From a virus, in the IMG/VR virus record IMGVR_UViG_3300042924_007408, positions 1-29,983 of that record: DNA of 29,983 nt; one strand, 5' to 3'. The notes beneath the pieces were generated by a model. That model searched no databases. It saw nothing but the letters and a program-made list of their open reading frames with translations, and was not told the origin of the DNA. Each line of letters opens with the position of its first letter. Positions within the stretch are counted from its first letter, which is position 1. Both the position numbers and the translations under genes were made by a program. Shown piece by piece: positions 1 through 29,983 of the stretch.

Positions 1-2
1 CA

Positions 3-980
3 TACAACCGCTCCACGTCCGCGTATACCAACCTTCGGTTTGATGCTCTGGAGGTTTTGTTCGCTACCGGCTCTAGCCCGGCGGAACGCATTCGCTTCAC
101 CACGACCGGACAGATCGGAGTCGGCACCAGCTCTCCAGGTACCAGAGTTCAGATCAGCAACAACGCCGGGCTTTCCGGAGGGTTCTCACACACGGATGGA
201 ACATCTACCTCCAACCTGTTCGTAGCTAGCGGAGTCGCTAAGTTTGGTGCATCTACTAACTCGCCGGTCGCGATTCTGACGAACAACATTGACAGAGTGT
301 TCATTGACACGTCTGGTCGGGTAAACGCCGGCATAAATGTCAATTCCTCGGCTTTTGTAGCGGCTAACGGTCTTATGACGGCCGGCGCTCACGGAAGCAG
401 CGGCACCGCGTTTGCCATCGCAAACACAAGCACCGCCAGCAGCAGCAACGTTGCACGGATGGGGTTTTTCCCCAACTCGGAGACCTACGAATCCGCTACG
501 ATTAGCGTAGAAAACCCCAATGCAACCTCCGGTGCGGGCGGAACGCTTATTTTTGGCGTACAAGGGATCGGTGGTTCTTCCAGCCCTCCCGACGAGAGGA
601 TGCGGATCACCGACGACGGACATGCTCTGATCGGCACCTCTAGCGTTGCCGGCGACTACACGAACAACCGGCGCGTGATGGGCGGAATCTTCGCTACTCG
701 AAGAAACGAAAATGTCGTCGCCAACAATACGACCACGACCATTGATTACTTTCCGTCTGGTGACGGGAACTATTTGGTCACGGTCTCCTTGAGCGGAAGC
801 GGGGCCCCCGCCACCTATAACGAAGTTGCCGTTGTTCGTGTGTCGTCAAGCACGTCTTCGGTGACAGTCCTTTCTGACGGTACCTCAATCACGATCTCCA
901 CTTCCGGACTGGACCTTCGCGTCCTGCACACATTTGGAAGTGCGCAGACCATCAAACACTCGATAATCCGACTGCTTTAA
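3..980 (+). CDS. tail-fibre-like virion protein, 5' end missing
   Basis: The reading frame is open from the first full codon at base 3, so the gene starts before the window; a TTG at 57 is in frame but has no reason to be the true start. The visible part contains short fibre-type repeats of the form E-R-[IM]-R-[FI]-T-x-x-G-x-[IA]-x-[VI]-G-T-S-S near bases 85-135 and 595-645, and is rich in Ser, Thr, Asn and Gly. Such repeats are typical of phage tail fibre or spike shafts and of their pre-chaperone regions. The C-terminal part (from about base 690) is a beta-rich domain ending in a short hydrophobic tail. It sits just before the lysis genes. The DNA is less GC-rich than the neighbouring genes, which fits exchange of host-range genes. 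The receptor-binding role is inferred; it could be another virion appendage. Confidence 0.7.
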   Translation, partial: YNRSTSAYTNLRFDALEVLFATGSSPAERIRFTTTGQIGVGTSSPGTRVQISNNAGLSGGFSHTDGTSTSNLFVASGVAKFGASTNSPVAILTNNIDRVFIDTSGRVNAGINVNSSAFVAANGLMTAGAHGSSGTAFAIANTSTASSSNVARMGFFPNSETYESATISVENPNATSGAGGTLIFGVQGIGGSSSPPDERMRITDDGHALIGTSSVAGDYTNNRRVMGGIFATRRNENVVANNTTTTIDYFPSGDGNYLVTVSLSGSGAPATYNEVAVVRVSSSTSSVTVLSDGTSITISTSGLDLRVLHTFGSAQTIKHSIIRLL

Positions 981-991
981 CGGAGAAGCCC

Positions 992-1309
992 ATGAATACT
1001 TACTGGAAAGTGGTGCAGATGGACTGTGCCCCACAGTCCGCTCAGGGATCGAACTACGTGACCACCGTCCATTGGCGGTGTTTTGCAGAAGATGGAGCCG
1101 TTTCGGAATCCGTCTACGGCGCCCAGAACCTTCCTGAAAGCACCAACCAGGCGTTTGTTCCATACCCCCAGCTCACGGAGCAGGTGGTGCTCGGATGGAT
1201 CTGGGCAAACGGTGTGGACCGTATCGCGACGGAAAGCGCCGCGGCTGCCAAGGTGGATCTGATCAAGAATCCGCCATCCGTATCGCCCCCGGTTCCGTGG
1301 GCCCCGTAA
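992..1309 (+). CDS. small conserved phage protein (DUF7936-like)
   Basis: A 105-residue protein starting at ATG 992, with GGAGAAG at 982-988 as ribosome site. The pattern WKVVQMDC near the N-terminus, then a VHWRC strand, a VYGxQNLP segment, a P-Y-x-x-L-T-E-Q-V-V-L-G-W-I-W stretch and an NPP...PPxPW ending is recalled from small phage proteins grouped as DUF7936. Their function is not known. The gene sits between a tail fibre gene and the lysis cassette, a position where fibre-associated or assembly proteins are common, so a virion or assembly role is possible. No membrane segment or signal peptide is visible. Confidence 0.7.
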   Translation: MNTYWKVVQMDCAPQSAQGSNYVTTVHWRCFAEDGAVSESVYGAQNLPESTNQAFVPYPQLTEQVVLGWIWANGVDRIATESAAAAKVDLIKNPPSVSPPVPWAP

Positions 1310-1334
1310 TCACCAGTCGATGAAGGAGAGAACC

Positions 1335-1526
1335 GTGACGAAGCCGATCGAAAACCTGACCCTCAGCACCCCGCTTGTGAATGCGCTGCTGAACTACCTT
1401 TCCTCGCGTCCGTTCGCGGAAGTCGAGGGCTTGATCAACGGCATCCGCGAGCAGGCGGCGCCGCAGCTTCGGGAGCCGGTGCCGGTCGAGACCGCGCATC
1501 CGGAGACCCCGACCAAGGAGGAGTGA
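1335..1526 (+). CDS. small hypothetical protein upstream of endolysin
   Basis: A 63-residue protein. The start is taken as GTG 1335 because AAGGAGAG at 1323-1330 is correctly spaced before it; an in-frame ATG at 1320 lies inside that ribosome site and would add five residues. The N-terminal half is a helix-prone stretch (LSTPLVNALLNYLSSRPFAEVEGLI) and the C-terminal third is Pro/Glu/Thr-rich and disordered. Its stop at 1524-1526 is three bases before the amidase start. Similar small proteins occur next to phage amidase genes, but I know no function for them. Confidence 0.7.
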   Translation: MTKPIENLTLSTPLVNALLNYLSSRPFAEVEGLINGIREQAAPQLREPVPVETAHPETPTKEE

Positions 1527-1529
1527 CCG

Positions 1530-2042
1530 ATGGCGCTCTTCCTCTCCGCGGGCCATGGTGCTGGAGACCCGGGCGCTGTCTGGAAGGGTTTTCGTGAGCA
1601 TGACGAGGCGGTGCTCTGGGTAGCGGCGATCGCCCGGCGCCTACCCGGTGCGCTTGTCGTGCCCACGGGCACCCTCGGTCAGAAGGTGCGCTGGATCAAC
1701 GCCCGCGCCAAGCGAAGCGACCTGGCGGTCGAGATGCACTTCAACGCGGCCACCCCGACCGCCCGCGGCGCGATGACCCTGTACTCGCCCGGCTCCCGGC
1801 ACGGCGAGGACGCGGCAAGCCTGGTGCACCCGGCGCTGCTTGGCTACTTCCAGCCGGATCTCGGGATCCGCAAGGGCTACTTCCGCGGCGACCCCAAGAA
1901 TCCGCCCCTGCACTTCTTGAAGGCCACCGCCTGCACCGCGCTCATTCTGGAGCCGGAGTTCGTTTACCATGCGGAGTCGATACGCCTCGCTCGTGAGGCG
2001 TGTTGTGATGCTCTTGCAACTGCGCTGAGGAGATGGGTATGA
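1530..2042 (+). CDS. N-acetylmuramoyl-L-alanine amidase (endolysin)
   Basis: A 170-residue zinc amidase of the Amidase_3 type, which cuts the bond between muramic acid and the stem peptide in peptidoglycan at the end of infection. Visible motifs are SAGHGAGDPGA with H9 as first zinc ligand, E26 in REHDEAV as likely second ligand, EMHFNA with H70 as third ligand, and LEPEFV with E141 as catalytic Glu. The length equals a bare catalytic domain; there is no cell-wall-binding domain, signal peptide or anchor, so it must be released by a holin. The ribosome site AAGGAGGAG lies at 1514-1522. Its stop overlaps the next start as ATGA at 2039-2042, so lysis genes are translationally coupled. Confidence 0.93.
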   Translation: MALFLSAGHGAGDPGAVWKGFREHDEAVLWVAAIARRLPGALVVPTGTLGQKVRWINARAKRSDLAVEMHFNAATPTARGAMTLYSPGSRHGEDAASLVHPALLGYFQPDLGIRKGYFRGDPKNPPLHFLKATACTALILEPEFVYHAESIRLAREACCDALATALRRWV

Positions 2043-2263
2043 CCGACGAAAAGATCGTTACCGTGACGGACTGGGCCGCTGGCGCGGCGAAGTCCAAGCT
2101 GGTGTGGCTGGGTGTCCTGCTCACCGTTCTGTCCACCGTGGCCGCGAACCTTGAGGCGTGGGCCCCGCTCTTTGGCTCCTGGGGTCCGGTCGTGGGCCAG
2201 GTGCTGGGCGTGGTCATCATCGTCCTGCGGGCTGTGACCAACACGGCGCTTCCGCACAAGTGA
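2039..2263 (+). CDS. holin-like two-pass membrane protein
   Basis: A 74-residue protein. ATG 2039 is preferred over the in-frame ATG 2033 because it overlaps the endolysin stop (ATGA) and lies six bases after GAGGAG. Two hydrophobic segments are visible, about residues 20-38 and 50-66, separated by a short turn with W41 and W48, and the C-terminus is short and basic (ending PHK). Size, topology and position directly after the amidase and before the spanins fit a small class II-type holin that lets the endolysin reach the cell wall. The holin role is inferred from context; sequence alone shows only a two-pass membrane protein. Confidence 0.8.
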   Translation: MTDEKIVTVTDWAAGAAKSKLVWLGVLLTVLSTVAANLEAWAPLFGSWGPVVGQVLGVVIIVLRAVTNTALPHK

Positions 2264-2721
2264 TCCGATCCGGCCTCCCGTACCTGCTGCTTGCGATCCT
2301 GCTGATCGGGGTTGGTGGGTATGCGGGGCATTGGATCATGGAGCGGGGTCGTGCCGAACTGCGCCCTACGGTGGCGCAGCTTGAGCGCGACCTCGCCTCC
2401 GAGCGGGCCGCCCGCAAGAGGGCAGAGGAGATTTCTAATGCGTACGCGACAGAGCTTGATGGCTTGCGCAGCCGTCCCGTGCCTGCTGCTCCTGTTCGGC
2501 TGTGCCGCGCCCCCGCGGTGCCCCGAACCCCTTCGGCCCCCGAAGGAGCTGCTGGTCCCTCCGCCCCCGCCGGGGGCGGTGTCGGACCGACTGGAGCAGA
2601 TTCTGGAGAAGGGGCAGGCCCCGACATCGGGCCCGAGCTGAGGGGTCTTGCGCTGCAATGCGACAAGGAAAACGCGAAGCTTCGGGCCTTGCAGCAATGG
2701 GCAGGCGGCCTCGGGAACTGA
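2260..2721 (+). CDS. Rz-like inner-membrane spanin
   Basis: A 153-residue protein. GTG 2260 overlaps the holin stop (GTGA), deciding the start. It has an N-terminal membrane segment at about residues 6-25, then a charged helical stretch at 27-70 (ERGRAELRPTVAQLERDL, RAARKRAEEI) likely to form a periplasmic coiled coil, then a Pro/Gly/Ala-rich middle (73-125), and a C-terminal helix with CDKENAKLRAL. This is the architecture of Rz-type i-spanins, which with Rz1 bridge the two membranes and fuse them at lysis. The Pro-rich middle is where the Rz1-like gene overlaps in another frame, so its odd composition is probably imposed by the overlap. Confidence 0.82.
   Translation: MIRSGLPYLLLAILLIGVGGYAGHWIMERGRAELRPTVAQLERDLASERAARKRAEEISNAYATELDGLRSRPVPAAPVRLCRAPAVPRTPSAPEGAAGPSAPAGGGVGPTGADSGEGAGPDIGPELRGLALQCDKENAKLRALQQWAGGLGN
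2438..2641 (+). CDS. Rz1-like outer-membrane lipoprotein spanin, nested in Rz
   Basis: A 67-residue protein encoded entirely inside the Rz-like gene in the +1 frame. ATG 2438 is preceded by AGAGGAG at 2424-2430. A signal peptide (MRTRQSLMACAAVPCLLLLFG) ends in a lipobox LLFG-C with C22 as the predicted lipidated residue. The mature part is Pro-rich (PLRPPKELLVPPPPPG) and ends in a short charged helix. A small, Pro-rich lipoprotein nested in Rz is the hallmark of Rz1 o-spanins, anchored in the outer membrane and binding the i-spanin. This strongly implies a Gram-negative host. A longer frame from 2312 exists, but only the 2438 start gives a lipoprotein signal. Confidence 0.88.
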   Translation: MRTRQSLMACAAVPCLLLLFGCAAPPRCPEPLRPPKELLVPPPPPGAVSDRLEQILEKGQAPTSGPS

Positions 2722-2736
2722 CGAGGTAGTACGGTC

Positions 2737-4590
2737 ATGGCCTTCTTTCGACTGTTTCTCAAGCCGGGCATCGACAAGCAGAACACCGAGTACGGTGCGG
2801 AAGGCGGCTGGACGGACGGCGACTATGTTCGCTTCCGCTACGGCCTGCCGGAGAAGATCGGTGGCTGGACGCAGTTCAACGGCTCCACGCCGGCGCTTGT
2901 GGGCATGGTCAGCGAGATCTTCTCCTGGAATGCTCTCAGCAATTCCCCCTACCTTGCAGTCGGAACCACCAAAAAGGTCTATATCTTTTATGGCGGTGGC
3001 TGGGGAGACGTCACCCCGATCCGTGACGTGAACTCCGGGGTAACGTTCGACACCACCAACGGCTCTACCACCATCGTTGTCAACGACACCGGCCACGGAG
3101 CAATCACCGGGGACTTTGTGACGCTTTCCAGCGTCTCCGGAAATCCCGGCGGCATTCCTAACGCCACCCTGGAAGTGGAGTACGAGATCACCAAGGTGCT
3201 GAACGCCAACTCCTACGAGTTGACGGCACCGGCGGCTGCAACCTCCACGGCGAGCGCTACGGGCAGCGCAACAGCTACCTACCAGATCAACGTCGGATCG
3301 GACGTCAGCTACTTCGACTTCGGATGGGGAACGGGCTCCTGGGGACTGAGCACCTGGGGCACTCCTCGGCCCGCATCCGTTGCGCTTACGCTGCTGTCGC
3401 GCGTATGGCAGTTTGATACTTTCGGAGAAAAGCTCATTCTGCAGTTCGTAGATGGCGGGCTGTACGAGTGGTCCCCGGCGGGCGGTATCACGACCCGTGC
3501 GACGGTGATTTCTGGCGCTCCTACAAAAAACAAGTACTCGTTGGTTTCGACCCCCGATCGCCACCTCGTAGTCCTTGGCACGGAATCCGTCATCGGCAAT
3601 CCAAATACCCAGGATCCGATGTACGTGCGCTTCTCCTCGCAGGAGAACATCAACGACTTCGTTGCCACCGCCACCAACACGGCCGGCGGGCAACGGCTCA
3701 CGGACGGTAATCGCATCGTCTCCGCGGTACGCTCGCGCGGTCAGATCCTGATCTGGACGGACACCTCCCTGCATGCCATGCAGTACGTGGGGCCTCCCTT
3801 CACCTTCTCGTTCCAGCAGCTTGGTGCCAACTGCGGCCTGATCGGTCCACACGCTTCTGTGGATGTGAACGGCGTGGCCTACTGGATGGCTCGCGACGCA
3901 TTCCACGTGTTCGACGGTACGGTCAAAAAGCTGCCGTGCACCGTGCAAGACTACGTGTTCAAGGACATCAACCTGGATCAGTTCCCGAAGGTACACGTCG
4001 GCGTAAACACCCAGTTCAACGAGGTGACCTGGTGGTACTGCTCTGCGAACAGCGAGCAGATCGACCGCTGCGTGACCCTCAACTACCTGGAGCAGGCCTG
4101 GTCGATCGGGACTCTTTCACGTACGGCCTGGGAAGACATCGGAACGTACAGCAAGCCTATTGCTTCTCAGTACCTGCCCAGCAGCACCAGCCCGACCATC
4201 TCCACGATCTATGGTCTGAAAGAGGGCCGGTCTCTTATATACAACCACGAAGACGGTCAGGATGCGGATGGCAGCCCGATCACCTCGTACATCTACTCGG
4301 GTTACTTCGACATTGGCGAAGGCGACCAGATGATGCTGATGTCCAAGTTCATCCCGGACTTCAAGAACCAAATCGGCAACCTTAGTGTTGAGTTGCGACT
4401 TCGACCGTATCCGCAAGCTACCGCCATACCGAGCTCGCTGGATCCGTACGTGATCGCCCCGGGCACTCAGTTCGTGAACACTCGCGCTCGCGGGCGTCAG
4501 ATCCAGCTACGTATTACGGGCACCGAGCTCGGTGGCAACTGGCGCTACGGCACGATGCGCGTTGACATCCAACCGGACGGTCTGCGGTGA
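2737..4590 (+). CDS. large virion protein, probably tail/neck component
   Basis: A 617-residue protein starting at ATG 2737 with a weak ACGAGG ribosome site. The N-terminus reads FRLFLKPGIDKQNTEYG then GGWTDGDYVRFRYGLPEKIGGW, a signature recalled from virion proteins of marine podoviruses that are sometimes annotated as P22 gp10-like stabilisation or tail proteins. The body is Gly/Trp/Tyr-rich and beta-strand rich, with repeated W-x-G-type blades (YLAVGTTKKVYIF, DTFGEKLILQFVDGGLYEWSP, HLVVLGTESV, RGQILIWTDTSLHAMQ), suggesting a beta-propeller-like core. A Ser/Thr/Ala-rich insert lies around residues 95-185. The stop overlaps the next start (GTGA). A tail hub or neck role is inferred. Confidence 0.68.
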   Translation: MAFFRLFLKPGIDKQNTEYGAEGGWTDGDYVRFRYGLPEKIGGWTQFNGSTPALVGMVSEIFSWNALSNSPYLAVGTTKKVYIFYGGGWGDVTPIRDVNSGVTFDTTNGSTTIVVNDTGHGAITGDFVTLSSVSGNPGGIPNATLEVEYEITKVLNANSYELTAPAAATSTASATGSATATYQINVGSDVSYFDFGWGTGSWGLSTWGTPRPASVALTLLSRVWQFDTFGEKLILQFVDGGLYEWSPAGGITTRATVISGAPTKNKYSLVSTPDRHLVVLGTESVIGNPNTQDPMYVRFSSQENINDFVATATNTAGGQRLTDGNRIVSAVRSRGQILIWTDTSLHAMQYVGPPFTFSFQQLGANCGLIGPHASVDVNGVAYWMARDAFHVFDGTVKKLPCTVQDYVFKDINLDQFPKVHVGVNTQFNEVTWWYCSANSEQIDRCVTLNYLEQAWSIGTLSRTAWEDIGTYSKPIASQYLPSSTSPTISTIYGLKEGRSLIYNHEDGQDADGSPITSYIYSGYFDIGEGDQMMLMSKFIPDFKNQIGNLSVELRLRPYPQATAIPSSLDPYVIAPGTQFVNTRARGRQIQLRITGTELGGNWRYGTMRVDIQPDGLR

Positions 4591-5300
4591 GCAAGATCAA
4601 CAACGTCCGCCTGCCGAACGCTGCCACGCAGGGCTACAGCGCCGAGCAGTTCAACCAGCTGGTGCGCTCGCTTGAGCAGGTCATCCTGCAGCTGAACACC
4701 ACGTACGTGCCCACGGTCAGCGAATCACGGGCCACGGCCCTCAGCTGGTTCTCCGGCGGAAACGCAGCAGGCGGCGGCTTCGCCGGCGGCATCCGCGGGT
4801 TCCAGTTGAGCAACGGCATCCTGCTGCCCAACGCCATGCTGGTGTCGGATGCTGACCAGACCAATGCCAGCGTCACGGGCGAGAACCTTGTCACCTACAC
4901 GATCAACTCCTCGTTGACCGGAATCCGCATCGTGGACAACTCAAAGATTTATGTCCCGTGCGGCGGGAACTATCTGGTGTCGTTCTCGCTGCAGGTGACC
5001 AACCGCAGCAACAGCGCCGGGGTATTCGAAGTGTGGGCCAAGGACACCGGAGTGAACTTTGCGTCGAGCAACACGCGCTACGACATTCCGGCCCGGAAGA
5101 GCGCTACCGACTGGTCGCATATCGTGCCGGCGGTAACGGGCATTTTCACGGTCAACGACCCCTCCACCAACTTCCTGCAGCTCGCGTGGTGGTCGGACAA
5201 CCTGGACGTGTATTTGGAACACTACGCGGTAGGGGTCTCTCCTGCCCGCCCGGCCATCCCGTCGGTCATCCTGACCATCAGTTTCATCTCCGGGGTCTGA
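4587..5300 (+). CDS. small virion surface protein with jelly-roll-like C-terminus
   Basis: A 237-residue protein from GTG 4587, overlapping the previous stop. The N-terminal 45 residues form a helix (AEQFNQLVRSLEQVILQLNTTY) that could attach to the particle or trimerise; a Gly-rich linker (WFSGGNAAGGGFAGGIRG) follows. The C-terminal about 110 residues alternate hydrophobic and polar positions and include GGNYLVSFSLQVTN, a DIPARK segment and an NDPSTNFLQLAWWSDNLDVYLEHY segment, the style of C1q/TNF-like jelly-roll domains found in phage head or tail decorations. It is probably a fibre or decoration protein made with the neighbouring virion proteins. The assignment is by pattern only. Confidence 0.65.
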   Translation: MSKINNVRLPNAATQGYSAEQFNQLVRSLEQVILQLNTTYVPTVSESRATALSWFSGGNAAGGGFAGGIRGFQLSNGILLPNAMLVSDADQTNASVTGENLVTYTINSSLTGIRIVDNSKIYVPCGGNYLVSFSLQVTNRSNSAGVFEVWAKDTGVNFASSNTRYDIPARKSATDWSHIVPAVTGIFTVNDPSTNFLQLAWWSDNLDVYLEHYAVGVSPARPAIPSVILTISFISGV

Positions 5301-5301
5301 C

Positions 5302-5634
5302 ATGGCAATCAGCTACCTTCGCAAATACCTGACACCCGCGGCGGCTACGGAGACCACGATCTACACGGCCCCGGATGCGACCACCGCGGTCATCTCTTCG
5401 CTTCGCGCGACCAACGAAAGCGCGAACCTGGCCAGCCTGACCGTCGCTCTCTATCCGGGCGGCGGCGCGACCCCGTACTACCTGCTTCGGGCGTACTCGC
5501 TACCGTCGAACCAGACGATGGACGCTTTCAGCGGGATCGCCTGCGTACTGGAGTCCGGGGACGTTCTCAAGGTCACCTCTACGCAGGCCTCGGTCGATTT
5601 CTACCTCTCGTACATGCAACTGGATCGGACCTAG
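5302..5634 (+). CDS. small virion protein, beta-sandwich type
   Basis: A 110-residue protein from ATG 5302, one base after the upstream stop; no strong ribosome site is seen, so coupled translation is likely. It is strand-rich: ETTIYTAPDATTAVISSLRATNES, then LTVALYPGGGATPYYLLRAYSLPSNQTMDAFSGIACVLESGDVLKVTS and a terminal FYLSYMQLDRT. The same series of strands is common in small phage structural proteins that follow tail genes. It resembles half of a beta sandwich and may decorate the particle or act as a fibre adaptor. No enzymatic residues are apparent. Confidence 0.65.
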   Translation: MAISYLRKYLTPAAATETTIYTAPDATTAVISSLRATNESANLASLTVALYPGGGATPYYLLRAYSLPSNQTMDAFSGIACVLESGDVLKVTSTQASVDFYLSYMQLDRT

Positions 5635-5647
5635 GAGTGGACAAGAC

Positions 5648-5752
5648 GTGGGCGTTTGCTCAATAATCGCCCCCATCTTCGCGTCCTTTCCCGGCGCGCT
5701 ACCCGCTCCAGGGTACTCGGCACTCAACGGAAAGGACCCCCATGCAAAATGA
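5648..5752 (+). CDS. possible 34-residue peptide between virion genes
   Basis: An open frame from GTG 5648 to TGA 5752 fills the otherwise empty 107-base gap between two virion genes and overlaps the next start by 11 bases. AGGAG lies at 5634-5638, ten bases before the start. The peptide begins MGVCSIIAPIFASFPG and is hydrophobic in its first half. Packed phage genomes often hide such genes, but the length is short enough to arise by chance, so this is a weak call. Confidence 0.33.
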   Translation: MGVCSIIAPIFASFPGALPAPGYSALNGKDPHAK

Positions 5753-7787
5753 AGGCATCATGGCGTTGCCCGAGGGCGCGCCCATGCAGGACCAGGCCCA
5801 GAGCCTGCCGTTCGTCTCCAGCGCGGACTCCTACGATGCCGCGCTGACCGCGCTTGGCCAGACCAGCGGAGACCCCCAACAGAGCTCGGCCGTCCGCCAG
5901 GCGGTCAGGGAGGCCGCTTCCGAACTCGACCTCAGCCCGGCTGAGATGGCCTCGGTGCTGGAGGTTCTGGAGCACATGTCCCAGAACCCGGAGCAGTACC
6001 CGGAGCTTCGGGCGCAGTTGATCCAGGCGGGCATGATGGATCCGGAGGACCTTCCGGAGCAGTACGACCCGTCCGTGCTCGGCGTGGCGATCATGGTGCT
6101 CAACGAGGCCATGAGCGACCAGGCGCAGGGCGCGGCTGCGCCCATGCAGATGGGCCCGGCGATGCCCGAGATGCCCTCCGGTTTCGCCCAGGGCGGCCTC
6201 GCGGACGTTGCCAAGCACCTGGCCTCCCAGGGCCGCTACGGCGACACCATGCTCGCCCACATCACCCCGGAAGAGGCCCGGCTGCTCAAGTCCCGCGGCG
6301 GCTCGGGCACCATCAACCCGGTCACCGGGCTGCCTGAGTTCTTCCTCAAGAAGCTCTTCAAGAAGGTCGGCAAGGCCGTCAAGAAGGCCCTCAAGAACCC
6401 CCTGGTCCGCATCATCGCCACCGTCGCATTGGCCACGGTCCTCGGCCCGGCAGGCTTTGCCGTCGTTGGCTCCAAGGCCGCTGCGGGAGCGCTTGCCAGC
6501 GGCGCGGTCACCGCGGCCTCCGGCGGCAAGATGCGCGATGTGCTCGTCTCTGCGGCCACCGGCTACTTCGGCGCAGGCGGCAAGGTCGGCGGCATCAACC
6601 CTGCCGCCGCGATCGCCGGCAAGGTCGGCATGGGCGCGGTCGGCACCGGCATCGGCGCAGGCGTCACGGGCGCAGGCATCGGCCTTCTGGCGGGCATGAA
6701 GCCCGAGGATGCGCTGCGTATGGGCGCGCTCCAGGGCGTGGCCGCAGGCGGCACAGAGGCCTTCCAGAACATGCTCGCGGGCCGCGGTCAGGTGCCCGCG
6801 CAGCAGGCCCCAGCACAGAGCCCGGCTCCCGGCGCGGAAATCACGTCTCCCGAGCAGGCCATGGCCGCAGCAAATGCCCAGGCCGCCCCCGCAGCGGAGC
6901 TTCCGCCAGGCTTTTCCGCCTCGCCCTCGGGCCAGGTGCCTACGAACTCCTCGGTGCCGTATGTCCAGCCCTCCGGGGCATCCGTGGACGGGTACCAGCA
7001 GGCGCTGGCCCGGGCCACCAACCTTTCCGCGGGCCCGACTGCGCCGGCGCAGAGCTTTGCCGGTCGGGCAGGCTCGTTCTTCACCTCTCCGTCCATGGAG
7101 ACCTTCAAGAACGCCTTCCTGGTCAACCCCAACGCCACCACCGCCCTGGGCCGCTATGCCCCGGGCGTCCTGTCTGGTCTCGCGCTGACGGGGGCCATGG
7201 GCGGCTTCAAGGGCGCCCCGGCGCAGGAAGACCCGCTCTTCAAGAGCAAGTACACCGGGGAAGACTACATCCGCGACAACCCGGAGAAGTTCAAGGGCGG
7301 GCTCACGCCGACCCAGCTCAAGCCCTTCAACCCGTTCGTGGAGACCCCGGCCTACGCGTGGCAGGGCACCCCGCCGGTCAGTCCGCAGTCCACTCCGCAA
7401 CCCATGATGGGCGGTCAGGTGCCGGTGTACATGCCGCCCCCGAACGTCATCACCAACATGCCCCAGGGCATCCCGCAGCCGTACAACATGCCCGGCATGT
7501 ACCAGATCCCGCGCCCGCCCGGCTACGCGAAGGGTGGGGACGTGGAGGGCGGCATCATGCACTTGAACCAAGGCTCACGGCCCACGCACTTCCCGCGCAA
7601 GCAAGGCGAGATCGCGGGCCCCGGCACGGGGACCTCGGATTCGATCCCGGCGATGCTGTCGGATGGCGAGTTCGTGTTCACCGCGCGCGCGGTGCGAAAC
7701 GCGGGCAACGGCAGCCGGCGCAAGGGTGCGCGGCGGATGTACAAGCTCATGAAGATGCTGGAAGGCGGCGCGGTCAAGGGGAAGTAA
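5742..7787 (+). CDS. virion protein with cationic amphipathic and membrane-like segments
   Basis: A 681-residue protein from ATG 5742, six bases after GGAAAGGA. Residues 1-190 are acidic and helical. Around 199-220 lies a Lys-rich amphipathic helix (FFLKKLFKKVGKAVKKALK), followed directly by an Ala/Gly-rich hydrophobic region to about residue 325. The middle is Pro/Gln/Ala-rich. Near the C-terminus is a compact motif (SIPAMLSDGEFVFTARAVRNAG) followed by a basic helix (RRKGARRMYKLMKMLEGG), recalled from virion proteins of marine podoviruses. It is the first of four large low-complexity proteins in a row, so an internal protein ejected with the DNA is the best guess; a membrane-active role is suggested by the amphipathic segment but not shown. 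Confidence 0.62.
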   Translation: MQNEGIMALPEGAPMQDQAQSLPFVSSADSYDAALTALGQTSGDPQQSSAVRQAVREAASELDLSPAEMASVLEVLEHMSQNPEQYPELRAQLIQAGMMDPEDLPEQYDPSVLGVAIMVLNEAMSDQAQGAAAPMQMGPAMPEMPSGFAQGGLADVAKHLASQGRYGDTMLAHITPEEARLLKSRGGSGTINPVTGLPEFFLKKLFKKVGKAVKKALKNPLVRIIATVALATVLGPAGFAVVGSKAAAGALASGAVTAASGGKMRDVLVSAATGYFGAGGKVGGINPAAAIAGKVGMGAVGTGIGAGVTGAGIGLLAGMKPEDALRMGALQGVAAGGTEAFQNMLAGRGQVPAQQAPAQSPAPGAEITSPEQAMAAANAQAAPAAELPPGFSASPSGQVPTNSSVPYVQPSGASVDGYQQALARATNLSAGPTAPAQSFAGRAGSFFTSPSMETFKNAFLVNPNATTALGRYAPGVLSGLALTGAMGGFKGAPAQEDPLFKSKYTGEDYIRDNPEKFKGGLTPTQLKPFNPFVETPAYAWQGTPPVSPQSTPQPMMGGQVPVYMPPPNVITNMPQGIPQPYNMPGMYQIPRPPGYAKGGDVEGGIMHLNQGSRPTHFPRKQGEIAGPGTGTSDSIPAMLSDGEFVFTARAVRNAGNGSRRKGARRMYKLMKMLEGGAVKGK

Positions 7788-7788
7788 C

Positions 7789-9552
7789 ATGGCAGACACC
7801 ACCATCCAGCAACAGATCGTTCGCGAAGCCCCGGAGATCGAGGCCTACAAGCTTCGACTCCTGCAGGAGGCGCAGAACCTGGCCTTCCGGGAGGGATTCG
7901 CAGACCAGATCCCGGGCTATCAGGTAGCGGGATTCTCCCCCGCGCAGCTTGCGGCGATCCGGGCCGCGGAGAGTCAGGGCATCGGCGCGTACTCTCCGTA
8001 CCTGTCCGCGGCCAACCAGGCCCTCGGCCGGGGCATGGGCACGACCGCGGAGGCGGCGGACTTCCTGCGTGGCGCGGACACCCGCGGCCAGTTCTACGAT
8101 GCCCGCTCGGCCATTTCCCAGGCAGGGGCCGCGGCTCAGGGCATGGGCGGCGGCATCGGCCAGATCAACACGGGCCTCGGCTACCTCGACCTTGCGGGCC
8201 AGCGGGCGCTGATGGGCGACACGACGGGCCGGATCGCCCCGGCCTATCAGGACATCGGTACGGGCGTGAATGCGCTCGCGACCGCGCAGAACATGGCAGC
8301 GCTGTCCTCGCAGGCAGCGCTCCAGCCCGCCACCCAGACCATCGGCCAGGGCCTCGCGGGCCTGTCTGAGGCGCAGCGTATGGCGGCCGCCATGGGTGGC
8401 AGCCAGCCCGGCTTCGATGTGGCGCAGTCGGCCATCAGCGGCGGTATCGGCGCTCTCAGCGGGGGCACCCAGGGCTTCGATCCCAGCCGCACCGCGGCCT
8501 TCATGGATCCGTACCGCCAGCAGGTCATCGACGAGACCATCCGGCAGATCAACCGTCAGGGCGCGATCGCGCAGCAGGGGCTTTCGGCGCAGGCCGTTCG
8601 CTCGGGCGCGTTCGGCGGCGAGCGCGAGGGCGTGCAGCGGGCGGAGCTTGAGCGCAACCTGATGGACCAGCGGGCGAGCAGCATCGCCAACCTGCTCTCG
8701 CAGGGCTACACGCAGGCCCAGGCCAATGCGATGACCTCGTTCGAACAGCAGCAGCAGCGTGAGCTGCAGGCGGCGCAGGCTCGGGGTGCCCTGGGCTCCC
8801 AGGCGGCGCAGGTTGCTTCGCAGCAGGCGGGGCTTGGGCAGAACGCCGCCAGCCTGTACGGCAACCTCTCCTCGCAGCAGATCGCCGCGGGCCAGGGCCT
8901 CGGTCAGCTCGGTGTCGAGCAGGCGCGTCTCGGCCAGTCGGCTGCGGGCCTCTACCAGCAGGCGGCGCAGGGCTACGGTGCGCTCGCGGGCCAGCAGGGT
9001 GCGCTCGCGGGCCAGGAAGCAAACATCCAGCAGAACGTCGCGGGCGCACTTTCGCAGAATGCAGGCATGCGTACCAACGCAGCGCAGGCGCTGGCCGGCA
9101 TCTATGGCAACCAGGCCGGCACCTTCCAGAACATCGGCCAGGGCATCGGCTCGTTGGCTTCGCAGCAGTACAACATCGGCCAGTCGATCGGGCAGGGCAT
9201 CGGCCAGCTCGGCCAGCAGTACGGTACGCTCGGCATGCAGCAGTTGGAGGCGGGACGTGTTGGCCAGGCCATGGGCCAGTCCGACATCAACTTCCTCTAT
9301 AACGTCGGCCAGTCCCAGCAGGGCCTGCGGCAGGCCGGGCTGGATGCGGAGCGAGCAACCTACATGCAGCGGCTGTATGCTCCGTACCAGCAGGCGGCCT
9401 TCCTGTCGGACATCTACCGGGGCGCTCCCTCGACGCAGATGTCCACCAGCGCGGTCAGCCAGCCGAGCGCGAGCCCGTTCCAGACAGCGGCGGGCCTCGG
9501 CATCGCGGGCCTGTCCGCGGCGGCCGGTGCGAAGAAGGCCGAACTCATTTAA
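7789..9552 (+). CDS. Gln/Gly/Ala-rich virion protein, probable internal/ejection protein
   Basis: A 587-residue protein from ATG 7789, two bases after the previous stop and preceded by AAGGGGAAG. The N-terminal 60 residues include an EIEAYKLRLLQEAQNLA helix. Around residues 240-300 is FMDPYRQQVIDETIRQI then RSGAFGGEREGVQRAELERNL and a GYTQAQANAM helix, a segment recalled from phage DNA-injection-type virion proteins. From about 310 to 500 the sequence is a long run of short Gln/Gly/Ala units such as GQGIGQLGQQYGTLG. The C-terminus (YAPYQQAAFLSDIYRGAPST, then a Gly/Ala-rich tail) is also familiar from this class. The repeats predict a long helical or elongated, flexible protein. Function is inferred from position and composition. 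Confidence 0.62.
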   Translation: MADTTIQQQIVREAPEIEAYKLRLLQEAQNLAFREGFADQIPGYQVAGFSPAQLAAIRAAESQGIGAYSPYLSAANQALGRGMGTTAEAADFLRGADTRGQFYDARSAISQAGAAAQGMGGGIGQINTGLGYLDLAGQRALMGDTTGRIAPAYQDIGTGVNALATAQNMAALSSQAALQPATQTIGQGLAGLSEAQRMAAAMGGSQPGFDVAQSAISGGIGALSGGTQGFDPSRTAAFMDPYRQQVIDETIRQINRQGAIAQQGLSAQAVRSGAFGGEREGVQRAELERNLMDQRASSIANLLSQGYTQAQANAMTSFEQQQQRELQAAQARGALGSQAAQVASQQAGLGQNAASLYGNLSSQQIAAGQGLGQLGVEQARLGQSAAGLYQQAAQGYGALAGQQGALAGQEANIQQNVAGALSQNAGMRTNAAQALAGIYGNQAGTFQNIGQGIGSLASQQYNIGQSIGQGIGQLGQQYGTLGMQQLEAGRVGQAMGQSDINFLYNVGQSQQGLRQAGLDAERATYMQRLYAPYQQAAFLSDIYRGAPSTQMSTSAVSQPSASPFQTAAGLGIAGLSAAAGAKKAELI

Positions 9553-9561
9553 GAGGGTCTC

Positions 9562-11661
9562 ATGAGCAAAGAAATGGATGACATGGACGACGTGGATAAC
9601 GTCGGGATCATGCAAGGCTTCCTCGACCGAACCAACAAGGAAGAGGATGACGAAGACGAGGAGTACTCCTCGGACGAGGCCAGCGCTGCGCGGATGCTGA
9701 ACCGCCGCCCGGACTCGCCCGAAATCCTCATGAACAACCTTCGCGGTGACATGCGTTCTATCGACGCGCGCCGCGAAGAGCTCGCGGATCTCGTCGGCTA
9801 CGAAGCCGCCACCGAGACCCCTGAGTCGGTGCTCGCCATGCTGCAGCCGGTGCTCGCGCAGCAGGCGGGCATCGGCGCGCTTCCCCAGTCACAGGCCATG
9901 GCTCAAGGGCCTCAGCCTCCTATGCCGCCACCCCCGGGGGGAATGGGTTCTCCGCCCTCTGGGTCTCCTCTTCCTCCTCCTGGAGGAGCCCCGTCGCCTG
10001 TTCCGGGCGATAATGCAGCCGCGCTTATGGCTTCGGCCGGCTTGCCTCCCGGGGGTGGGCCGGCGCCTGAGATGATCGGCCCGGATGGGCAGCCGATTCC
10101 GCCGGAAGGGATGCCGCCGATCGCCATGCGCGATGGCGGCTTGGTCCAGCGTTTTAGGGACGGGTCCGACGAGGAGGGCGTGACCCCGGCAAATCCCATG
10201 GGCGGGAACATCAACCCGCTCTACTCTCCTGAGATGGTCCAGGCTGCCGAGCAGAACACCATGTCGATGCTCATGCAGCAGCCGCAGGCCGTTCCGACCC
10301 TGGAAGAGGCCACCGCGTCTCGACTGCCCGAATACGAGCGCCTGCTGGCCCCGGATCGGAACATGGCGCAGGCCAACATGCTCTTCAACATCGCGGGCGC
10401 GGCGCTGAACTACGCCGCAAATCGTGATGCGCAGGGCCAGGTGATGCGCGGCTCGCAGTTGTCGCGTCTTGCGGGCGCGTTCAGCGGCGTTCCGGCCGCG
10501 ATCCAACAACAGGTCGCTGAGATCGAAAAGGGCAAGCAGCAGCTGCGTTTGCTCGCTCTCCAGGCGGGCGAGAAGGATCGCGCGCGGATCATGGAAATGA
10601 ACCAGGACCTGGAGACCACCAAGCGCAACCTCCTGAGCTCCGTGTTCCGCTCCAGCAACGTGAACCGTAATCCGGCGAGCAGGTTCCCCCGTGGCGATTG
10701 GGAAATGGCTGCCTTCAATACGGAGGGGCTGATGGACCGCTATGCTGCGGGCGAAACCACCCCGGAAGAGAACAACCTGATCGAATCTGCGATCACCTCG
10801 TACACCGAGCCGCGCTACGAAGCGATCACCGACCCCGATTCGAAGCTGCCAACCGGGCAGTTCCGTACGATTCCAGGCAAGCGCCTGCCGACTTTTGTGA
10901 CCCGCGCGATGGCTGCCCGCGGAAGTGCTCCATCAGCAGCGGCCACTACTGCCCCGGTAACGACCGCTCCTGCTGCCGCGCCCTCTGTGCAGGTGGTGGA
11001 AGAGCGGGCCGAGGAAGAACTGCCCCCTGTTCCCGCTCCGCTCCTGGACAGCGGAGGTCGAGAGCCCACCCAGCTTGGCCAGGCTGTTCCCTCCGCTCGC
11101 CCAGAGGGGGAGCCGACGTATCTTCCTCGCGAAGAGGCTATGCGAGAGAAACCAAATCTTTGGCGCGATGCCCCGTTGATCGCGGGTCCTGTTGCCTCGG
11201 TGATGGGATTTGTCACTAACGTCCCGGGCCTTGGTGACCCTATGGCACAGGTCACCATGGCACGTTCTCAGGCGGACCTGATCGCAAAGGATGTTCTGCA
11301 GCTCTTCACCAAGAGTGCGCAGAATTCCATCACCGAACAAAACATGGTGAGGGCTATCGTAAGGATCCAGCCGGCGTTTTTTAAGGATCCGGAGGCATAC
11401 AGGACCCACCTGGTGGCCCTGGACTCGATCTTCGACTCTTTCCTCAGAGAAAACGAGCAGATGATGGTTTCTGGGAACCTTACCCCAGCACAGCGCACAG
11501 ATGCGCGAGCAAAGTCAATGCAGGTGGAGAGATTCCGCTCATACCTCAACCTTCCTCCAAAGGTCTACACGATGGAGGAGTACATGTCACTTCCGGTTGG
11601 AACTGAAATCCTTTGGAAGGGATACAGGCCGGGCTGGGTTGGTCGTGAACAACCGAAATGA
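9562..11661 (+). CDS. large virion protein with acidic start and Pro/Gly-rich linker
   Basis: A 699-residue protein from ATG 9562, shortly after AAGAGGG. The first 40 residues are extremely acidic (MDDMDDVDNV, EEDDEDEEYSSDE). Residues about 115-200 are a Pro/Gly-rich disordered linker containing MPPPPGGMG-type repeats, followed by an IAMRDGGLVQRF motif shared with other phage internal proteins. A helical core from about residue 260 to 360 (DRNMAQANMLFNIAGAALNYAA, QQVAEIEKGKQQLRLLALQAGEKD) resembles virion proteins of marine podoviruses. The C-terminal third, from about base 11130, is less GC-rich than the rest and predicted helical. It is probably part of the internal protein set, but no enzyme motif is seen. 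Confidence 0.6.
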   Translation: MSKEMDDMDDVDNVGIMQGFLDRTNKEEDDEDEEYSSDEASAARMLNRRPDSPEILMNNLRGDMRSIDARREELADLVGYEAATETPESVLAMLQPVLAQQAGIGALPQSQAMAQGPQPPMPPPPGGMGSPPSGSPLPPPGGAPSPVPGDNAAALMASAGLPPGGGPAPEMIGPDGQPIPPEGMPPIAMRDGGLVQRFRDGSDEEGVTPANPMGGNINPLYSPEMVQAAEQNTMSMLMQQPQAVPTLEEATASRLPEYERLLAPDRNMAQANMLFNIAGAALNYAANRDAQGQVMRGSQLSRLAGAFSGVPAAIQQQVAEIEKGKQQLRLLALQAGEKDRARIMEMNQDLETTKRNLLSSVFRSSNVNRNPASRFPRGDWEMAAFNTEGLMDRYAAGETTPEENNLIESAITSYTEPRYEAITDPDSKLPTGQFRTIPGKRLPTFVTRAMAARGSAPSAAATTAPVTTAPAAAPSVQVVEERAEEELPPVPAPLLDSGGREPTQLGQAVPSARPEGEPTYLPREEAMREKPNLWRDAPLIAGPVASVMGFVTNVPGLGDPMAQVTMARSQADLIAKDVLQLFTKSAQNSITEQNMVRAIVRIQPAFFKDPEAYRTHLVALDSIFDSFLRENEQMMVSGNLTPAQRTDARAKSMQVERFRSYLNLPPKVYTMEEYMSLPVGTEILWKGYRPGWVGREQPK

Positions 11662-11678
11662 TCTAGAGGTAGGCAGCT

Positions 11679-14600
11679 GTGGATAAATCTGATCCGTATC
11701 GCTACGAGAATCTGTCTCCGGAGCAGCTCCAGGCCGTCAAACAGTACGCGGAAAGCATGGGTTTGCGGCCGATGTTCCTCAATTCGGATACGTTTAACCG
11801 AATTCCCCCGGACAAGCGCGCCCGGTTGTTCAACAACCTCGGGGGCTTTGTGTCGGCCGCTGAAAGCAAGAAGAACGAGTATACGTTGCCCTCGGATTTC
11901 GGTCTGACAGGCATGCAGGCCCCTGCCTCCAAGCCCGCGCCGGCCGCCCCGACCGCGGCAGCGGCTCCCGCTCCCGCTCCCGCTCCCGCTCCCGCTCCAC
12001 GGACCACGGCTCCCGCTCCACGGACCACGGCTCAAGGGTCTGCGGCAGAGTTCCAGCAGGGTGCCGGCTCGTTCGCCCAAACTGGCGGTGACGAGGATCC
12101 CCCCGGATTCCGCCCCGCCGGATCCAGCCCACTCAGCACCGTGCTTTTCCCCCAAGATGCCGTGGGCGACGAGGAACTGCCTCCTGGGTTTATCCCCCTG
12201 TCCGCCCCCGCGGGCGGCCGGGCGAAGGAAGTCGGCATCGGCTTGGTCGAAGGCGGTGTCCGCTATGGCGTTCCGGCAGTTGCGGGCGTGAAGGCGTTCA
12301 GCGCCGCCCTTGCGCCGTCTATCGCGGCGGCTCCTGCCACGGGCGGCCTGTCGCTGGCCTATCCATTTCTCGCGGGGCTCGGTGCTTACGGAGGCACCGC
12401 CTTCCTGGCCGACGTAGCGGCGGATAAGGCTTTCCCTGCCCCCGATCGGCCGGACCTCATGCCGTACCGCGAGGGCGGTATCACCGCGGGCGGCATCCTC
12501 TTCGGAGCCCCCGCCACGCTGCTGCTCAAGGCTCCGGGAGCGGTGAGCGTCGCCGGCCATGTGGCCCGCCGCATCTACAAGCTTGTGGATAACATGGCCA
12601 CGCTGTCGCAGCGCAACCGTGCGCTCTACCTCGGCTCGGAAGCGCTTACGGCGACGAGCGCGGGCCTTGCTGGTGGTGCCGCGGTCGCCTACGCCCCGGA
12701 CAGTCCGTGGACGCGCTTCGGTGCCGAGTTCGGCGCGAGCGTGTTCACCCCTGGAAGGCTTCTCTACTCTGGCATCACGGCGGGATACGACGCGACCAAG
12801 AACATCCTCGCCCGCGGCAAGGGCGGCGAGGGCGTGGACATCGCCCGCGCCAACGCGCTCTACAAGATCCTCGACGGTGCCCTCTCCCAGGCCGGTCCCA
12901 TCAAGACGCTGGAGGAGCTTGGTACGCCTGATGCCCTTGCGCAGGCGCAGGTGCTGCGCGATCGCTACTACAAGACCCTTATCCGCCAACTGGAGCAGAA
13001 CTTTCCGGAGGGCGCGAAGCCGACCGCTGCGCAAGCGACGGGCGATCCGCTCCTCGGTGTGCTTGAGCGGAGCCTGACTGTCGGGGACGACGCGTTCCGT
13101 TCAAGGATCGCGGACCAGGGCGCCAACGCCATGAAGGCGCAGCTGGCTCTTGTCGAAGCCCTGAAAGGGGTTGGAGACCAAGATGCGCTCGCCGCGGCAG
13201 CCAAGATGCAGGCGGAAGTCTACGATGCGATGGTGCTGGGCCGGATCGGCATCGCGGAGCGAAACGCGGCGCAGGAAGTGGCCAAGATCACCCGCGACAG
13301 TCCCGCTGCGCGAGTCCAGATCGGCGAGACCATCAAAGAAAACGTCGAAGAGGCGTTGCAGGAGGCTCGTGATTACGAGAAGGGCCTGTGGCAGCGAGCG
13401 TTTCGCGAGAGCCTGCGCACCGTCAAGGGAAAGCCTGTTCCGCGGGTGATCTCCCCGAGACAGACGCTGGTTTCCTACATCGACGCGATTTCGAACATGG
13501 CTCCGGAGCTGCAGCAGACGCTTCCAAAAGAACTTCGCCAGATGATGACGCGCCTGGGCGTCACCGAGGAGGCGGTTGCTTCGTATCGCCGCGGAAAGCT
13601 TACCCCTGAGTACATGAAAACCGGCAAGGTTCCGGATGAATATCTGATCAGCGGGATCCTGCCCGGCAAACGAGTTTTTGTTGAAAATCCCAAGGGCAGC
13701 GCCGCTCAATGGGACTCTGCAAAGCGTAAGCAGGTACGAGGGGATTGGGTAGACAGCGGTCCAACCGCCATCCCTCTGGGAGCGGGAACAGTTAAAATCT
13801 CAGGGGAAAAGCTGGGACCTATGTTCCAAGTAGGGGCCCTTATCCCCAACACCGTCTCCGTCGAAGACCTGATCCAGGCTCGTAGCGCCTTGCTGACCTG
13901 GGCACGTGACGCGGCAGGTGGAACTGGGGGTTTTTCCCCGGTGCATTCGCGGCTCCTTGGCCGCGTTGCGGAGTCCGTGCTGGATGACTTCCAGCAGCTC
14001 CCGGGTGCGGCCTATGACCAGGCCCGCTCCTTCTCGCGCGCGCTCAACGACAACTTCACGCGCAGCTACGCCCGGAACATCACCTCGGTCAACCGCCTCG
14101 GCGCAGAACGCCTTCCTGCCGAGCTGGTTGTGCAGAACGCCTTCCGTGGCGACGCGGATCTGGTAGGTCTGCGCATTGACGAAATGGAAGACGCGGTAGG
14201 TTTCTTCAAGAAGCGATATGACGCCCTTGGAGAACAGCTGGAGCTTCTTCGCAGCCAGCGAGCCACACCGAGCCAGCTTCGTGTAGTGCAGTCGGAGATG
14301 GAGGAATTGGCCCCGTTTGCGGACATGTCCGCGCAGCGCCTTGGAACCATCGCAAGCTCCTCCGAGAAGGTGCTTCGCATGATGGCCACCAATCCAAACA
14401 TCGTGAACCCCGTGACCGGACGAGTGAACGAGCGCGCCATGCGCGCCTGGATGGGCAAGTACTCAACGGTCCTGGATCGGTTCCCTGCCCTGCGCCGAGA
14501 CCTCCAGAGTGCCGCCGATGCCGAGGCCGCGTTTGCTGCGATTGATGCTCCGGATAGCGCTATTGGGCGCGAGCTCCGAGACCAGCAGGCTTTCTCGTCC

Positions 14601-15647
14601 GTGCTGGCCGGCGGAGAAAAGCCGACGCAGGCCGTCAGCACCGTGCTCGGCGGGAAGAACCCGTACAAGGGCTTCATGCAGCTGGTCGAGGTGACTCGGC
14701 AAGCCGCCCCTGCCGCTGCCCGAGTGGGTGTCCTGGCCAATACCGCCGCATCTCGCGGCTTGAAGTCCTCCGTCTTCGAATGGGCCTACGTCCAGGCGGG
14801 CGGTACCGGCAGCACGTTCAACGTCAAGAAGTTCGATGACCTGCTTTTCAAGCCGGTCTCTCCCGGGAATCCGTCTGTCGTTGCCATGATGACAAAGCAG
14901 GGCCTGATGACCACGCAGGAGGTGAAGAATCTGCGTCGGTTGATCGCGCCTATCGTGCGCATCGAACAGTCCAAAGAGAACCGCGCATTTCTCGACAGCC
15001 TCGTCGCAGGCGGAGACCCGCTGCAGGCGTTCGCCGTGCGCTGGGCAGCGCTGCACCTGGGCTCGGACGTCATCCCCACGGGCCCGGGCTCGTTGGCCGC
15101 GGCCAGCGCGCTGTCCAACTACGCCAAGGAGATCTTCGCCAACATGCCGCGGCTGAACGCGCTCGCGGCGCTGCGCGAAGCGGCCGCGGATCCGCAGCTC
15201 ATGGCGCAGCTCCTGCGTCGGGGCCGCACCGCGGAAGAGAAGGTCAGCATCCTGCGCCAGACGGGCCGCATGCTCGCGGACAAGGGCTTCGTGGCCCCCG
15301 CCTTCATGATCCAGCGATCCGCGGTCCCGGGCGGCAACATCTTCCGTCAGGAAGACATCCGCCAGCGCACCGGCGAAGCCGAGCGGAACATGTTCGGCCC
15401 GCAGGGCCTGCCCCCCAACTTCGGCCTGCCGGGCCAGCAGGACTTCCCCAAGCTCAACCGCCGGCCACCTCCGCCCGCGCCGCCCACCCGCGGCGTTCCG
15501 CGCACCGGGGCCCAGGGCAAGCCGCCGCAGGGAGCGCCCGCACCGGGCGGAGCGCCCCCGACCTCTCAGAGCCGGGGCATGCTCCAGCAGCTCTTCCCGT
15601 TCGACTCCATCACGGGGATGGCAGCGCCACCGCCGATGCAGGGGTAA
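11679..15647 (+). CDS. giant virion protein, probable internal/ejection protein
   Basis: At 1322 residues the largest protein here, starting at GTG 11679 after GAGGTAGG. The N-terminal 75 residues form a helical domain (NLSPEQLQAVKQYAESMGL). Residues about 85-125 are an Ala-Pro repeat. Two Gly/Ala-rich hydrophobic regions follow (about 185-250 and 265-345), able to enter a membrane. The remainder is mostly charged helix, for example DAFRSRIADQGANAMKAQLALVEAL and AERNAAQEVAKI. The last 70 residues are Pro/Gly-rich (RRPPPPAPPTRG). Position at the end of the late block, size and helix content recall T7 gp16-type core proteins, but I see no convincing lytic transglycosylase motif. Its last 38 bases overlap the minus-strand nuclease gene. 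Confidence 0.6.
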   Translation: MDKSDPYRYENLSPEQLQAVKQYAESMGLRPMFLNSDTFNRIPPDKRARLFNNLGGFVSAAESKKNEYTLPSDFGLTGMQAPASKPAPAAPTAAAAPAPAPAPAPAPRTTAPAPRTTAQGSAAEFQQGAGSFAQTGGDEDPPGFRPAGSSPLSTVLFPQDAVGDEELPPGFIPLSAPAGGRAKEVGIGLVEGGVRYGVPAVAGVKAFSAALAPSIAAAPATGGLSLAYPFLAGLGAYGGTAFLADVAADKAFPAPDRPDLMPYREGGITAGGILFGAPATLLLKAPGAVSVAGHVARRIYKLVDNMATLSQRNRALYLGSEALTATSAGLAGGAAVAYAPDSPWTRFGAEFGASVFTPGRLLYSGITAGYDATKNILARGKGGEGVDIARANALYKILDGALSQAGPIKTLEELGTPDALAQAQVLRDRYYKTLIRQLEQNFPEGAKPTAAQATGDPLLGVLERSLTVGDDAFRSRIADQGANAMKAQLALVEALKGVGDQDALAAAAKMQAEVYDAMVLGRIGIAERNAAQEVAKITRDSPAARVQIGETIKENVEEALQEARDYEKGLWQRAFRESLRTVKGKPVPRVISPRQTLVSYIDAISNMAPELQQTLPKELRQMMTRLGVTEEAVASYRRGKLTPEYMKTGKVPDEYLISGILPGKRVFVENPKGSAAQWDSAKRKQVRGDWVDSGPTAIPLGAGTVKISGEKLGPMFQVGALIPNTVSVEDLIQARSALLTWARDAAGGTGGFSPVHSRLLGRVAESVLDDFQQLPGAAYDQARSFSRALNDNFTRSYARNITSVNRLGAERLPAELVVQNAFRGDADLVGLRIDEMEDAVGFFKKRYDALGEQLELLRSQRATPSQLRVVQSEMEELAPFADMSAQRLGTIASSSEKVLRMMATNPNIVNPVTGRVNERAMRAWMGKYSTVLDRFPALRRDLQSAADAEAAFAAIDAPDSAIGRELRDQQAFSSVLAGGEKPTQAVSTVLGGKNPYKGFMQLVEVTRQAAPAAARVGVLANTAASRGLKSSVFEWAYVQAGGTGSTFNVKKFDDLLFKPVSPGNPSVVAMMTKQGLMTTQEVKNLRRLIAPIVRIEQSKENRAFLDSLVAGGDPLQAFAVRWAALHLGSDVIPTGPGSLAAASALSNYAKEIFANMPRLNALAALREAAADPQLMAQLLRRGRTAEEKVSILRQTGRMLADKGFVAPAFMIQRSAVPGGNIFRQEDIRQRTGEAERNMFGPQGLPPNFGLPGQQDFPKLNRRPPPPAPPTRGVPRTGAQGKPPQGAPAPGGAPPTSQSRGMLQQLFPFDSITGMAAPPPMQG
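11964..12033 (+). repeat. tandem hexamer and 21-base repeats coding Ala-Pro linker
   Basis: Five perfect copies of GCTCCC (11964-11993) are followed by two copies of a 21-base unit, GCTCCACGGACCACG plus GCTCCC (11994-12014 and most of a second from 12015). They encode an Ala-Pro run and two RTTAPAP-like units in the giant virion protein. The length is a multiple of three per unit, so slippage would change linker length without breaking the frame. Confidence 0.9.
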
Positions 15648-16338
15648 GCCCGCCAGGGGCCAAGGACCGCGAAACACGGGCCTTCCAGTCCTCCTTGTAG
15701 CGAGCGAACTCGTTGCCGGAGGTGCTGAACTCCTGCGTCTCGCCGTTCTGGACGCCGATCAGGACATACCCGTGGGTGATGTTCGTCCCGTAGAGGATGT
15801 CGTGCGCGAGCGCGTACGCGGCGAGCTGGTGGAAGTAGTCTTCGATCCAGCCGCGGCGCTTGGGCTTGAGTGACTGCTTGAGGTCGATGATGGCGGGGTT
15901 GCCGCGATAGACGCCCACCAGATCGGTCGTTCCCGCGTACTTCTGGGGGTAGTACAGCCGCACCTCGGAGCCCCACACCTCCGAGAGGTGCGGGAAGTAC
16001 TGGTTGACCAGTCGGTAGCCGAGCTCGTAGCCGAGCGCCGCGAGCCAGGTCTTGGCGGGCGGCAGCGGCGTGTCATGCAGCAAGGTGTCCACCACCAGAT
16101 GCAGGTGCGTACCGACCTCCGCGGCATCCTCCTTGATGCGCAGCGCTTCCGCGTGTCCCGTGCGAGCCTCCCAGTCCGCGAGCTTGCGCCGAGACTCCTC
16201 GCTCTTGGTGTAGTCGAGGATGGTCGTCACGCTCCACAGTAGCCCGCTCGGGGTCTGATACCGCCGCCCGGACTCGTCCTCCACCCGCTCCAGCTCCGGG
16301 TAGTGGAAGTGCGAGCGGACGGGGATCAGACCAGCCAT
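15610..16338 (-). CDS. RecB/Cas4-like PD-(D/E)XK exonuclease
   Basis: A 242-residue nuclease on the minus strand. In order it shows a VTTIL start of the fold, VGTHLH with H78, EVRLYY with E125 on a core strand, GTTDLVG with D139, IIDLKQS with D152 and K154, and a QLAAYALA helix with Q171 and Y175. These are motifs I-III and the QxxxY helix of the RecB-type PD-(D/E)XK family, metal-dependent nucleases that process double-strand ends. The start (ATG at 16338) overlaps the helicase stop by 13 bases, so the two are one operon and may act together. The 3' end overlaps the last virion gene by 38 bases in convergent orientation; the final 25 residues are low-complexity and outside the fold. Confidence 0.88.
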   Translation of the reverse strand: MAGLIPVRSHFHYPELERVEDESGRRYQTPSGLLWSVTTILDYTKSEESRRKLADWEARTGHAEALRIKEDAAEVGTHLHLVVDTLLHDTPLPPAKTWLAALGYELGYRLVNQYFPHLSEVWGSEVRLYYPQKYAGTTDLVGVYRGNPAIIDLKQSLKPKRRGWIEDYFHQLAAYALAHDILYGTNITHGYVLIGVQNGETQEFSTSGNEFARYKEDWKARVSRSLAPGGLTPASAVALPSP

Positions 16339-17777
16339 TTCTTGATGTCCTCGCCGAGCACCTGCGTGGCGATGTCGATCTTGTTGCGCAGCGCCTTCAC
16401 GATCTTCTCGTCCACCGTGTTGACCGCTATCAGGTCGATGTAGGTGACGTTTCGGGTCTGGCCGATGCGATGCGCACGGTCTTCGGACTGCAGCCGCTTC
16501 TCCAGGTCGAAGCTGTTGCTGTAGTAGACGACCACGCTGGCCTGAGTCAGCGTCAGCCCGTAGCCGCCCGTCACCGGGTTGCCCACGAAGAAGCGCAGTT
16601 CGCTGTCGGGCTTCTGGAACTCCGCCAGCACCCGCTGGCGCTCCTCCGTGTCGGTATCACCGTAGTAGGTCCCGACGCTGTTCATGCCGTACTCGGTCTT
16701 CAACGCCTTGCTGATGGCTTCGATGTCGTGCCGGTAGGTGGCCCAGATGATCATCTTGCCGTCGCACTCCTCAACGATCGACATCAACTCCTTGATGCGG
16801 TTGTTGGGTAGCTCCACGACCCGACCGTCGTCCAGCTTGACGTGCCCACACACGATCTGGTGCAGGCGCATCAGCTGCGTCAGCGCATTCTCGGTGGACA
16901 TCAGCCCCTCCTTGAACTGGGCAAGGGCTAGGGTCTTCATCTCGTTGTAGGCCTTGACCTGCTCAGGGGTCAGGTCCACCTCGCGCTTGACGTAGAGCTT
17001 GTCCGGGAGGTCGAGGCACTCCTCTTTCTTGACACGGAAGCTGAACCGGTCGAGCTTTTCTTTGAGCTCGTCCAGTCGGCAGTAGCCCACGATCTGCTTG
17101 AAGCTGTGGCTTGCCACGTGCCGCTCGACCATCACGGCGTAGCGGGCCCGGAACGAGTAGAACGAGGGGGTGTCGAGACAGGCCCCCGACAGGAACGCGC
17201 ATTGCTGGTACAGGTCGAGCGGGGACTTGGTGACCGGCGAGCCCGTCATGATGCGTCGGTATTTCGCCAGCTTGCCCACCTTCTCGGTGTTGCGGCTGCG
17301 CTGCGCGTTCGGGGTCTTGATGGTGGTGGACTCGTCAATCGCCATCATCGCCTTGTGTACCGTCAGGAAGCGCTTGGCGAACTGCATACCGCGCTGCGTC
17401 GAGAACGCTTCGATATTCATCACCAGGATCTTCAAGTCCTCGGTGATTTCGAACATCGAATCAAGGGCCAGCTGCTCCGCCTTGCGGGGCGTGGCAGACC
17501 AGACCGCCATGCGGTACACGATGTGCTCGGGGAGGTGCTTCGGGATCTCCGTGTCGCACCAGTTGCGGTACACGCCTTTCGGTGCGACGATCAGCAACGA
17601 GTTGATGTTGCCTCGGTCGTACAGGATCGAGGCATTGTTTATGAGCATGAAGCTCTTGCCGGTGCCCATGTCCGCGAAAAGTGCCGCTACCTGGTGGTCC
17701 CAGAAGCGCTGCAGGTACGCGGCCTGATGCAAAAAAGGCTTGTTTTTAAAGGGATATGTCGCTAGAAACTGTGTCAT
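16326..17777 (-). CDS. SNF2-type superfamily 2 helicase/translocase
   Basis: A 483-residue ATPase on the minus strand. Motifs in order: Q-like HQAAYLQRF near 17-25, Walker A GTGKS at 38-42, motif Ia LLIVAPKGVYRNW at 61-73, motif II AIDEST with D148 and E149, motif III MTGSP at 177-181, motif V GGYGLTLTQAS at 404-414, and motif VI EDRAHRIGQTR with R434 and R437. DEST and the HRIGQT box place it in the compact SNF2 group used by many phages, which moves along duplex DNA and may open origins, remodel forks or strip proteins. It is transcribed away from the main replication block but shares the divergent control region at 17778-17862, and is coupled to a RecB-like nuclease. Confidence 0.92.
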   Translation of the reverse strand: MTQFLATYPFKNKPFLHQAAYLQRFWDHQVAALFADMGTGKSFMLINNASILYDRGNINSLLIVAPKGVYRNWCDTEIPKHLPEHIVYRMAVWSATPRKAEQLALDSMFEITEDLKILVMNIEAFSTQRGMQFAKRFLTVHKAMMAIDESTTIKTPNAQRSRNTEKVGKLAKYRRIMTGSPVTKSPLDLYQQCAFLSGACLDTPSFYSFRARYAVMVERHVASHSFKQIVGYCRLDELKEKLDRFSFRVKKEECLDLPDKLYVKREVDLTPEQVKAYNEMKTLALAQFKEGLMSTENALTQLMRLHQIVCGHVKLDDGRVVELPNNRIKELMSIVEECDGKMIIWATYRHDIEAISKALKTEYGMNSVGTYYGDTDTEERQRVLAEFQKPDSELRFFVGNPVTGGYGLTLTQASVVVYYSNSFDLEKRLQSEDRAHRIGQTRNVTYIDLIAVNTVDEKIVKALRNKIDIATQVLGEDIKKWLV

Positions 17778-17801
17778 GTGGGTCTCGCTTTCTTACGGGG
17801 C

Positions 17802-17830
17802 TTGCAAACCCTAAGACCCGAGTATACACT
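17802..17830 (+). promoter_or_regulatory. sigma70-like promoter for rightward replication genes
   Basis: TTGCAA at 17802-17807 and TACACT at 17825-17830 are separated by 17 bases. They lie 33 bases before the first gene of the rightward block, in the only divergent intergenic region of the window. TATACA at 17823-17828 is an alternative -10 with 15-base spacing. Match to consensus is only moderate. Confidence 0.42.
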
Positions 17831-17832
17831 CG
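17819..17832. promoter_or_regulatory. short inverted repeat over the -10 region, possible operator
   Basis: CGAGT at 17819-17823 and ACTCG at 17828-17832 form a perfect dyad around ATAC, centred on the proposed -10 between the divergent helicase and replication genes. A dimeric regulator could bind here and control both directions. Five-base arms can arise by chance. Confidence 0.3.
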
Positions 17833-17862
17833 TCCTCAGAGTCAAGAAAGGAGAGCACCCCG

Positions 17863-18207
17863 GTGCCAAAGGTCTACGTAGTATCTGAGACCCTGCAGCA
17901 CAACATCACGAGCGCCATGGATTACGGGCAGCTGGAGACCATCCTCCCGCCCAATGCCCAGATCGCGTTCTCTGTTGTGCCCACGGTCATCCGAATCCAG
18001 CGCAAGCTGCGCAACTTCACCGACGAGGACTACTTGCTCCTTATCGGGGACCCCTCCGCCATAGGTATCACCTGTGCGGTGGCGGCCATGCGAAACAATG
18101 GCCGCTTCAAGTGCCTCAAGTGGGACAAGCGCGAGCGGCGCTACATCCCGTTGGAAATCGACCTTCACAAGAAAGGAGACCTGGATGAGCCTTACGAACT
18201 TGTTTGA
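17863..18207 (+). CDS. conserved phage protein opening the replication block
   Basis: A 114-residue protein from GTG 17863 after a strong AAAGGAGAG site at 17847-17855. It begins MPKVYVVSE, has an LPPNAQIAF segment, an FTDEDYLLLIGDPSAIGITCAVAAMRNNGRFKCLKWDKRERRYIP core and ends in acidic EIDLHKKGDLDEPYELV. This core (DDDYLL-GDPxAIGxxxA then KxLKWDR) is recalled from small proteins at the start of replication operons in T7-like and marine podoviruses; no function is known. It is the promoter-proximal gene, so probably made early. The next gene begins 23 bases before its stop. Confidence 0.72.
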   Translation: MPKVYVVSETLQHNITSAMDYGQLETILPPNAQIAFSVVPTVIRIQRKLRNFTDEDYLLLIGDPSAIGITCAVAAMRNNGRFKCLKWDKRERRYIPLEIDLHKKGDLDEPYELV

Positions 18208-18739
18208 GCAGGAAGCCAAAGCCCTGAGCGTCAACGACGAGCAGCTCTCTGGCATCGCGTCCCTTGCGAAGCGGGCCAAGGAACTCGAAAAGCAGATCGA
18301 AGAACAGGAAGAGACCACCAAGGAGCTCAAAAACCAGCACCGCAAGCTGGTCGAAGAGACCCTTCCGGAGGCCCTTTCCGAGCTCGGCATGTCCTCGTTC
18401 CGCATGGATGACGGCAGCTTGGTGGACATCAAGCCGTTCTACAGCGCCTCCATCACCGAGGCGCGCCGTGCCGAAGCCTTCACGTGGCTCAGGGACCACG
18501 AATTCGGTGACATCATCAAGAACATCGTCTCGGTCCGTTTCGGCCGGGGAGAGGACGAAATGTGCGACCGTCTGCTGCGGACGCTCACTTCGAACGGCTT
18601 CCCGGCGGAGCAGAACGAAAAGGTGGAACCCCAGACCCTCAAGGCCTGGGTCAAGGAGCGGGTGGAGCGCGGCGAGGAGTTCCCGATGGAGCTCTTCGGT
18701 GCCTACATCGGCAAGCGAGCAACGATCAAGTCCAAGTAA
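18185..18739 (+). CDS. coiled-coil phage protein (DUF7173-like)
   Basis: A 184-residue protein. ATG 18185 is chosen because AAAGGAG at 18172-18178 precedes it and it begins within the tail of the upstream gene; a longer frame from 18074 has non-coding-like composition. Residues about 20-60 form a heptad-like coiled coil (KRAKELEKQIEEQEETTKELK). The C-terminal part is conserved in style: MDDGSLVDIKPFY, then TWLRDHEFGDIIKNIVSVRFGRGED and ETLKAWV-like (QTLKAWVKERVERGEEFPMELFG) ending in a basic tail. This is recalled from phage proteins of the DUF7173 type next to ssDNA-binding proteins. A role in replication or recombination, or in blocking host nucleases, is possible but unproven. Confidence 0.75.
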   Translation: MSLTNLFEQEAKALSVNDEQLSGIASLAKRAKELEKQIEEQEETTKELKNQHRKLVEETLPEALSELGMSSFRMDDGSLVDIKPFYSASITEARRAEAFTWLRDHEFGDIIKNIVSVRFGRGEDEMCDRLLRTLTSNGFPAEQNEKVEPQTLKAWVKERVERGEEFPMELFGAYIGKRATIKSK

Positions 18740-18754
18740 AGGTGCAAAAACAAC

Positions 18755-19534
18755 ATGGCTAAGAACGATATCGTAGTAGACGAGCCCAAGAACACGGCAC
18801 TCGCCATCGCTTCGGACTTCGAAGCGGACGCGGGCCGCGGCTTCGAAGACATGGCTCAGGAGGACTTCGCCCTCCCCTTCTTGAAGGCCCTGACGGGCAC
18901 TTCGCCGGAGGTGGGTGAGGTCGATGGGGCGAACCCTGGCATGATCTTCAACACCGTGACCGGAGAGCTCTTCGACGGCAAGAAGGGCATCACGGTCATC
19001 CCCTGCGCGTACATCCGCCAGTACATCGAATGGGAGCCGCGGGGCAGCGGCAAGGGCGCTCCGGTGGCCATCTACCCGTCCATCAGCGACATCCTGTCGA
19101 AGACGCACCGGGAGCCGGGCAGCAGCAAGGACTTCCTCGACAACGGCAACTACGTCGAGACCTCCGCCAACCACTACGTCCTGGTGGTCTCGGAGGATGG
19201 GGTCCCCTCGCCGGCGCTCGTCGTGATGAAGTCCACGCAGCTCAAGAAGAGCCGCAAGTGGAACAGCATGATGCAGTCCGTCAAGTTGCAGGGACGCAAC
19301 GGCCTGTTCACGCCCCCGATGTACTCCCAGATGTACCGCATCACCACGGTGCCGGAGTCCAACGACAAGGGCAAGTGGTTCGGCTGGGAAGTGGAGCGCA
19401 TCGGCACCGTCGAGAGCGCGCCCCTGTTCCAGGCGGCCCGGGCTTTCGCCGCCTCCGTGACTTCCGGCCAGATCCGTGGCAAAGTCGAGTCTGAGGCGGA
19501 CGAAGCGGGGACCGACGAAGCCGCACCGTTCTGA
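18755..19534 (+). CDS. probable phage single-stranded DNA-binding protein
   Basis: A 259-residue protein from ATG 18755. The sequence is beta-rich with GMIFNTVTGELFDGKKGITVIPCAYIRQYIEW, NHYVLVVSEDG, a KSTQLKKSRKWNSMMQSVKLQG segment carrying basic and aromatic residues, and YRITTVPESNDKGKWFGWEVERIG. The last dozen residues are acidic and end DEAAPF, like the acidic D-x-x-P-F tip of bacterial and T7-type SSBs that recruits polymerase and helicase. Similar proteins in aquatic phages are annotated as ssDNA-binding proteins. It should coat template strands beside the primase, helicases and polymerase encoded next to it. The assignment relies on pattern, tail and context. Confidence 0.75.
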   Translation: MAKNDIVVDEPKNTALAIASDFEADAGRGFEDMAQEDFALPFLKALTGTSPEVGEVDGANPGMIFNTVTGELFDGKKGITVIPCAYIRQYIEWEPRGSGKGAPVAIYPSISDILSKTHREPGSSKDFLDNGNYVETSANHYVLVVSEDGVPSPALVVMKSTQLKKSRKWNSMMQSVKLQGRNGLFTPPMYSQMYRITTVPESNDKGKWFGWEVERIGTVESAPLFQAARAFAASVTSGQIRGKVESEADEAGTDEAAPF

Positions 19535-19623
19535 CGATCTTGGGGCCGAAAGCGGGCGTGGTTTCCGTCCCACCCCCGACACGCACGTTAGTAGGCCCCT
19601 TCTCTTGGTGGTGAGAAAGCAGA

Positions 19624-21156
19624 ATGACCGACATCACACGGTTCCGTAGCATCTTCCTGGGCCTGGACGTTGCTTACGGGACCTACCGTATTGAAGGCGA
19701 GAAGGGCAGCGGAAAGCAGGCCGGAAAGGCCGTGGTTGTCCGCAAGCCGCCCACGGACGACCTGTGGGTGAAGCACCTTGAAGGCGTCGAGCCCTCGCTT
19801 GGCATCATCCCCATCCGTGCGGACAACACCTGCACCTGGGGCTGCATCGACATCGACCAGTACCCGCTCGACCATGCGGGGCTGATCAAGAAGATCCGCA
19901 GCCTTGAGCTGCCACTCGTCGTGTGCCGCAGCAAGTCAGGCGGTGCGCACGTGTTCCTGTTCACCCGCGAGCCCATCCAGGCCGCGGACATGCAGCGCTA
20001 CCTCAAGGCCGCTGCTGCGCTGCTCGGCGAGGCCGGGCGCGAGATATTCCCGAAGCAGTCCCAGATCCTTGTGGACCGCGGCGACACCGGCAACTTCCTC
20101 AACCTGCCCTACTTCGGCGGCGACCAGAGCATGCGCTACGCCTTCAACGATGACGGTCAGGCCGCCACGTTGGAGGAGTTCTACGGGCTCTACGAGCAGT
20201 ACGCCCAGAGCGGGGAGCTCAAGTTCCCCGAAGAGCCCAAGCAGCCCGAGAACCCCATCAAGGACGGCCCCCCGTGCCTGCAGGCGCTTTGCGCACAGGG
20301 AGTGCCAGAAGGAACGCGCAACAACGCGCTCTTCGGCATCGGCGTGTACCTCAAGAAGGCGCACCCGGGGACCTGGGACAACCTCTTGGTCGAGTACAAC
20401 TTCAAGTACGTCAGTCCGCCGCTCCCGAACAACGAACTGCAGCTGATCATCCGGCAGCTCAACAAGAAAGACTACCGGTACAAGTGCAAGGATGCACCGC
20501 TCAACGCCTTCTGCAACAGCGGGCTGTGCAGGACTCGCAAGCATGGGATCGGGGCTCACGGGCCAGATAGCCCGCAGCTCTCGGCGCTCTCCAAGTACAA
20601 CTCTGAGCCACCCCTGTGGTTCATGGACGTCAATGGGAAGCGTGTCGAGCTCGACACCGAGAGCCTGTTCAACCAGGCCGCCTTCCAAAAGGCATGTATG
20701 GAGCGCATCAACGTGCTGCCGCCCACGCTGCGCAAGCAGGATTGGGAGCAGGTGCTCAATGCGCTGCTGACCGAAATGATCGAATCGGAGCAGATCACCG
20801 AGGCGAGCGTGGACACTACGGTGACCGGACGCTTCAACGACCTCGTTGAGGAGTTCTGCACCCACCTGCAGCAGGGCATGGACCGCGACGAAATCCTCCT
20901 CGGCAGACCGTGGACGAGCGACGAGGAGGGGCGCACCTACTTCCGCATGAAGGACCTGGAAGCGCATCTGGTGCGCAACAACTTCAAGGGCATGACCGCG
21001 CCCAGGATGGCGCAGCGGCTTCGTGACCTCGGCGGAGAGCCCATCAGCCTCTTCCTCAAGAACCGCGCGACACGGTGCTGGAGACTGCCGCGCTTCGAAA
21101 AGCAGGATGCGCCCTTTGATACCCCCGAACAGAAACGCACACGGAGCCCCTTCTGA
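19624..21156 (+). CDS. archaeo-eukaryotic-type DNA primase with Cys domain
   Basis: A 510-residue primase. The N-terminal AEP fold shows CIDIDQY with metal-binding D76 and D78, LVVCRSKSGGAHVFLF with the S-x-x-G-G-x-H motif (H109), and a RGDTGNFLNLPYFGG strand that supplies the next conserved segment, as in TOTE/PrimPol-type primases. Residues 217-301 form a helical domain with C217, C287, C296 and C301 and the pattern GTRNNALFGIGVYLKKAHPG and PPLPNNELQLIIRQL, like a PriCT/PriL Fe-S accessory domain. The C-terminal 150 residues are helical, with a winged-helix-like FRMKDLEAHLVRNNFKG. It makes primers for the family A polymerase downstream. ATG 19624 is the first start after an in-frame stop at 19612. 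Its stop overlaps the next ATG by one base. Confidence 0.88.
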   Translation: MTDITRFRSIFLGLDVAYGTYRIEGEKGSGKQAGKAVVVRKPPTDDLWVKHLEGVEPSLGIIPIRADNTCTWGCIDIDQYPLDHAGLIKKIRSLELPLVVCRSKSGGAHVFLFTREPIQAADMQRYLKAAAALLGEAGREIFPKQSQILVDRGDTGNFLNLPYFGGDQSMRYAFNDDGQAATLEEFYGLYEQYAQSGELKFPEEPKQPENPIKDGPPCLQALCAQGVPEGTRNNALFGIGVYLKKAHPGTWDNLLVEYNFKYVSPPLPNNELQLIIRQLNKKDYRYKCKDAPLNAFCNSGLCRTRKHGIGAHGPDSPQLSALSKYNSEPPLWFMDVNGKRVELDTESLFNQAAFQKACMERINVLPPTLRKQDWEQVLNALLTEMIESEQITEASVDTTVTGRFNDLVEEFCTHLQQGMDRDEILLGRPWTSDEEGRTYFRMKDLEAHLVRNNFKGMTAPRMAQRLRDLGGEPISLFLKNRATRCWRLPRFEKQDAPFDTPEQKRTRSPF

Positions 21157-21446
21157 TGGCCTTGAAGATCGACGGCTTTGACAGCGCCCTTATCGGCATC
21201 TCCACCGTCTGGCAGCGCCAGCCCCAGGGCGGCGCGACGCAGGTGGACACGCTTATCTACAACGGCGACCTGCTCGTAAAGGTACTGGTCGAGCAGTCCG
21301 GTTTGTCTTCCGACGAGGCGATGGAGTACATCGACTACAACATCCTCGGCGCTTACGTCGGTGAGAACACCCCGATCATCTGCTGGCCTTGCGACATGGA
21401 AAAAGTCAGCGAAATCGTAGAGGAAAAGGAGAGCTCCGGTGAATGA
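21156..21446 (+). CDS. small conserved phage protein with YIDYNILGAYVGE motif
   Basis: A 96-residue protein whose ATG 21156 overlaps the primase stop (TGATG), implying coupled translation. It begins with a DSALIGIS strand, then a YNGDLLVKVLVEQSGLSSDEAMEYIDYNILGAYVGENTPIICW core. This core is widespread in small proteins of cyanophages and other aquatic phages, where it lies among replication genes. I know no function for it. The C-terminus is acidic (EKVSEIVEEKESSGE). Confidence 0.8.
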   Translation: MALKIDGFDSALIGISTVWQRQPQGGATQVDTLIYNGDLLVKVLVEQSGLSSDEAMEYIDYNILGAYVGENTPIICWPCDMEKVSEIVEEKESSGE

Positions 21447-21639
21447 ATCCGCGCACTACGTCTTCGTCGTCCTGGAAATGCTTCCGAGCGGAAACGTCGT
21501 CTCCCATGGCGCGTTCGAAAACTCGTTCGAAGCCCATCTTCGTCTGCGCCACGTCCAGCGAGGCCACGGCGATGCCGAACAGCCCCGCCTGTGGGTCACC
21601 ATGAGCCCGCTCCACCTCTCGCCGCCCATGGAACCATGA
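21439..21639 (+). CDS. small hypothetical protein between primase and helicase genes
   Basis: A 66-residue protein from GTG 21439, five bases after AAAGGAGAG (21425-21433) and overlapping the upstream gene by eight bases. It has two likely strands (HYVFVVLEMLPSGNVVSHGAF) and a helix (SFEAHLRLRHVQRG), then a strand LWVTMSPL. The fold could be a small alpha/beta unit. Its stop overlaps the helicase ATG (ATGA at 21636-21639). Not recognised. Confidence 0.65.
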   Translation: MNESAHYVFVVLEMLPSGNVVSHGAFENSFEAHLRLRHVQRGHGDAEQPRLWVTMSPLHLSPPMEP

Positions 21640-23135
21640 GCGTCGAGAAAGTGTTCGGTCCCCCGGGGACTGGCAAGACAACCTATCTCTTGAATGTCGT
21701 CCAGAACGCTCTGGAGAACGGCACCTCGCCCATGCGCATCGGGTACTTCGCCTTCACCCGCAAGGCGGCCACCGAGGCCCGCGACCGTGCCGTGGAGAAG
21801 TTCCCGCACCTCGACGCGGACAGGGACTTCCCGTGGTTCCGCACCCTGCATAGCCTCGCCTACCGCTGCCTCGGCATCAGCACCAAGGACATGATGTCCC
21901 CGGCGGACTACGCCGAGTTCGCCAAGGAGGCCGGGCTTGAGCTTGCCGCGGAGCAGGGCGAGGAGGAATTCAACGTGAAGGTGGACCACCCCATCCTCAC
22001 CGAGATCAACATCGCACGGATCAAGAACCTCGACCTGCGGCAGCACTACAACCAGTCGCAGATGTCGATCGAATGGCACCACTTCGAATACGTCGATCGG
22101 TCCTACCGGCACTACAAGGCCTCCCGGGGCCTGCTCGACTTCACCGACCTCCTGGAGCGGGTCCTGGAGGAGCCTGAGCGATTGCCACGGCTTATATCGC
22201 TCATCATTGACGAGGCCCAGGACCTCTCCCGGCTCCAATGGCGGCTGGTCCAGGCGCTCGTTGAGCGGTCCGAGCAGACGTTCCTCGCGGGCGATGATGA
22301 CCAGGCCGTGTACACCTGGGCCGGCGCGGACGTCGAGAGCTTCCTCGGCTTCGAAGGCGATGTGCGGGTGCTGCAGCGATCCTACCGGGTCCCGAGCCGC
22401 ATCCACGCGCTCGCGGACACCATCGTGCGCCGCATCCGGCAGCGTCAGCCCAAGACCTGGGAGGCCCGCGAGGAAGGCGGCGAGGTGCGCTACTACAACG
22501 ACTTCCACCATGTCGATGTCACGGCAGGGGACTGGCTCGTCCTCGCCTCGACCAACTACATGCTCACCGACATGCACGACTGGTTGAAGTCTCAGGGTCT
22601 GCTCTTCGAACGCTATGGGCAGCGCAGCATCCCCGAGAGCATCATGAATGCCGTGCTCGGATGGGAGGCCCTGCGCAAGGGCCGCGAGGTCTCCCTCAGC
22701 GCCGTCAAGACCATCTACAAGTACCTCGGCCCAGGGGCCGTGAAACACGGACACAAGGGGCTGCGCACCGCAGACCCCGCCGCGCTCTACACCCTGCAAA
22801 AGCTGCAGAGCGAGCACGGGCTCACGACCGACGCCATCTGGCACGAGGCCCTATCGCGCATCGCCGAGGACAAGCGCAACTACATCATCGCCCTGCTGCG
22901 CCGGGGCGTGAAGCTCGCCGGCAAGGCCCCCATCAAACTGTCCACGATCCACGGAGCAAAGGGCGGTGAGGCCGACAACGTGCTGCTGCTGTCCGACCTC
23001 TCCCCGAAGTTCGCGCGCGACTACCAGCGCAACTCCGACGACATCAACCGCCTGCTCTACGTCGGCGTCACCCGCGCCAAGCAGAGCCTGCACATCATCC
23101 TCCCGCGCAACCGCGAAAAAGGCTTCCACCTATGA
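21636..23135 (+). CDS. UvrD/Rep-like superfamily 1 DNA helicase
   Basis: A 499-residue SF1A helicase from ATG 21636 (ATGA overlap). Motifs in order: Walker A GPPGTGKTT at 8-16, motif Ia FAFTRKAATEARDR at 38-51, motif Ic FRTLHSLAYR at 68-77, motif II IDEAQD at 191-196, motif III AGDDDQAVYTWAGA at 218-231, motif IV LQRSYR at 246-251, motif V LSTIHGAKGGEADNV at 435-449, and motif VI LLYVGVTRAK at 473-482. It is shorter than cellular UvrD or Rep (about 670-720) because the 1B/2B inserts are reduced. It probably unwinds DNA ahead of the polymerase encoded next, with overlapping stop and start codons. It is the main fork-helicase candidate, as no DnaB-like protein is seen. Confidence 0.94.
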   Translation: MSVEKVFGPPGTGKTTYLLNVVQNALENGTSPMRIGYFAFTRKAATEARDRAVEKFPHLDADRDFPWFRTLHSLAYRCLGISTKDMMSPADYAEFAKEAGLELAAEQGEEEFNVKVDHPILTEINIARIKNLDLRQHYNQSQMSIEWHHFEYVDRSYRHYKASRGLLDFTDLLERVLEEPERLPRLISLIIDEAQDLSRLQWRLVQALVERSEQTFLAGDDDQAVYTWAGADVESFLGFEGDVRVLQRSYRVPSRIHALADTIVRRIRQRQPKTWEAREEGGEVRYYNDFHHVDVTAGDWLVLASTNYMLTDMHDWLKSQGLLFERYGQRSIPESIMNAVLGWEALRKGREVSLSAVKTIYKYLGPGAVKHGHKGLRTADPAALYTLQKLQSEHGLTTDAIWHEALSRIAEDKRNYIIALLRRGVKLAGKAPIKLSTIHGAKGGEADNVLLLSDLSPKFARDYQRNSDDINRLLYVGVTRAKQSLHIILPRNREKGFHL

Positions 23136-25000
23136 TGACCTCCCCGCTCTTCCCCCGCACCAGCGAATGGCTGCCCCCCGCAAGCTTCCCGAACCTCTCC
23201 GGGGCTGCGGAGATCGCCATCGACCTGGAAACCCGGGACCCGAACATGGAAACCTACGGCCCGGGCTGGCCCCGCAAGGACGGCGAAATCGTCGGCTACG
23301 CGATCGCCGTGGACGGATGGCGGGGCTACTTCCCCGTGGCACACCAGGGCGGCGGGAACCTCGACCGGCGCATCGTGGAACGCTGGATGAAGGACGTGCT
23401 CGCGCTGCCCTGCCCGAAGGTCATGCACAACGCCGCGTACGACCTGGGCTGGCTCAAGGCATCAGGGTTCACGGTCCACGGGACTATCTACGACACCATG
23501 CTGGCCGCGCCCATCCTGGACGAGAACCGCTACAGCTACGCGCTCAACTCGCTCGGCTTCGACTACCTCAAGGAGATCAAGTCCGAGCAGGCCCTCAAGG
23601 ACGCCGCCCACGACTTCGGGGTGCACCCGAAGAAGGGGCTCTGGAAGCTGCCCGCGATGTACGTCGGGGAGTACGCGGAGCAGGACGCGGCGCTCACGCT
23701 CCGATTGTGGCACCACCTCAAGCCGTTGCTCCGGCGCGACGAGGTGGAGTCGGTCTTCGACCTGGAGACCGCCCTGCTGCCCATCCTGATCAACATCACC
23801 CACCGCGGCATCCGCTTCGACCGGGACCGCTGCGAGCAGCTCCTGGCCGACTACCAGCGCCGGGAGGCCGAGCACGTCAAGCAGATACGCTCGCTCTCGG
23901 GCGAGAAGGTGGACATCTGGGCCGCGGAGAGCATCGCGCGCGCGTTCGACAAGCTGAACCAGCCCTACCCGAAGACCGGCACGGGGCTCCCGAGCTTCAC
24001 CAAGACCTTCCTGGAGTCGCACGAACACCCGATCGCCCGGCTGATCGTGGAGGCCCGGGAGTTCAACAAGACCCACGGCACCTTCCTGCGCCCGTACCTG
24101 GAGCACAGCGCCACGGACGGCCACATCCACCCGCACATCAACCAGATGCGCTCCGAGGACGGCGGCACGGTCACCGGCCGGCTCTCCATGAACAACCCCA
24201 ACCTGCAGCAGGTGCCCGCCCGGCACGAGGTCATCGGGCCGACCGTGCGCTCCTTGTTCCTGCCCCGGGAGGGCGAGCTCTGGGCCGCCAACGACTTCAG
24301 CTCCCAGGAGCCGCGGCTGCTGGTGCACTACGCCACCCTGCTCAACCTCCCCGGCGCGGAGCGCATGGCCGAGGCGTACCGGGAGAACCCCGACACCGAC
24401 TTCCACCAGATGGTCGCGGACATGGCCGGCATCAAGCGCAAGGCCGCCAAGACCATCGGGCTCGGGCTCATGTACGGCATGGGCAAGCAGAAGCTCGCGG
24501 ACTCCCTCGACATGCCCCTGGAGGAGGCCGCGGGGCTGATCGAAACCTTCCACACGAAGGTCCCGTTCCTCAAGGGCACCGTGAACGCGGTCATGAAGCG
24601 CATCGAACACCCGGCCTCGGGCGGCTCCATCCGGACCCTGCTCGGCCGCAAGTGCCGCTTCCCGCTCTGGGAGCCCGTCGAGTACGGCATCAACAAGGCC
24701 CTGCCCCGCGAACAGGCTGTCATTGAGTACGGACCACGGATCAAGCGGGCCATGACCTACAAGGGCCTCAACCGCCTTATCCAGGGCTCGGCGGCGGACC
24801 AGACCAAGGCCGCGATGGTCGCGCTGCACAAGGCGGGCTTTGAGATTCTCCTGCAGGTGCACGACGAGCTCGCCGTCAGCGTCAATTCGAAGGCGGAGGC
24901 CGAGGAAGCGGCCCGCATCATGGCGGGCTCGGTGAACCTGGAAGTCCCCTCCCGTGTGGACGTCGAGATCGGCCCGTCGTGGGGAGAAGCCAGGGGGTAG
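23132..25000 (+). CDS. family A DNA polymerase with 3'-5' exonuclease
   Basis: A 622-residue PolA-type replicative polymerase from ATG 23132 (overlaps the helicase stop). The proofreading domain shows D31 and E33 (AIDLET), N100/D104 (HNAAYDLGW) and Y181/D185 (YAEQD). The polymerase domain shows TGRLS at 348-352, motif A NDFSSQEPR with D388 and E393, motif B R436, K440, L444, Y448 and G449, and motif C QVHDE with H577, D578 and E579. All catalytic residues for both activities are present. No 5'-nuclease domain is present, as in T7 Pol. L444 lines up with E. coli Pol I F762, where many lytic phages have Phe or Tyr. It replicates the genome with the primase, SSB-like protein and helicases upstream. 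Confidence 0.96.
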   Translation: MMTSPLFPRTSEWLPPASFPNLSGAAEIAIDLETRDPNMETYGPGWPRKDGEIVGYAIAVDGWRGYFPVAHQGGGNLDRRIVERWMKDVLALPCPKVMHNAAYDLGWLKASGFTVHGTIYDTMLAAPILDENRYSYALNSLGFDYLKEIKSEQALKDAAHDFGVHPKKGLWKLPAMYVGEYAEQDAALTLRLWHHLKPLLRRDEVESVFDLETALLPILINITHRGIRFDRDRCEQLLADYQRREAEHVKQIRSLSGEKVDIWAAESIARAFDKLNQPYPKTGTGLPSFTKTFLESHEHPIARLIVEAREFNKTHGTFLRPYLEHSATDGHIHPHINQMRSEDGGTVTGRLSMNNPNLQQVPARHEVIGPTVRSLFLPREGELWAANDFSSQEPRLLVHYATLLNLPGAERMAEAYRENPDTDFHQMVADMAGIKRKAAKTIGLGLMYGMGKQKLADSLDMPLEEAAGLIETFHTKVPFLKGTVNAVMKRIEHPASGGSIRTLLGRKCRFPLWEPVEYGINKALPREQAVIEYGPRIKRAMTYKGLNRLIQGSAADQTKAAMVALHKAGFEILLQVHDELAVSVNSKAEAEEAARIMAGSVNLEVPSRVDVEIGPSWGEARG

Positions 25001-25029
25001 TTGCGTTTAACTTCCTACTGTCGTATTCT
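25001..25029 (+). promoter_or_regulatory. weak sigma70-like promoter before the small-gene array
   Basis: TTGCGT at 25001-25006 and TATTCT at 25024-25029 with a 17-base spacer lie in the 56-base gap after the polymerase gene, whose local base composition is clearly more AT-rich than its surroundings. It could start a separate transcript for the small genes. Match to consensus is partial. Confidence 0.33.
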
Positions 25030-25056
25030 GCTTCCCCTCCGAAGAAAGGAGAGCTT

Positions 25057-25434
25057 ATGCCGCCGCCAAAGGAAGAGTTGTGGGTACCCGATCCGGAAGA
25101 CATCCGTATCTGGAAGGAGTACCTCAACCGTCGTCCGCCGAAACACGAGCCTTCTCCGATGGTGCGCAAGAAGCGCAAGCGTCGGAAGAAGGACCTGACT
25201 TTTGATAGGAAGAAGCGAGTGTCGCCAAGCCAGCGCGGGTACCGTTCGATCATGGTTCGTCGGGAAACCTACGAGATGCTGAACGAGATGCGGTACTACT
25301 ACCGGAAGGGATTTGGTGTCATCTTGCAGGGGCTGGTGGAAGCCGCCTACGACAAGACCTACAAGCAGGCCGAGATACTGGCCCGCATACAGCGAGCAAA
25401 GGAGAGTGGCAATGCCCCTAAAGACACGCCTTGA
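25057..25434 (+). CDS. basic protein with putative ribbon-helix-helix domain
   Basis: A 125-residue protein. ATG 25057 is chosen because AAAGGAGAG at 25045-25053 precedes it. The N-terminus is Pro-rich and acidic; residues 37-54 are strongly basic (RKKRKRRKKDL). Residues 62-100 (YRSIMVRRETYEMLNEMRYYYRKGFGVILQGLVEAAYDK) read as a strand followed by two helices, the layout of ribbon-helix-helix DNA-binding proteins, with RSIMVRRET as the strand. As the first gene after a possible promoter it may be an early regulator or a nucleic-acid-binding protein. The RHH call is by pattern only. Confidence 0.6.
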   Translation: MPPPKEELWVPDPEDIRIWKEYLNRRPPKHEPSPMVRKKRKRRKKDLTFDRKKRVSPSQRGYRSIMVRRETYEMLNEMRYYYRKGFGVILQGLVEAAYDKTYKQAEILARIQRAKESGNAPKDTP

Positions 25435-25648
25435 CCTGGCGGTCACGGTCGAATACGAAATGATGGACGAGCTTCGAAACCGAGGCATCTTCCTGCCGAA
25501 GATGGTAGACATCAAACGGGTCTACTTGACACGCAGGCAGGGCAACGGCAAACTGAAAGAGCTCGACATCTTGAAGTTCCTCAGCGAAACCGAAGTGGTG
25601 ATGCTTGAGGATGAAGTGATGGAGCTAAACGAGAAAGGAGAATCATGA
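25412..25648 (+). CDS. small hypothetical protein
   Basis: A 78-residue protein from ATG 25412 after AAAGGAGAG at 25398-25406, overlapping the upstream gene by 23 bases. It shows YEMMDELRNRGIFLPKMVDIKRVYLTRR then KELDILKFLSETEVVMLEDEVMEL, a mix of helices and one likely strand. The C-terminus is acidic. Not recognised. The stop overlaps the next ATG (ATGA). Confidence 0.65.
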   Translation: MPLKTRLDLAVTVEYEMMDELRNRGIFLPKMVDIKRVYLTRRQGNGKLKELDILKFLSETEVVMLEDEVMELNEKGES

Positions 25649-25869
25649 AATCGTTCCAGTCTGTATTCCCCCAGAAAGTCATCGACGACGAAGGCCACGC
25701 CAAGCTCGTAGGTGGAATCTCGCCCCGCGAGTATGTCTACACTAGCGCGCTCGCGGCCGTTATCCAGGCCTTCCCAAAAGCCCCTACCGACGATTGGGTT
25801 ACCATGGCCATGGAAGTCGCCGATCGGTCCATCGAAGCCTTGAACAAGGGCAAGGAGCGCAAGCGATGA
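25645..25869 (+). CDS. small hypothetical protein
   Basis: A 74-residue protein from ATG 25645, overlapping the previous stop, with AAAGGAGAA just upstream. It holds a helix-rich region EYVYTSALAAVIQAFPKAPTDDWVTMAMEVADRSIEALNKGKERKR. No motif is recognised. The stop overlaps the next ATG. Confidence 0.62.
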   Translation: MKSFQSVFPQKVIDDEGHAKLVGGISPREYVYTSALAAVIQAFPKAPTDDWVTMAMEVADRSIEALNKGKERKR

Positions 25870-25991
25870 TCGACTTCATCCTGTGGTTCCTGGATGCCCG
25901 CGCGAGACGGCGCAGGGAGAAGGCTCGCCTGCACATATGGGTGCCAAGACCTAACTGGCGCTCCCACCGAGGAGGAGTCGAATATTGGTAG
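25866..25991 (+). CDS. 41-residue basic membrane-associated peptide
   Basis: ATG 25866 overlaps the previous stop as ATGA. The first nine residues are hydrophobic (MIDFILWFL) and are followed by a run of Arg/Lys (RARRRREKAR) and a Trp-rich tail. The layout suggests a peptide that lies on the inner face of the membrane. The call rests on the coupled start and on its fit in a continuous chain of genes. Confidence 0.5.
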   Translation: MIDFILWFLDARARRRREKARLHIWVPRPNWRSHRGGVEYW

Positions 25992-26131
25992 ACCCCAAAG
26001 ACGCACACGCCCTGTTGGAGCTGCTGATGACCATCGTCGCTATCTCCATCGGGCTCGCCCTCACCTACTACATGATAATGCTTGTGTACTACTGGGCATC
26101 CGGTGTATACAGGCGATTCTTCGGAGATTGA
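25985..26131 (+). CDS. 48-residue one-pass membrane protein with TTG start
   Basis: TTG 25985 lies seven bases after GGAGGAG at 25971-25977 and overlaps the upstream gene by seven bases. The peptide starts MVDPKDAHALLELLMTI and carries one long hydrophobic helix, about residues 12-40, ending in a basic YRRFFGD tail. It fills what would otherwise be an empty 145-base gap. Small early membrane proteins of phages often act on host envelope functions; nothing specific can be said here. Confidence 0.5.
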   Translation: MVDPKDAHALLELLMTIVAISIGLALTYYMIMLVYYWASGVYRRFFGD

Positions 26132-26136
26132 AGAAA

Positions 26137-26328
26137 GTGCGAAAGCCCCCGCAGGTCCGTCAATGCAAGGTATGCAAAGAGACCTTCGCTACCCCTAACG
26201 CTTTCTTTGGTCATCGACGCATGGACGGCATATGCCGTCCCGTCGAGGCCCTGATCGAACGAGGATTTTACCTGTCCCCCAAGGGATGGGTGTTTCGTAA
26301 CCCTGGCAACAAAGGAGAAGCCAAGTGA
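26137..26328 (+). CDS. FDXHR-like putative zinc-binding protein
   Basis: A 63-residue protein from GTG 26137, after a GGAG at 26123-26126. C10-x2-C13 is followed by a Phe-containing turn, FFGHR with H26, and C33 in GIC. This is the layout of the phage FDXHR-type zinc-binding family, with Phe in place of the Asp. The tail has SPKGWVFRNP. C10, C13, H26 and C33 would hold one zinc ion. Such proteins may bind nucleic acid or protein partners; the role is not known. The stop overlaps the next GTG. Confidence 0.7.
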   Translation: MRKPPQVRQCKVCKETFATPNAFFGHRRMDGICRPVEALIERGFYLSPKGWVFRNPGNKGEAK

Positions 26329-26831
26329 AGCCCAAGTCGAAGAAGACCACCAACGCCCTGGAGTACCTGCACAAGAACCCCGGAACGAGCGCCAAGGAGC
26401 TCGCCAAGAGGTTCAAGATCAGCCTCGCCTACGCCTACAAGCTCCTCAAGACCCCGAAGGTCACCCCGGGTGACTGGAAGGTCTCGGCGGAGGATCTGGC
26501 GGACAAGCCCATCACCGTGTCGAACGAGCCGGTCAACGCGTTCACGCCGAGCCCGGGACTGCTCACGGACCGCGGCGGCAACTACGGCGAGTACCTCACC
26601 AACGCCCTGCTCTCGCAGCGGCTCAAGAGAACGCTCACGGACCACGCGAGCGATCTCGGCAAGGCCCTGCCTGAGCACATGTGGGAGTCTCTCGACCACA
26701 TCGCCACGAAGATGGCCCGCATCGTCAACGGCAACTGCTACCACCGCGACAGCTGGCTCGACATCGCCGGCTACGCGCTGCTGATCGTGGACCACCTGGA
26801 GGCCCTGGAGGCCAAGGAGAAGACCCTGTGA
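26325..26831 (+). CDS. HTH domain fused to DUF6378-like domain
   Basis: A 168-residue protein from GTG 26325 (GTGA overlap; AAAGGAG upstream). Residues 11-42 form a winged-helix-like HTH (EYLHKNPGTSAKELAKRFKISLAYAYKLL). A linker follows, then residues 80-160 carry RGGNYGEYLTNALLSQRLKRTL, LDHIATKMARIVNGN and RDSWLDIAGYALLIVDHL, the pattern of the phage DUF6378 domain, usually found alone. The second domain resembles all-alpha nucleotide-hydrolase folds of the MazG kind in its D-x-x-G-Y helix, but that link is speculative. It may be a sensor-regulator or a DNA-binding early protein. Confidence 0.72.
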   Translation: MKPKSKKTTNALEYLHKNPGTSAKELAKRFKISLAYAYKLLKTPKVTPGDWKVSAEDLADKPITVSNEPVNAFTPSPGLLTDRGGNYGEYLTNALLSQRLKRTLTDHASDLGKALPEHMWESLDHIATKMARIVNGNCYHRDSWLDIAGYALLIVDHLEALEAKEKTL

Positions 26832-27145
26832 AGACCACCTATATCGGAACCAAAGTCGGCTACAACGGGCTGGAGCACCACGTCGCCCACTCCCACACGC
26901 TCAGTCTCAAGGGGAACTTCGCCGTGACCCTGCTGGAGAAGTTCGCCCTGATCTCGGCAACGGACGGTGGCGAGGACAGCGCCGCCCGCGCCAAGCTCCG
27001 GCTTATGGAGCCCGCCGAGGTCGCGAAGCGAGCCTGCGACATCGCCGAAGCGGCTTTCCAGGAAATGGAAGCCCGTGGCTGGCTGGTCGAACTGGACGTT
27101 CCCACCGAGAAGGACGTGCAGCGCCTGCTCGGCCGCGACATCTGA
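26828..27145 (+). CDS. small hypothetical protein
   Basis: A 105-residue protein from GTG 26828, overlapping the upstream stop. It contains YIGTKVGYNGLEHHVAHSHTLSLKGNFAVTLLEKFALISA and then a helical, acidic C-terminal part (PAEVAKRACDIAEAAFQEMEARGWLVELD). No catalytic motif is recognised. It ends just before a strong hairpin at 27155-27185. Confidence 0.62.
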   Translation: MKTTYIGTKVGYNGLEHHVAHSHTLSLKGNFAVTLLEKFALISATDGGEDSAARAKLRLMEPAEVAKRACDIAEAAFQEMEARGWLVELDVPTEKDVQRLLGRDI

Positions 27146-27154
27146 CCCACACCA

Positions 27155-27185
27155 CCCTCGGGGCCGGAACCCCCGGTCCCGAGGG
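27155..27185. terminator. strong GC-rich hairpin without T-run
   Basis: CCCTCGGG at 27155-27162 pairs perfectly with CCCGAGGG at 27178-27185, and CCGG at 27164-27167 can pair with CCGG at 27173-27176 inside. The stem lies in the only sizeable gap (67 bases) within the small-gene array. No U-tract follows, so it may be a weak terminator, a pause site or an mRNA-stabilising structure rather than a classic terminator. Confidence 0.5.
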
Positions 27186-27212
27186 ACATCCCGCAAGAAA
27201 GGAGAGAATCAC

Positions 27213-27419
27213 ATGCCCGAGAACACCGAGACCACCGAAGCCCCGCGCCTCCCCACCGACGAAGAGCTGAACAGCCTGCGGGCCAAGTTCTTCGATATGC
27301 ACCTCGCCTGGATGTCCCAGGGCGCAGAAGTGCTCACGGCTCACGGGCGACTGCGGGCCCTGGAAGAGCTTGTCCTGGCCAGCAAGCGGCCCGGGTACAA
27401 GTCCGACACGGTGCAGTAA
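27213..27419 (+). CDS. small hypothetical protein
   Basis: A 68-residue protein from ATG 27213 after AAAGGAGAG at 27198-27206. The first 15 residues are acidic and Thr/Pro-rich, followed by a long helix (DEELNSLRAKFFDMHLAWMSQGAEVLTAHGRLRALEELVLASK). No known motif. It opens the second part of the array after the hairpin. Confidence 0.6.
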   Translation: MPENTETTEAPRLPTDEELNSLRAKFFDMHLAWMSQGAEVLTAHGRLRALEELVLASKRPGYKSDTVQ

Positions 27420-27421
27420 CC

Positions 27422-27805
27422 ATGGACCACACCGACCACATCGCCGAGGCCGAAGGCGAAATCGAACGGCTCAAGGCGCTGCTGCGGGCTCGCGAAAACC
27501 GCATCGCGCGTCTGGAGCAGCGGCTCGCGGATGTCCGCCAGAGGCGCGACTCCCTGCGCGGATTCCTGCTCCAGGCCAATGCGGGGCTCCGGACCCTGGC
27601 CCGAGAGCATATGAACATTAACCAGGCCCTGTCGGACATCGCCCGGCAGCCCGAGGGCGACGAGCAGAGCGCACAGGCTGTCGCCAAGGAGGCGTTGGCT
27701 ACGCAGCGCGGCGGCTGCGAGTACCCCGACTGCCTTGATTACGATGGACGCTGCCATCCGATGCTCAAGGGGGAGTGTGCGGGGCCGAAGGGGGTGACGC
27801 CGTGA
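27422..27805 (+). CDS. coiled-coil protein with Cys-rich tail
   Basis: A 127-residue protein from ATG 27422, three bases after the upstream stop. Residues about 7-48 form a coiled coil (EAEGEIERLKALLRARENRIARLEQRLADV). The tail carries C99, C104, C111 and C119 plus H112 in CEYPDCLDYDGRCHP, spaced like a small zinc site. The last 18 bases form a degenerate copy of the recurring junction described for 27788-29548. Function unknown. Confidence 0.62.
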   Translation: MDHTDHIAEAEGEIERLKALLRARENRIARLEQRLADVRQRRDSLRGFLLQANAGLRTLAREHMNINQALSDIARQPEGDEQSAQAVAKEALATQRGGCEYPDCLDYDGRCHPMLKGECAGPKGVTP

Positions 27806-28116
27806 GCGAACAGCCCGAAGCGAAGCAGGTGCCATTGTTGGAGCGGCTTGAGGCCGTTCCAGCTGATGCACGGCTGGCTGTCAATGATGGCCCGTTCAGC
27901 ACCTCGTTTTACCCGGTCGGCGCGATGGCACACGAAGCCGCCGCCGAACTGCGCCGCCGGCATGCGGCGAACTCAACGCTGTTGAGCGCCCTGCAGAACA
28001 TCGCCCTCTACACCAGTCAGACGCATCCGGACAAAGAGGTGATGGCGCAGGTGTTGGACGAAAATGCGCGGATCGCCCGCGCCGCTATCAAGAAAGCAGA
28101 GGAGGTGAAGCCGTGA
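27802..28116 (+). CDS. small phage protein of the ARAAI-KAE family
   Basis: A 104-residue protein from GTG 27802, overlapping the upstream stop. It has a Pro/Ala N-terminal half and a C-terminal helical module AAELRRRHAANSTLLSALQNIALYTS then DENARIARAAIKKAEEVKP. The same module, with a shared ARAAI-x-KAEEVKP ending, appears in the gene at 29232-29474, so the two are paralogs. Small proteins with this AELRRL...ARAAI-KAE layout are common in phage accessory regions and have no known function. Confidence 0.68.
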   Translation: MSEQPEAKQVPLLERLEAVPADARLAVNDGPFSTSFYPVGAMAHEAAAELRRRHAANSTLLSALQNIALYTSQTHPDKEVMAQVLDENARIARAAIKKAEEVKP

Positions 28117-28280
28117 GCAAGCATTGTCGCGGGTGCCGACACCATCACAATGCCGGGCATCCAAAGACTTCACCACTTGCGCGCCGGTACAACGACTGGT
28201 GCTGCAAGTTTGGATGTACAGCGAAAAACGCGCTGTCGAGGTGCAAACTCTGGAATGCGAAAGAGGAGGTGAAGCCGTGA
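28113..28280 (+). CDS. 55-residue Cys/His-rich protein, possible zinc-binding
   Basis: GTG 28113 overlaps the upstream stop within the recurring junction. The peptide has C5-x2-C8, a His cluster at 10-12, H16, then C30, C31, C35 and C44 in a WCCKFGC...SRCKLW segment. The C-x2-C...W-C...C layout resembles small phage zinc-ribbon proteins. The C-terminus AKEEVKP is encoded by the junction repeat, which also supplies the start of the next gene. Confidence 0.6.
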   Translation: MSKHCRGCRHHHNAGHPKTSPLARRYNDWCCKFGCTAKNALSRCKLWNAKEEVKP

Positions 28281-28525
28281 TTACTGGAAAGGACCTTGGA
28301 GGCTGGCTGACTGCCCCGAACCCGCAGACAGCGATGGACATCGCACTTCGTAAAAACGAGCTCCGCGAGCGCCGCGAACGGATCGCTACGGCTACGTTGG
28401 CTGCGCTTCTGTCGAACAAGGATAATCCGTGCAGGCATGACATAAAGGCTTTGGTCATTGAAGCCTGTCGCCATGCCGACGCCCTGATCGCGGAGCTCGA
28501 CAAGATGCAGGAAAGCAGCCCGTGA
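28277..28525 (+). CDS. small hypothetical helical protein
   Basis: An 82-residue protein from GTG 28277, overlapping the upstream stop; a perfect AGGAGGTGA lies 5' of it. It has a charged helix (ALRKNELRERRERIATATLAALLSN) and a second helix ending HADALIAELDKMQ. The A-x-x-A-L-L...ADALIAEL pattern is common among small phage proteins of unknown role. Longer in-frame extension upstream is unlikely given the ribosome site. Confidence 0.6.
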   Translation: MITGKDLGGWLTAPNPQTAMDIALRKNELRERRERIATATLAALLSNKDNPCRHDIKALVIEACRHADALIAELDKMQESSP

Positions 28526-28728
28526 AATACAGGGTGACACTCAATCAGCGCATCGACGCCAAGTGGATCGTCACGGTGGAGGCAAAGGACCGGGACGAAG
28601 CGATTGAGAAAGCCTATAGCTCGTACGAGGTCATGGGCATCTACGATGGCGAGCCGGATGTCGAGATCGAACTGGAAAGCGTAGAGGAGGCCGAGCCATG
28701 GGAATCTATCCCGATTCCTACAAAGTGA
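28522..28728 (+). CDS. small acidic hypothetical protein
   Basis: A 68-residue protein from GTG 28522, overlapping the previous stop. It has a strand-helix-strand pattern: MKYRVTLNQRIDAKWIVTVEAKDRDEAIEKAYSSYEV then acidic DGEPDVEIELESVEEAE. The EAKDRDEAIEKA element recalls DpnD/PcfM-type small domains, but similarity is by eye. The following gene starts inside its last 31 bases. Confidence 0.6.
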   Translation: MKYRVTLNQRIDAKWIVTVEAKDRDEAIEKAYSSYEVMGIYDGEPDVEIELESVEEAEPWESIPIPTK

Positions 28729-28883
28729 TGCGGATGTGCGTCGAGACGGGAGTCGCTCTCGGGGTGCGGCGGGCGTTCAAGTACGATGCGCCGCCGACCG
28801 AGGATCAGATCGCCGCGAGAGTCGAGCAAGCGGTCATCGACGAGATCTGCGAGTGGTTCCGATTTGAGGAGGGGAAGTCGTGA
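28698..28883 (+). CDS. small hypothetical protein
   Basis: A 61-residue protein from ATG 28698, seven bases after GAGGAGG at 28684-28690 and overlapping the upstream gene by 31 bases. It has a MRMCVETGVALGVRRAFKY helix and an acidic helical end (EQAVIDEICEWFRFEEGKS). Its last residues EEGKS come from a slightly changed copy of the junction that encodes EEVKP elsewhere. Not recognised. Confidence 0.55.
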   Translation: MGIYPDSYKVMRMCVETGVALGVRRAFKYDAPPTEDQIAARVEQAVIDEICEWFRFEEGKS

Positions 28884-29056
28884 GCGAAGAACTCGCTGGA
28901 ATGATCTACCTCCTGACGGTGGTTGCCCTCAGCATCGGGATTTTTATCGGATACATCGCCCAGGAGAAGCGCCCCCCGCGAGGGCTGGTCGCCGCATGGG
29001 CGGTGTTCGCCCTTCCGCTGCTGCTCAAGGCCTGGTTCGCGGTGGTGCTGTCATGA
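28880..29056 (+). CDS. 58-residue two-pass membrane protein
   Basis: GTG 28880 overlaps the upstream stop (GTGA) behind GAGGAGGGGAAG. Two hydrophobic segments are visible, about residues 8-26 (MIYLLTVVALSIGIFIGYI) and 36-56, separated by the basic turn QEKRPPRG. It is a small inner-membrane protein by composition; in an early gene array it may act on the host envelope, superinfection or defence, none of which is shown. The stop overlaps the next ATG. Confidence 0.58.
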   Translation: MSEELAGMIYLLTVVALSIGIFIGYIAQEKRPPRGLVAAWAVFALPLLLKAWFAVVLS

Positions 29057-29235
29057 CAAACAATATCCACATCCCACGCTCCACGGCCCTGCACATGTGC
29101 GATGTGCTGCGCGGGATCATCAACGCTTCCGACGACGACTGCGGGGAGGAAGGATGCGAGGCATGTGCCGCGGTGCGGGACATGCGGGAGACTGTGGCGG
29201 TGCTTGAGGCTGCGCTACAGGAGGTGAAGCCGTGA
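29053..29235 (+). CDS. small phage protein, LPRAV-type N-terminus, acidic Cys core
   Basis: A 60-residue protein from ATG 29053 (ATGA overlap). It begins MTNNIHIPRSTALHMCDVL, a diverged form of the MTDNITLPRAV start found in the genes at 29545 and 29928. The middle is acidic with C39 and C42-like cysteines in DDDCGEEGCEACAAV, possibly metal-binding, and the end is a helix closing with QEVKP from the junction repeat. No function is known. Confidence 0.58.
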   Translation: MTNNIHIPRSTALHMCDVLRGIINASDDDCGEEGCEACAAVRDMRETVAVLEAALQEVKP

Positions 29236-29474
29236 GCGACATCTACGACGCCATGCGCAGAGACTTGGAATCCGCTATGGCGAATGCATCCCGCCCCAAC
29301 GCCGCCGAACTGCGCCGCCTTCGCAAAGAAAACAAGCGCCTGCACAGCGTGAACGCGGAACTGTTGGAGGCGTGCGTCTACCTTGTACAAGGGATTGAAG
29401 CGTGCGGCCTCACGGGCGTTTATCTCGATCAGGCCCGCGCCGCCATTTCTAAGGCAGAGGAGGTGAAGCCGTGA
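29232..29474 (+). CDS. small coiled-coil phage protein, ARAAI-KAE family
   Basis: An 80-residue protein from GTG 29232, overlapping the upstream stop. It holds a helix AAELRRLRKENKRLHSVNAELLEACVYLVQ and closes with DQARAAISKAEEVKP, shared with the gene at 27802. The ending is produced by an exact copy of the junction repeat. Dimerisation through the coiled coil is likely; the role is not known. Confidence 0.65.
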   Translation: MSDIYDAMRRDLESAMANASRPNAAELRRLRKENKRLHSVNAELLEACVYLVQGIEACGLTGVYLDQARAAISKAEEVKP

Positions 29475-29548
29475 GCGCACTTGAAAGGCTGCTGGCGTGG
29501 GTCTGGCGCAGGTTCATGGCGTGGGCATCGAAGGAGGTGAAGCCATGA
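29471..29548 (+). CDS. 25-residue Trp-rich amphipathic peptide between two junctions
   Basis: GTG 29471 overlaps the upstream stop, and its own stop overlaps the next ATG. Exact or near-exact junction repeats flank it on both sides, each with a perfect ribosome site, so it should be translated. The peptide runs MSALERLLAWVWRRFMAWAS and then KEVKP, a short amphipathic helix with three Trp and two adjacent Arg. It may be a membrane-active microprotein, or the remnant of a gene deleted between repeats. Confidence 0.45.
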   Translation: MSALERLLAWVWRRFMAWASKEVKP

Positions 29549-29931
29549 CCGACAACATCACCCTGCCACGCGCTGTGATTGAGCAGGTGCGTGAGGCGTT
29601 GAAAGAACTCGACTACGCTAGCGAACCGTATGTGAATGAGATAGCCCGCACCGCCCTCGCCGCCCTCGACGCCGCGCTCGCGGAGCCGAAGGAAACTTTC
29701 GCGGACTCTCTGTTTCGGCGGTCGTGGGAGGCACATCGCGCCGCGCTTGCGGAGCCGAAAAAGGAACGGGCCGAGACTGGCATCCCGGCCCGAGGAGAGA
29801 TCGAGGTCTCAACGGGCAAATCATACCGAGAACACGTCACGGACGGAAGCCCTTGCTGGTGCAACCCCGAACTGAACTACCGCGACCCCGAGACAGGAGC
29901 CGAAGTATGGGTACACAGGAGAGAACAATGA
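29545..29931 (+). CDS. modular small phage protein: LPRAV helix plus CWCNPE domain
   Basis: A 128-residue protein from ATG 29545 after AAGGAGGTGA. It starts MTDNITLPRAVIEQVREALKEL, then has two repeats of ALAEPK (near residues 46 and 67), and ends with a second module HVTDGSPCWCNPELNYRDPETGAEVWVHRRE. Both modules recur separately in other phages' small proteins by my recollection, so this looks like a fusion. The CWC pair and flanking His could bind metal. Its N-terminus is nearly identical to that of the next gene. Confidence 0.62.
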   Translation: MTDNITLPRAVIEQVREALKELDYASEPYVNEIARTALAALDAALAEPKETFADSLFRRSWEAHRAALAEPKKERAETGIPARGEIEVSTGKSYREHVTDGSPCWCNPELNYRDPETGAEVWVHRREQ

Positions 29932-29983
29932 CCGACACAATCACCCTGCCCCGCGCTGTGGGCGAGTTGGTACAGGACTTGAT
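29928..29983 (+). CDS. paralog of previous gene, cut by window end
   Basis: ATG 29928 overlaps the upstream stop and follows AGGAGAG. Only 18 codons are visible (MTDTITLPRAVGELVQDL). Its first 33 bases match those of the gene at 29545 at 30 positions, so this is a recent tandem duplicate of the same N-terminal module. The gene continues beyond the window. Confidence 0.6.
   Translation, partial: MTDTITLPRAVGELVQDL

Follow-up and report, generated by a model that had tools for sequence, protein, structure and literature searches.

An 18-base element, GAGGAGGTGAAGCCGTGA, recurs eight times among the very small genes at the right end of a viral fragment, where it probably acts as a translationally self-sufficient boundary—a seam—between interchangeable gene cassettes that we infer to be exchanged through short homology. 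The window analyzed here is the whole of that fragment, 29,983 bases of IMG/VR record IMGVR_UViG_3300042924_007408, in which tail-fiber, endolysin, and structural genes are followed by a replication block (an exonuclease, an SNF2-type helicase, a primase, a helicase, and a family A DNA polymerase) and then by the small-gene array.

A repeated seam in the small-gene array

All eight copies lie on the + strand between 27788 and 29548 (Table 1), with 0, 0, 0, 1, 2, 2, 3, and 5 mismatches, which is exactly the series given by an earlier sequence-only reading of this DNA. No further + strand site with up to four mismatches occurs anywhere in the fragment; the next best match is a single minus-strand site with four mismatches, and a reversed control pattern found 0 matches in the window versus 5 for the element. 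Read in the frame of the upstream gene, the element encodes E-E-V-K-P-stop, its GTGA holding together the stop (TGA) and the next start (GTG), and it includes an extended Shine-Dalgarno sequence, AGGAGGTGA, at a spacing of 7 nt. AGGAGGTGA is the full complement of the 16S rRNA 3′ end (anti-Shine-Dalgarno UCACCUCCU), and the AGCC that follows is not complementary to it; the window's remaining genes start from ribosome sites that are varied and ordinary and lack the AAGCC spacer. The upstream TGA overlaps the next GTG or ATG start (NTGA) in 7/8 copies, bearing out the same reading, which had excepted only the most diverged copy; this copy, at 28684, precedes ATGG. The element is asymmetric, and the list of inverted repeats in the window contains none at or next to its copies. 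Promoter-like (one) and terminator-like (three, all on the minus strand) matches in the window occur at the level of shuffled sequence.

The sequence-only reading also held that the gene bodies between copies are mostly unrelated, and this is true of most cassettes. The exceptions are the family F0 paralogues at 27802–28116 and 29232–29474, which have a 44-nt tail in common (28075–28118 and 29433–29476, 86% identical), and two genes with starts at 29545 and 29928, which have a common N-terminus (a 44-nt head). Local gene duplication, with the element copies as conserved ends of paralogous genes, would fit these two pairs as well as locus L062, where a given upstream 3′ end followed by the element occurs at least twice; as the sole cause it is contradicted by most element-joined cassettes, which are dissimilar outside the element, and we regard it as highly improbable.

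Table 1. Seam copies, junctions, and genes of the array, from left to right in window coordinates
Feature	Position	Strand	Remarks
Seam copy 1, AAGGGGGTGACGCCGTGA	27788..27805	+	3 mismatches, GVTP-stop / GTG; BLAST matches of seven loci begin at 27789–27790
Cassette gene, 104 aa, F0, the largest shared family (SEQPEA...KAEEVKP)	27802..28116	+	No Pfam or PHROG match
Seam copy 2	28099..28116	+	Exact
Cassette gene, 55 aa, Cys/His-rich, family F3	28113..28280	+	No Pfam or PHROG match
Seam copy 3	28263..28280	+	Exact
Small gene, 82 aa (MITGKDLGGW...)	28277..28525	+	No family match
Decayed junction, GGAAAGCAGCCCGTGA	28510..28525	+	Stop/start overlap retained, weak Shine-Dalgarno
Small gene, 68 aa	28522..28728	+	Weak matches to phrog_9642 and phrog_14045
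Most diverged seam copy	28684..28701	+	5 mismatches, stop and start not overlapping; upstream ORF extends to 28728
Cassette gene, 61 aa, AVIDE.CEWF.FEE family	28698..28883	+	
Seam copy	28866..28883	+	2 mismatches
Cassette gene, 58 aa, mostly hydrophobic	28880..29056	+	
Small gene, MTNNIHIPRS...	29053..29235	+	Junction to preceding gene is GTGGTGCTGTCATGA, non-seam
Seam copy	29218..29235	+	1 mismatch
Cassette gene, 80 aa, family F0	29232..29474	+	Paralogue of 27802–28116
Seam copy	29457..29474	+	Exact
Micro-cassette MSALERLLAWVWRRFMAWASKEVKP, 25 codons, family F2	29471..29548	+	Also in L007, L011, L021, L064, L084, L171
Seam copy, ATG start	29531..29548	+	2 mismatches
Last complete gene, 128 aa, MTDNITLPRAV... 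family	29545..29931	+	

Occurrence beyond the window

The exact element was found in at least 80 IMG/VR stretches, and 57 of the 80 element loci listed, which were chosen by the exact 18-mer, carry two or more copies (up to two mismatches in the 12-base core), with a maximum of seven. A permuted-spacer control with the same ribosome site, GAGGAGGTGACAGCGTGA, occurred in 9 stretches and formed no arrays: eight stretches have one copy each, and the ninth has two near copies. Among phage loci related by their DNA polymerase and collected independently of the element, the highest seam count within a locus was 1 for 99/108 locus strands, and in longer records searched whole, element copies were few and mostly clustered. 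Ordinary strong ribosome sites were therefore rejected as an explanation—the polymerase-related phages have coupled genes without a common seam, and the permuted control is rare and unarrayed.

The DNA polymerases nearest to that of the window belong to Phage DSL-LC04 and to HTVC023P-type pelagiphages. Neither the DNA of the window, compared with 50,697 phage records, nor two cassette proteins, compared with the phage-record collection, had a match. A bacterial or prophage origin was discarded: the longer KAEEVKP pattern had no match in bacterial and archaeal genomes; a search with a 20-mer gave 17 single, unarrayed matches, several in Desulfarculus-like bacteria, and with these two results no host was found. 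No published description of the seam was found in the open-access literature, and one may exist elsewhere.

All loci are metagenomic contigs, and none of the records searched was rated at least 90% complete, which raises the question of chimeric contigs joined at a short repeat. We find this barely credible: at 18 nt the repeat falls below the usual assembly k-mers and read lengths, identical adjacencies are found again in contigs of separate samples (arrays in L024 and L038, and in L021 and L032), and chimeras would not produce uniformity of the element at the DNA level.

Gene exchange at the seam

The comparison covered 167 distinct junctions with up to three mismatches. Among these, 23 of 27 multi-member clusters of upstream gene ends lead into two or more different, unrelated downstream genes, and 17 of 22 multi-member downstream clusters have at least two different genes before them. 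For example, the window's 55-codon gene, ending in ...LSRCKLWNAKEEVKP-stop, has four different next genes in four contigs, and the ...AVIDE.CEWF.FEE... 3′ end occurs in five copies with five different downstream genes in five contigs. The sequence-only reading had named as support for shuffling that copies cluster at gene borders and that relatives have different genes between them, and both were seen in related arrays; the contrary outcome that it named, copies at chance frequency in a fully conserved gene order, was not seen.

The transitions between shared and unrelated sequence are sharp. In pairs of loci such as L167/L171, L070/L075, and L040/L052, the upstream sequences are 99–100% identical (100 nt compared) as far as GTGA and then unrelated at once. 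Across pairs with the same upstream and unrelated downstream sequence, mean identity stays at about 0.9–1.0 through position +3 and is about 0.26 from +8, while in the mirror set, with the same downstream gene, similarity begins at −13/−12. Because the identity profiles break at the seam edges in this way, what unrelated cassettes have in common is the seam, in some cases extended by the following GCGA. BLAST blocks likewise start on elements in 224 of 932 cases (30 expected) and end on them in 191 of 896 (20 expected).

The 50 arrays contain 130 cassettes (inter-element intervals), and 105 of these consist of one ORF that fills the interval exactly from one element to the next; the shortest cassette is 25 codons long. 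The cassettes fall into 56 families, of which 16 recur, either in different arrays or inside one array. Six pairs of families were found in both orders, with the reversals that involve the largest family only approximate since that family is broad.

Neighbors are also kept less often at seams than at other coupled borders. Where upstream halves are at least 90% similar, the downstream gene is kept in 11/78 pairs at element junctions, versus 47/79 where the same loci have stop/start-coupled junctions without the element, and 27/55 when only those within 1.5 kb of an element are counted. Counted by cluster, neighbors are kept in 4/28 element clusters, compared with 28/41 non-element clusters overall (p about 1e-5) and 11/21 nearby (p = 0.006). 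With a looser definition and a locus bootstrap, the kept fraction for EVKP seams is 0.28 (0.12–0.48) versus 0.49 (0.30–0.73) nearby, a contrast that is suggestive, not conclusive, because the intervals overlap. The window also differs from a near-identical contig, L006, at 7 of 6,406 bases, all within 28103–28224; this cluster resembles a replaced cassette allele, a case that is suggestive only, since the stretch lies near a contig end and several of the alleles are unique to L006.

Taken as alignments of sequence, these results leave gene exchange at the seam well supported, and to that extent the sequence-only reading's proposal of shuffling through junction homology stands. Its second part, that homology within the seam drives the exchange, we infer; comparison of sequences does not prove short homology to be the physical cause.

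DNA-level constraint and a second dialect

Judged by its codons, the seam is conserved at the level of DNA. The distinct open-frame EVKP-stop tails read GAG GTG AAG CC(G/A) TGA in 136 of 137 cases, with all codons before the start-codon base shared, an apparent uniformity that is inflated by the collection of loci with the exact 18-mer. Lysine, whose codon takes no part in the pairing with the ribosome, is encoded by AAG in 137/137 of these tails versus 207/373 (55%) inside cassettes. Non-exact copies, which were not selected for their spacer, favor A-G-C-C at frequencies of 0.68, 0.79, 0.61, and 0.71, versus 0.53, 0.31, 0.19, and 0.38 in polymerase-related phages. Neither selection for ribosome binding nor selection for the peptide predicts such uniformity of codons and spacer, whereas inheritance of the seam with exchanged cassettes does. 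Protein-level conservation of EVKP-stop was rejected as its cause, since the codons are invariant and a second dialect of the seam encodes another peptide.

This second seam, GGAGGACAAGGCATGA (EDKA-stop, ATG start), was first met in some of the same contigs and occurs in 48 stretches, with up to seven copies each, where its behavior matches that of the first; both dialects (EVKP/GTG and EDKA/ATG) are present in the records from which L021 and L040 come. At EDKA seams, the downstream gene is kept in 21 of 104 upstream-similar pairs, and with both directions pooled, the kept fraction is 0.24 (0.10–0.39), versus 0.84 nearby and 0.76 (0.55–0.94) at all non-element junctions.

Coupled junctions without the element show an excess of breakpoints too, about 3- to 6-fold, as is predicted if illegitimate recombination occurs at random places and selection retains the joints that preserve genes and translation, the element being conserved as a very good coupled start and not for aligning DNA. 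Because of this modest enrichment, such a process stays the main rival to exchange through seam homology, and it is the favored general model for phage mosaicism, most borders of which have no boundary sequence (PMC3233612, PMC3029335). It leaves unexplained, however, an AAG codon fixed outside the ribosome pairing, the existence of two pools with two different fixed spacers, a spacer-permuted control that is rare and never arrayed, and the more frequent retention of neighbors at element-free borders. We consider it unlikely as an account of the seam.

Recombination machinery and phage backbones

A length of 18–21 bp, short for classical homologous recombination, weighs against exchange through seam homology. 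Profiles of the RecT, ERF, and Rad52 annealing proteins had no match in 18 records, all of them fragmentary; the window itself encodes a PHROG exonuclease along with the SNF2-type helicase.

Three records (G024, G025, and G026) have the window's replication block, with polymerases 82–83% identical; the array is not covered at all in G024, and only in short stretches in G025 and G026. Four others (G009, G012, G014, and G017) have array pieces in common with the window, their overlap with its backbone consisting of small scattered pieces, and the window's polymerase is absent from the long array-bearing records G004, G009, G011, G012, and G014. Positions 28100–28280 show 93–95% DNA identity to loci with other backbones, and the cassette there is 95% identical among the window, G012, and G014. 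These alignments show backbone and array to be decoupled, with cassettes common to phages whose backbones are unrelated.

Comparison with known systems

None of the known systems considered—lambdoid boundary sequences, SAS, and PeSL elements—has the seam's combination of features, though elements of this kind are known, the nearest being the lambdoid boundary sequences and the start-associated sequences (SAS) of actinobacteriophages. The lambdoid boundary sequences reportedly go back to Susskind and Botstein in 1978 and to Clark et al. in 2001, on HK620, as cited in two papers (PMC3029335, PMC3233612). They are short sequences shared between genes, at which homologous recombination is proposed to swap modules. 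Like them, the seam is a short conserved sequence at gene borders, where the similarity of exchanged modules ends. Unlike them, it is one uniform 18-mer present many times per genome behind very small genes, it contains a ribosome site and a stop/start overlap, and it is common to phages with unrelated backbones; no lambdoid or nin-region membership was found, nor, as noted above, a DNA match among the phage records.

SAS and ESAS are over-conserved repeats at ribosome sites in Cluster K mycobacteriophages (PMC3203893) and Cluster EF Microbacterium phages (PMC7302621), and a possible use as recombination targets has been raised by their authors. The seam resembles them in its position at the ribosome site and in having conserved bases unable to pair with 16S rRNA. 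SAS is, however, a different 13-mer, GGGATAGGAGCCC or GGGAAAGGACCCC (PMC3203893, PMC7302621), located mostly in intergenic gaps and sometimes with 17-bp inverted repeats upstream, whereas the seam overlaps start and stop in all but one copy and has no inverted repeat; exchange of neighbors at exact edges is a feature of the seam that the SAS descriptions consulted do not show. A regulatory role, in which a phage- or host-encoded RNA or protein would recognize a start-associated element for translation, as proposed for the Cluster K SAS, and shuffling would be secondary, could draw on the seam's conserved bases that go beyond those pairing with 16S rRNA, an argument also made for SAS (PMC3203893), as well as on the confinement of the seam to one gene block. 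We nevertheless judge it very unlikely, since most SAS sites described are intergenic while the seam lies within the gene upstream of it, the letters that would presumably be recognized are not the same in the two dialects, and no candidate factor was identified.

PeSL (promoter-early-stem-loop) elements of T4-type phages were reportedly described by Arbiol in 2010 and Comeau in 2014, as cited in PMC4503421. Like the seam, they are repeated gene-border elements tied to the shuffling of small accessory genes. They are intergenic promoter/terminator motifs, unlike the seam, where a 4-nt gene overlap leaves no intergenic space.

Integron cassettes are similar in their working, being single small genes that are interchangeable and bounded by a common element. 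Each cassette here, in contrast, has a built-in coupled start, and the element is not attC-like, with no folded inverted-repeat site. A tyrosine recombinase (PF00589) was absent from the window and from 17 of the 18 records, which are fragments, with one match, in G017. The word cassette here names an outcome and not a known enzyme, as the data contain no integron-like recombinase or attC-like site.

Proposed mechanism and significance

Under exchange through seam homology, which we consider the best and a probable reading, a boundary 18-mer stands at every exchangeable gene border of the accessory-gene array, and because the element combines Shine-Dalgarno sequence, spacing, and overlap, a gene bounded by two copies can enter the array, leave it, or replace another with its coupled translation intact. 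Exchange would proceed by short-homology recombination between element copies, with strand annealing supplied by the phage or the host, and both this exchange and translation would keep the element uniform at the DNA level, spacer included. Separate gene pools use separate elements (EVKP/GTG and EDKA/ATG), and both can occur in a single genome. A broader reading, which we put forward tentatively as possible without leaning toward it, is that many environmental phages have an enzyme-free cassette system, in which pool-specific seams unite ribosome site, overlap, and recombination homology and keep hundreds of tiny genes in separate seam-compatible libraries, exchanged across unrelated lineages.

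It has long been debated whether phage mosaicism reflects recombination at boundary sequences or illegitimate recombination followed by selection (PMC3233612, PMC3029335), and the boundary-sequence model has been hard to test because most phages have no boundary sequence. The seam system makes the model directly testable, since it offers many repeated boundaries, two dialects that serve as natural controls, breakpoints that are exact, and cassettes common to unrelated backbones. The seam also marks places in which to seek accessory small genes, which in other phages are often anti-host or anti-defense, and is a ready-made component for building modular arrays of genes.

Further candidate seams are GGAGGCGAAGCC in L049, GGAGGTGCAGGC in L055, and GGAGGTGCAGCC in L073.

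Seam dialects and cassette exchange

A second dialect of the seam (the repeated junction bounding each cassette), GGAGGACAAGGCATGA, reads EDKA*/ATG and was found at loci L040, L177, L178 and L219-L264, where it has its own pool of shuffled small genes; both dialects occur together in two records (L021 and L040). The window is nearly identical to L006, a contig of 6,406 bases, and all seven sites at which they differ are confined to one seam and its cassette. This pattern suggests that the cassette allele was replaced recently, although the stretch is close to the end of that contig.

Other candidate house seams, each recurring within one contig at coupled junctions, were GGAGGCGAAGCC (L049/L068), GGAGGTGCAGGC (L055), GGAGGTGCAGCC (L073) and GGAGGWGAAGCC (L029). 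Within the ITLPRA gene family, an internal block encoding ..AALAEPKE.. retains ~92-100% identity across many loci while its flanks differ among them, and this block is possibly a second exchange hinge.

Features in the window
Position	Feature	Match
18755-19534	Pam3 phage gp34-like family protein, function unknown, within the replication block	PF23977, 6e-66
28103-28224	Seam and cassette differing from L006	
29651-29691 + 29739-29795	..AALAEPKE.. block	

Several Desulfarculus-like and related bacteria (L202, L205, L206, L209, L210, L214, L217, L218) carry the same 20-mer in one copy at a gene end V(S/T).(D/E)(L/I)..EEVKP, probably an unrelated, conserved gene border.
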